Positions 1 through 64,000 of a stretch of 64,000 nt of DNA are shown here, piece after piece. This stretch comes from Bryoerythrophyllum caledonicum (lineage: Eukaryota > Streptophyta > Bryopsida > Pottiales > Pottiaceae): positions 47,645,527 to 47,709,526 of the forward strand of contig OZ020514.1 of NCBI GenBank assembly GCA_963971425.1. The letters are read 5' to 3'. A program made the translations under genes and the position numbers. The notes beneath the pieces were generated by a model, which saw only the letters and a list, made by a program, of their open reading frames with translations, searched no databases and was not told the origin of the DNA. Every line of letters begins with the position of its first letter. Position 1 is the first letter of the stretch.

Positions 1-1725
1 CGCGGTGAAGACCTTCTCCACAACGATGGGTCCGGACTTGTCCTTCGTGGATACCGGAAGGTGCAAGTAAGCGGAGCTCTCACTCGTGGACCTCCCCAGG
101 TGAGATACACTCTGTAAAGGCGCCACGATTGGCGTGTCGCGAACGGAGTCTCCAAGAGGGAGAGTGTGGGGACCAACCCTGGATGAAGGCTCCCTCGTCA
201 CACCCCTGTCCTCCTTCCAACCGCTCTGTGCTTGAGTGGTGATCTCCGAAGGGGAAGGGCATGCAGCAACTCCCATCACTGGAGCTGGTGGTGGAAGGTC
301 TGGGCTATCAAGATCAACCACCTCCTTCGACCTGTCTTGGCCACCCAAACCTTGCCCACCCGAGTCCGTATCTAACCCTGAATCTGCATCCTTGCCCGAA
401 CTGTCAAGATCCTCCCCAACCTTGGGGAGGATGTGGGTGAGGTTGCCCACCAACACCCTCATGTTAGCATAAGCCTCCTCCAACTTAATGGTCTCCTCCA
501 CCAGGAAAGAAATCATCCGTTTGCTGGAGATGTGGCCATCTCTCTCCAGCTTGGCATCGAACATCTTGGCCTTTGCAACCGCATCCGCTGGGAAGTGCAA
601 TGCGTCCTCTTCCTGCCTTAAAGCTGCCACCGAGGCATTGGCTTGCAGGAGAGACTCCCTTCAAGTCCCCTCTGCCTCCAATGCTCGACTCTTCATCTTC
701 GTCACGTCCAAGGTGAGCCGGTGGACCCTCTACTCCATGATGCGGAGGTCACTCGCCCCTCCAACTCTCTCCTTGACCGCAACGATCAATCCCTCACGTG
801 GAGGGTTGACCACCAAACCACTAACGTCTCCCAAAGTCCTATCCACGTCATCCACATACAATTGAATGGCCTCTATCAATTCAGAGGCCGGGTAAGTCTT
901 ACCTCCGAGTTGTGCTGGTCCAGTGGCTGTAGCACGGGTGGCTGCACGGGTCCTGGTGGCAGAAGCTCCTCCCTGCCTCTGCCCCTGGCGCTTGGGCGGT
1001 GGTAGCGCCTCCTCCTCGGACTGCGATGCACTGCTCCCTCCTTCAGATCCTGGCTCGAGCTCCGACTCGGTCCCCTCGAACTTCTTCAACATGAGCTCGG
1101 TCCCATACGCGATGTCCTCCTGAGGAGTGGTCTCCTTGAAGTGGTGGTAGAGATGGATCAAGAAGGGACAGAGGGGGGATCGCTTAGCGTTGTTGATGCC
1201 CTTCAGCAACCTGAGCACTACCTCTCTGACGATGATGGCCCAATTCACCATCCTCTCTCCCAAAGAAGAACCATACACGGTGTTGGCAAGGGTGACCATG
1301 ATTTGGGAGGCCTTCTCGGGGTGCAGGATGGGCACGAGGAAGGAAAAGACTCGTTTAGCCCACGGGTCAGAGCAATCCTGCAATGAGTAGCCGTTCTTGG
1401 CATCCTTGGTGCTGAAACATCCCTTGGCGTACTCCTCCTTCCTCAAATTGGTCCATCCTCCTCCTTGTCGTGGGAACTCATATACCTCTTGCCACCTATC
1501 CATGGTCCACCTATCGGGACAAGCACGGATGTTGTCCCCCTCCAGTTGAGGTAGTGGGTTCCTCCGCATCTCCTCTACGGTAGAATCAACACAAAAACTC
1601 CAACAAAACTCAAGGAGAGAGAGGCAATCCATGCGTAGAAGGTCCTCCTTGAACTCCGTGAGCTCAAGGGGATCCTTGGGGATGGCCGGGCAAATGGCCA
1701 TGTGTGAGGAGGGTCCGGTTGCCAT
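1..1725 (-). CDS. Accessory-type protein of a mobile element, partial, runs off the window
   Basis: I do not recognise a named family. The preferred start is the ATG at 1725-1723, because the codons before it fall inside the GC-rich tandem repeat and because the text after it aligns with the start of the frame at 13,610 (both have an IP-x-DP motif, then M-x-C-x2-LL-x3-W). The head is a helical globular domain of about 250 residues with a conserved HPEK motif near 1.3 kb. It is followed by an acidic, Ser/Gly-rich linker near 1.0 kb and a Lys/Arg/Gln-rich patch. The part below 0.7 kb has a second block (LHFPADAV, then a coiled-coil-like stretch) matching LAFPVDTV at about 14.86 kb, then a Pro/Ser tail. 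The same order of parts occurs in the insertion at 13.1-16.9 kb. A structural or Gag-like role is possible but not shown. Treated here as a broken element relic. Confidence 0.55.
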
Positions 1726-1834
1726 CTTTTGCGATGAGGTGGGGTGTACCTGTCTCCACCTCGCTCGGGTTTTCCTCTTGCACGAGAGGTCCGTCTCGTG
1801 GTTCCTCCGCCCTTCCCCGGTGCCTTGCTCTCGG

Positions 1835-2640
1835 CCGCCTGGCTTGCTGCCTTGCTCTTCGGGAGGTCCGCCTCGTCCTTCCGCCTCCTTGCTGCAGTCG
1901 TGCTCCTCGGGAGGTCCGCCTCGTCCTTCCGCCTCCTTACTGCAACAGTGTTCTCCCACAGTCCACCCCCGTGGTCTGCCTTGCGAGTCCGCCGTCTTGG
2001 GTTGGGTGTGTCGGAGAGGTCCTCCTCGCGCTTCCGACACCCTACTGCACCGGTGCTCTCTCACAATCCGCCCTCGTGGTCAATCTTGAGCTCCCGCCTT
2101 GCCCTGCAGTCTTGCTCTCGGGAGGTCTGCCTAGCGGTTTCGCCGTCTTGGGCTGGGGTGAGTTGGAGAGGTCCACCTCGTGCTTCCGCCTTCCTACTGT
2201 AGCGGTACTTATACACAGTTCGCCCTCGTGGTTCACCTCGCGTTTCCGCCGTCTTGGGTTGGGTGTGTCAGAGAGGTCCTCCTCGCGCTTCCGACACCCT
2301 ACTGCAGCGGTGTTCCCTCACAGTCCGCCCTCGTGGTCTGCCTTGAGCTCCCGCCTTGCCCTGCAGTCTGCTCTCGGGAGGTCTGACTAGCGGTTCCGCT
2401 TCTCGGATTGTGGGGAGTCGGAGAGGTTCGCCTCGTGCTTCCGCCCTATTGAAACAATGCTCTCCCAAAGTCCGCCCTCTACTGCAGGGGTGCTTGCACA
2501 CGGTCCGCCCTCGTGTTTCGTTGGGGTCGGCCTTCGGGCTCGGGCTTTGCACTTATGGTCCGCCTTCGGGCTTGTGCCTCGCTGTTACGGTCCCACCCTC
2601 GTATTACCGGGGCCCGCCCTTCCTTGTATGGTTGCATTTC
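1835..2640. repeat. GC-rich degenerate tandem repeats with higher-order period of about 257 bp
   Basis: Blocks such as GTCTTGGGTTGGGTGTGTC recur at 1994 and 2251, with a shorter related copy at 2144. Around them sit repeats of the motif GAGGTCCGCCTCG and of CTCGGGAGGTC. The array lies just 5' of the minus-strand accessory frame and, read through, would add a low-complexity Gly/Pro/Glu-rich extension to it. Confidence 0.75.
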
Positions 2641-2720
2641 TAGATTCCGTCCTCGGGGCCCATGCTGTCCGCCCTTGGTGGGAACTGACGGGTACCGGTG
2701 GATTCCACCCTTGCCCTTCT

Positions 2721-2957
2721 GAGGTCCGCCTCGGTAGAAGCTGCAGGGCGTCATGAGGTCCGCCCTCGCGCTCTTGAGGTCCGCCTCGGTGGAAGCTGCA
2801 GGGCGTCATGAGGTCCGCCCTCGCGCTCCTGAGGTCCGCCTTGATGGAAGCTACAGGGTGTCATGAGGTCCGCCCTCGCGCTCCTAAGGTTTGCCTCGGT
2901 GGAAGCTGCAGGGTGTCATGAGGTCCGCCCTTGCGCTCCTGAGGTCCACCTCGGTAT
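2721..2957. repeat. 55-bp tandem repeat, 4.3 copies
   Basis: Unit starts are at 2721, 2776, 2831, 2886 and a partial one at 2941. Each unit has GAGGTCCGCCTCGGT, then GAAGCTGCAGGG, GTCAT, and a second GAGGTCCGCCCTCGCG half. The units differ by only a few bases each, so the array is fairly young. It shares its GAGGTCCGCC core with the longer array to its left. Confidence 0.9.
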
Positions 2958-3195
2958 GCCGTCAATTCACTAGCTTGGGGGGTTTGATTGCCCCCGGTTG
3001 AGGTGATCGGGTTCTCCCTGGGCTTAAGTGAGTTTTTAAGATTAGGCTTTAGGCTTAGCTCCGGGATCTCCGTTATCCCTAGTAAGGCTATTAAAATAAT
3101 CCCTTATTCGTTCTTCCCTAATTCTACTTAGAGGTTATTCCTAGTTTAGAATAATACCCAAACTTAACCGTTTGGATTAACTCTAACACCCTACA
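2958..3195. other. Spacer, nothing recognised
   Basis: AT-richer single-copy-looking DNA between the tandem array and the hAT tail. I see no frame, promoter or terminal repeat that I can defend. Confidence 0.3.
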
Positions 3196-3399
3196 CTACT
3201 TAAATAACTTTATTTTGAAAATCCGTGGTACGACTAATGGCCCCGCTCTAGCGGCCAAAGGGGGTCTGCTATTTTTGGCAATAGTAGCGGAAGTGTTTAG
3301 ACCCGTCCCCTCAATGCCTACACTTTGTTGGAAAAGTTCCATACATGGCATTCGCCGTTCTAGGAGAAGAGGAATCCCGGGAAGGCGGCGTTGGTGTAT

Positions 3400-6170
3400 T
3401 CTGGTCATTAATAACAGTAGGCAACAACACAACTGGAGATGGTTGTGGCTCAAGGTCTTCTGTAAATGCAAAAGCATTAGAGGGGTCTTCATATTTCGGA
3501 TCAAAACGCCTGTGTTGATCAACAACCCTTTAATTTTTGGAGCCGTCCCTACAATTGTTGTTTTTACAACATTTGCGTCAGTGTCTCCTTGAACGACTCC
3601 AGTGCTACGAAATGATGCATCCATTCCAATAGGGCTCTCCTGGCCATACCAATTTTCAACCGATCCTTGATTGTTTCGAGTTGCAGTATTTTCTGCGTTC
3701 TCTTTGGCTCCGTTGTTGTCGGCGTCTCCATTTCCACCTCCATAATATGATGGGGAATTGTCATTGTCGCGAACGTTCTCGACATTGCCCCCCCCCCGTT
3801 TCAGACTCTTCAAGGTTAGTCACATATGGGATGTCGCTCTCTAAGGAAGTAGACAAAGGATGTACTTCATGAATGCTCTCATTTTGAGGAAGATGAGGCG
3901 AAGGAGTGCGACGAGGACTTCGATTCCAAGGTCCCCAACGACCGTGAGCCAATTCTTCTTCCACGCCGTCATTATCTCCATAATAGTTTCTTGTTTCCTC
4001 AAGGTGATCAACGCCTTCCGTCCAAAGATTATCGTTCCCCCAGTACTCTAGCGGAGACTCGGAAGCTTCCATATTGTGCTCCTCCTCTTCCACGGCTATC
4101 AACACATCAAATTCACGATTAGGTTCACCCACCAGGACTGGCCCCATGGCATCTGGGTCGGAATCCTCCGAGTGAATATTCGCATCATACCATCGAACGG
4201 GATCGGCCCCTGGTCTTTGTTGAAGGCATCGGCTATTGGTATAAATATATACCAATGACGCAGCCTTTTTTGCCGCTAATCGATTTCGGCTCTTGTTGTG
4301 GAGAAACGAGTACATACTCCAATTTCATTCGCAAGAGCTAGCTGAACACGTAAGGGCTAGAATACGAACAGCTATATTAGACAATGCCTTGTCTGCGATC
4401 CTGGCCCACCATTGGTGGAGTTGAAGCTTTGTCTGGCGGATGTCAGATGCCTCGGTAGGGCCATATGGTCATGTGCCCTCCTCGTAATGTGTTAACTCAT
4501 ATTGGACGTCGTCATAAGAGATGTCCAATACCTCCATCATTTTGCGAACAACTCGATTCAATGCTCTTTGTGGGATTCCGTCAGCCCTAAGCGCCACATT
4601 ATCCTTGAGGTACGGATTCAAAAGAGCCGCGGCGTAGTGAACATTGCTGAAAACCATTTGCCACCGGGCATCAAAAGATTGCTCAAGAGTGGATGCTATG
4701 TTAGCTCGTAGAGTAAAGGGTGACTCTCTCAAAGAGTACATGTGTTCTCGCAAATTATGCATCACGAGCCATGCATGACCCATGGCTGGTTTGCGGCCAT
4801 CAAACACACGCAATGCCTTCAAAACATCCCCCGTCATGTGCACGTAATTCTGACATTGTTGCCAAAAGGCCACATCTTCGATGGTGAGCACCACATTACG
4901 CGAAGCGGTTGTTGCTTGCTCTCCATTTTGTTTATTCCGTAGGGTTGCAAAGTAGTTTACAACACGGGGGTGGTCTTTCAACTCCTCCAACACTCCTTTG
5001 AGTCTCACCAATCGATCCAACATAAGGAAATTACAAGCAAAGCGGGTTTCACTCGGCACTACAATATGTAGGTTTGGACTCAACTCACAAAGTGTCCCAA
5101 TTGTCGCATGATGGTTTCTAATATATTGGTACAATTTCTTTGGCTTCTCTATTAATCTTTAAATTCTTGGACCTTTGCCCAATCTTCCAACATGAGATCC
5201 AATGCATGTGCCATGCACCCCTGCTTGTAAATGTGCGGATATGTGAGAATAATATCATCCATCGCTCCAAGCATGTTGGCAGCATTGTCTGTACAAATCT
5301 GTGTCACATTCATGGAACCCACCTTCTCAATGTAAACTTTTACTTGGTCCGCTATGTACCGCATGGACTTCTTTTGACCATTGGTGTCTATGCTCTCCAA
5401 GAATACGTCACCAGTGGGGCACGACATCATTAAATTCGTGAAGGGCCTCTGGTTGACATCATCCCAACCATCCGTGCATATCGATACCCCATAATTGTTG
5501 ATTGCATAACCAACTTTGGGTTCAATCTCTTTTTCAATTTGCAACCTCTTAGGTTCAATCAATTTAGTCCTCAACTGGTGATATGAAGGAGGAGTGTACT
5601 CAATTTTAACCACGGATGCCCTCACCGCATCAATGAACGCCTGATTTCGTGCCACATTAAAAGGCACATTCGCGTGATAGAGAAAGGTCGCCCACTTCTC
5701 ATCAAGTTCCTTCCTCTTTGCAATGTTAAAAGCATCAAGCATCCGTTGTTGATGTAGTTGCTCAGATCTAGTGGAATTCAAGGCGGTAAGACCATCCGAC
5801 ACATATGAAGGGTCGTTTCCTTTAGAGAGATTAGGCACTCCTTCCCAAGGCCCACTAGTTACCACACCCGCCATATTATTTTGAGCGTCGGATTGGCTTG
5901 AAGTGTCAATAGTTGGTGCCCTCGATGGACCACTCAGACCTGAATCTCCGCCACACATGTCCCCGCCTGTCATTCGTTGCGGAACAATGTTTCCGCAGTT
6001 GGCAAATCGATGTCACACATGGGGAGGTAGGCTACGACAAATCGACCTCTCTGACTTGGAGCCATATCCAAAGTGAGCGAACGCACGCTCACGTTTGTAG
6101 CTAAAAGTAAAGTTGCAAAAAACACAACTCACTTTGCCCCCGTTATCACCAGAATTGTACCAAGGATCCC
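3400..6170 (-). mobile_element. hAT-superfamily transposase, BED/DUF659 type, decayed
   Basis: Reading from high to low coordinates: a BED-type zinc-finger remnant near 6.13 kb (CVFCNFTF); a DUF659 core in the frame 5973-5152 with the catalytic-region motifs CTDGWDD and CTDNAANM and then CMAHALDL; a middle part at 5134-4469; and a C-terminal hAT dimerisation region near 4.32 kb (NKSRNRL), with an acidic Asn/Glu-rich tail to about 3.5 kb. Breaks: a stop after the BED remnant, a one-base frameshift near 5.15 kb, TGA at 4469-4471 and at 4325-4327, and a length change in a C homopolymer at about 3787. The TGA at 4325 sits where the family motif C-E-R-N-W-S has Arg, so it fits a CGA to TGA change. 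I could not find terminal inverted repeats or the 8-bp duplication. It cannot make a full transposase. Confidence 0.85.
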
Positions 6171-6179
6171 ATTATTTTG

Positions 6180-7059
6180 TTTGCTTCCTTTGAATTCCCA
6201 TTGCATTCACGGCTTATGCCAAAAACCCCCGGCTTCTCCCGTCTAAGCCAAAATACGGGGCTGGATACATGTAGAATGTGTAATTAGTTTTTGTGTTCAC
6301 ATGCGGATTAGAATTGGTTAGTTTCGGAAGTTAGCATGTTAGTTTTGTAGTTCAGTAGTAAGATTGGGAAGTTACGTGAAAAGTTGGTTGAGAAGCAAAT
6401 GTGACGTTTGGAATCTGGAAGTTAGGTTCAATTTTTGGATAAAGACTTTGTGGAAGATGGATTTGAGGCCAAACTGTGATAGTCGTAAGCCGGGGCAAGC
6501 TTGGTGCTACCTCTTTATTTTTCTTTGGAGTTTTCTATTTTCTTTTGTAGGATTGTGATTAGATGAAGTATTAATGGAATTGGAGTTAAGAAAGTGTGAC
6601 TGTGTGATTGGAAGTGAAGTTTATGAGTACTGTATGAGAATTGTGAAGATAGAAAAGTTAGAGAATGGAATTGTGAATGTGAAGAGATTGTAATCTCTAT
6701 GAAAGAATTGGTTATTGAAAGTGATTACGGGATTAATCACGTATTATTGAGTATATTGTACTGTGATTACAGTGAAGAAAATAGAAATTGACATGATTAT
6801 GAGATCATGAAGGAAAGAGAATTGGAAATGTTAGGTTTAGAGTGATGCAAGAGAGAGTGATTGAGTGTTGTTAACTGTTAATAGAAGTTAGGAAGCGAGT
6901 GTGTAATCAATCGTGACAATAACATAGTGGCATTCATATAAGCAGTCTTTCCCCGCGAACGAATCCACCTATACTAATTTGGTGCTTTGGGTTTATTTCC
7001 AATCCAACCAAAACGATAACTACAATATAGTATAGAATCGGGTGAATATATGAGTTCTG
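6180..7059. other. Spacer without a gene
   Basis: G/T/A-rich DNA with many GTGATT and GAAGTTAG words. No frame over 65 codons looks real. Part of it may be the non-coding 5' end of the hAT element, but no boundary is visible. Confidence 0.35.
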
Positions 7060-7064
7060 ATAGC

Positions 7065-7351
7065 TGTTAACCGGAGATTTAGACTTGTTACAAGGTCCCG
7101 GTAGTAATTTTTTGAAAGTTACTAAGTAGTTATGGTTAAAAAGTAAACCAGTGGATGAAACTGTCCTGAATGATAGTGGATGAAACTGTCATGAACGATA
7201 GTGGATGAACTATCTGTACTTTGGATGAAACTGTCCGGACTTGGATGTCATCCATCCGGACATCTTTCATCCATTAGGGCAGGTTAGGGTTTGGAGGGGG
7301 TAGAGAGCCGCCCTCTTGGGTTGGAGGCTCATTCTCTCTTCTTCTCTCTTG

Positions 7352-7382
<31 letters not shown>

Positions 7383-7962
7383 TCGTAATGTGTTAGACTA
7401 GAGTGTAGAAGTGTGGTTAGAGAGTTAGGATCTGGAGCTAATGTGCGGATCTGTAGTTGTAGAGAGTATGGAAGAGGTTTGTGGAGGTTTGAGGAAGTAA
7501 AGCATGAATTGGATACTACCTCTTGCGTGTTTGTGTTGGTGTTGTGAATGTGTGAGTAGATCTTGTTGTTAGAAGAGGGTTTGAGTGCAATTTGGTTGTG
7601 GGTATTGAAGATCTGGCTTAAATGCACTAGATCTGGTATAGATCTAGCTCGATCTACTAAACCCTCATCAAATCCAGCATGTTAGAGTTAGAATCGAGTC
7701 CGGATCTGTTGTGGGTATGGTCTGATTTACTGTAATTGCGTACGGAAACTTCAGATCTGTGCGTTAAACGTAAGAAAAACCACAGAAACAAAGTCCCAAC
7801 TAACCCTGAATTCATATCTAGATTCAGATCTAGGTCGATTCGGAGGTTTTGGATTCAGTACAAGCCAGATCCTTGACTTGTGTCTTATGGTTTGGAACTA
7901 CAGTTTGAATGAGCGTAGAGAATGTCTTTCACCTAATCTTGAAGTGAAATCCCCCTTCAACA
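7065..7962 (+). repeat. 5' LTR of the Ty3 element
   Basis: 898 bp, TG...CA, matching 24,753-25,668 almost throughout. It holds repeated GTGGATGAAC/GGATGAAACTGTC units near its start and a GT microsatellite at about 7352-7377. The reverse-strand Thr/His-rich frame across it is a by-product of that microsatellite. Confidence 0.95.
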
Positions 7963-7963
7963 T

Positions 7964-7981
7964 TGGCGACCATGCATAAGT
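7964..7981 (+). promoter_or_regulatory. Probable primer-binding site
   Basis: TGGCGACCATGCATAAG begins two bases after the end of the 5' LTR. Starting with TGG fits pairing with the CCA end of a tRNA. I cannot name the tRNA. Confidence 0.6.
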
Positions 7982-8541
7982 TCAAATCAGGTGGCTCTTG
8001 TGACCCGCAGTGCAAGAACGCAGCCTTCCGGAGGATAGCAGGCGGTGGTTGATCAAGCGGTAGCAAAATCATACAGACAGCTGCGGCCGACACAGATAGA
8101 CATAGACAGACAGACAAACAGACAACCACAGACAGACGTCAACCGGCAGATATCCACGTGCTACCCTACTCAAGTGACGAACGGCAGCGACCAGATGATA
8201 CCTTACTGCCGTCCAACTTGTAGAGATCCTCATTATATCCTACAGCACTACCGATGAGCAGCACTCCGGCTGCGACCATGTTGAAGTGAAGTCCAACAAA
8301 ACTCGTGGAGATACCCTGCAGCAGTGAAGATCTACCAAAATCCTGGAGAGACCGTGCTCATGTGAAGTCCGGCGGATACCCTGACGAGATCCTACAGTAC
8401 AGTCTAGTGCAGAAATGGACAGCGTTTTTTCAACATTGGTGACGTCTCTGCAGTATCTGTAGTAGCCCGACAAGATTGACCAAGTGAAGGTGGATAGGGT
8501 CAAGGACGAGCACAGAGTTCAAGAGTGAGACGCAGCTTCCA

Positions 8542-9021
8542 TTGGAACGATCCATTGCGAACTTTGACCATTACGTGGGCAATCGCAGCCACCAGGGCTT
8601 TGAGGAGGACGAAGCCTTCTACACGGCCCCAAACAGTCCTTCCAGCTGTGACCATCTCACACTTGAAGAATTTCAGCAGGGCATCCTTCGACATCTGGAG
8701 TGTCCAGAGTCATATCATCCCAGTCAGAGTCTTCCCAGACCTACCCCACGGTACAAGGAGACGTCCAGGATTACAGTCCAGGAACTCGAGCTGCACAACT
8801 CCCAAAGACTACCTTTGGACTTTTCACCTGCAGATCCTGTGTCTGCATCTCCACCTCAGCAACAGAGCGGTCGTGCCCCCAACACCTCTGCTTGTGATAC
8901 CCGGACCTCTGTAGTCACTCGGGTACTGGCATTGGAACCTTGGAGCAGTGACTTGGGCGACGATACACTGGAGGAGATTGACTGTGGCACAGACGTATCC
9001 AGAGGTGGATCAGAGGACTGA
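8542..9021 (+). CDS. Leader-region frame upstream of gag, unknown
   Basis: A 159-codon frame in the leader between LTR and gag. It is acidic and rich in Ser, Pro and Gln, with no domain I recognise. It ends just before a polypurine stretch at 9031-9040 (AAAAGGGGGA). It could be an upstream accessory frame of the element or chance; its length favours coding. The 8045-8150 stretch before it has simple ACAGACAGAC repeats. Confidence 0.3.
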   Translation: MERSIANFDHYVGNRSHQGFEEDEAFYTAPNSPSSCDHLTLEEFQQGILRHLECPESYHPSQSLPRPTPRYKETSRITVQELELHNSQRLPLDFSPADPVSASPPQQQSGRAPNTSACDTRTSVVTRVLALEPWSSDLGDDTLEEIDCGTDVSRGGSED

Positions 9022-9044
9022 TCCTACGTCAAAAGGGGGATAGT

Positions 9045-9690
9045 CTAGTGTTACTAAGGTAAGTTCCAAATCCAAAAATTCTGTAGTTGGGTTGAATGGA
9101 ATGGAGATGTTGTTTGGATGATTGTCAGCTATGGATGTAAACAAATACTAGTAACTGAACGTAGACAGTAACTGGACGTTAACATAAAATCTGGACAATT
9201 ATTGGCTATATCAGTAAGGAATCCAAACAAAACTAGACATGAACTGGATGTAATCCTAGATATGTATTAACATCTGGACATTCACAAAAATTAATATGCA
9301 AACAAAAAAACCATAAACAGGGAAGAACAAGCAACAAAAACAACATATGTGTATGGCGGGCAGAAAAACAAGAGACAAAAACCTATATCAATTGAGAACA
9401 GTTAGGGCAGAATTGAGACCTAAGACTCAAACTTGAAATTAGGTAAGGAGAAAGGGTGTAGCTAGAAATCAGAATCCGGACAACCAGTGGGAATTGAACA
9501 AAAAAAAGAAAGAGTGGCTGGACCAGTGTTATCCCAGGAAAAATGTTAGCAAAGAATATTTGACGGCAAAAGAAAAGATCTAGAACCAAGAAAAGACCTA
9601 ACTTGAATGACGAGCATGTATTACTGACTACTGGTATGAGTGAGGTGATCTGGGTGTAGAAACATGACAGTGGCAAAGACCAGACCAGGT
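9045..9690. other. Non-coding leader stretch of the Ty3 element
   Basis: A/T-rich DNA with many CTGGAC words and no supported frame, lying between the first polypurine stretch and the gag region. Confidence 0.4.
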
Positions 9691-12600
9691 GCAGGTGACA
9701 AAGGTAGTATCGGAGGAGGTAACTGACTGGAGGACCACACACTGGAGTACTGGAGAAGCACACTACTGGAGTGATACAACAGAGAAGTCATCACATACAG
9801 TGGCAGCACCTGCTACAGGATGGAGGGAGACCATGAAGGTCTGGACATGGAGCTCGCAGCAAGATTCCAAGCACAGCAAGAGAGGAGACGAATTCTACCG
9901 AGGATTCAGGAGCAGAAAGCAGAGGCAGAGGACACTACAGGGTACCGGAACCCAAGCTCAGAGGAGAGTACGGCGAACCGGAGACATCCAGTAGACATGG
10001 AGGTGATTGGCAAGAATTCATCACAGGGGGCATACGATTTGCCCCCGAGAAGACCAGACGGACTCGGAGATCCAGGAGAGCTCCCGATCCGGACAAGGCA
10101 GGACAACAGAGAAGCAGAGGGAGCACCAAAGATGAACCGGAGGAAGTTTGTAGTCCATGAAGGCATACTCCACCACCGATGGGAGCCGGTTCAAACGAAT
10201 GTCAGCATGTTGGTCAATGATCCAGACCCAGAGGAGAGGATGGATCTTCGAGCATGGGAAAGACCGCCAACCCCAAGGTATGAAGCTCAAACTCCTGACA
10301 ATCTCCGTACTAGTTTGGATGAGATGAGCCAGAGATTGGAATAGAGATATCTTCAGAGATATGGTCCATAGATGGGACGTCTAGGACCAGACCAGTATAG
10401 GGGCGATCAAGGATTACCACCAGTACGAAGGACACCAACAGTCCACTTCAAGGAGGAGGAGGACTTCGACCATGATCCAGAGTTCATTTCTGAACAAAGG
10501 CGCATGCTAGATGAGTTTAAGGCCCTACAGAGGGTGGAGAAGGAAGCAAGACGCCAAAGGACACAAGGAGGCCGAGTACAACCACACCGAAGAGAGTGGG
10601 GCTACCAGACAAGAGCTGGACCTAAACTCTCGGAAGCCATGAGGTTACTGCAAGAGCAGACCCAACGGCAAGAAGTAGAGAAGACATGGCAGGACGAGCA
10701 ACGATGCTTGGAGGGCTGCAGACATTCAAAGGCGGAAGGACGAGGCCCGACAGCAAACTTTCTAGTGGTAGGAAGCGTGGCAGAGTGTAGCGGAGCCATC
10801 AACGGCAGCACCACAACCAGACCCGTTGGGAAGATGGAGATATTTCCCAGAGACCGGCCCTACAGAGCGGCTAGGAGACTCATCCCGACAACCAGGCCCA
10901 GAGGAATGGGGATACATGGATCGGCGGCCTTCCAGGACAGTGGGAGCCACGCCAACGCCCAGACCCGACGGCAGGAGAGCAGGTTCAGGAGGTCCAGTCC
11001 ATCTAACCGGAACATTACCAAGGGCACCAGAACCGGTGCATTACATGGAGCAGCCGTATGTGGGTCCGTATCCTACGGTCTACCACCTCAGGTTGCTACA
11101 CCAGGGCCTAAATCTAGGGCTTCGGAGCTTGTACGTATGGGCCCACCTCCGGCTTTGGCTCCGAAACCAAGCTCCAGTTATCCACCAGTGGTAGACGACA
11201 GACCGATGCCGCCTGGAGAGACCACCTACAAAGGACCCATTCGGACGTATCCTCCACCAGATTACTTAGCTGGACCCCCAGCAACAGCTCCAGTTTGGCG
11301 AACCGCAGCACCCCCGGCGGTAGTACCGAACAGGAAACCCCTAACGTACACCAAGAACAAGGAGGGGAGTAATCCAGATGCTCACATACTCCAGTTTGAG
11401 AGGACATTGTGGCATAATGGAGAAACTGACGAACAAGTGATCATCAATTTGTTTGGGACCACTTTGGGAGACAAAGTTGGAGCCTGGTATGAGACAAATC
11501 TGGAGAATCACATGTACTGCTCATGGGCTGACATCAAGGCGGCATTCCAGAAACGCTACCGGAGCCAGACTACCAATGAAGCCGTGTATAAGGAACTAAA
11601 GTCCTTTGCACAACAGGTGGGAGAAAAAGTCCAGGATTACTATGACCGATTCATGATATTGATGAAATGTCTGCAGCCGAATCCAGGAGAGGGCTTCCGA
11701 ATTACTAACTTCAGAGCTGGACTCTTGGAGTACATCAAGTTTACCACCAGCATTGCTCCAGCCCGGACTTTGATAGAGTTGCTGGATGCAGCACTTCGAT
11801 GCGAGGAGAACTGTTCAGACCTAAATGGTAAAACAACAGGCATCGAGATCCAAAGAAACGACTCTAGAGGCAAGAGTGGAGGCACCACGAGTAAGGCGGC
11901 CGCTCCAGAAGCGCCCAAGAAATTTTGCACCCGCTGCAAACGTGCAAGACATCTGGAGCCCGATTGCTGGTTCAATCCAGGTAATCCACAAGGACTGTCT
12001 TGAAAAACCACGGAGGGAGCATCAGTGAATGTAAATGAAGTCTGGATCCAGCCTGAATCAAACCAAGGCACACCACAGAATTCTTCTGGAAGCTACTCGA
12101 GACCGATGTATTCGCGTGCTGGAGGTAGAGACTCCAATTATTATAGACCGGAGGTGTGCCACTTACGCGGTCAACCGGGACATCGGAGATACAATTGTCC
12201 GTGCAAGAAGGAGTGGGAAGAGTTTCTAGCCACGACGGCTAAGAGCAAGGCTCATCTTGCCCACCACGTGAGCAACGTGGAGATCCAGTTACTGGAGGAA
12301 GTAGATCCAGTTGCAGTAGCCAGCTTGACGAGAGCTCAGCGTCTCAAGGCGGGGGTAGCAGCACCAGACAAGGAAGACCAAGCACCTGAACCTCAGAGCG
12401 CATGGACTCAAGCAGATTGGAAAGAAGAAGAAAGATTGAGAAATGCGATGATGGATACCATCAAGGAAATGCAAGAGGAGCAAGCTGATCAAGGCACAAC
12501 TTCTACTCAGCCTATTCTAGACCCAGACAAGGAAGTTGTACCTTCCTCTTCTGAAGACTGGTTGGATTTTCCAGACTCTGATGTCCTGGAAGGTCCAGTC
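9690..12600 (+). CDS. gag region of the Ty3 element
   Basis: Gag is the structural protein that would form the particle and bind RNA. The region opens with a charged Glu/Arg-rich stretch. A retrotransposon-Gag helical domain lies at about 11.39-11.82 kb (motifs DKVGAWYE, YCSWADIKAAF and YYDRFMILMKCL). A CCHC zinc knuckle sits near 11.93 kb (C-x2-C-x4-H-x4-C) and a second, knuckle-like block near 12.16 kb. The last part is a Gln/Glu-rich linker leading into protease. Fossil; broken. Confidence 0.85.
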
Positions 12601-12859
12601 CACCCCAAGAAGGCCACACCGAGCCAACCACCTAAGTCAGGAGGCCGAGCAAATATCATTCCAGGAGTTGGGAGGAAGATATTACAGAGTCCAGTGACGG
12701 TGACTCTCGGACAACTACTGCACATGGCCCCCAACCTCAGTGACTTTATGAGGACTCACTTGTTCCCCTCTCCGAAACCACGGGCAACTCCAGAGAAGAG
12801 TACCACTCCGACCATCGACCCCGATCCCTCCAAGGTACCGAGTCCAGTCTCCAGTGTTG

Positions 12860-13092
12860 CGGTAGATGTAGACTGGAATTTACTGGTACTACGCGTACAA
12901 ATTGGTACCGGCACTTTGGAAAATGTGCTGCTAGATGGAGGCTTTGGAGTTAATCTCATCACAGAAGAGGAGCGGAAGCGTTTGGGTCTGAGAGACCCAC
13001 AATCTGCAGCGTACAGATTACGTATGGCAGATCAAACGGTAGTGGAACCGGTCGGCCTTATACGGAATGTCAAGATTCACATTCATGGTATT
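12860..13092 (+). CDS. Protease region of the Ty3 element, first part
   Basis: Aspartic-protease-like segment with the active-site-type motif LLDGG near 12.93 kb, the form common in plant Ty3 proteins. It is cut by the insertion at 13,093. Recognisable protease text resumes on the far side of the insertion at about 16.92 kb with a GRPWL motif near 17.00 kb. Confidence 0.8.
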
Positions 13093-13609
13093 CGTGGGAA
13101 TCTGTTCCCACAAGGTTTCGGAAGTAACCTAAAAAAATCCGGCAAAAACCAAAAAAAAATTAGTGTTAGAATGTTAGAATCATTAGTTTGAACTATAGAA
13201 TAGATAAATAAGAAATAAGACAACCTAGGGGTACCAAAGATCCTTAAAACCGTTTAGGAATTACCATAAATCCAAGGGATTGGGAACCGGAGAGATCGCT
13301 CACATCCGGAACCTACCGGAATCATCCGGAACTGGAAGTAAACCGGAGCCGGAGGAAACCCGGATCCGGAATCGGTCCGGAGCCGGAACAGCTATTATGA
13401 CCGTAACGGCCGTCCGTACCCCGCCAAAGGTATTAAAGCAAGAAGTGAGATTTTCACTCCCCACACTTCTTGGCTTACTCTTTTTCCTCCGCCCGTGCAT
13501 CTTATCTTCTTAATTCCCCTAGAACGGAAGTGTTTCCAGTAGAGAGAGTGTGTGGCGAGGTCAGTGCGTGCAGGTGGTACCGGAGAGACTGTGAGGAATC
13601 TCTGCAGAA

Positions 13610-15517
13610 ATGGCGGAAGGAGAACCTTCCCGGACTACTCGTGGTACGACGACGCAACCGGCGGTTCAACGGGTAGTCCCGATCATACCGACAGACCCGG
13701 AGGAGAAGGCCGTCCTCGAATACTACCTCACCAACATGGGCTGCCGAGGGCTTCTCGACGTGGCGTGGGGTGAGAAGGACCTGAAACTGGTGGTGGAGCT
13801 GCTCGGGACGCCGGACAACCAGTACGATGGCACAATCCGAGCTCACCCCGAAACTTGGGGTATTCCGGAGTGGCAGCATACCTACTCCTTCAACAGCGGA
13901 ACCGTCAAGACAGCGGAGCGGAGCGAAGACATACTTGGAGACGAATTCACGAGGCAAGCCGACCCCAAAGAAGGCTACAGCACCGACGACCTCCGGCATC
14001 AAGACGCGCAGATTGTGGTAAGATTCTTGAACCCGATCTTTCACCCGGAGAAACCTAAACGGGTGGTGTCTAAATGGGCCACCACCATGTTAGGTTCGAT
14101 GAGAGAGAAATTTAGTGTAGATTGGGCCTCGCTTATGAGCAAGATGATCAACCGGATGGGTAAGGGACTCCAGAAGTCGAAGAGGGCCGGCACCCCTCTC
14201 CCCTCGTACCTCACTCACCTCTACGCACAACACGATGTGCTTACCACGGACGAGCAAGACGCATACGAGCTGCTGCTAGAGATCCAGAACTATGGAGGTC
14301 CAAAACCAGGAGACGATAACGAGGTTCCGGAGGACGTGGAGACTTCCTTGCCCGAGACAGTTCCCCAAAACCGGAAGCGGAGCAGATCTGTACCGCGGGA
14401 GTCGACACCGGGACCATCTACATCAATTCAGCCAACGGGTGAGCAACCTCCGCAAGACCCCAGGTCCGCACCACGTGAAGGTCGCATTCCTCCGGCGGAG
14501 CCCCCGCACCTTGTTGGACTCGACGGGCCCGACCTACTGGAGATCATCCAGCATGCAGGTTGGCGTGCGGCGATCGTGTGCCAATCCGAAGCACGATTAC
14601 GAGAGGTCTTGGACGGCATCCGGCGGGAGCTGGAGGTAGAGAGGGTCGTGGAGATACCGACAACGATCCAAAAACTACAGAAGAACACACTCCGGCTCCA
14701 AGCCTTAGAGATCCAGCAGGCGGCCATTATCCGGAGTCGAGACAAGTTTGCTGCCACGTGCGACGAGACGTTTACGGCGTTGACAGAGTCCCGAAAGAAG
14801 CTAAAGGAAGCGGAGGATTGAGCAGACGCATCCGCACAAGCTTTGACGGAGGTACGCGCCGCGTTAGCCTTCCCGGTTGACACGGTCGACCGGAGTCTTC
14901 TCTTCACAGATCAGCTAGAGAAGGAAGGAAGATTGAACCGGATCCAGATCATACAGTTCTTGCACGACCACGGCAAGAAGATGGAGAAGACATGGACTCG
15001 GATGCAAGAACTGGTGGCCAACTTGCCCACTCAAGGACCGGAGAACCAGAGCACTCAAGCACCGGAGGACATTGCAGTTCGAGTCCGTATCCGGACGTCT
15101 CCGGACGAACCCGGACCTTCAAGCGTACACCCGGAGGTTTCCGGGAAGCAGACGGATATCCCAACTCCGGCGGAGCCTGCTACACCCATGACCGGCAGTC
15201 CTTCCGGCAACCCAAGCCCCGGTGCTGGAAAGCACTGGACGGAGTTACTACCGAAGGTAAGTCTGGATGAAACCCCTTCTCCCATCCGGCCTGCACCTAC
15301 TCCTCCCTCATCAGGTCGCCGGAAGTCCACTCCACCACTCGCTAGGCGTTTGGCGACGGATCCTCCTAGTCCCGGAGCCGAATTCCAAGGCTTTGCTGAA
15401 GCTCCGGAGACCATTGTGGTGGATTCCACCTCCGAACTCCCTCCACCGGCAGCATCACAGCCTCCAACTTCCGGAGCTAGATCACAAGACCTTCCGGCAT
15501 CTTCTACTCCCCAGTAG
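13610..15517 (+). CDS. Accessory-type protein region of the nested insertion
   Basis: Unrecognised family, homologous along most of its length to the minus-strand frame at 1-1725. The head domain lies at 13.61-14.28 kb (motif IFHPEK near 14.04 kb). An acidic/Pro-rich linker follows, with a Lys/Arg patch near 14.37 kb. A long predicted coiled coil runs from about 14.55 to 15.0 kb (Glu/Lys/Leu/Gln-rich), and a Pro/Ser/Thr-rich tail ends at 15.5 kb. The start ATG at 13,610 follows a pyrimidine-rich leader. No catalytic motif is visible. It may be a structural or nucleic-acid-packaging protein of a non-autonomous element; this is inference. Broken fossil. Confidence 0.55.
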
Positions 15518-15519
15518 AG

Positions 15520-16920
15520 GAGGTCCGGCAAGACGAAGGCAGAGGCATCTACGAGACGTACCAGTCCCAGATTCAAGAACGTTGGATCACCCCCTTAGGC
15601 AGGTTAGATTTAGGAGTAGCAGTAGCTTAGGGATCGGAATTAGGTAGCGATTAACGATGGGGCCCAGAGTTGCACCCGGCTACTTATTCCGGAAACTAAG
15701 CCTTTCGGAAACTTGTAACCTTTCCGGAACTTTGCGTACTTTTCGGATATCCGAAATCCGGACCCGGGAAAATAGGATCTGAGATTCTCTTTTCTGGATT
15801 TTTTGGGATAAGATCCTTAACTTTAGGGATAAGATCCTCCGGATTTCTTGCAGATAAGATAAGCCTTAATTTAGGAACAATTCTTGTACTTGGTAGATGG
15901 GTTGTAAAAACTCATGGCCTTGTTTATTTTCCTCTACGTTGAATATATTTCAGAGCTTTTCTGGATTTGCTACCTAGTATTTGTGAAGAGAGTTATTTTA
16001 CGTATGAGGTTCAAGGTCCGTTGCGGTGGTACGTTTTGTGCAAGTCTCTTCGAAGAGAATGATGTGTTGTTGTGCTAAGGAGTGAACTGACTTGGATATT
16101 CAGCAGGGGAGTGTCCGGAATAACTAGAGGAGGTTGCAGAGGTGTTCCTAGTCACCTTCAGAGTCCGGAAGAACCAGGAGGGGAAGAGATATATTGCAGA
16201 GGTGTTCTTGGTAGTCTCTAGGGCACGGAACAGTCCGTGTGAACCCGGATCTCGATCCAAAACCGGAGTTTACCCCCACGATAGGAAAAACCTGCTATGT
16301 GAGTCTAGAAGGAGTCCTCCTAAGTAGAACTATATCCCTATCTTCGTAGGTCTACAAAACTACTACCGGAACGTCGTTGTAGTCCGGCCGTACCTTTGTG
16401 TGACCGCATCCGAAAGGCCTTCCGGATGTTGTGAGAGTTACGTCTAGAACCAACACCCTATCACAGGTTAGTAGATTAGAAGAAGAGTGATTGTCCGGTC
16501 ACTATAAACTCCGGGGCAGTGGGTGTCTAGCCACTTAAAGTAACAAGGCAGTGGGGAATCCGGCCACTTACACAAAATAGGATCAGTGGCCTTCCGGTCA
16601 CTCGTTTAAACCTTCCGGAAGCCGCTCTGAGGAGGAACAGAGGTAAATCAAACTACCCTCCACGTTTCCGGAAACCATTTCCGGAAATATCTGTGAAATC
16701 TTCCGGAAACTAGATCCAGAAAGTTTTGCTTGGGTTCTGGAATCCGGAAGGATCCGGACTATCACTGACTAGATTGACTAACCTAGGTGATGAATAGACT
16801 AGTGATTTTGGGTAGGATAACTAGATCTCTGTGGGAACGAAACCGAAGTGGTTTACTTTGGAAGCACTTAGTGACGCTTGAGTGCCTTCTGGAGGAATAC
16901 TGACTCTGCAAACTACGACA
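15520..16920. other. Non-coding part of the nested insertion
   Basis: TCCGGAA-rich DNA with short duplications, for example TTGCAGAGGTGTTC at about 16.13 and 16.19 kb. No long frame is convincing. It forms the 3' part of the insertion. Confidence 0.5.
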
Positions 16921-18290
16921 GTATTCCATACCTGATTAGTCTTACGGTCATCAAGAACAAGGAGGTTAACGAAGCTTACAGCATGTTGCTCGGAAGACCA
17001 TGGCTGATAGATGCCAAAGTCCAGCATGATTGGGGCAACAACCTTGTGACCATTCGTGGAGGCGGCACTGTCAAGACCATTCTTGTCAACCAGCGCACAA
17101 GCCCCAGACCTAAGCTGCCAGAGGTCGTCGTCGCCTACAGCTTTGAAGTTGGACTGACATAAGAAGGGGAGACCAGATGGCTGGATACAGAACCAAATGT
17201 CTTGGTTGTTGGAACCGTAACCTTACCTAGTTTTGGTGTAGGTCCAGATTCGGACCCCGTCCCAGATACTCCGCTAGTACGAGAGTCAGCGCCAGACCCA
17301 CAGACTTCTACAGAGGACCAGAAGAGTCCACATGCCACGTACCCGGAGCACTTCTATACATTTACGGAAGGTGACATCGATGTAGACGAAACTCCCGTGC
17401 GGATCAAGGTCCAGGACATGCTGGTGGCGGCCTGGACACTTCCTGAGTCAGAACAACTACGGAAGGTCAATGTGGGGACAGAAGTGGAACCACAGTATTT
17501 GCGGATAAATGCTGATCTCGACCCGGAATTGGGTGCACAAGCAGAGCCACTCCTTCGGGAGTATAAGGATGTCTTTGCATGGACATACAAGGATTTGAAG
17601 GGGATACCTCCTTCAATCGCCCAGCATTGGATTGAGTTGGAGAAAGACATACCTCCAGCCCATCAAGCTAGATACAGGATGAATCCAAACTACTCCAGCA
17701 TTGTCAAGCGTGATCTGGACAAGTTGCTCCAGGCTGGATTCATCGCACCAGTGGAGGATGCTACATGGCTATCACCCATAGTCATTGTGCCCAAGAAGAA
17801 TGGGAAGTTACGCATATGCATAGACTTCCGGAAGCTGAACGCAGCAACCAAAAAAGACCCGTATCCATTACCTTTTACAGAAGAAGTTCTGGATACTATG
17901 GCGGGTCATGAGGTGTACTCGTTCATGGACGGATACTCTAGATATCATCAGATCCAAATTGCCCCGGAGGATCGATATAAGACAGCCTTTGTTACAGACT
18001 GTGGAGCTTTCGTCTAGATAGTTATGCCATTTGGACTTAAGAACGCTCCACCCACATACCAGAGGACAGTGAACAAAGCATTTCGGGAGTATATTGATGA
18101 CTTCATGAAGCTGTTTCTAGACGACTTCAGCGTCTACAGTGATATATTCACTCATCTCAAGAAGCTTCGGCTGTGCTTTATCAAGTGTCGGGAGTATGGC
18201 ATTAGTCTGAACCCGGAGAAATGTGCACTACTGGAGTACTCTGGAATTATATTAGGCCACGTCGTGTCCAGAGAAGGCAAATTTCCAATC
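16921..18290 (+). CDS. Protease end and reverse transcriptase region of the Ty3 element
   Basis: After the remainder of the protease and a linker, the Ty3 reverse transcriptase begins near 17.6 kb. Visible blocks: the finger/palm motifs around 17.8 kb (RICIDFRKLN), FMDGYSRYHQI near 17.93 kb, MPFGLKNAP near 18.03 kb, and the catalytic FLDDF box near 18.11 kb. This enzyme would copy element RNA into DNA. Fossil; broken. Confidence 0.9.
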
Positions 18291-18960
18291 TGAAGAAGAT
18301 TGAGGTCATCGCCAACATGTCAAGACCAACAAAACCTAAAGACGTTCAGGTGTTTAACGGCTTTGCCCAGTTCAACAGGTGCTATATCCGGTCCTATGCA
18401 CACATCATGGAACCCATAACCAAACTCATGCGCCAAACTGAGGAGTTCATTTGGACTGATCAATGCGAGAAGGCTTGGCTGGACATCAAGGAGAGGTACC
18501 AGAATGCCCCGATTCTCATTGTACCACACTGGGATCTGGAGTTCCACATACATACAGATGCCTCCAACATTGCTGTGGGCGTCATGCTGGCCCATAATCC
18601 CACTGGAAAATGTGACCAGCCAATCTCCTATGCTTCTCGAGTGTTGAATTCAGCTGAGAAGAACTACACCACAACTGAACGGGAAGCTCTGGCGATGGCG
18701 TATGCTCTGAGTAAGTACCGACACTACTTATTGGGCAATAAAATTGTTTTTTATGTTGACCACATGGCTTTAGTGTACCTGGTAAATAAACCACAGGTAT
18801 CCGGACGAATCGCACGGTGGCTCTTACTTTTCCAAGAGTACGATTTCACTGTGGTTTATAAACCAGGCAAGATCCATGGAATTGCGGATGCTTTGTCCAG
18901 ATTACCCAATGGTGAACCCCCAACTGGAGTGGAAGATCAAACTGGAGATGCAGGTCTGTT
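18290..18960 (+). CDS. RNase H region of the Ty3 element
   Basis: Typical Ty3 connection and RNase H text: HIHTDASNIAVGV near 18.55 kb carries the first catalytic Asp, TTEREALAMAYAL near 18.68 kb the Glu, and VDHMAL near 18.76 kb and IADALSR near 18.88 kb later ones. It follows the reverse transcriptase directly. Confidence 0.9.
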
Positions 18961-20790
18961 CTATGTGAACTCAGAGTGGTTACAGGATGTGACAGCCTAC
19001 CTCCGTACTGGACATTTGCGACCTGAATTGTCCAAGGATGAACAACGGAAGCTCATCCTCAAATCCCTCCCGTTCACCCTCATATCTGGAGTGCTGCACA
19101 AGAGGGGGCAGGATCTGGTTATCTGCCGAGTACTGGACCCCGGTCAAGCCAAACTGGTGATGCGGAAATTACACATGGGGGTTGGAGGCAGCCATTTTTC
19201 ACAAGACATTACTGCACGAAAGATTCTGGATGCTGGATACTGGTGGCCAGCCATACACAGAGACGTATCGGAGTATTGTCGGGCCTATGACAAATGTCAA
19301 CGGGTGGGAGGAATGACAACCACGGGACTTGCTTAACTTGTTACCAGCATGCCCGTGGAGCCCTTCATGAAGTGGGGACTGGACTTTATTGGGCCCATAA
19401 AATCCATGCCGTCCAGATTAGGGTGCCGGTACATTCTGGTGGCAACCGATTACGCTACCAAGTGGGTCGAGGCTCGGGCCTTGAAAACAAACTTTGCTAC
19501 TGTCACTGCAAGGTTTCTGTATGAACAGATCTTGACCAGGTACAGGTGTCCTTTGACATTTGTCAGCGATCAGGGCTCCTACTTTATCAATGAAGCAATC
19601 GAGTATCTGGTGGATCATTTTCTACTCCAGCACCGAACTTCTACAACATACTATCCACAAGGGAATGGTCAAGCGGAATCTACCAACAAGGTGATCGGCC
19701 AACTCCTCACAAAATTGGTGAATGAGAAGCGCACGGACTGGGACGAACATCTCCATACCGTGTTGTTTTCCTACAAAACAGCATATAAGGTGTCAATTGG
19801 ACATACACCATTCCAGCTGGTGTATGGCTTGCATTTGATGATGCCCACAGAGTACCTGATCCCAACCCGGACATCGGAAGGATCTTTGGACTATACAGCT
19901 ACATGGATCTTGGCAGCTCGGATTGCAGATCTCGAGCAGGTGGACACTTACCGGACAGTGACCCAGGAGCAGGTTGGCAAACAGCAGTGGGACCGAGCAC
20001 TCTGGAGTCAGCAACATTACAAGCAGAAGGACTTCCAGATTGGAGATCATGTTTTATGGTATCCAAAGGGCCACAAGGAGCACACCGGTAAATTCAAGAG
20101 CCGGTGGTTTGGGCCTTACCGGATCCAATACAGATTACCGAACAACACCACTCTTCTGGTGAAGGTGGACAACTTTGAGCCAAATCCAATTTTAATCAAC
20201 ATCAACAAGCTCAAGCCCTATCGGTTTTATGAGACAAACCAGGCACTTCCAGTCATCTCAGATGACTCAATCCAAGGACAGATTGAGCAGCAAAAGGGGG
20301 ATAGTGGTCCTAAAGACCAAGTTCAAAAGACTCCGACTTTCCCAGGAAGTCTAGATACTGCGAGAGTTACAACAAACCGGATAGTGCGAATGGCTCAGAC
20401 AGTCCAAACGGAGTGGCTGGGAAGGGATGGCTTGGATGACAATCTGGAGTCATCCGGACGGAAGGGTTCAGACAATTTGGAATTGCCTGAACACAGTGGT
20501 CCAGACAAGGTGAAATTGGTGGAACAGGGTGGTCGAAGCGATCAGATGAACCAAGAAGGACTAGGATGTCTGGAGTTTGAGGAGGTAGAATCTGAAGAGG
20601 ACCTGGAGAACACAGGAAACCCAGGCGAGTACCACAAAGTGGTTCTAAGGAACCATGGCAATTGGAAAAGTCCAGTGTTTACTTCAACACTGGCAAAAAA
20701 CAATCAGCAGGGCACTAGTCAACTAGAGTTGGAGAACCCCAGATTAGGGAGTTACGTGGGAGAAAAATGCAAGTCCAGCCACAACCAAAA
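18960..20790 (+). CDS. Integrase region of the Ty3 element
   Basis: The zinc-binding head lies near 19.16-19.30 kb (H-x-G-x2-G-x2-H, later C-x2-C). The core has WGLDFIGP near 19.37 kb, SDQGSYF near 19.57 kb and an NGQAES block near 19.67 kb, giving the D, D and E positions. A basic C-terminal region with KFKSRWFGPYRI near 20.09 kb follows. The long hydrophilic extension after about 20.3 kb is not a standard integrase part. A second polypurine stretch, AAAAGGGGG, sits at 20,292-20,300. Confidence 0.9.
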
Positions 20791-20952
20791 GTAGCAAGAG
20801 GAGGAAGAATTGAGAGGAGAAGTGGAGGAGAAACGTTGGGGATTAATATTGGCTGCAACACGGTGGAAGTGGTGGAGAAAGAGGATGGATAGGGAAGCAG
20901 AAAAAGGTCCAGACCGAACATAAACAATACTACTAAGGTACAATCCCTTTGT

Positions 20953-23900
20953 ATGATGAATTGTTCACCCCAATTAGTTGAAGATAGTAGAGAAGCGCAA
21001 GTTCCATCGATAGTGGAGGAAATGTGCTCACAAGACCAGAAGATGTCCAGATCGGATGAACACTGGACGATGATAGAAAGTTCATTCCCGTTGGATGAAG
21101 AATTTTTGTTCCCACTGAATATACCTAACATGGAGGAAGACCAGGAACAGAAGCTAATTTCATCCGAAAGGGATGGAAATTGGTGGACAATACCAGTCAC
21201 TGGAAATGGTGAGTCCGTACAGAAAACACCCAAAACAAATGATGACTGGAGGACAAAGCATGCATGTTCTGAAGCGGACAAATTTTTTTGGGTGGAACAG
21301 TTTTCATCCATCCAGGATGAAGACCCGATGCAGTTCTACGGATTAAGGACACAGAGAGTAGAACGGGCGCACAAGGAAAGGGCCCAAGTACTGGGAACAA
21401 GATGGGTTGGCGAGAAGGGAGAACAGATTGAGGGAACGGCGGGAGCTACTAGAGTTTCAGCGGCAGAAGAGGCTCCAAAGACCCTGGCGACTACAACAGC
21501 AAAAAGGGTTACACGAAAGCGCGCAACGGAAGGGTCATAGGAGAGCACAACTGAGCAAATTTTGCAAGAGAGAGCAGCAATAAGAGATACGCGGGAGCGA
21601 GCAGCTGCAGTTTTGCAAAGAGGAGCACTGTCTAGATCTCTGGGACTTGGACAGCCCATTCCAGTAACCATACCTCTGGAGACCAACCCCGACATACTCG
21701 CGCGTGATCTAGGATGTTCAACGCCATATCGAGTCCAACCTACAGAGTCTGCGACATTTCTGATGACTCCTCCGGGGAGAGGAGCACCTCCCGAACTAAC
21801 TGTACTTCCAGGAGAAGATCCAGAGCATCAGGTACTTTCGTTACCAACAGGACCCCCTGAAGAGATACCTCGAACTGTAGGGGCGTCTAGTCTTGCAGAG
21901 TTGCAGGAAGACTTGGTACCAAGGAGCACGGGACCTGGAAGGAGTATTCTTGGAGTGTCAAACACCGGAGACCAAGTTCAAGTCCGGCAAAAAGTCACTC
22001 AGCAGGATGCCAGAGTCCCCAGACGGGTGCACATCTCTCGGCAGGTAAACCGCAGATTGAACCTTTAGTTTTTACCTTTACGATTCTGGAAGAATTGGCG
22101 GGATATTCAGGATGATGCTTGGGCTGGATCAGTGGGACTTGGTGCGTTCTATGAGTACACATGGTCTCCACCTCGGGAGGAGTTGGTGCGGGATTTTGTA
22201 GAAGGATTCATCCACGAGAGACCCGAGGTACTAACTCCACAATCACCAATACGGGCAGTGGTTAGGGACATCCCAGTCAACATAACCTATCAGGTGGTTC
22301 AGAAGGCCCTGGGTTTGGAGGGTACTCAGATGTTAATTGTGTCGAGGAGCGCCAAGGATACACACCGACTATATCAGAAACGGTTCAAGCTCACACCTAA
22401 GCATTTTTCTACTGATGGTGTCCTCATAGCAGGATTTTCAGAGTTATACCAGACCCGCATCCAGGCCTTGGTGGAGGTACTCTGTGTGAAAAAACGGTCT
22501 TCACACACCAGTATTGACCTCATGGCTAATCTGTACACGGCGGTGGAGTCTAAGGGTGGTAACCACGACTGGACACCACTAGTGATCTCTGGACTGCGGC
22601 GGATGTTAATCCGAGTATATCTCGGGGGGATGTCTGAGATTCCAGGTGTGGCGTTAATCAACGCTTTACTCAGAGGTTGGTTTTCACATGACGAGGAGTA
22701 CACTGACACAGATGTCCAGGTTGGCCACGCAAACCCATCACATGGCGCACCCTTAGATTTGCATGAGAGTGATGGCTCTCGAGGACGGACCGTGGGAAAT
22801 CCAATTCCTCTCACACCATCTCCAGAAGGACCACCTCCTCCAACGACTGCGCCTCCATGCAGACGGTCCATAAGGAACCAATCCAGGAAGAGGAGTCCCC
22901 CACAGAGCCCCATCCAAACCCGAAAGAAGACCAGACATGCTGAGCTTACAAGGACTCCCCAGACACTTGCAGCCAATACAGTAGAGGACCTAGATTTTTC
23001 AGAGCTTCGCCAGATAGAGCAAGGTGTAGTCACCTCCAGTCAGAGACAACCTTCACCAGCAGCTACCACGATGGGAGTGGAATTTTCCAGCCCATTATCC
23101 AGGGTACCGAAGAGGTTGAGGAGGCTAGTCCAGACCCATCTGGAAACGGACGAGGAGTCTCCACCACAATACAGATCGGGTACTTCTGCGGTTCCACAGG
23201 AGCAACCACGTATCGTACCAGAGAAGGCAGTTCTCGAGGAGTTACCCTCCGGTCAGGACCCCCAATCAACGGGCCAATCCTCCAAGGTTCCCCCCACAAC
23301 TATGGCGTTGGAACAGACGATTACCCAGGGCCAGCAGCAGTCAAGAGAAGTTGCAGCAGGATTTCAGGAGGCACTGCGGTATCTGGACCTCAGTACCAAG
23401 ACGCTATCCAGAACATAGGAACTCCAAGGCCAGTTGGAACGGAAGCAGCCAACTCAAATTCAACTACTCCAGGATCAGGCTCAACACAAGGGAACAATTC
23501 AGGCACTCCAGATTCAACTACAGATCACTTCTCAGTCCTTGGTGGACAAAGGGAAGGAGTTGGACACCGCGAGATTGGAAATGTCCAGATTTGACCCCGC
23601 GATCGTTGCTGTAGCTCATGTCAAGAGGGTGGAACTGGAGACTCAGATGAGTGCTCGACTTCGAGCCTTTGACGAGTTGGTGGTGGATAACCATCAACTC
23701 CTTCGTCAACTGGAGTTAGTGGAGGGGCGTCAAGCGATCTCCAGTCGTGGGATAACCAAGCCTCTCCATGCTGCTTCATGACGACAACTACTCAGTGAGG
23801 TGGGTGCTTACCAGGCAGATTTGGATCGTTTGAACAAGTATCTCCTCAAGTTTGTGGATGCTTACCCGGAGTTTGTTTACTGCTCCGATGAGGAGTTGGA

Positions 23901-24618
23901 CGACCCTCCGGAGCAGGGGACTAATCCAACTCCAGAGGGTGGCACATCTGGGAGTGTTCAAGACACTTCTGCACTAGCCTTCGACACTAAAACTGGATGG
24001 CAGGCTACTCCCCAGTCCAAGGCACATGCTGCAAGGACGGTGACCTTTCTTTGGGACCGGACGATTCCTCTCCCAACTCCAGATTTTCCGCCTCAGACTA
24101 CTCCATTTTGGGGAGCAGCTTATCCTTTCCACGGTGGCTCTAGTTCAGGACCCATTCAGGGTCACGCGGGGATTCCTTCAGGATTCCGAGATGTTCAAGG
24201 CGGTAGAGGACCGCAAGGATTCTACATGGCTACTATGGAGCATTACGCTCGAGCAGGTGGCTATGGGGGTCCATATCCTTATCCACCTCCGGGACACTAT
24301 CCATTTAGCGGAGTATCTGGACCTTATGGTATGGGTTCTAGTACGGGCGGACATGCACCGCAGTATCAGCAGTATTATCCGATGGCTCCTCCAGTCACTT
24401 TTCCAGGGCCAGTCCAGACGCCTCTCCCGCCTCCAAGGGTTGCATTGACGAAGACACTCGACCCGAAGGTAGTTTCAGGACCCGAATCGATAAAGCTAAA
24501 GGCGAAGGCATCCAGTTCTGAGCATGATTTGCAAGCAGCGACAACTTCAGAGCTTGGAGTTGGTTTGACAAGCACAGAAGATCTTCCCCGCGAGGTAGTT
24601 CTTCCTTCAAGTGGCTAG
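20953..24618 (+). CDS. Post-pol accessory coding region of the Ty3 element
   Basis: About 3.7 kb of coding-like DNA between integrase and the 3' LTR, where most Ty3 elements have little. It starts with hydrophilic frames at 20.95-22.07 kb. A helical globular block follows at about 22.13-22.69 kb (motifs VRDFVEGFI and LLRGW), then an acidic/Pro-rich linker. A Gln-rich predicted coiled coil lies at 23.4-23.76 kb, and a Gly/Pro/Tyr-rich tail runs to 24.6 kb. The head resembles in shape, not clearly in sequence, the accessory proteins at 1-1.7 and 13.6-15.5 kb. Envelope features (signal peptide, membrane anchor) are not seen. Function unknown; broken fossil. Confidence 0.6.
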
Positions 24619-24738
24619 AAATGTCCAGTAGAGCTTCACAGGTGACTTGGTACTCTGGATATTAGTAACCTGTATTTTTTTTGTCTAGAGTTATGATTCT
24701 CTCCAGTACCTCGTGAACATCTGAGGGCAGATGTTGTT

Positions 24739-24752
24739 AAAAAGGGGGATAA
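24739..24752 (+). promoter_or_regulatory. Polypurine tract of the Ty3 element
   Basis: AAAAAGGGGGATAA immediately before the first TG of the 3' LTR, the expected site for plus-strand priming. Confidence 0.85.
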
Positions 24753-25668
24753 TGTTAACGGGAGATTTAGGCTTGTTACAAGGTCCTGGTAGTAATTTTT
24801 TGAAAGTTACTAAGTAGTTATGGTTAAAAAGTAAACCAATGGATGAAATTGTCATGAATGATAGTGGATGAAACTGTCATGAACGACAGTGGATGAACTG
24901 TCATGAACGACAGTGGATGAACTATCTGTAATTTGGATGAAACTGTCCGGACTTGGATGTCATCCATCTGGACATCTTTCATCCATTAGGGCAGGTTAGG
25001 GTTTGGAGGGGGTAGAGAGCCGCCCTCTTGGGTTGGAGGCTCATTCTCTCTTCTTCTCTCTTGGTGTGTGTGTGTGTGTGTGTGGAGCTCGTAATGTGTT
25101 AGACTAGAGTGTAGAAGTGTGGTTAGAGAGTTAGGATCTGGAGCTAATGTGCAGATCTGTAGTTGTAGAGAGTATGGAAGAGGTTTGTGGAGGTTTGAGG
25201 AAGTAAAGCATGAATTGGATACTACCTCTTGCGTGTTTGTGTTGGTGTTGTGAATGTGTGAGTAGATCTTGTTGTTAGAAGAGGGTTTGAGTGCAATTTG
25301 GTTGTGGGTATTGAAGATCTGGCTTAAATGCACTAGATCTGGTATAGATCTAGCTCGATCTACTAAACCCTCATCAAATCCAGCATGTTAGAGTTAGAAT
25401 CGAGTCCGGATCTGTTGTGGGTATGGTCTGATTTACTGTAATTGCGTACGGAAACTTCAGATCTGTGCATTAAACGTAAGAAAAACCACAGAAACAAAGT
25501 CCCAACTAACCCTGAATTCATATCTAGATTCAGATCTAGGTCGATTCGGAGGTTTTGGATTCAGTACAAGTCAGATCCTTGACTTGTGTCTTATGGTTTG
25601 GAACTACAGTTTGAATGAGCGTAGAGAATGTCTTTCACCTAATCTTGAGGTGAAATCCCCCTTTAACA
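24753..25668 (+). repeat. 3' LTR of the Ty3 element
   Basis: 916 bp, TG...CA. Compared with the 5' LTR it has one extra GTCATGAACGACAGTGGATGAACT-type unit near 24.9 kb, a shorter GT microsatellite at about 25,065-25,084, and roughly sixteen scattered substitutions by eye. Confidence 0.95.
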
Positions 25669-25871
25669 ATAGCGCTGGTGCACTGCTTCAACCAAATTTT
25701 ATATCACCTCTGCCGCACACTAGTGCCACCTATCATCCAAGTAGACTCGCAAGGAACTCAAATTGAATTGAGGTCCAAGGGATAGAGGCCAAGGTGACGA
25801 GCGTGAGGACAAACGGCCCTCTCCAATCCTTTTATTCATGAGCCAAGAACGGATGAGACCTGACGTGCCAA

Positions 25872-26205
25872 GGGCGGGGACGTCTCCGCCCCTGCTCAGG
25901 GAGGGGCGGAGACATCCTTGCCCCTACCTGGTGGGGGCAAGGACGTCCCCCCAACCCAGGAGAAGGAGGCCTTTGGAGCATTTTGGGTGCTTAGGCACTC
26001 CTCTCCGTGAGGCAGGTGGAGGTTTTAATATAGGGCGCCTTATTTTTGGTTCGGACAAGATTGCGACGCACTTAAAATAACAAGCAGATTATGTCTAAGA
26101 AGGAAGGCTAAATGGAAAGTACGTCTTTTGTCCTCTGACGGCATGCTCTCCAATAAGGAACACCTTTATTAGCTCCCTATTAGTTTTGGGGCGGACATAA
26201 GAGAC
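25872..26205. repeat. Direct repeat, copy A (about 330 bp)
   Basis: Matches 27,314-27,662 in the same orientation, roughly 80 percent by eye. Shared blocks include CTTAAAATAACA, CAGATTATGTCT, AATGGAAAGTAC, CCAATAAGGAACACC and the run from TTTATTAGCTCC to ACATAAGAG. It lies downstream of the small unknown gene on the minus strand. Confidence 0.8.
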
Positions 26206-26505
26206 TAGAAATAAATGCACGACTTGACATAGGAAATTGGAAAAATATTGAAAAGATTAAGGAGATTGAAATAAGAGACTTTTCAAGTTTTGTAAGAATT
26301 TGATATATCAAGTGTCCAATAGCAAGGGAGCTATGCAAGTCCCCATACATTTGCGGTAGTATAAGCTTCTAGTAGATGTAATGTGCAAGTTCTCTAAATA
26401 AACGTACCATTACAAACAAAAATGATATTTAAAATCATATCATGTTTAGAGCAAAGGTATTGTTAATTTTTTTTTGCTACGTCCTAAACCTTTAAATACT
26501 CCTAG
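26206..26505. other. Spacer without a gene
   Basis: AT-rich DNA between direct repeat A and the stop of the minus-strand gene. Nothing recognised. Confidence 0.4.
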
Positions 26506-27171
26506 TCAGTAGTAACGTTGGTGAAGGGCTCGTTCGGTCCTCCTCAGCCTACCACGTGCTTGTGCCTTTTCGCTTGCGACTTGGACGTGGGTTCTATTGG
26601 AGTCTACATCTGAACTCGACGTGTCAGTATTGTAGTTGGGTGTGTTGTCCATCACAGTCAAGAATTTGCCCAATCCACCTTCCGGATACTTGCGCCATCC
26701 CATTGGAATTATTCCATATTCTGGGCGAGGAATTTTTATCTTCCCTAGCATCGACTTCAAAGTGGACCAATCCACTCTCTTGTTCAACTTCACCTGGGCA
26801 TGAACACCCCGCGCAATGAAGAGATTTACTTCGTTGCATTTGACGAATGGGTCGTCGTACAACACCTGGTAAACTTCTATGCATTGATTTTTAAACGCCT
26901 CGTCCACGCACTGTTTCAAATTTGCCTTGTGGAAGCATCGGTGATAGTTGTGTCGCTCCTCTGGGAAAGCCTTGTCGATGTGGCACCACTCGATGAAGTT
27001 TGCGCAATCACCAAAACTCCATGGCTCATGTACATCTTCCCAACTTCGAAAGGCTAACTTCGCGGGATTACGAAGAACGTGCAACCGCTTCCGATGGGCG
27101 TTCCCCGCTCGTGCACAGGTCTTGTCTCGCTCCTCCTTGGCCAATCGTCCGGGTGAAGCCATGGTTTGCAC
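26506..27171 (-). CDS. Unknown protein, short paralogue of the 30.0-30.9 kb gene
   Basis: 221 codons from the upstream ATG; the ATG a few codons on (MASPGRLAKEERDK) is the better start by comparison with its paralogue. It shares about 150 residues with the gene ending at 30,868: KRLHVL, EPWSFGDCANFI, FPEERHNYH and IARGVHAQVKL here match KRLHVL, EPWSFEDCANFI, FPEERHNYH and LARGVHAEVKL there. The C-terminus is Ser/Thr/Asp-rich, then basic. It stops where the paralogue goes on toward a RING domain, so it is a shortened copy. I recognise no domain. The direct repeats on both sides suggest that it moved, or was duplicated, as a unit. Confidence 0.55.
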   Translation of the reverse strand: MQTMASPGRLAKEERDKTCARAGNAHRKRLHVLRNPAKLAFRSWEDVHEPWSFGDCANFIEWCHIDKAFPEERHNYHRCFHKANLKQCVDEAFKNQCIEVYQVLYDDPFVKCNEVNLFIARGVHAQVKLNKRVDWSTLKSMLGKIKIPRPEYGIIPMGWRKYPEGGLGKFLTVMDNTPNYNTDTSSSDVDSNRTHVQVASEKAQARGRLRRTERALHQRYY

Positions 27172-27313
27172 GTGTTCTCACAAAAATTTGGTGTCAATGG
27201 ATGAATGAAGGCCCCGCCCGACGCCAACATCCAGCTCAATGAAGAGATGGATGGAGAAGAGTATGCGAGGCGGAGACAAATGTGGCCAAAAACCATTAAA
27301 ATAGTCACTCGGT

Positions 27314-27662
27314 AGGGGCGTAGACGTCCCGGCCCCTACAAGTCAGGGGCGGGGACGATTGCTTGAAAAAATTGAGGGGGAACGTTCCCACCTAACTCCA
27401 AAAGGAGGCGTTTGAGGCCCATTCCTGCTTGGCCGGGGCACTCCTCATTTCCATGAGGCGGGTGCACAATTAAATATGGGGTGTCTTATTTTTGGTACCG
27501 ACAATATCGCATTGCACTTAAAATAACACGCAGATTATGTCTTTCCCTAGTTCTAGGGAGGAAGGCAAAATGGAAAGTACAACTTTTGTCCTTTGACGGA
27601 ATGCTTTCCAATAAGGAACACCTTTATTAGCTCCCTATTAGTTTTGGAGCGAACATAAGAGT
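27314..27662. repeat. Direct repeat, copy B (about 340 bp)
   Basis: Partner of 25,872-26,205. It begins in a GGGGCG-rich stretch and ends with the run from TTTATTAGCTCC to ACATAAGAG. It lies just 5' of the small minus-strand gene. A related GGGGCGG/GACGTC-rich stretch also lies upstream of the longer paralogue near 30.96-31.10 kb. Confidence 0.8.
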
Positions 27663-28583
27663 GTAGAAAATTATTTCCTTTCATATTTTAAAAAATAAAT
27701 CTTGTCTTGAGTGGAAAATAACGCTTCAACCCAAGTCAAAGATTTTCACATATTGCCACACATTGTCGGACAAGGTACCAAAGACAAAAACGTCTTACCA
27801 CATAAAACTTAGAGATTTTAACTTTTTATACTTTTGATTTTTTTCACAACATTATGTGGTGTAGGCCTTCATATTGACTATTTGGATCATCAATCTAAAA
27901 CATACCAAGTGTCTAAAAACTAAAACGTTAATTGCCCAATTTTGAGCTTCCACTACTAGCATAATTGACTTGAATATAGTACACCCTTTTTCTACCTCTA
28001 ACAATTGGTGTATAAGGAACTAACATCATCCTAAACACAATAGTAATGGATTTAGGCCTTATGTAGTGCAAAAATTTGATACCAAGTGAAGTCAAAGTCT
28101 CTTAATCCACGAAACGCAGGGAAGAAAATGAACCATATGCTTGACTTCAAACACTATAATCTTTCAATCCGTGCGGCCAAAATTTATAAAATTTTGTGGG
28201 GACATTAACAAAGAAGTATTTATTGAGATCCTACGGTTAGATGTAGAAATAAAAAAAGTTTTGTCTCCCTTCTTAGGCATTATACTATAGCCGAGCAGTT
28301 TTGAAGTGTTTTTGGTGCAAAAATGCCTTGGTCCTTTAGGGATTAGAAATGTTTGGAGGTTTAAAAATTGGTCCATACCATTTTTTTTAAACAAACGCAC
28401 AAATCCTTGTGAGGCTTAAGTACATCCATAATCACACCACTATTATCAAGTAAAGTAGACACTACTATTCATATTTTTTTACTATGCACAATGTAGCACG
28501 AAAATGGAAAAATACATTAAACGCTAAAAGATAGAGCGTCGTAAGAAAAATGTCTTTAGGTACCGCAAAAACAAAAAAAACAC
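27663..28583. other. Spacer without a gene
   Basis: AT-rich DNA of about 0.9 kb. Short frames on both strands show no conserved text. I see no repeat or terminal structure. Confidence 0.4.
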
Positions 28584-30868
28584 CTAGTCAATATTCATCG
28601 GGCTATTAGTAGTGCGACTTGCCCCTGCCTCGTTGTCGTGTGCCCCTACATGCATCGGGAGGTCTTCATCCGAGCCCAATACAAGTCTACGAGACACCAA
28701 TCGTGTTCTCCTCGCTGGTCCATCTTCATCCAATACGGCCCTTAGGATTTGGGATTGCATGAGGTGGTCGAGTGTTTGTCGTGTCCCTAGACTGTGCACA
28801 TCAAGCAAGAAGTCGATTCCGTCATTTCGGAAAATTATTTTCCACTTTGATTCCGATAATTGCCTTAGTTCTTGCGGGTTCGGTTGGACAACGTCGTGAG
28901 AAATGCGATCCCCATTGTTGTCTGTGATGCAAACTCCATCAACGACCACAACCATTGCCGTGGATGAGGTCCAAATCGAAATTGCTCCCCGTTCTCGTCC
29001 CAATGGCCATTAAAGCATTGGTAGAAGAAATTTCGTTTTCCTTGACCGTATTTGTCCTTTAACACGATCAAATTCTTGCACACCCGGACAATCCACTCCG
29101 GGTCCCTCTCCCAACCCCACTCGTTTGAGAGGTGCATCTTATCCAACGAGTGCATCTTCAGTTTCGAGCTCCACACCAAATCTTTTCCCCACATTTGTGA
29201 TTGATCAGGAGCATTCGTCTCATTGAACTCCCAATGCAGGGGCATGCGTGGAACTAATCCAAAAAGTTCGTATACTCGCTCGTGAAAAGGAGCCTTGCAC
29301 AATGAGCACCGCTGGCGTACAACCATCAAGCTAATCAAGCAAAATGGATGGTACAAGTGCTCACAAGTGCCTAGATGCATCCCACCTTCTGGACCAAATG
29401 GGTTTAGACAAATTGAGCAAGTCATACCGTTGGATACAAAGCTCAAAGGTTGTGGCCACAATAACATGGGGTTGCCCCGATGGTCGAGGGTGGATGAAAC
29501 CTCTTTTTTGAAATCCCAATTGTAACGGGACCAATCGATGGTTATTTGCCCACTGGTGGTTTTCACCATTGCCATTTCATCCATCTTGAAAAGATCATCT
29601 ACGAGGGCCCACGACATCAAACCAAACACCCTCTCTTGGTTGTTTTCGGTATAGTTGTTGTCGATTTTCTGGAATTTTGCCACTAATTGTCGGGACTGAT
29701 CGACAGTGAAGACGCATGCCAACTTCCATTAATAGTAATATTCTACCAACACATCCAAGCAATTTTGTAGTCTTAAATTATCTTCAATCATTTTAGCGAG
29801 CTCTTTGCCGCCGTCACGTGTTGCACCCACTTCTTTGTTGACCATAGCTTTGTCTGCGTTGGTAGGGGCCTTGTCAAACGACAATGAATCGTCTTGGGTT
29901 GACACGTATACAAGCCCTTCCTCCTCCCGTCGTGGATTCCGATCGTCTGTGGTCATTGTATAAGCTTGTAGGGCAAGTCGGAGCTCCTCCATATCACGTC
30001 GTTGCTAGTCAATAACAATGTTTTTGTCATTGACTTCAACTCTCAACTTGCGAACCTCATCGTGCAATGACAATAGTTTTGTCCTCTTTCCTTTCAATTG
30101 GTTCAACAAGGTTTGGATAGTGCTGGCAAAAAAAGCACCAGTAGAGGCTTCAAACGTTCGATCAACAACTGCGGGGGATTGCACCTGCGCCACAACTTCA
30201 TTAATGGTATCGTTAACGACTATGTTAACCGTCTGTTCCGCCCTCCTTCGTTTGGTGCGCACTTGTGTCCTTTGGCTCCTTGTGATTGGAACGTGGGATC
30301 CGTCTGAGTCTGTATCCGTGTTTGAGGAATCGGTCTCGTACGTGTCGACCGGTTCACTCTTTGCCATCAATTTGCCCAATCCGCCTTCTGGATACCTCCG
30401 TCTCCCCATTGGAATCAATCTATTTGCTGGAGAAGGAACGTTTATGCTATCACAAATGGCTTTCAAGGTGGACCAATCCACCCTCTTGCCCAACTTTACC
30501 TCCGCGTGGACACCTCGCGCAAGGAAGAGATTTACTTCATTGCGTTTGATATAAGGGATGTCGTACAGTACCTCGTATACTTCAATGCACCAATTTTTGA
30601 ACGCCTCGCCGGTGCACTTCCACAAATTTGCCTTGCAAAAGCGTTGGTGATAATTGTGTCGCTCCTCTGGGAAAGTGTTGTCGATATAGCACCACTTGAT
30701 GAAGTTTGCGCAATCCTCGAAACTCCATGGCTCCGGAACTTCTTTCCAACATTTTAAAGTATGTGTAACTAGATTTTGAAGCACATGCAACCTCTTTTGC
30801 TGTTTGTTTCCTGATCGTAGTCGACTCTTGTCTCGATCTTCTTTACTCATTTTTACCGGCATGGCCAT
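28584..30868 (-). pseudogene. Unknown-domain plus RING-H2 protein gene, interrupted
   Basis: One frame runs from the ATG at 30,868 down to 28,865, broken only by TAG at 30,005-30,007 and TAA at 29,729-29,731. All three pieces are in phase, so they look like one gene of about 670 codons and not three. The first 150 residues form the same unknown domain as the 26.5 kb gene. A Ser/Asp-rich linker, a basic patch and a coiled coil follow (near 30.05 kb). A RING-H2 domain lies near 29.28-29.42 kb (CSIC, CEHLYHPFC, CSLC), which in known proteins binds E2 enzymes for ubiquitin transfer. Near 28.96 kb the reading shifts frame into the text that ends at 28,584 (VVVDGVCITDNNGD, then SESKWKIIF). An intron at that point is possible but a frameshift is simpler. 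Host gene or transposon-borne gene: unresolved. Confidence 0.6.
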
Positions 30869-31112
30869 GGGTGGAAAAAATCTGAATAACGTATGTGATG
30901 CAAATGGATGAAGTCTTCACACGACGCCCACAACCAACTCAATTAAGAGGTGGATGAAGAGGGAGTATGTGAGGCGGGGACAATTAGGGGCGTGCACAAT
31001 ATTATATAGCCGATAGACGAAGCACTGGTCTAGGGTCCCCGGGCTGGAGCGGGGATGTACCCGCCCCTCCTTAGGTGGGGCATGGACGTCTTCGCTATAA
31101 CCTAGGAAACCA

Positions 31113-31120
31113 TATAAATA
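31113..31120 (+). promoter_or_regulatory. Possible TATA box
   Basis: TATAAATA in the interval between the minus-strand RING gene and the weak plus-strand frame at 31,285. Spacing to that frame is about 165 bp, which is acceptable but unproven. Confidence 0.3.
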
Positions 31121-31284
31121 GGGGACTTTTGTCCTTATTCTCTGTCAAGTCCACTCCCTAGGCCTCATGTGTCAGTTTGCTTTGCGGCCTGAAAGTGAGT
31201 TCGATGGGTGGTCGGGCTTGGCCTATTTATTGCACCAAGACTCTTTGCGGTTTTTTTTAAAACCATCATTTTGGAATTTCGACC

Positions 31285-31623
31285 ATGGTAGGGAGTTGTC
31301 TATCCCGTATGGCGGGAGAAGGAAGTAGGTTGATGGAGAAGCGCCCCCAATTTCTGGATTTGGATGATGTTGGTGAGACAGTGCTTCCGTCCACCAACAC
31401 GGAATTGACGTCGGGATCATTGAATCCGTCGTCATCGAGCGGGAAGAGGCGGAAGAAGACACCAAATTTGGACATGTCCCCGCACGAATACATGGTTGAA
31501 TGTAGAGAGATTGCCGTCGAGTTTTACAACCGTCGAACGAGACAAGCATTGATGAGGAGCTATTTGGCTACTTTATTGAAGGAATATCTTTTAAAATGCC
31601 GCAGCTTGTGTACTGTAAGCTGA
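31285..31623 (+). CDS. Small unknown frame
   Basis: 112 codons, Ser/Lys/Arg-rich in the middle (SSSGKRRKKTP) and helical at the end (SPHEYMVECREIAVEFYNRR). It is divergent from the RING gene. No family recognised. It could be a first exon; no clear donor site was chosen. Low confidence. Confidence 0.25.
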   Translation: MVGSCLSRMAGEGSRLMEKRPQFLDLDDVGETVLPSTNTELTSGSLNPSSSSGKRRKKTPNLDMSPHEYMVECREIAVEFYNRRTRQALMRSYLATLLKEYLLKCRSLCTVS

Positions 31624-31750
31624 GCTTGCCCGGCGCTAGGCTTTTTAGGGACACATGGCTGTCAGTATTCGTTGTCTTCCCGCCCATCAGCGTTGGACTG
31701 TGTCATTGAATGCATCACTTACATGATATGTATGCGGTGATTGGTAGGTA

Positions 31751-32023
31751 TTGATATTATCTCTGGAGCGTATGGGGGACGGTGACCTAGGATTGCGAGG
31801 GAGCGGAATCTTGCAATCTTGGAAGGGTTTACACGAGCTGCCGGTTTACATTGTTTCCTCTGTTGCGTTTGATCCTTTGAGAGTGAAAGGAGAGTTGACG
31901 GAGAAACTGCAAAGACCCCGCGCCCCTACAAGTGATGGTGCCGACTTTGCAGCAAGTGATGGTGCCCACTTCCCTGCAAGTGATGGTGCCGACCTCGCTG
32001 CAAGTGATGGTGCCGACTTGTAG
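31751..32023 (+). CDS. Small frame ending in an octapeptide repeat
   Basis: The last third encodes four copies of an 8-residue unit (SDGADFAA and variants) from a 24-bp tandem repeat at 31,929-32,024. The unit length is a multiple of three and the frame is kept, which favours translation, but the first two thirds have no recognised feature. Confidence 0.25.
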   Translation: MILSLERMGDGDLGLRGSGILQSWKGLHELPVYIVSSVAFDPLRVKGELTEKLQRPRAPTSDGADFAASDGAHFPASDGADLAASDGADL

Positions 32024-32024
32024 G
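31929..32024. repeat. 24-bp tandem repeat, 4 copies
   Basis: Unit CAAGTGATGGTGCCGACTTCGCTG with starts at 31,929, 31,953, 31,977 and 32,001. Copies differ at two to four positions. Confidence 0.9.
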
Positions 32025-32229
32025 AGAGCGCAGTTTGCTGTCTCTTCCACTGTCTGTTTGCGCGCCAGTGTTGTCTGCCCGTCTGTTGTCCGTGCGTGAT
32101 GGATTAGGGTTTCGGCAGAGTATAGGTCTGAGGACGCCCGGGTTTTGCCGAAGTAGGACGCCCGACGACACTCTGCGTCAACTACTTCAGAGCCAGACTC
32201 CAGAAGGCTTTCTCACTGATCCATCCTTT

Positions 32230-33900
32230 TTGTGATTTTCAGGTCTCGCACCAGCCGAGACGAACAAGAAGATGATGAACAAGAAGGTGTCGAACAACCA
32301 GCGGTGTCGCACAACCGTCGAAGAAGGTGTCACACAAGCGATGAGAGTGATGCCGAAGTTTGGCGGAGCTGCAGGTGGCACGGTGGCGTTGAGAGGCGCG
32401 GAATCTCCCGTGCGCCCCCATCGACGGCCAGGGCGAGAGCAGTGGACAGAAACATCAGAGCGTCCTCAACGACAACGGACATCGTCGAAATGTTGCGTCG
32501 AAATGCTGCCACCGATCTGTCGCAATCTCTCGTCCGTGGCGACGGGCTGTCGTCGACCGGTCCCGATTCGAAGCTTAACCTTTGTAGACTTCCTCTCTCC
32601 ATTCTTCTCGCAGTAGTCTGTTTCCTTAGCAATTAACAGAGTTATCCTAAGATCTGTGCATCTAGTACTCTTATTCAAGCTCTCACTGACAAGGCCTTCT
32701 GACCAGAGTTGAACCTGCTCCAGCTCTCGCTCACCGAATTCTCAGAATTTGTTTTGAAGGGTGAGAGCAGCCGCTTATTGTATGGTTTAATGACGTGTGC
32801 AGACAAGCGTCACTGTTGTGAGGGTCCTGGCGGAATCTGGGTCGTCCAAGTTGGCTCCAGAGTACGTGAATGCTCATGTGATTGTGCTGCCATTTTTATG
32901 CAGGTCAATTTCTTCAATCAAGCGCAGAAGCTCGCGGCGTCAGCCAACGTGGACGACGACCAAGACGACAAGAAGCGTGGGGGAATGTGTCGGGTTGGGA
33001 AGTGTGGGCGAGGCGCATTATTTTCAAGACGGTGCAGGTGGGAGACGTGTATCTGCGGTGGCGCAGACTCACGTGGTGGGCGCCGGGACCCCACCAACGC
33101 TGAGTATTCGGGAACGTAGAGAAAGGATTTCGGTCCCCAGTTTCGGTGTCAAGCCCCAAGGTATAGCTTTTCAAATCAGGGAGTCATTGGTTCGGGACGT
33201 AATGTTGATGGTGTGTGCGGGCTGGATTATGGGGATGATTGCATATGTGGATGTCCATGTGTGCGCTGTTGGTACACGGAGCTGTGCAGGGACTGAACAG
33301 CTCGCAGCTAATCAATCACTCATACTCAATTTCTCATGTGCATCTATGACTCTACTCATAATATTACCTCGTTCAACATTCACATGATTTTTCTACTCGC
33401 CTCAACCTGCACAAAATGAAATATCTACTGGCTTCAACCTGAACATAGTATTCTCACCTGTCCGTCTCCTACTGCTTTCTGAAATGACTCGTCTGTGATG
33501 TGCATTATGGCAGGAGCGGCGGAGGATCTGTTGGCAGAGTTGGCTTCGCACGGAAAGCTGGACGAAGGGTAATACTCGACGTATATCAAACGAGCAGAGC
33601 AGTATGTACACAAGTACGTCGGATGATATTCTGACTTTCGTGGTTGTCATTCTGATCATACAACTCCTGGGATTAGGTACACTAGACAATATGCATCAGA
33701 TTTGGTTATGCCTTCTACAGGTCCTTGTTCCTCCTTTGCTTCATCTTTTTATTGTTTACAAATGCTTTTTACACCCCGTGTTGACAGAATTTGACATCGT
33801 TTGTGGTTCTAGGGTGGAGCAGATGTCTTTGGGGCGCATATGTGAAGGAGTACATGGAGATGATGAGGATTCCACTTGTAATAGAAGTATACAGGAAAAG
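32230..33900 (+). other. Weak coding signals, possible exons of an unrecognised gene
   Basis: A pyrimidine tract and TTTTCAG near 32,241 precede an acidic stretch (DEQEDDEQEGVEQPA) in a frame that runs to 32,636. A Cys-rich stretch lies near 32.98-33.06 kb. Near 33,508-33,650 a short run (MAGAAEDLLAELASHGKLDEG, one stop, then a helical YSTYIKRAEQYVHKYVG) looks protein-like. I cannot join these into a gene, and each could be chance. Confidence 0.2.
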
Positions 33901-33919
33901 TTTTGCTTGTGAGGTGTGT

Positions 33920-34762
33920 TAAGTCAGCTCCAACCACGGTTATGAACTAAATCTCCCAAACTTGTTAAGCAATCAAATGTATTTATTTATACACTAAATA
34001 GCTAACTATGGTGAGATTATGCAGAAGCGTACAGGCAAAGAAGAGACAACTGAATCAACACCGCGTGTGGCACATCATCAGCATTTAATTTAACTAAATT
34101 AGCAATAAACAATTCGACTTTTTGAATTACATTAATTGATAATTAAAATATATAAAATATATCCGGTCTTACAATGGTTAGTAGGCATGTGGCAATGATT
34201 TTTTGCACAATCTACAATCGAAGAATTTGAATCCGCTGATGGTACCAACAGTGGACACACTAGTAAAGCAGTCTCTGGACGAGGAGTGAAGGCCTCAGAT
34301 TCTTAGTGTATCGTTTGTTGCCTATTTCTTTGGAATGTGAGTTGGTTCAAAACCAACACCGGATAACGTGGTTACCTTCCAACTAACAAATTTGAAAATT
34401 AAAAAAATTAAAAAAAAACATTCGTGAATAATAAAATAAAAAAAATAATTAAAAGAAAAAAGTTGAAAATTTATTTTCAAAAATGAAAAAAATTGTCATA
34501 ATGGAATATGACAAAAAGAGTGAAAATCCATGCCAAAAATCTTGAAAAACTTGTGTGGAAATATCTACGCCAAATTTGGAATTTTTTCCACAGAAAAAGT
34601 ATTATTTAAAAAAAAAAATTTCGAAAAAATATCAATTTTTACACAAAATTTTGAACTTTTCACTACAAAGTGATAGAATTACCAGCCATTATCATGAAAA
34701 AACGGATTTCATTATAAAAACCGGAAAACATACATGCCCAAAAGTCTCAAAGCTTTAGCTTA
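33920..34762. other. AT-rich spacer
   Basis: Very A/T-rich DNA with long A runs between 34.39 and 34.66 kb. The single plus-strand frame there is Lys/Ile/Phe-only low complexity. Nothing recognised. Confidence 0.5.
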
Positions 34763-37700
34763 TCAAGAGTCAAAAGACTCCAAAGTATTGTCTATAGTTG
34801 CTTGGTTGTCAATGAACTTCATGACACTTGAGTGTAGTTCATTGCGCCTCCGTTTTCTCATCCTCGTTGGGGGTGTCTTCAAAATTGGAAGTGCATTTGC
34901 CATGTCTTTAGCATAATCAGGCATAGACGCAAAAGAAGGTGCGCTGCTCATAGCATAATTCAATATTCTGCATTATAACAAAAAATCAATCCGAAAGCTT
35001 TGAACAATGTCGAGTTTGCACACTACAAGATATACTGAATTCCATCAATTCTACTTACTGCCTCGAATATTTTGTACGCTTCGGTAAAGGTGTTGGCACG
35101 AAGTCCAAATCGTCCAAATCCAATTGCGCATCCGGAATATCCTCCACCTATTCTTCGGGATCGATTGAATCGTTTTCACCCGATACCTCTTCCCCATCGG
35201 CATGAATAGTAATCATTGGATAAAGCAGTGCTTGAAATACCTCTGAATCACCTCAAGAGCAACAATGTGTCTTTCGTGGTCTTTACAGACAATTATTGAG
35301 GCGCCTACAAAAAGCATAACAAACAAAGGGTATAAAATACTTGAACAAAAAAAGACCACAGGAAAAGTTTATGTTGATACGCTCATCAACGTCTGCAGTA
35401 ACGTCCACAACAATGCTCCCCTCGTCACTCGCTGACAATATCAACGAGGAATAGAAGTGTTGCCCACGCTCCTTTGCTCCCCGCCACACTTTGCCATTGG
35501 TCGACGTCTGAGTTTCCTTTGGTACGAAATTCCAAATAGTATCCCCTTGAAATACGTCAATGTCCATATCAATTAGAGCTTTGTTGGTGCGGAATTGGAA
35601 CTTGGACTTGCGTTGGACCAAGTAAGGCTGAACAGTTGACGGTGCTCGAACAAGAAAGGCCACCCGGAAGAGTGCCGTGTGGCCTTTAACTCCAAACGTG
35701 TTCATTTGATTGACTCCGTACCACTCTTGATGAAATTGGAAACCGTATGCCGCGAAGTATGACTGAATGGTTTTCTTGGTCAATTCGTGATCATCAGCAT
35801 ACACAATAAACATGCCTCCGTCGTCGTGCAAAAATTTGTTGGCGAAGGAGAAAAGATTCTTCATCCAGAGAGGGTCGAGAACATTCCATGAGGGCACATT
35901 ATCGGAGACGCCAGACAGTAATTGATTATCGGGTACCTCCGCAAGAATGAGATCAACTCGCGTATGTTTCTCCATAGTCTTCCCATCCACGACACACTTA
36001 TTCTTCTCGTTGTAAGACATTGCAAATTGGGCGATCTCCTGCCAGACCGCTTTGCAAATCGGAGAATTTAAAATTAATTCAACTGGACCATGAGACATAC
36101 CTTCAATTGGCGAAGTCGGGATGAGGAGACTTGGAGTGGGATCAATCAGTGGTTGAGAATGCGAGAGCTGAACTGATTGAGATTGTTGTGTTGTGTGCAA
36201 GGTACCATATGCCGGTGACTTTGACAAGCGAGGTGGTTGTTGTCGGGTTACTGGGCGAAGCACATGGAACGTTGAAGGGCGCTCCTGGGTAGCTCTTTCG
36301 GTGACTTCCATCGTTGTATTCCGGTCCTCCTCAGAGGTTCCCTCTCCGTGGGCTCTTGTGACTCAGTCCTGTAGATTTGCAGGCTCATCCGCATGTTGCT
36401 CGGACAGAGTTGCCCCCGTCTCCTCCGCCATGACACCAGCCTTTGCAATTAGAACATCGTCAACAACAATGTCCTCTTCCCCTCTTGCCTCGGCCTCCTT
36501 CATCTTTATTTCAGCTTTCTTCTCGGCTTTTTGTTTGCCTCGCCGCACCTTTGTCCTCAAATTAGCTTGAGTGCGCTTTGAATTCGGACTCAATGGACGA
36601 CCTCATTTGTTCTTGGCAGCCTTTTCTACCACTAGAGGTGCATCATCCTCAAGCAAATCTGGCGCCATCAATGGCCCGCATCCATCTTTAACGGACTGCT
36701 CGGTGTCGTAGCAATAGTTTCTGCTGCATTCCACATACCAACAACATTCTTTCAAATGAGGAATAGAATATACTTTTGCCTGACTGGCCAAATACATGCA
36801 CGTGGAAGACGACAAGGCAAAAACAGATTCCATCCAATTGGGAAGCTCCACGATAGCCCCCTTCAAGAAGAGCTCATGCCTTTTGTAGCGATACATGAAC
36901 CGCTTCTCGATTTCCTGCTTGGGCTTGAACTCATCCCACTTCGTCAGCCTTATGAATGGCGTCTTCCCACTGAAGATTCCGTAGAACGCATGGCTCTAAA
37001 GCCGCGTCTTCCAAACCTCCAAATACGCTCTCCAACTTAGAGGCTTGTCCTCAACGTCCCAGTTCACTACTAGCCCTTCTAACTCTTCGTCGATGTCTTT
37101 TGCAATTTCTTCTTCAATCTAATGGAAAGCACACGTTAGAAACGAGTAGGATGTTCACAAATGATAACGCAACATCCAGGGTAGGATAAAACTCACTAGT
37201 GCATAGAACACCGCCCGGTTGATAAACAACCTTAGATCAGCCTCCCCACAAGGATGGAGAGGGAAATCCTTTTCGATCCTTTGGAATTCTGACGAATTCC
37301 AAATTTTCATCCAATCGACTTTGTACTTCGCAGGCACATGAGTGGTTGCTATTAGCTGGAGCTTCTCAAGACCCATCTCCATTCTCGTCCCAATGCGCCT
37401 ACTATGATGAAGGCGGATCTGAACCAACAAATCACAACGAGACGAAATTATCAATAGAAGTTGGATCTATTACTCTCTCAACCCAAGGGAATAACCCTCG
37501 CTTTCCGGGAGGGTGACACCCCTAAAATATGGCCACAATGGGGCCCTATCCATGGTGTACCTCTTGGAAACGAGAAGGACAGTATTAGTTGGGCTCTATT
37601 GCGGCCCAACTCCAGGGATGTGACCCTCTCGTTCCGAGAGGGTGACACCCTGAAATATGGCCGCAATGGGGCCCAACCCATGGTGTACCTCTTGGAAATG

Positions 37701-40285
37701 AGAAGGATACCATGACTTGGACTCTATTGCGGCCCAACTCCAGGGGTGTCACCCTCTTGTTCCGAGAGGGTGACACCCCTGGAGTTGGGCCGCAATGGGG
37801 CCCTAACCATTGTATTCCTCTTGGAAACGAGAGGGACGCCATGAGTTGGGTCGCAATGGGGCCCTACGCATGGAGTACGTCTTGGAAACCAGAGGGACAC
37901 CATGCGTAGGGCTCTATTGCGGCCCAACTTCAGGAGTGTCACCCTCTCGGAACGAGAAGGTGACACCCCTGGAGTTGGGCCGCAATAGAGCCCAAGTCAT
38001 GGTGTCCCTCTCGTTTCCAAGAGGTACACCATTGATTGGGCCCATTGCAGCCCAATTTGTGGGGTGTCACCCTCTCGGAACGAGAGAGTGATGTCCCTGG
38101 AGTTGGGCCGCAATAGAGCCCAAGTCATGGTGTTCCTTCCGTTCCCAAGAGGTACACCATCGCTAGGGCCCCATTGCGGCCCAACTCCGGAAAATGTTGT
38201 TGTGGGAAGAAGTGGCTTAGTACAATTGGGGTAGGCGCCAATGGGGCCATTATCCAGGATGATCTTCTTAGAAGGAAATAGGAAGCAATATAAGTGGCAG
38301 AAGCAACGAATTACCTGGTCCAAGAACTCAGGGCCATTTGCTGGGTTCGCGACACTAGCAAGTTTGGCAAACTTCTGTTTTAGTTTCTCTTTTGACGATC
38401 ATAGCCACCTGCACGCGTTGCCGCAAGTTTGCCCCGGATTGTTCCTCGGCTTCTGTATCAAATGAGAATGCGACTCACTTGTCCCCGGTCGCCTCGTGTA
38501 TCTCATTCTGTATAATTGTTGATTAGTAATATTCATCATTTTAGTGAACCAATAGACATCATTTCAGTTAACAAATGGACACCACTTCAATTACTAGATA
38601 AAATATTATCATATTATGAAACCAGCTCAGCTACAAATAGAACAATCATAATTGAATTCATACCTGAAATAATATCTTTACCATTTGAGATGCATGGATC
38701 GGATACCATGAACCAGAGCCCTTTTTGAGGCACTGATTGAAGGTGTCATGTGGAATCAAGTTGGCAAAATACTGCAATGGCCTTCTCCCAAACACACTGA
38801 CTCGGTCCAGCAGGTGCATTGTATTTGTCTTCACGAATGATCTTTCGTTGGCGCTGAAAGGAGGAATCATAATCAGCTTAATCACAAATTTAGTATTGAA
38901 ACTAATGAATTTACAATCAATTTCATGATGTACCTGTTATCGGCTTGCATCGCGGCCATGATTTTAGGATAGCCGCTCGCAGTGATGTCGAGAATAGTGC
39001 ATTTGAATTGACCGTGCACCGAGTGGAATGCTTGGTCACCCGCCTTTTTCGAATTAACAACTTCCATCCAAGCTTCGTGTCGGTGGTTACCATCATATAT
39101 GAAGAACATTTTACCACAAAGCTCTCTTAGGTCAGGGTCCCTTGCCAATGTTCTCTCGAAGTCATTGTTGACAGTGGTCCACTCCCCAGACCATTTACTC
39201 TTGATGTCGCTGTCGACTGCAACCTCCTCCCCGTTCCTTCCGGTCAGCGCAACGTAGAAGACCGCACTATCTGGTCGAATTCCATGCTGAAATTCTCCCA
39301 TGAGCCGCATCTTGTCGTTATCGTGAACTCCCCGTAGCTCTTGCATTGACAACATCCGGCAGAGAGGAATTTGGAACCTTGAAAACTTCTCAATTGGGTT
39401 CCGCTGCATCATATGAATGGCAGCAAACGCATCCGGGTTGTACGCTAGTCCCATTCTCTTCTCGACTTCATTGATGTCAACGTCCGGATCGTTTCCAAGG
39501 AGGCCGGCGTCTTCGTCAGGGGATGCTTCCCTCCTCTGTCCCTTCCCTTTCTTTTGTCTTGTTGCCACCTCATTGTCCGCCTTGTTGAGACCAATGAGGG
39601 CTCCAGCTGCGTCCGTACTTCCCCCTTGGCTCTCGTCCGCATTGTTGTCCTCAACTTCACTACTGGCATCGCTCTCGCCCCGATTCAATTCGCCCGCCTC
39701 TTCACTACTCGCAACATCGTCCTCTGATTCTTGCTCAGCCGCGTCATCTAGATTGTCCTCCTCCAGGTCTGCGGTCATCTTTCCCTTCCGCCTTCGTTCC
39801 GACTCATCTCCCTCCACGTCTTCTTCATCCTCCGGCTCTATCACCTCGGCTAGCTCCCTCCCATCATCTCCACCGCTGTTGATGTCGACCACATCAAGAG
39901 CACCCGCCGCATCTGGAGTCTGACTAGGGTTTTTGTCTTCGTTTATGTCTGGAGGGGCCACTTCGGCATCAAAAATTCTCATTTTCTAGCAAAACCCAAA
40001 AACGGTTAGATTGAAAACGAAATTCGCTTCAAATCCTAAACCCCATTCCCCCCTCATTTCCCACAGCTGTCGTTAGCATCTTACCTTCAACCTTCTGAAA
40101 ACATGGGCGTCCACCGTCTCAGTGTTAGTCATCCCCTCCCTGCTGCTGGCCATCCTAGCCTTTCTAGCATTCCTTCCCTTACGCTTCTTTCTAGATCCAG
40201 CCGAGACGACCACTGGTTCTACCACGTGCAACTCAACATCCTCAACCTCTATCGCCCTCTTCTTCTCTCCTTTCTTCTCCATCAC
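34763..40285 (-). pseudogene. ParB-like domain plus N4/N6-type DNA methyltransferase-like gene, multi-exon, interrupted
   Basis: Exons inferred from phase-matched GT-AG junctions: 40,285-40,085; 39,985-38,934; 38,853-38,664; about 38,507-38,315 (5' junction unsure); 37,418-37,197; 37,118-35,381; 35,304-35,058; 34,967-34,763. Total is about 1,350 codons. The start is basic; then comes a long Asp/Glu/Ser-rich region; then a ParB/Srx-like segment ending in YDGNHRHEAW near 39.09 kb. The large exon holds a Lys-rich linker and a class-I SAM methyltransferase-like domain in the permuted order of N4/N6 enzymes: LILAEVPDN at 35,951-35,925 lies where DPPY is expected, GGMFIVYADD follows, and SIVVDVTAD near 35.41 kb resembles the SAM-binding end motif. 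In-frame stops at 38,399 (TGA), 36,996 (TAG), 36,603 (TGA), 36,363 (TGA) and 35,148 (TAG), plus a frameshift near 35.24 kb, make it a likely pseudogene. The altered DPPY box also argues against activity. Domain calls are by eye. Confidence 0.6.
37495..38190. repeat. Palindrome-rich satellite inside an intron
   Basis: Lies in the intron 38,314-37,419 of the ParB-like gene. Alternating modules: a hairpin of the type GTCACCCTCTCGGAACGAGA, continuing to its mirror image, at about 37,623, 37,746, 37,936 and 38,064; and a block with TTGGGCCGCAATGGGGCCC and CTCTTGGAAACGAGAAGG. Modules occur in both orientations, giving nested inverted repeats. Confidence 0.85.
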
Positions 40286-41034
40286 AACGCACCCTCACTC
40301 GTCAATGCACGACACACAAGGCAATAACCTCACACACAAATCTGGAGAGGAGAAAAAGAGCTCCTCCAAAGCTCAAGCTCTCCATTAATATTGTCCACGG
40401 ATGAATGTAGGGGTTTTTAGTGCTCCGATTTTCATCATTATCTAACCACCAAAATATTACTTCACAAGTACAACATCACTACCATGACTGTCTTATATCT
40501 ACGCTCGACTATGACTCCTTGGTACTCTAACATGTGTGATGTTAATTTCAAACTAAGTACTCCAATCCACAACGAGTCATTATGAAGTACTCTACGGTAT
40601 GACGGAGTATGATGTCTCACTCTAACCACGTATTAACTCATTGCAACGGCACCACTCATTACTTTCACTTCAAGGACCGCAACTAGCCATCTTAAAAATT
40701 ACTAGTCTTAAGAACTATTTATGGCAAAGTATCACATCATGGAATCGCCCTGACTCATCAATTCAACCGCAAATGGCCGCCACCGTCTGACGATTACAAA
40801 CTATTGCACATCATGCCTAATGATTTAGAATACAAACTATCTCCTTGAGCGTCGCATTAATAATACCAACCCAAGTAGTCACATCCGGCAACAAGTACTA
40901 AACAACGTGGATATTTTGGTCATCGTAAAAACATTGCCCTCATCCTTTTCCCTCCCTGCTATTCTACATCATACATCAAGGAAGTTTCCAATGACTAATT
41001 TTTCTATGCATGTTCAGTTTAACAGCTAATCAGA
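40286..41034. other. Spacer or intron, no gene seen
   Basis: No frame over 60 codons looks real. It could be an intron if the basic frame at 41,035-41,529 is a first exon of the ParB-like gene: that frame ends ACGCAG followed by GTAATG, a usable donor. Confidence 0.3.
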
Positions 41035-41052
41035 TCAAGGAAGCATTACCTG

Positions 41053-41529
41053 CGTCTCCTCTTCTGGGTTTAAATCAATTGAAACTTGCATCTCGTCGTC
41101 GACAGGTGCAGACCTCTTTCTCGACGTCTCCGTCACAATAGGTAACTTTGCAAACTCGCCAGCAAGGCTCCTTGTTGTCCCCGCCACCCTACCAGATCTT
41201 GTGCTCCTCCTCGGCTCCTGCGATCGCGACCTCGTGTTCGTCTCCCTCTCTCCACTCTGAAGTGATGCTCTTGTGGTCCTCTTCTCTAGGTGTGCTCGCG
41301 TCCTTGTGTATCTCTCTCCCTCTGTTCCCTCCACCCTGCTAACCTCTCCAACCCTAGTAGCCCCCTTTCCCGTCTCCCGTTGCATTCGTGACCGCGCTCT
41401 TTGTCTCTGAGTCGAGAAAATTGCTTTCACCTTCTTACCCTTCTTCTGCATCTGTTCTATCATAACACACATTACCCACTCTGAAACATAATACAAGTGT
41501 GACACTGCCTTTCGCCGGTTATACCCCAT
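41053..41529 (-). CDS. Basic, disordered frame, possible first exon of the ParB-like gene
   Basis: About 160 codons, very rich in Arg, Thr, Ser and Glu (RQRARSRMQRETGKGATR), with a KKGKKVK patch that could act in nuclear import. A plausible splice donor follows the codon for Gln at about 41,053. It has the same strand as the multi-exon gene that begins 0.75 kb further on. Alternatively it is a separate short gene. Confidence 0.3.
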
Positions 41530-42049
41530 CCGATGTTAGGGTTGTTATTCATTAGAACGGCGTTCAGATGGGAACACCGTTCCCGCTAAGGCGGCCGCCT
41601 CTTCTCATGAAGTACCTTTTGAGCAACCTAATTGAAAGATCCCGTAGCTCGTGAAAGTATAGCCAAAATTGGTTGTAGAATAAAGTGACCACAATCACTA
41701 TATCTTTGGAGTACCTTCCGCTTGGAGATGCTTGGAGATGCTTGTCAGCCATAAAATTATTAAAATTCTTGTTGCTCCGCTTACGTTCAAAACCCTCCTA
41801 CTTGTTCCAAACCATTCTGAGAAGAAAGTATCTAGAGTATCTGAGATATTTATGAGAGCTTTCAGACGTCTTGCATTAGAATGGCTATTTTCCAAACTTT
41901 AATTTGAATTCCTCTAACTATTAATGCATGCACCGTTTTCCACAACAACTTTCTAATTATCTAATCTTGTTAAGACACTGCCTAAGGTCAGTATTTGAGC
42001 CAACAACCCCTTCTTGCATCTCAATCACTCACCTCTCGTCTTCCGTCGC
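41530..42049. other. Spacer upstream of the MULE-like gene
   Basis: No convincing frame. Two short duplications of CTTGGAGATG near 41.73 kb. It would hold the promoter of the plus-strand gene, but no TATA box stands out. Confidence 0.3.
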
Positions 42050-45000
42050 CATGGCTTCATCTTCTCAAGCTTTAGCGCCTTCACTTGTTTTTCTTCGTGC
42101 CAATGGCGTAGGCGTGCCTCTTACTTGTCGTTTAGATAGTGACGGCGTCGCATCGGTGACTTCCTTGTTATTGAGTCTCAGATTCTCATTCTTGCAGGAC
42201 AGTATCTACATTGAGGAAGAAGTCTATGATGAGGTAACCTCGGAGCTCACTCATACTATTGCTATGCAGGACGTTGTGGACGTGGGATCGTAGAGAGTGT
42301 GGAAACTAGCCCCAGGACAATATAGGGTTTGTAGACTCTTAGATTCTGCGATCTCTACCCCAATCCATATCATTACTCCTCATTGGTCCTCGTCATGTAG
42401 CATGCACACTCCACTCCTAGCTGGAGTTAAAGTGAAGGTAGAACCTGGTATGGAGAGCGTGGTAATCATGTCCTCAGATGATGAGTCCCCCTCTCAGACA
42501 AGTTGTCAGCCAAAGTTTTCTACCCCACCGGCTTGTCCCCCTCGGAATACCTCTCCCATGTCGTGCCCACCTAAGACTGCCACGCCAGTGTCATACCTTC
42601 CTACATCTCGTACTCCAATGTCATGCCCTCCAGATCGCCCAATTGGCTCCCCTATACTTAGTGTTCTATGGTGCTTGAGACAGCTGCGTTCCCGTCCAGA
42701 TTGTAAGAATCCTTTGAAACTTTTAGACTACGATAGAATGCGCCATGTGAAAGTAGATTATCTTCCGCACCAATTTAATGGTGATGTCATTTTTGAGCTT
42801 CATCCTGCACAACCGTCGGCGTCATCTACTCAAGCAAAGTTCATGCATGGCATGGACAAAAGATACAATAGACACGTGTGGACGAAGACCATCACAACGA
42901 ATATCATCAATGACCACGAGCTACACTTCCGGACTTCTATGTGTGTCGGGCATCTACGATGCGACAATCCTGATTGTGAATTTTTGCAAAGAGACCATCG
43001 AACGGCACCGTTTAATGTTACAGAATTCGAAGGAGTTACGCTCCATCCATTTACTCTAGGTCAGGTACCTCCTTTGGGCTCGACATTAGTTTGCAAACTC
43101 TATCGCATGCCTCCTTCATGTCTTGCATCATGCCCTGCTATAGTTTATTATATTTTGAGCAAGCACAATATCACACGTGCTTGTATTCATCTAGGGTCAC
43201 ACAACCATCCCGTAAGTGTAGGGGATTATCGAGATGTCAAGGAGCGTATCAACTCCTTAATTAGTGATCAAATTCAGAGAACCCCTCTATAGTTTTAGAG
43301 GCGAGTAAGGACCTCGTGGGAGAGTTCTTGTTGCGCAAAGAGGACAATCCAAAGAGAGTGCTTAGTTTTGAGGAGTTAGTTCCAATGTTAGATAAGTGCA
43401 AGGACATGGGATCTCCAAGTATTCGTAACAAAGTGGTTTCATTTCGGTACCTTAAGAAGTATGGCGTATTAGACAACATCACGAGGTGACGGGGACTTAG
43501 CAATTGGGCATTTCTTCAGAAGAACATGTTTCCAAGTCAAGGTGATGATTCAGAAAAGATATTTGTCTTCAAAATGTCAGAAGTTGGATTTAGTGAAGCG
43601 TATGCAAAAAGGCGGTGACCTGGAACATGCCTGATTGATGTTTGATCACGTTAAACGTGTAAAGCAGTGGACAACCATGGCATGCCATGTATATGACGTC
43701 ACCTACTGTTGTGTCATGAGCATTGCATGCTGTGATATGCAGTCGGAGGATGCGACAGCGCAGATGTTATTTTGGAAAAATCTAAACGTTGTGATGGCTC
43801 GACATGGACTTCCGTCACCACAATTCAAAGGATTTATGGCCGACAGTGCCCAAGCTAATTGGAATGCTATTCGGATTATCTACGGTAGCGGCAACAAGGA
43901 CGAAGTGATGGTGGATAGAGAGCGCACGTGTCAATTCCATTGGGTACAATCGATGGTGAAGCATTCTAACAAGTACATCATGGAAGGACCTTTACGAGAA
44001 CAACACAAGGCACTTTGCCAACAATACAGGAAGGCCAGCACAATGGAAGAAGCTGAGAGATTATATCAATCTATTTGTGCATGGTGGGCTTCTTCGGGAG
44101 CTGTCTCGAAAAGCGGGTTTCAGCACCTTGATCTTTGGTTGGCATTCTCGCACTTTCGTTATCGACAGTGGGGTGCATTCATGACTCAGGTATTTTTTTT
44201 TGTACATGTACCATCTCGGTTCTTTTTCATATAATCCCCGTAGTAAATGTGCATGATTGTGTACAGAGCATGTCTGAAGATGAACTCGTGGAGATGCCTT
44301 CTTGTAATCTTGCAGAATCCATCCACAACAAGTGGAAGCAAGCTTCCGGCAATAACGGTGGAGATTTGTACGTCGCAACCGTAGATGATTACGTTCGGGC
44401 ATTTCTTCAAGTGGTTAATTATTATCAATTTTTGAAAGGTAGTGCTGGAGGGACATGTCCGAGCAAAGAAGAGTTGAAGCTTCGTGCTGCTGAACAAAGA
44501 GCCCAAAAGACGGGCGATCCACGTGTTCTAGGCGATCCCATGATGGATATGTCGGGGGCAAATGAATTCTGTACGCGTGATTCTTATATGCAGGGCGAGG
44601 AAGTGTTTGGCACACACAAGCGCAAAGCCAATTTACCACTTGGGGCCGACGACGAATCACATCGTCCCGATAGGGTAAACTTTTCTCATCCTCCGTACTC
44701 CTCCAGACGACTTCGAACGTCATCTATACCTCTGCCGATTATTGATAAAAATGATGGTGTTCTAAATGAAGAGGTTTCACCATCACAAATGCCGCATCCA
44801 ATTCCGAATGACTCTTTAGTATGCAGGGCTGGAATTCGTCCTGTTACAGCAATACAAGAGACCCATGCCAATCCAACGGAGTGGCATATTGCTCGAGTGC
44901 CGGCCAACTCAGCTAAGAAGTGTTGGGCACAACGTGGGGGTATTAGAAAGAAATGCAAGGAGAGGATTGTGAGACGAAGAAAGTCAACTCCTGCACCTAC

Positions 45001-45730
45001 CTACACTCGTACATTTGAATGTAGAGCAAAGAAAGTCTATGAATCCACGGACTTCTACTTCTGCAACGACGACATCGACCGTTGTGTGAAAGGTCAAAGA
45101 CGTCCATGGGTTTGTGGGGAGAAGCCTCCTATCCTGGACGTTTGGCCGATTATAATTGGCACGAATGTCACTCGCGTTGAGATTGTGGACTTACAACTAG
45201 CCGGATTTCAACTCCCACAGAAGGAACAAATATCTCCGAGGCGCTTCTTTTCAACAGGCAGGCTACCATTGGACCTGAATTCCGTTTCCGTCCCCAAATA
45301 TCCTGACAAATATCCTGCGAAAAGGAGTGGGAAGAATTTGAAGCGCTCTTCCGCCAAGCCGAATACGAATCAAAGACGGTCAATGGGATCAGCCGAACTC
45401 CTCACCGCATCTATTACTTCTGTGCCCATGGTTCCACATCCTGGCTTCGGATGCATCATCACACTCAAATCAAGTACCCTCCCTCATGAGACATCGTATA
45501 CAATCATGGTGAGCGCGTTTCCCCATTGTACATGCCCAGCCTTTACAAAGACCATGAACGAATTTCGTAGACGGAGTCAGTTCACATATTGCAAGCATTT
45601 GTACTATATTTTCTTGAAGATTTGTAAACTTCAATCCAACGTCCATTTCTTCATTCATGCACCCACCTTCAGCTTCAACGAGGTGAAACTTGTTCTTGAA
45701 AGTGGCATTCTCGCACATTCTCGAATTTAA
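42050..45730 (+). mobile_element. MULE-like transposase gene with SWIM zinc finger, copy 1, broken
   Basis: Same order as copy 2 at 58.7-62.7 kb. N-terminal domain from the ATG at 42,050; Pro/Ser-rich linker; a Cys/His cluster near 42.95-43.20 kb (CDNPDCEF, then CIHLGSHNHPV), resembling WRKY-GCM1/FLYWCH-type zinc clusters; a Mutator-like DDE core at 43.6-44.19 kb (MMFDHVKRV, MADSAQANW and RERTCQFHW). A 77-bp phase-0 intron lies at 44,190-44,266. Then come CNLAESIHNKW near 44.3 kb and a SWIM finger C-x-C...C-x-H near 45.52-45.60 kb. Breaks include an in-frame TAG at 42,291, a frameshift near 43.29 kb, a TGA at 43,486 and disturbed frame near 43.6 kb. Terminal inverted repeats and a 9-bp duplication were not found. 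Confidence 0.75.
44190..44266 (+). other. Intron of MULE-like copy 1
   Basis: 77 bp, GT...AG, T-rich, phase 0 between the codons for MTQ and SMS. The second copy has an intron at the same place. Confidence 0.85.
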
Positions 45731-45764
45731 AATAGAATAGCTACTTCTATTATTTTTGTAAGGC

Positions 45765-46175
45765 ATACTCTTTTGGAAACGAGAAGGTACATGATTGTCT
45801 TTTTCAAATACACTGTACTCAAAAATTTTAAGTGCGGAAGATCAAGAATCGTTTGTTATACTTCATGGTAGTCTACTATGTTATTTCCACATTGGATGAT
45901 ACCTATTATAAGAAATGTACCCTCTCGGAAACGAGAGGGTATTTGCTCATTTTTCTCCTTTACGTGCTTTAAAATCAATAGTTTTCTAGGAATGGGAAAT
46001 ATGTAGCGTCTCGGTTCCGAGAGGGTACATCACCAACGCGGTTACCTATTTTGTAAGAACAACTATTTTTAGATGTGTACCCTCTCGTTTCCAGGAAGGT
46101 ACCTCGTTATATTTTTCCCACTTTGGATGCTACCTATTTTTAGAAATATACCCTCTCGTTTCCGAGAGGGTACTT
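45765..46175. repeat. Dispersed 24-bp palindromes, about five copies
   Basis: TACCCTCTCG, three bases, CGAGAGGGTA or close variants at about 45,770, 45,918-45,941, 46,002-46,027, 46,076-46,101 and 46,148-46,171. Between them lie CTATTTTTAGAAAT-type spacers. The core equals the hairpin of the satellite at 37.5-38.2 kb. Confidence 0.85.
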
Positions 46176-46508
46176 GCTCATTTTAATTTGGAGATACAAC
46201 TTTTCCTTGAATTTGAGAGGGTCAATCTAGTGGAGCAGGAGAAGAATAAGGATAAGAAGAAAAAAAAATGAAGAGGAGGAGAAATAGAAACAAAAATGGG
46301 AGGAAGAAGAAGAAGAAGAAGAAGAAGAAGCTGAAGAATAAGAAGAAAAATAGTCAATTGTGGAAGTTACATCAATATCATGAAATGGGATTCAAATGGG
46401 AGATACATCAATATGGAGCAATGTATCTCATCATCCTCCTATTTCTCTTTCCTAGGCCTCTTTCTAAATGGCACAAGGCCCCTACGTGGACACCATAAGG
46501 GAGGTTCT
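46176..46508. repeat. AAG microsatellite and flanks
   Basis: GAAGAAGAAG runs at about 46,300-46,350 with nearby A/G-rich DNA. The Lys-only plus-strand frame is a by-product. Confidence 0.7.
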
Positions 46509-46832
46509 TCATACTCTTTGGTAATATGCTTTGTTTCTGGAATACACATGGCAGAGTATAGACATGAATAGTCTCTTCTCCTCTCTTGTAATGGAATCAT
46601 CGACCAAGATGTTTGGTGGAGGAGAAACTGCCCTATCATATGCCGGCAGTATCTTGGGATGAACTTCTACAACCTGATCTCCTTCGTCGACAATTGGCTC
46701 GGCCTCTATGATATCAATCACCACCGCTCCTGCCCTCTTAAGCTCGATCACGATACCACAATCAGGTACATGAAAGTCCCCTACCGCAAGCACAACAAAC
46801 AATTCTTTTATCAATTGTTCCCTATCAAACAA
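46509..46832 (-). CDS. Unknown small protein
   Basis: 107 codons with a balanced composition: hydrophobic beta-like stretches (VVLAVGDFHVPDCGIVIELK), then an acidic part and a C-terminal helix (REEKRLFMSILCHVY). No family recognised. No partner gene is evident. It may be a fragment of a larger decayed frame. Confidence 0.3.
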   Translation of the reverse strand: MFDREQLIKELFVVLAVGDFHVPDCGIVIELKRAGAVVIDIIEAEPIVDEGDQVVEVHPKILPAYDRAVSPPPNILVDDSITREEKRLFMSILCHVYSRNKAYYQRV

Positions 46833-46852
46833 TTGATACGGAGGGTGACTGG

Positions 46853-47047
46853 GTGAGTCGTGACGATTATCTTCGAGTTGTGAAGCGACTAATCAAAAGC
46901 TTGAACGTAATTGAAGATCAAGGAGAAGAGCTCGATGAGAAGGATAATGAAGTTGCAAAATGTCTTGAAGAAATTCAAGACTTGAAGGCACAAGTTCGGG
47001 AGAAAGACAATCTTCTTTCATTTTTTACTGGCTTCAGGGGAGTTTAG
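46853..47047 (+). CDS. Small predicted coiled-coil frame
   Basis: 64 codons, Glu/Lys/Asp/Leu-rich with heptad-like spacing (KSLNVIEDQGEELDEKD). It could be the last exon of a lost gene. Low confidence. Confidence 0.25.
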   Translation: MSRDDYLRVVKRLIKSLNVIEDQGEELDEKDNEVAKCLEEIQDLKAQVREKDNLLSFFTGFRGV

Positions 47048-47282
47048 AACTACAACAGTGCTAGAAATGTACATAGAGCAATGTTCTGTCTACAATTTTG
47101 TAACTGCCATTTAATATTGAGCGATATTTTGTATATTTAATAAAACCTTGTAAATTAAGTGGCATCATGTATATTTAGTGGAATTTTATGAGATGTTTTA
47201 CATATCAAAATGTTAAGTGTTGCAATCTTTCAATATACCGTCGAATTAGTGCGCACGCCCCAACATTGTGTGCGCCCGGCCC

Positions 47283-47482
47283 NNNNNNNNNNNNNNNNNN
47301 NNNNNNNNNNNNNNNNNNNNNNNNNNNNNNNNNNNNNNNNNNNNNNNNNNNNNNNNNNNNNNNNNNNNNNNNNNNNNNNNNNNNNNNNNNNNNNNNNNNN
47401 NNNNNNNNNNNNNNNNNNNNNNNNNNNNNNNNNNNNNNNNNNNNNNNNNNNNNNNNNNNNNNNNNNNNNNNNNNNNNNNNNN
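47283..47482. other. Assembly gap, 200 N
   Basis: Exactly 200 N between GTGTGCGCCCGGCCC and CGGCCTCAGATG. The round size suggests a placeholder. GC-rich flanks may explain the failure to assemble. Confidence 0.99.
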
Positions 47483-47607
47483 CGGCCTCAGATGCTCCTG
47501 CTCCAGCACTATATAAGAAGCATATGCGATGTGCTTGATTCACCTCACATCCTTGGCTTCGTGTCCTGGAACTCCTTATTGGGCTCCTTGCATGAATCTA
47601 CAAGTTT

Positions 47608-49115
47608 GTGAGTGACCTTTGGGTCCACATTTTCTATGCACACACAATTTCCTACTACTTTTGGCGGATTCTCTTTGGCACAACATTGTGCGCCAATTTT
47701 ATTGTGATGTCGTCTCAACAAAGGGCTCAAACAAAGGAGTGGGCCCCATGGTACACATTTAACAAGAAGGATCAAGTGACATGTGTTTGGTGCAATTACA
47801 CGTTCGCATACAAATGTGGGAGGTGCATGTCATACTATGGGTATCCACAATGGACGAAGACTTCGTGCACTAAGGCCCCAGTAGCTGTTAAGGCCCATTT
47901 TAAAAGATGTGGGAATATTATTCCTACTAGGATGACCGAGGCGGAGATCGTTGGCCTTCCTAGCGCACCAACAACATGTTCCACTGAACCTTGTTCTAGC
48001 CAATCCATCCAACAAGGTAGTTTCTTGGAAACTCGAAATGAGGAGAACACGCAGTCCACAAATCCTCTAAGCCAAGCAGCATCATCAACACCAAGATCTG
48101 TACGACAACGGAGCTTTCCAGAGGCTTACCAAATAGAAAAACGAAAAGTGTTGGACGAATTATGGGCACATTTATTTTATGAAGCAAACGTTGCATTCAA
48201 TGTGGTTAGACATCCGGCCTTCATCAAGGCCACCCTCGCAACGTCAAAGGCGGGTTTTGATTATACACCGCCATCGTACAATGCCATGAGGACGACATAC
48301 ATTGAGCCTCTAAAAAAAAAGTGAAAGACCTTGTGGACAAGAAGACCGGCGTAGATATTGCCAAGTATGGGGCAACAATATGCTCGGACGGGTGGGACAA
48401 TGTTACACGTCGCCCTCTCATGAATATCATGCTCGTATGTCCAATGGGTGATATTTTCTTGGGGTCTATAGGCACCACGGGTATGAAGAAATCTACGGCA
48501 TATATAGGGGACCAATTGAAAAGTTTTATCTGTAAAGTTGGACAATGGAATGTGGTCCAAGTGTGCACCGATAATGCTTCAAACATGTTGGGGGCAATGA
48601 AGAAGGTCAACGATGAGTACCCGCACATATATACTCAAGGGTGTTGTGCATATATTTTGGACCTCCTCCTCGAGGACTAGGGGAAGGAAGACATATTTGC
48701 AGACCTCGTCCAGAAGGCGAAACAGATTGCATTGTATATCCGGAACCACCATGTGCCCATGGTCCTTTTTCGTCGATTTTTGCCAAAATTGTCTCTGTTG
48801 TGGCCAACAGCAACAAGGTTTGCATGCAATTACATCATGATCCATCGTCTGTTGGAAGTGAAGAATGCCGTGGAGATGGTTGTGATAGACCCAACATGGA
48901 TATCCTACGTATCCTCTCTTTTTGATAGGCAAAATGGGCACCATGCCCATGCGAAGGCATCACAGGTGCGAGCCACCATTCTAGACGAGACTTTCCGGCA
49001 TCGGTGCACTAACTTTGAATTTGTAGTGGCACCAGTACTAAAGGCATTGCGGACTTTTGATGGAGACACTGCGGCAATGGGAATTGCTTGGGTGACCATG
49101 AACAAGATCATCTAA
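47608..49115 (+). mobile_element. hAT-superfamily transposase, second copy, truncated
   Basis: BED-type finger at about 47.78-47.92 kb (CVWCNYTF ... HFKRCG). DUF659 core from about 48.1 kb with CSDGWDN near 48.39 kb, CTDNASNM near 48.57 kb, and CCAYILDLLLED. A frameshift lies in the A run at about 48,310. The next stop, TAG at 48,678-48,680, stands where the sister copy has Trp. The frame ends at 49,115 before any C-terminal dimerisation domain, so the 3' part is missing. It is a relative of the minus-strand copy at 3.4-6.2 kb, but well diverged. Confidence 0.85.
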
Positions 49116-49769
49116 CAATTCTTTTATCAGTCCCAATGGTATGTAGACATCTTCTCAGGACACAACCTTATCTTCACTAGTGTTAGCCATGCCGACAATT
49201 GAAATAGCCAATGCCTTTCTAAATTTTGATAACTCAGCATCATTGAGAGAGAGAGACAATCATTATGGATTTTCAAATCCCAAAAAAAATAGACATGTAT
49301 GCCTACGAAAATGAACATTTAAGGCAAAGAAGGGAGGATGTACTAGGAACTCCAAAAATCCTAGCGAAAATGTTTCCACGGTCTTGGGTCCCAAAAAGTA
49401 CTATTTTTAGAATAATCACAAATATTCTATAAATAAGTCAAATATGCTGTGAATATTCAAATATGCCACGAATATTCCTAGAATTTTCATATATTTTCTG
49501 CTCTCTACAGCTGAATTTACTGCTCACCGCTCTCCGCTCACCGCTCACATACAAGACACCTCCATCCCCGCACTACCTCCCTCTTCTCTTTAGCCCCCGC
49601 CCCTACTTAAACATGTCCCTGTCTTGCGTGGTAGCGATGTGGTGCCAACATCGCTGCCACGTCGCCTGTTTTTTACCTTGTCGGTAAGTCAATCCTATGT
49701 TCACTGTATCTGACGGGCGAGAGCTCTACCGAACGGGCAAACCAAACGTCCGTCCAATATGACAACCCA
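49116..49769. other. Spacer without a gene
   Basis: AT-rich DNA with a few imperfect ATATGCCACGAATATT-type repeats near 49.42-49.48 kb. Nothing else recognised. Confidence 0.4.
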
Positions 49770-50750
49770 AACGACCACCCGATCTTTCAACGACCATACA
49801 AACTGAGTCTCTCTAAAAAAGTTGGAGTTCAGACTCGTTGTCAGGAGTTGTTGGCTGCCAGCTTGATTGAGCTCTCCAAAGGCGAATACGCTTGTGCCAC
49901 GTTGATGCCATCAAAGAAGGACATCCTTGGAAACTGGACGGAGAAGCGGATGTGTGGGGATAATAGGCGTTTGCTACTTTGAAGCTGAAGCTCGGTTTAG
50001 CGCATATACTGTCGCGTCCAGATGCTACATGGCCTTTCCACTTGCACACAGATTGGAGTGCGGTAGGATTGGGAGCTGTATTGACTCTGAAGGATGATGA
50101 GGGATGAGAGTACGTTGTGGCGTTTGCTTCTAGGAGCAACAACAATGCGGAGTCCAACTAATCATCCTATGAGGAGGAGGCTTTGGCTGCGGTTTGGGCC
50201 ATAGCTCATTTTAGGCCCTACTTGTATGAGCAGCGTTTTACCTTGGTGATCGATCACCAGCCTTTAAAGTGGCTCATGGAGTCTGACAAGCTTACTGGCA
50301 AGCTTGCCATGTGGGCTTTGCTGCTTGAGGAGTATGATTTTGAGGTTGTGCATCGGGTGGGCATCATTAACTTGGATGCGGATGGGCTATCTTGCAATCC
50401 AAGTCCATAGGAGGAGGATTTGATTGGTGCCAGGTGGCATGGAGACTTTGACAAAGAGTCAGTCCCAGGGTGGTATGTAGTAGCCTACCTCACATTGATG
50501 TCCAGATCCACATCAACATTGCATGATATGGCAACGGATGGGAAACTGGATAGGGTCTTGGATGTTAGCGACGTGTGGAAAGACGTTCCAGTCTTGCACA
50601 AGCTACAACATGGCACACTTCCGCTCGCTCTTTCGGCCATGGAGCAGGATCGAGTTGGACACCGTATAGTGAGGTTCCATTAGGAGAACGGCCTTCTATT
50701 TTAGTTGTGGCCAGATGGATCTAGGCGCATAGTTCCCACTTCGGATCAAA
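49770..50750 (+). mobile_element. Ty3-type fragment: reverse transcriptase edge, RNase H, start of integrase
   Basis: RNase H text is clear (AAVWAIAHFRPYLYEQ and VIDHQPLKWLM near 50.18-50.28 kb), followed by the pre-integrase stretch (LHKLQHGTLPLAL near 50.6 kb). The same sequence family occurs in reverse orientation at 54.7-57.8 kb. Compared with that copy, most of the reverse transcriptase is absent here. Old and broken. Confidence 0.8.
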
Positions 50751-51604
50751 AAGTGTGAGCCAAATAAACCGCCCCCTAACGGGTGGCTTATCTTGAACAC
50801 AAGACCCTAAGTGTGGGATACAGCCCCTTGCTCAACCATCATTTGACCATCCATACGAGCACGGTGACCCATGGTGTGGTTACTTAAGGAGGTTCATTAC
50901 CGATTAGTGCTGTGATGGCTGAATTCAGCCTTAAATTGATCCCAACCTTTAAACAAGCATAAGTTCCACCTTAAGACTCCGTTTCCAACATTTTAAAGCT
51001 TAGATAGGTTCAATTTAACCTTGTGAACTTGATTAGAACCTCAGCAACCAATTCCAGACCAAAGTGCGACCCTGACAGCAGCGGCCAGCAGGCAGGCTTC
51101 TTCTTTTTATACCCAGAGTTTAATCCTTCATTATCTTCATGGTTATGACTCCGTTTTCTATATTTGTTTTTCAAATTCCTAATAGTTTTTCTTGCTTAAC
51201 ATGATGGAAGCCTTCAATTAACCCTTTAACTCAATCCTGGACTCACAGCCCACGACCAGCAGTGCACACTTAACTTACACGTTCATTCCAAATCGTGCAA
51301 CATACATTCACGTGTATACCACATGCATTCACACAAGTAATCTTATTTGAACATTATACCATACATGAGGCCCAGCTACGTTCCCTCACTACTTGCATTC
51401 AAACTGGTTGTTTTGTTTATATTGATGGAAACCCTAATTCTATTGCAAATTGGACAGCGCTTCCGCGCGATTTGTGTAACTGGAAAAAATTAGGGTTCCT
51501 TCTCCACATGCAATCAAGAGGATAATGAATCAATTGGAAGAGGAAGGAGGCTCCCTGATCTCGCTCAATTCACCATCTGCCGTGTTCGTGTTCGTTCTTG
51601 TGCT

Positions 51605-51705
51605 GTGGTCGTCTTCCTCTTCTTGTGTTGTGGTTGTCTTCCTCTTCTGTGATCGTGTCGTCCTCCTCTTCTTGTGTTGTGGTCGTCTTCCTCTTCTTGT
51701 GATGT
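51605..51705. repeat. 24-bp tandem repeat, about 4 copies
   Basis: Units of the form GTGGTCGTCTTCCTCTTCTT, spaced about 24 bp. Both the plus- and minus-strand frames over it are low complexity. Confidence 0.7.
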
Positions 51706-51713
51706 TCACTCCA

Positions 51714-52160
51714 CAGCCCGTATCTTCGTCGTCACAACTTCGATCCACACATTCTTGATCTTGTTAAAAAGCCAACACTCTAATCTATCTACTCCTAAAA
51801 TTTTAGCTTGATTGGACCAAAAGACCGCGACTGACGAGGGAAAAACCGAGGCCGTGTGGGATCCGCCGCCGATTGCTCTAGCTGGTTGTCCTCGCTCCGC
51901 AGCCCGTATCTTCGTTGTCACAACTCCGATCTGCACGTTCGTGAGCTTGTTGGAAAGCCAACGCTTTGATCTATCTACTCCTAAAATCTAAGCTTCATCG
52001 GACAAGAACTCTGCGACTGACAAGGGGAAATCTGAGGACAAGTGAGATCCGCCGCCGATTGCTCCAGTTGGTCGTCCTTGCTCTGCAGCCCGTATCTTCG
52101 TCGTCACAACTTTGATCCGCACGTTCATGAGCTTGTTGAAAAGCCAACGCTTTGATCTAT
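51714..52160. repeat. 186-bp tandem repeat, about 2.4 copies
   Basis: CAGCCCGTATCTTCG starts at 51,714, 51,900 and 52,086, an exact spacing of 186 twice. Shared blocks include AAAGCCAACGCTTTGATCTA and GATCCGCCGCCGATTGCTC. Confidence 0.9.
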
Positions 52161-53269
52161 CTACTCTCCAATTTTCGTAACGATTGAATCAAATCCGAGC
52201 CTACAGAAGGGGGAAATTTGGAATCCTACCTCTCTCTCTCTTTCCACACACCTCTTCTCCGTTTCCTAGCTCCTACCCCTCACACTTCGAATGAGCATCC
52301 TCCCAGGGGGTAACCCCAAGGCCCTTGCTCCCTTCTTTGTTCCCATGGTCGTTCCCTCGATGTCCACAACCGCCACTTTTGGGTGGGCACATTAATGGTC
52401 ACACTAAACAATTAGTAACTAAGAAGCTAATAAATCACTAGCCACCCTTGCATTTAACAAAAGTGGGTGTCCCACTAACCAAGGAATATCTAAATCTCAC
52501 TTTAATCCCATGCCACATGTGTGTGCATGATCTCCAATAAGTGAGCTATTACGCTAAATTCAAGGATGCTAAATCTAACTAATCTACCTAAATTGAATTC
52601 CCCTTGCTTGGGGTTAGGATTAATTTACCAAGTGATGGTGAGGGTTTTTTCCCACTTCTTTTGGACCTTTTTTCTACTTTTTTAAGGGCTTTTTAAGCCT
52701 CCTTCTTTTCTTTCCTTCTCCTCACCTTCATCCTTCTTCTTCTTCTCATTTTTCCCGTGGTTTCTTCACCATGGCCAATGGTGGTCCCTAATTCGGTAGG
52801 AGGTAAATTCTTCTCCACCACTTCTAATTCTAATCCCTTTCTATTGTTTTTTTGTTTTCCAACATTTTCTTTATTTTTTCCTTTCTATTTATTTTTTTAG
52901 TTAACTTCATAAAATTCTTGGTTGCCACAATGTGGCTCCTATTTTAAGAATTAGCGCATGGAAAGGCTATTTAGCCATCTTGATAAAAAATCACGAGCTA
53001 ATTCAATGGGATGACCCATTTCTACTACTTGTTAACCTTAACGCACATGATGCGTGGTCCATTTGTCATCGCGGGCCGTTTTTGCGCCTCACAAAAGGCT
53101 TCGTTGGTAGGTACACAAAGACCTTGGTCATTTTGGCGTGCAGCGTACTCATTGGCTGCTGCGCAGCCAATGTTGGTGGACCAGCATGTATCAGTAGGTT
53201 GCCACGTACATTTCACAATGTGAAGTCTATGATCGGGTGAGATCCAGCTTCAACACCTTATCACCACAA

Positions 53270-54560
53270 TTGCAGCCTTTGCCCATCATGGGTTTGGGCT
53301 ACTATTGACATCTGGATTTTGCCGGGCCGCTTGTTGTCACCTCACGTGGAGACAAGTACGTGTTGATGATGGTGGAGCACTTCAGCAAGTGGATTGAGCT
53401 TGTGGCACTACCACAAAACTCCTCGGAGTCAGCGGCCATGGCATTCCTTGACCGGGTGCTGGCTCGTTTTGAGCCCCAGCTGAGGTGTTGACTGACTAAG
53501 GGCGTGAGTTCCTTGGTGCTTTCAAGGCTTTGTGCACCAAAGCTTTGATTGAGCACCGTACCACTTCTCGGGATCATTCGGAGGCGGACGGTTTGCTGGA
53601 GCGTGTGGTTCAGACCGTCAAGCGTGGACTACGGAAGTATGGATTACTTCAGGGTGGCCACCATGATATGGATCTGATAATACCATGGATCGCCATGGGA
53701 TACCGGTTTAGCCGGCAGGCCTCTTTGGCCGCTTTCAGTCTGTATCACTTGTTATACGGACGGGAGCCGATTCTACCCAGTTTTGTATGGGAGAAGTTGG
53801 CCCCAGTTGTGGACTTGGATGATCCAGAACTTGTTGCTGGATGAAAAAGGTGGGCGGGAGTGTCGGGAGCACTCCAAGAACTATGCGCCCTGCCATTTGC
53901 CCATTGATGGCTCCGTGCATCCTGAGTTGGTCATTGTGCCACATGGTCTTCCGTGTTTTGTGTGCGGTGAGAAGAAGGGTGCGGGTACCATGTTAACAAT
54001 TTAGCGTGGATGGCATATGGCTTGCTTGACGCCGCCCCTCTCTACTCTACCGCCTGGAAATTGGACTTCGCCTCGTTGTAGGGGGTCTTCAGGCCACGTT
54101 TCATCAGATGAAACAACTTGATTTTTTCCTAGACATGTCACTAGTATGGTGTCCTGCCATCGAGTTGAAGTTCCTGGTTTTGTTTCAGGGATAGGCTACA
54201 TGGGGATTGACCAAGGGAATGGCAGCAAAGTTTCCGAAGGCGATTAAGGTTGCGGCTCACATTGCACCCCACCTACCCTCTCTTAGTTACCTCTCTTAGT
54301 TACTTCTCTATTGATTTATTGATGCGGCAAGGGATAACATCTTGAACTGGATGGGTACAGTTGTTGCAGCGGCATCACCGTGGCGATTGTCTACATAGTG
54401 TTGTTTGGTCCTAGCCGGATAGAGGGTCTCTTTATCCGCTAGGGGGGCACTTGAGGGTGTACTACGTATACTTGTTTTAGTGTATGTTTTTTGTTTATTT
54501 GATGTTGGTTGTGATTCTTGATCTGTTGTGTTTAGCAATCTTTGTTTACACGACACGTGT
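53270..54560 (+). mobile_element. Ty3-type fragment: integrase and 3' region
   Basis: Integrase core text near 53.32-53.46 kb (DFAGPLVV and EHFSKWIELVAL) and its later part near 53.55-53.83 kb (VVQTVKRGLRKYG and LYGREPILP). A purine-rich GGGGGGCACTTGAGGG near 54.44 kb could be the polypurine tract, with a 3' LTR start after it. Its last 51 bp pair with 54,680-54,730 in inverse orientation. Broken. Confidence 0.75.
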
Positions 54561-54730
54561 CGTGATTTGATCATACAATAGTTCCATTGCTTAAATAATA
54601 TATTTGGAATTAAGAGTGCCCATTAATGAAAGCACCACATTGAAATAACAAAATTTAAGGTCAACCCACCTCCCATATTGTCGTGTAAACAAAGATCGCT
54701 AAATACAACAGATCAAGAATCACAACCAAC
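54504..54730. repeat. Inverted repeat, 51-bp arms, 125-bp loop
   Basis: Arms 54,504-54,554 and 54,680-54,730 match with two differences. The left arm runs into a perfect 16-bp palindrome, CACGACACGTGTCGTG, at 54,549-54,564. This is the point where plus- and minus-strand Ty3 fragments face each other tail to tail. Confidence 0.9.
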
Positions 54731-57700
54731 AACACCCGAAATAGAAGGCCGTTCTCCCAACAGAACCTAATATTTGGTGCCCAACTCTATCACGCTCCAT
54801 AGCTGAAAGAGCAAGGCAAAGTGTCCCGTGTTGTAGCTTGTGCAAGACTAGACCTTCTTCCCACACATCGCTAACAACTTGGACCATATCCGGTTTCATA
54901 TCCGTTGCCAAATCAAACAACGTTGATGCGGAGCCACACATCAACGTGAGGTAAGCCGATGCATGCCACCTCCGGACTGACTCCCTATCGCAGTCCCCAT
55001 GCCACCAGGCACCAGTCAAATCCTCCTCCTATGGACTTGGATAGCAAGATAGTCCATCCGCATTCAAGTTAATGATGCCCACCCGATGCACAACCTCAAA
55101 ATCATACTCCTCAAGTAGCAAAGCCTACATGGCAAGCTTGCCAGTAAGCTTGTCAAACTCCATGAGCCACTTCAAAGGCTGGTGATCGATCACCAAGGTA
55201 AAATGCTGCTCATACAAGTAGGGCCTAAAATGAGCTATGGTCCAAACCGCGGCCAAAGCCTCCTCCTCATAGGATGATTAGTTGGACTCCGCGTTGTTGT
55301 TGCTCCTAGAAGAAAACGCCACAACGTACTCTTGTCCCTCATCATCCTTCGGAGTCAACACAGCTTCCAATCCTACCACACTCCAATCTGCGTGCAAGTC
55401 GAAAGGCCATGTAGCATCTGGACGCGACAGTATATGCGCTGAACCGAGCTTCAGCTTCAAAGTAGCAAACGCCTGCTGCTGCTCCCGTCCCTTAGTCCAT
55501 GGCTGATCTTTCCCCGTGAGGATAGTCAACGGCTTGGCAATCAAGCTAAAGTTCTTGACAAACCGGCGATAGTAATTGGTTAGGCCAAGAAAAGCTTTGA
55601 GCCGTGACACGTCGATTGGAGCAGGAATCTTCTGCAGGGCGTCAACCTTCGCCTGCTTCATGCCAAGACCTCCTGGAACAATCATATGTCCCAAGTATGG
55701 AAATCGGTCGTGCAAGAACTTGCATTTGCCAGGGTGCAAGCGCAATCCCCACTGTCGTAACCTCTCAAACACCGCCTGAAGATGCCTCACATGCTCCTAT
55801 GAGCTGCTACTAAAAATGATAACATCATCAATGTAGCATCGGACAAACAGTAAATGGGTCAACAGCGAGTCCATCACCCTCAGAAATTGAGCGGGTGCAT
55901 TCTTGAGGCCAAATGGGAGAAACTTCCAATGGTAGAGCTGATCTCTCCCATCCAGATCAACTCCCTAGAACGCGGTCTTCACCCAGTCATCCACCATCAT
56001 TGGTAACTGGTGGTAACCGGACCGCAAATCTAGAGTACAAATACTCTGGCATGTCCCACCGCATCAAACAACTCTTCTGGCGTGGGCATGGGATATCGAT
56101 CTTACTTGGTCTTACGATTGACCGGCCTATAATCCCCACACATCTGCTTCTCCGTCCAGTTTCTAAAGATGTCCTTCTTCGATGGCATCAACGTGACACA
56201 AGCATATTCGCCGTTGGAGAGCTCAATCAAGCTGGCGGCCAACAACTCCTGACAACGAGTCTGAACTCCAACATTTTTAGAGAGACTGAGTTTGTATGGT
56301 CGTCGTAAGATCGGGTGGTCGTCAAAAGATCAGGTGGTCGTCCTCCAACTGAATGTGAATCGGTTTGCCCCCGTAGCCCTCCAAATCATGGAGACTAAAG
56401 GCAAAACAACTACAATACCAACGTATAAACCCTCGTAGCCTTTGTACCTCGGCACCGGTAAGATGTGGCCCCAAATCCAAAGGCCAATCATTACACTCCG
56501 TGGTCTCCTTCTCCATCGTAGAAGACTCATTGCGTTTGGCACGGCCGATGATTGCTACTTGGTAACAGAGAGGGCATTAATGCCTCGAGACTCCTCACTC
56601 ATGAGATCCACATAAATTCCCGTTTCGTGATGATAAAACCGGGAAAAGATATCCCGGGCATCCTCTCGACCAAAGTCCTCAGCCAAGGTTGCTAAGACAC
56701 GCTGAGCACGAAGCTCCTCAAGTGCATGTCTCTTCAAACGAAAAAACAACTCCGCTTCCTTGATCTTTGAGAGATGTGGCACCGCTGCCCCCTGACCATT
56801 AGAGTCTGCCCCCAACACGTGGGATGGTCACTCAAACGGCGCTCAACGGCAAAACAAAGGCTACAAACCCAAACAAGGGTGTTGAGGTCAATGGCTTGAC
56901 CCAAAAAATAACGACGCTGGCCCTCAGAGAGATCCGGTGCAGCGGTGGTGCCTGTCAAAAAGCCCATCGCCCGCTTCCTCTCATTGGCACAAGGCTGCTC
57001 GTAAGTTTGGGAAGTAGAATCCCAAACCATGTCCGGACCACGTGTCCTAAAGGCAAAAGAGCCCGGATAGCACACCTGGGTGGGAAATGCTCCCCGAGTG
57101 AAACCAACGCAATTGACCACCGCTAATATTGGCTCATCATCCTTGGTAACTTCCGTGGAAACACGGTGGTCGTCCAAGATATCATCGACGTCACGACGCA
57201 CGGGCCGTTGCACTTAAATAAGTGCAGAGGTGGGCGTTGCCGATGATGCCATGTTGGTCCAAATCCAACGTGGCCGATGGGCGTAAGATCCCAACGCCGC
57301 GGCATCAATAAACGTGGGGGGACCAAGAAAGTGATGGATATATGCCCCATCCTTACGTACCTTCATCCGTGTATCCACCAATGGGGGTATATTGTCAAAA
57401 ATGTACCCGGGTGGTGTGGATTGGTGGATAATCCACCACTAGATGAGCCTGAGCAAATCTTCAAAGAGACCCTACCGGGGATCATCCAAGCCACGCCCAC
57501 TGCCCGCTCGTAAATGGCCTTGGCAAGGCCATCTCGCAATCACCAAGTCCACGTGACCTAATCGGCGAAGATCATCCTCACTAATCAACGTCATATTACG
57601 TGGAAACTTGCCGAAACACCCTCCAATCGTAGAAGGTGGTAACTGCTTTGGATACAATGCCAGAAGATGCTGAATGTGATGGTGAGCAGCACGGTTGGCT

Positions 57701-57770
57701 GCAAAGCCACTATCCACGTGGATATAGTGTCGTACCTTCAACCCGGACCAAGCTATTTTGCGTGCTCAAT
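54731..57770 (-). mobile_element. Ty3-type fragment with a C5-cytosine methyltransferase domain upstream of reverse transcriptase
   Basis: From high to low coordinates: a C5-DNA-methyltransferase region at about 57.76-56.83 kb, a linker at 56.8-56.5 kb, reverse transcriptase at 56.5-55.5 kb (YIDDVIIFS near 55.83 kb), RNase H at 55.45-55.1 kb, and the pre-integrase stretch ending at 54.73 kb. All are on one strand and in the usual pol order except for the extra domain in front. Integrase core is absent. The 5' end stops near 57.77 kb. It is an old fragment with many breaks. Confidence 0.8.
56830..57760 (-). CDS. C5-cytosine DNA methyltransferase region of the Ty3 fragment
   Basis: Motifs lie in the fixed order of C5 methyltransferases. 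A motif II/III-like block is near 57.70 kb (YIHVDSGFAA); motif IV, VDLVIARWPCQGH, has the catalytic PCQ at 57,528-57,520; a motif VI-like FDNIPPL (family form ENV) is near 57.39 kb; a motif VIII-like AHRPRWIW is near 57.27 kb; motif IX-like CANERKRAMGF is near 56.98 kb; and motif X-like LGQAIDLNTL is near 56.90 kb. The enzyme class transfers a methyl group from SAM to C5 of cytosine in DNA. Motif I is cut by the fragment's left end. It lies directly upstream of the reverse transcriptase on the same strand. Broken fossil. Confidence 0.8.
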
Positions 57771-58680
57771 TTTGCAAGCTGCGAGCTGCGAGCCTACGGT
57801 TGCGAGCCTTGCACGCAAATATTTTGTTTCAAATTTGAAAAAAGTAAGAGAAAATAAAAGTTTAGTGGGTTTTGTTTTTGGTGACCTAGGTTTGGGCGCA
57901 ATAAATGGGTGGACCTATGACCGTGCCGGACGGTGAAAGGTCTCAAAACTTGAGGTTATAGGGTTTGATAATTTAGTTCATATTTCCCGACCTGTACCTA
58001 TGGCCGTGGATTCTATGGTCCAACAAAAATGGGTAGATAGGATATCTGTAGCTATGAAGCATTTGGTTTACGGGTTCAATGTATAAAATAGTGCAGTGGA
58101 AGAGAGGAGGAGAGGCATGTGGTAGTGTAGTTTTCAGGTTAGGGATCAGGGTGTAGGACTCCTGGTTTAGGGGAACTAGTACTTACGGTGATGGGTCCCC
58201 AGTTTTATGGAGCTGTAGAGACACAACGTTAGTGGCAGACAAAGTAGAAGATGGAGATATGTAGGTTGAGGCGAGAGTGATGGATAACAAAAGATATACA
58301 GTTAGAGTAAACGTTGTAGGGTCTCATGGGAGTCCTATACGAAGTGGTCAATAAGAAGATGGATAGTTGGATTTGGTTTAGGTGAAGTGGATAGCAAACA
58401 CGGTTTAAGGATATTGGGGGAGCTTCACAAGTTTAAGAGAACTACAAAAAACGATAGACAGTCACAAGGGGTTAGTGGAATAGTGAGAGATTCAACCACG
58501 TTCGAGGTTTAGGGACAAACAAAATTAGAAGCGGTAGAGGGTAACTGTCCCTTCTTTCATGCAAGTGAAGAGATAGAGTAGACAAGATGTACTTCAAGCT
58601 GTGGAGGTGGCCCTTTTAGTCTCACCGTCTTTTAAATGGAAGGATTGTCTTCTTACAAGCTTAGCGAGTGGGAATGGTAG
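57771..58680. other. Spacer without a gene
   Basis: G/A/T-rich DNA with no supported frame. It lies between the Ty3 fragment and the 3' end of MULE-like copy 2, and may contain that element's terminus. Confidence 0.4.
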
Positions 58681-61600
58681 CTATATTGCATAGTATTTGA
58701 GGAGTAGAATCTGAAGAATACGCTTGATTTCATTCCAACTGAAACTAGGTGCGTGAATAAAGACATCTACCTCCGGGTCTAAACCACACACAATGTTGAA
58801 TATGTAGTAGAGGTGCTTACAGTAAGTCCATGAACCGCGTTTGCCAAGCGATTTCTTCGACATCTCTGTGAAAGAGAGGCAGTCGCAGCTTGGAAATTGA
58901 CCAATTGTGACGAAATATCGGAAAACTGTGGAAATGTTCCGCGACTCCAAAGTGACAATGCAACCAAGGGCTGGAGGTGGAACCATTAGAATCGTGCAGA
59001 GTTTTCCCAGTATGGAGTGAGCAGAGGCGCAGCTGTTATGGTGACGAGTAGTAGGGGCAGCTTCGTTTCTTCGGATGTTTTTTCCGTATCGCTTGGTTGG
59101 ATGGTCTGTAGGGTTAGGAGGCATAGGGTAATCGTTCAGGTTCACCGAGACGCCTTCACCGAACAACTTTCTAGGAGAGAGAACCTCACGCTCAGCGAGA
59201 CAAAATCCAGCAGTTTCTAAGGCAAGTATCTCTATTCTGCTCAGATTTGTGCCCATCTGAACTGGCCAAAACTGTGGAGGAGGTGGCATACTTTGAACCC
59301 ACTTGCGCCGTGTGCCCATAACACAACGATGAATGTCGTCGTTGCAGAAAAAGAACCGATGTCTCTCTAATCTAGTCTTTCTGTAATTGTCCATCAAGCC
59401 AGTGTAAGTAGGGGCAGCTGTTGCTCGGTTGTTCTGTACAATAGATGCCACACACTTCTTCCTTGTACCGGCTTGAAGAGCGAAACATTTCCTAGCAGAT
59501 GTTTTAGGAAGCCTTGCGATGTGCCAGTCATTCTCATCACAGACTGACTCTTGTACAGCTCTCATGCCTGGAACTCGGGAAGAAGTTCTTGGTGGAGACG
59601 AAGAAAGTACTTTAGGAGCTTCCGGAAAGGGATTTGGTGATGGCAAGGGATCATCACCTGTGAGATCCACAATCACTTCATCAATGCGACGTGCCTTACC
59701 TCTGGGGCGGGAGATGCTAATCTTATACGGGCTATGTGAATCAAATTCAGAACCTGGAGGTAGATCAGCTTTTCTCTTCAAGGATACAAACTCCTCTTCT
59801 CCTTCCAAGTGAGGATTGCGAGTGCAGAATTCGTCCGCACCGGGCATGTTAGCGAGGGCGGCATGAAGAACCTTAGCATTTCCTGTGCGCTGCGCGGTGC
59901 GAAGGGCAGTACGGAGCCGGAGTTCTTCCTTTCCTGGACCTGTACCTGGCTTCTCACCCTTCAGGAATTGATAGTACGCGACAACTTGCATGAAAGCACG
60001 AACCATGTCGTCGACTGCAGCAACATACAAATCATTCCCTCGTTTTCCGGACTGTTGTAACCATTTGTTGTGAACCAACTCCGCCAAATTACAGGAAGGC
60101 ATCTCGGCTAGTTCAGCTTCACTGAGGTTCTGCAGAGAATGGGACAAAACATAGTTCAAGAAAAAGATTGAATTGTAAGGACCATTTAGAACAGCAAAGA
60201 AAAGCAATGCAGTGATGAAGACGTGAATTAAATAACATAGGAGTTCACTAAGAAGAGGGACATGTTAGGAAATCTGGCAATGCGACTTCAATGATAATAT
60301 GTAACGTAATCAGGGCCACAACTTTCGTACTGCCGATATCGGCAAGCCCAAAACTGATGGGGCGACTATCAAGCGAGAACCAAACTGCGGTGCTTCGGCT
60401 GTGGAGCACGAGTAGCCGACGTCGGCATTGTTGAAATGAATGATATGAAATGTAAAATACAGAATGTGCAACTTAGAGTTCTTTCTGGGTGCCTACAATG
60501 ACAAAGTCTGTGAGGCTATCGGATGACACCAATTCAAGCAATTGTGAAAAGCAAACAATGAGTGCACTTACAAGCTCCATGAATCCTCCCCACTGCCGAT
60601 ATCGGAAATGCCAGAAAGATAGCCAGAGCTCTAGTCTCGGAAGCCCGTCCTCAGTTGATGCCCCCGAGGACAACCACCACGCCCTGATTGCCAGGTACCT
60701 ACACTCAGCCACCTCCAACGAGATGGAATTTTTACATTGCTTATAGAGCCTTCGGTGCTGATCTTGGAGGTCGCTTCGAATATCTGCCTTCGTATGCTTT
60801 TCAAGAGACTGAGCCCAATGAAAGAGGCAAGTTCTTTCTCTGGACTCCATTGGAACGGCAGGGTCGCCACTACCATAAATTATTCGAACAACATTCCAGT
60901 TTGCTTGGGCACTATCCGCCATGAATCCCTTGAAATTTGGACTGAGGAGGTCATGCCTGCTACAAACTGCATTCAGATTCCGCCAGAACACTACTTGAGC
61001 TACCACATCTTCGGACTGCATATCGCAAATTGCAATGGTCATGACCCGACAGTAAGTAGAGTCGTACACATGGCAAGCCATTGTGGTCCAAGATTTGACA
61101 CGTTTGACGTGGTCAAACATCATCCAGGAGTCTCCTAAATCACCCCCTTGTTGCATTCGCTTCACTAAATCAACTCCACTCCCAGGACCAACCTCCGCCA
61201 TCTTGAAAATGAAGACTTTATCAGAGTCTGTTCCTTGACCAGGGAAACGATTCTCCTGAATGAAGGCCCAGTTGCTTGACCCCCTCAGCTTGGTGATGCA
61301 GTCCATGACACCGAATCGGCGAAGGTAACGGAACGTTGTCACCTCATTCCGAATGCTAGGAGAGGACATCAGTTTGAACTTGTCCAAGACGGGGACAAGT
61401 TCTTCCAAAGGCAATGTTCTCTGTGGCACGCCATCAGGGCATAAGAGTAATTCCCCAAGGAACTCCTTGCTAGCTTCGAGGACAATAGAGGAATTTGTTC
61501 CAGCCGGAGTTCGTTCCACCTGGTCGCCAATGAGGCAACGAAGCTTTGCAGAGGAGTCCCTGTAGTTCCCTTTCTTTACAGCATGACCATGTGAACCCAA

Positions 61601-62682
61601 GTGAATACAAGCTCGGGTAACATGGCTTTCGCCAAGAACGTAATATATCTTTGCCGGGCAATAGCCATAACAGGTAGGCGGAACGTGACACACAGCGCAG
61701 ACAACAGTAGAATGCAGAGGAGGGTCACAGCCAGGCACAAAAGGTGATGCAGAATTCCCCTCCCACTCAGTTTCATTAACTGAGGACGACCTGTTTGGAC
61801 GCTTTATAAAATCACAGGAATCATTGGCGCACTTGAGCTCGCCAAGACATGAAGACATTCGAAAGGTGAGGTGAAACTCAGATTTGATGTGCGAAGTGGC
61901 AGTTCTCGTCCAAGCGTGGCCATCATCCCGTTATCCATTCCGTGCAGGTGCCCAGCCTTTGTGGAAGGAGGATACTTTCCCAGAGGGGGAAGTTTGAAGA
62001 GGACATCTCCATTGAAATGTGGAGGAAGAAAATCAACCTTACGAACTGGAATGGAATTGTAATCTAGTTTTGACAAAACAGACTTCGATCCACGTCGGCT
62101 GCTAAGAAGTCGAAGATAGTGGACGATACTATCAGAAGGAGGAAGAGGGGGTTTATGATTGGCAGGACCAACACGCTGAGACGGAGAGGACTGAGAAACA
62201 TGGATTGCCGAGTTCAGAAGGGAAGCACTAGGAACGGTAGCATTAGGGATGAGGTCGCTATCGGAATCGTCACTTAGAACGACTACTCCTTCATCAGGTG
62301 GCTCTAGTTTAACCTTCCGGAGAAGTGGAGTCACATCAGCTGTAGCAGAACAGCGACCAGGTGTCAAGTTGGACGAACCGATATCAGGTGCATTATCCAC
62401 AGTTCCATAGACTCGATAGTTTCCACGAGCCAGGAGCCAAGTCTTTGTACCGTCAACAGAGGAAGGCATTTGAGCAACTGTATGGCTGACCTCGTTTGTG
62501 ACGGGGTCAAAAACATCCAGATCAACATGGACACTGTGTTCCAAGAATTGGAAACGAGAGGTTAAACGACTTTCAGAAACTGTAGCAAACCCATCTTCTA
62601 AAGCAGGAAAAGAAATGGGTAAAGCTTGACCAACAGCCCGAATGAAAACAGATCCACAGTTCAGAACATGTGAAGCAGCCAT
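58681..62682 (-). mobile_element. MULE-like transposase gene with SWIM zinc finger, copy 2, better preserved
   Basis: Start at the ATG of MAASHVLN (62,682), matching MASSSQ in copy 1. N-terminal domain; acidic/Pro linker with a VVVLSDDSDSD patch; Cys/His cluster near 61.6-61.83 kb (CANDSCDF, CIHLGSHGH); DDE-type core at about 61.12-60.57 kb (MMFDHVKRV, MADSAQANW, RERTCLFHW); a 442-bp phase-0 intron at 60,571-60,130; then CNLAELVHNKW near 60.08 kb, a disordered Pro/Ser stretch, and a SWIM finger (CDC ... CKH) near 58.88-58.81 kb. One frameshift near 61.92 kb separates the first third from the rest; otherwise the frame is long and open. The family would bind and move its own DNA; domestication cannot be excluded. 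No terminal inverted repeats were found. Confidence 0.75.
60130..60571 (-). other. Intron of MULE-like copy 2
   Basis: 442 bp, GTAAGT donor and TCTCTGCAG acceptor, phase 0 between MEL and NLS. Same position as the 77-bp intron of copy 1. Confidence 0.85.
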
Positions 62683-62773
62683 GAAATACAAGAGGTTTGG
62701 TGAAGAGATTCAAAAGAAGGCAGAGGCTAATGAGGCTAAGGATGCAAAATGGCAAGATCTTTGGAGAGGACGG

Positions 62774-62783
62774 AATATATAGT
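62774..62783 (-). promoter_or_regulatory. Possible TATA box of MULE-like copy 2
   Basis: CTATATATTC on the minus strand, about 95 bp upstream of the chosen ATG, a normal plant distance. Confidence 0.45.
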
Positions 62784-63248
62784 AAATATAAGTTTAGAGA
62801 ATGCCAAAAGTACTAGGGAGACGAAGTTCAACTAATTCCGTAGAGTGATTAAGATATGCCGCCTTTGAAAAGTGGTATCAGAGGTTGAATCATAAAATCC
62901 GTGAAGAGTACAGTGTTTCAAAACATGTCAGGTAGGAGCACTAAAGAGCGATATAGTGGATTCAAGTATTTTATAAAGGAGGCCGTCAATATTCATCTCA
63001 GGTTGCAGCCTAAATATCCACTAGTTGAAAGAATGGCCGCGAACTCAATTAATTTCATAAAAGTACCACCTCAGTTAGCACAGTGACCGATGCATAACAA
63101 ATTCAGTGAATCAACGATCGTGGGTTCTACCAGGGATTTCGGCTTGGCGATTAGTAATAAGTGCTAGATTAATGGACTTGTCAGATTTATTGGTGGCAGT
63201 CACTATATAGGATTAGAATGAGTAGGGGGTCTCGACTAGAATGAAGGG
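62784..63248. other. Spacer with a primer-binding-site-like motif
   Basis: Contains TGGTATCAGAGGT at 62,872-62,884, near-identical to the initiator-Met tRNA primer-binding site of many plant LTR elements. A 61-codon frame follows at 62,901. No LTR could be delimited. Confidence 0.3.
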
Positions 63249-63605
63249 GTGAACTTGACAGAGAAGGGGAATTGCAATTCAAGGGCTATGCCGAAGAGAC
63301 GCAGAAAACAAACATTTTTCTTTACGAATAGAAAGCAACTGAAACGATCCCGGCAGATAAGGGCGATGAGATCGAGCAATAGATTGGCAAATGTCGGAGA
63401 CACAACAAAAGTACTTGAGTTTGAAGGGACATGGATGGCCAGAGTGGGGGAGGGAGGAGCTAGTTCGATTGAGCTTCAGAGATTGTTAGAAAGCAATATA
63501 GTAAAAGGTGGTAGTCTCGCAGGGAGCAACAGCGGTAGTACAAGTGAGGATGGTGTTGGTGAATGCGGCAGTGCCGATGAGGCGGGGCAAGGTCTGAGGA
63601 ACTGA
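63249..63605 (+). CDS. Unknown small basic-then-acidic frame
   Basis: 118 codons: a Lys/Arg-rich first half (MPKRRRKQTFFFTNRKQLKR) that could direct nuclear entry, then a Gly/Ser/Glu-rich half. No family recognised. A further frame at 63,733-63,921 may belong to the same gene running off the window. Low confidence. Confidence 0.25.
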   Translation: MNLTEKGNCNSRAMPKRRRKQTFFFTNRKQLKRSRQIRAMRSSNRLANVGDTTKVLEFEGTWMARVGEGGASSIELQRLLESNIVKGGSLAGSNSGSTSEDGVGECGSADEAGQGLRN

Positions 63606-64000
63606 CAGCTAGCAAGTTCACAAAGTCTCTAATGACTGCAGACAATTCTGTCGTTCTCGATTACCATATATCCCAGTCGCGGTGATGAATGCTGTAAAGT
63701 CATAGGGTTTCAGATCAACGCTCTTACCCTTCGTGCTAGTATCTGTGATCGACCTGCTGCCTCGTAAGAGATGTATCCGCTTTCTGACTCTAAGCGGCCG
63801 TCATAGTTTTGCTTGCTTTAACTGTGTTGATGTGATCGCAGAAGAACAAGATCTTCATAGTTTGGCGATAGTTGAAGCCGATTGTGGGGGGAGCTCGCCG
63901 GCCATCATCGAGGGTATGTAACTCTTGTCTATGTATTTCTGAGAGTCATGGTTCCAGATTTGGTCACAACTAAGGTGCCGAGGATTGAGGAGTCGTTCCA

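Follow-up and report, generated by a model that had tools for sequence, protein, structure and literature searches.

A decayed copy of a multi-copy Ty3-type retrotransposon of the moss Bryoerythrophyllum caledonicum, with a DNMT3-like methyltransferase ahead of a leaky-type stop

The window, by which we mean the whole 64,000-nucleotide stretch of contig OZ020514.1 that was analysed, carries two retrotransposon copies on opposite strands, named here alpha and beta. The stretch at 56.8-57.8 kb belongs to alpha, a decayed copy, truncated at its 5' end, of a multi-copy Ty3 element of the moss Bryoerythrophyllum caledonicum. Copy alpha occupies the minus strand between 57746 and 54732 and is collinear with the element copy L024 over 3,019 alignment columns at 88.3% nucleotide identity; it begins inside the methyltransferase, past motif I, and takes in the last part of ORF1, the in-frame UAG, reverse transcriptase (RT), RNase H and the linker that precedes the integrase. 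What remains of its DNMT3-like methyltransferase region and of the ORF1 tail (56558..57744, minus strand) corresponds to residues 958-1353 of the intact ORF1 of copy L025, the translations being 82% identical over residues 958-1269 (256/312) and 79% over the tail (69/87) by tblastn. At the border between the two frames stands UAG CAA UCA (56549..56557, minus strand; genome match C1:47702064-47702083), a type I leaky-stop context, followed by decayed RT, RNase H and linker sequence equivalent to ORF2 residues 8-589 (54771..56534, minus strand; tblastn 70-91%), in which Pfam RT_RNaseH_2 is matched at E 1.1e-14. An internal deletion fuses this pol fragment to the final 56 bases of repeat B (54679..54734, minus strand; blastn 82%), with the terminus TTTACACGACA. 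Copy beta lies on the plus strand and comprises RT-RNase H fragments (49773..50748; blastn 89-90% to L024) and, beyond a 2.3-kb interrupting stretch seen as a gap between collinear L024 matches (50749..53096), the integrase, a PHD finger, the 3' UTR and a repeat B with the canonical terminus (53097..54555; blastn).

An earlier note on this DNA had read C5 methyltransferase motifs IV, VI, VIII, IX and X in order, directly upstream of Ty3 RT and RNase H and on the same strand. The adjacency holds, alpha being collinear with L024 throughout, and so does the order of motifs IV (WPCQG), VIII (HRPR), IX and X, all readable in alpha; motif VI is degenerate (DNI versus ENV in L025). Motif I is absent from alpha because the copy is 5'-truncated. 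The motif IV cysteine codon (PCQ) is retained at 57523..57525 on the minus strand, as judged by alignment to intact copies, within a methyltransferase stretch that carries three in-frame stops and one frame change. Taken alone, the open pieces of 57.8-56.5 kb gave no Pfam match at E<=0.1, and the window copy is absent from the 123 places scored for PF00145 in the moss genome (1055 candidates), a list that pools host genes and element copies. The methyltransferase profile is thus found in the intact relatives (E 6.6e-14 and 5e-12) and missed in the window fragment, and it is by homology to these intact copies that alpha is identified as a methyltransferase.

The decay of the window copy and this missing Pfam match might lead one to suspect a chance junction, in which pieces of a methyltransferase and of a Ty3 element with no common history came to lie side by side. 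We regard this as vanishingly improbable, since the identical domain order, with RT downstream on the same strand, recurs in 25 of the 27 element loci examined, the border is present in hundreds of genome copies, and other plants and metagenomes show the same adjacency. In searches that covered the 437-Mb, 894-contig assembly, the border motif of alpha gave 500 matches at <=3 mismatches, the window's own site among them, versus 7 for a reversed control. The two loci departing from the common order are L002, with no RT within its 3.4 kb, and L017, which has lost RT and kept integrase and PHD. It had also been supposed that methyltransferase and RT once formed a single unit, and this is borne out in that both lie in the same frame, though split by a conserved leaky-type UAG.

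The loci counted were 20 stretches of 10 kb around PF00145 matches, picked mostly for long open frames, plus 8 others, and the total of 28 became 27 once L001 had been set aside. L001 (C14:16.016 Mb), the sole near-full-length PF00145 match among the 123 listed, is bacterial-looking, either a contaminant or transferred; by eye, it adjoins an ORF that resembles a bacterial-type transposase. L031, the sole locus from a scan of viral contigs, was set aside as unrelated, since by eye its GC-rich sequence and its neighbours resemble those of an actinobacterial phage whose cytosine methylase is of the usual phage type. The assembly itself is most likely that of a moss: in a protein database clustered at 90%, an open plastid rpoB frame on C1 matched the moss Lewinskya incana at 90% identity, Tetraphis at 86%, Sphagnum at 84% and Marchantia at 81%, and mosses lead by identity although a Musa balbisiana record at 72% ranked first by score. 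A 1074-aa open rpoB on contig C894 likewise matched Lewinskya at 90%.

Well-kept copies leave the anatomy of the element nearly certain. ORF1 (1353-1371 aa) encodes a Gag region, a CCHC zinc knuckle, an aspartic protease and the methyltransferase, the Gag and protease matches falling below Pfam cut-offs; after the UAG, ORF2 (1041-1047 aa) encodes RT, RNase H, integrase and a PHD finger. The copies fall into family 1, with subfamilies 1a and 1b, and family 2, to which the window copy belongs. In both families ORF2 matches RVT_1, RT_RNaseH, Integrase_H2C2 and rve, that is, a Ty3 pol with a DDE integrase. No C-terminal chromodomain, the trait of chromoviruses, appears among the Pfam matches of L009 and L025, and the PHD finger stands in its place.

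By its sequence, motifs and predicted fold, the element methyltransferase is DNMT3-like. The predicted fold matches DNMT3 best, the motif IV cysteine occurs in 78 of 79 aligned relatives (one gap), the catalytic Cys, Glu and Arg are retained in nearly all of them, and intact copies show the catalytic residues in a DNMT3-type motif order without rearrangement. The domain differs from DNMT3A and DNMT3B in having WPCQ at motif IV, where these have SPCN, and in that neither ADD nor PWWP occurs among the Pfam matches of the moss ORF, the PHD finger lying far off at the end of ORF2. The domain is under purifying selection (Ka/Ks < 0.2): dN/dS is 0.042 between subfamilies, at a dS of 1.5 that is near saturation, and 0.08-0.17 in three within-subfamily pairs, and the flanking linkers reach 0.24-0.36 versus 0.04 in the methyltransferase.

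How the element expresses what follows this domain depends on the border codon. ORF1 and ORF2 are in register across it, reading CAA UAG CAA CCA in family 1 and AAG UAG CAA UCA in family 2. Both borders conform to UAG CAR YYA, the type I readthrough signal known as the tobamovirus leaky-stop rule (PMC2754532, PMC11166343), and this context is common to the two families while the residues flanking the border are dissimilar. Across the 27 element loci the border codon is TAG in 24 and CAG in L023, and no border could be recognised in L002 or L014. With the stop position left open, the family-1 border pattern was found at 332 places in the genome and the family-2 pattern at 243, each against a control of 0; ranked by mismatches, so that the best-kept copies are the ones shown, the best 100 comprise 95 TAG, 3 CAG, 1 TAA and 1 TAC in family 1, and 99 TAG and 1 TTG in family 2. 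Six ORF1s from metagenomes (P0004, P0006, P0008, P0009, P0012, P0014) stop at the same place, after ...ALSAT and K, Q or E. Past the stop, dN/dS is 0.053 at codons 26-80 and 0.294 at codons 1-26, and five of six alternative frames close within 8-36 codons, the sixth staying open for 102. We claim no stimulatory RNA structure after the stop, the folding z-scores being -0.42, -1.53 and -1.94.

It is very probable, to judge from this conserved context, that the UAG is read through. ORF2 could instead be produced by splicing that bridges the stop or by internal initiation, and each has something to recommend it: Marchantia gene models (P0011, P0013, P0024) join methyltransferase and RT over the border, presumably by predicted introns, and one of three ORF2s has its first Met at codon 24. 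The other two start no earlier than codons 82 and 117, at or inside RT, and neither route sits easily with a UAG-CAR-YYA context common to two families with unmatched flanking residues, or with TAG being kept in nearly all of the best 100 borders of each, so that we consider such an origin of ORF2 improbable. Under readthrough, a minority of translations would continue past the UAG, and Gag-protease-methyltransferase would be made in excess; the methyltransferase would then be as abundant as Gag, and RT-integrase would reach just part of that level. Conservation of a stop of this leaky type hints at how much enzyme the element needs relative to RT. The methyltransferase of tobacco mosaic virus is an RNA-capping enzyme, unrelated to the one described here. 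In that virus too a methyltransferase protein precedes the leaky stop and a polymerase follows it (PMC2754532), and in both systems the UAG is followed by CAR YYA; unlike in tobamoviruses, the predicted signal belongs here to a retrotransposon.

What use a transposon makes of such an enzyme is a less settled matter. It is tempting to propose that the enzyme is packaged and would methylate the element cDNA or the new insert, which would perhaps not be treated as foreign or would arrive in silent chromatin, and the C-terminal PHD finger may select silent chromatin. We favour this reading because of the position of the domain, the selection upon it and precedent, and self-methylation of cDNA appears to be the most likely use of the enzyme, a judgement close to evenly balanced. 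An action on element RNA, or a structural or RNA-chaperone part in the Gag layer, would agree with a domain placed in the Gag-protease frame and so made at capsid level, and also with the Klebsormidium element's enzyme, which showed no activity in yeast, a result called inconclusive by its authors because human DNMT3B failed too (PMC5890265). Against this, almost all of the 79 aligned relatives retain the catalytic Cys, Glu and Arg, the predicted fold comes closest to DNMT3, and in 36 of the 176 mapped proteins the domain follows RNase H and precedes integrase, a position better suited to work on cDNA; we think an RNA or structural role unlikely.

A third possibility is that the enzyme mainly targets the host genome or competing elements, to the benefit of the host or as a restraint on the element itself. 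The many copies in the moss genome could speak for this, and de Mendoza et al. discussed the possibilities that the host methylome is affected and that transposition is slowed (PMC5890265); yet the dead copy displays no more than decay at CG and CHG, for which host enzymes can account, and we judge a host-directed role quite unlikely. Where four family-2 copies agree, C-to-T changes in alpha amount to 15.0% at CG (39/260), 16.6% at CHG (27/163) and 6.5% at CHH (52/799), an excess at CG and CHG as expected from long methylation by the host in the course of ordinary silencing. The CpG observed/expected ratio is 0.55, 0.75, 0.84 and 0.81 in four element loci and 0.72 in the window; these ratios are not uniformly low, and therefore they provide no clear footprint of self-methylation. 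Taken as a whole, the account of a dead Ty3-type copy whose element would combine UAG readthrough with a packaged enzyme methylating cDNA or the new insert is one that we consider likely.

The repeats of the element are arranged A-coding-B-A-B, a layout which is whole in L024 and L027 and was assembled from two pieces in L009+L029 and L015+L030. All four elements start with TGTCA, end with CACGACA and are flanked by a 4-bp duplication (CCTC, AGGA, AGCA, TAAC). L009 and L015 show no difference between their first and second A repeats, A1 and A2; in L024 the two agree at 98.9% and in L027 at 98.1%, and near-identity of this order in some copies implies that some insertions are recent. Of the 15 inner B/A borders seen in the examined loci, 14 read CACGACA-GC-TGTCA and one has AC as its spacer; genome-wide, with any spacer of 0-6 bases allowed, 313 inner borders were found versus 16 in controls, and among the 100 listed the spacer has 2 bases in 78 cases (63 of them GC), is absent in 15 and has another length in 7.

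Directly 3' of A1 lies ACTTGAGAAAGAT in family 1 and ACTTGACAAAGAC in family 2, a sequence that pairs over 13 bases with a stretch inside A1 in 6/6 copies, with two compensatory differences between the families; 0 or 1 of 2000 single-base shuffles per copy equalled this pairing, copies of the same family not being independent. This self-complementary stretch looks like a self-primer site. Similarity between A1 and A2 ends directly before the putative primer site, and that between B1 and B2 begins directly after a G-rich stretch, with an uncertainty of a few bases in family 2 (CTTGA shared). By eye, the G-rich stretches before B1 resemble polypurine tracts. If the putative primer site and tract are right, the LTR of reverse transcription would be B-GC-A, and the A2-B2 joint, unchanged in 11 of the 12 seen and with one extra T in L014, would be that of two ordinary LTR cDNA ends. 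Tandem B-A units in L022 also fit the idea of a two-LTR circle.

From these features one may picture a life cycle in which the element RNA would prime its own reverse transcription and the finished LTR cDNA would be closed to a two-LTR circle. The DDE integrase would then open the circle at the GACA-GC-TGTC palindrome inside one U3, and not at the LTR ends, and the opened circle would yield A-coding-B-A-B without a tyrosine recombinase. That recombinase, a trait of DIRS elements, was not found among the Pfam matches of ORF1 and ORF2 of L009 and L025, which have rve instead; the leaders of L009/L029 and L024 hold no open frame >209 aa, five of the longer leader frames gave no tyrosine recombinase match, and the 4-bp duplications at the two outer ends likewise speak against a DIRS-like element. 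A DNMT3-like enzyme made at Gag level, ahead of the leaky UAG, could methylate the circle or the insert before the host judges it. Self-primed, circularly permuted LTR integration combined with methylation of the circle or new insert is nonetheless a tentative joint reading, possible rather than probable, and its integration part is weakened by two points: the tracts were picked out visually, and the repeats themselves help to define the joint. Tf1 is a self-primed Ty3 element of fission yeast, and it likewise has its primer site past R-U5, complementary to the would-be 5' end of the transcript; it differs from the moss element, which has split repeats and whose ends, once integrated, would fall within U3. 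For retroviruses, integration from a circle junction was once proposed and then abandoned, and the repeat layout described here offers a test case for it.

Relatives of the element extend beyond this moss. A protein search with the methyltransferase domain returned 58 proteins, including 13 from Marchantia polymorpha, 1 from Sphagnum fallax and 3 from Closterium, and a search with ORF2 added P0229 of Klebsormidium nitens, with the order PR-MT-RT-RH-IN (protease, methyltransferase, RT, RNase H, integrase); the same domain order is found in the Marchantia, Sphagnum, Closterium and Klebsormidium proteins. Among 176 proteins mapped, 32 have Gag or protease before the methyltransferase and nothing after it, 24 have the methyltransferase before RT in one protein, and 36 have it between RNase H and integrase, with one more ending RT-RH-MT; these counts include weak methyltransferase matches, at 23-28% in P0259, P0268 and P0274 and over no more than 35 aa in P0291.

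In the methyltransferase tree, built by a quick method with no outgroup, no bootstrap and no host DNMT3 among its rows, one clade holds 41 of the 43 Gag/PR-MT-RT rows (SH-aLRT 97), family 1 grouping with nine Marchantia rows and one unnamed row (96) and family 2 with six metagenome rows (100). P0229 was left out of this tree, its aligned stretch being under the length cut-off. In the Pol tree, 21 RT-RH-MT-IN rows fall inside one 25-row clade (SH-aLRT 99), and P0229 adjoins that clade (94), not the moss rows. The rows with the methyltransferase before RT do not group together there (14 rows, at least 9 changes); part of the reason is that proteins consisting of ORF2 only, with ORF1 unseen, count as lacking the methyltransferase. 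A link between the moss and Marchantia elements is accordingly one supported in a single tree.

Plants silence transposons by cytosine methylation. Despite this, a multi-copy element of a land plant keeps a DNMT3-type enzyme under strong selection, and, a moss being a land plant near laboratory models, it becomes easier to test why a transposon should encode the very mark by which it is silenced. The published example from the plant lineage is an alga, in which the authors call the copies fewer than those of Symbiodinium (PMC5890265).

A paper of 2018 reported retrotransposons with cytosine methyltransferases in a charophyte alga and in dinoflagellates (PMC5890265), as the earlier note had correctly stated, and the note's suggestion of a further host can be upheld: the moss element is of the kind reported there as KnitGypsy-Dnmt3, now in a moss. 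Among the titles and abstract openings listed by searches of an open-access library, no moss or liverwort case was found beyond that report on algae and dinoflagellates. SymbioDIRS-Dnmt3 and SymbioLINE-Dnmt of Symbiodinium are likewise retrotransposons with cytosine methyltransferases under purifying selection, and two SymbioDIRS methyltransferase domains methylate CG in yeast; they carry a tyrosine recombinase or a LINE endonuclease, in contrast to the DDE integrase of the moss element (PMC5890265). KnitGypsy-Dnmt3 of K. nitens, the type to which we take P0229 to belong, is closer, with Ty3 domains, a DNMT3-type methyltransferase under purifying selection and DIRS-like repeats, all of which have their counterpart in the moss element and its A-coding-B-A-B layout (PMC5890265). 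The words "readthrough" and "PHD" are absent from the main text of that paper (PMC5890265). What the present analysis adds is a moss as host, several hundred border motifs, a leaky-type UAG-CAR-YYA border that is conserved, a C-terminal PHD finger and 4-bp target duplications, and we propose as further additions its self-complementary, primer-like site and the permuted integration that this site may serve.

In a family-1 copy of the element (locus L009), a 209-aa open frame on the plus strand (562-1188), lying in a different frame from ORF1, stops directly 5' of it; a Pfam search of this leader frame returned no match, and it perhaps encodes a further, putative leader protein. At the 3' end of another copy (L022, 8591-9901), the B and A repeats recur as tandem B-A units of 599 bases each, 100% identical. 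Among the matches listed in the genome-wide search, 15 of 100 terminus borders, the inner B/A junctions, lack the spacer and read CACGACATGTCACG or CACGACATGTCAGG, which may reflect a further subfamily or chance.

Within the window, the stretch that splits copy beta contains three tandem 186-base units (51706-52193), 80-83% alike. Three long open frames on the minus strand adjoin copy alpha (58681-60264, 60473-61930 and 61804-62709), for which a Pfam search gave no match at E<=0.01; one of them carries CDCLSFTEMSKKSLGKRGSWTYCKHLYYIF, which, judged by eye, resembles a DNA-transposase SWIM zinc finger. A further, distant Ty3 pol stretch lies on the plus strand at 17514-19921, with 28-31% identity to ORF2 of the element.

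Elsewhere in the same genome, a near-complete cytosine methylase of bacterial type is found on the chromosome-size contig C14 (16016358-16017317; L001) and adjoins an ORF similar in appearance to a bacterial transposase. Adjoining L018 on C1, a nuclear-size contig, plastid rpoB forms a full-length open frame (57139410-57142604) as similar to moss rpoB as is the copy on contig C894, and C821 carries a third copy (88%); the C1 gene would either have been inserted recently from the plastid or stem from an assembly join.

Finally, a second class of elements carries its methyltransferase after RNase H and before integrase; proteins of this class, including P0034, P0035, P0038, P0040, P0041 and P0046 among others, come mostly from metagenomes.
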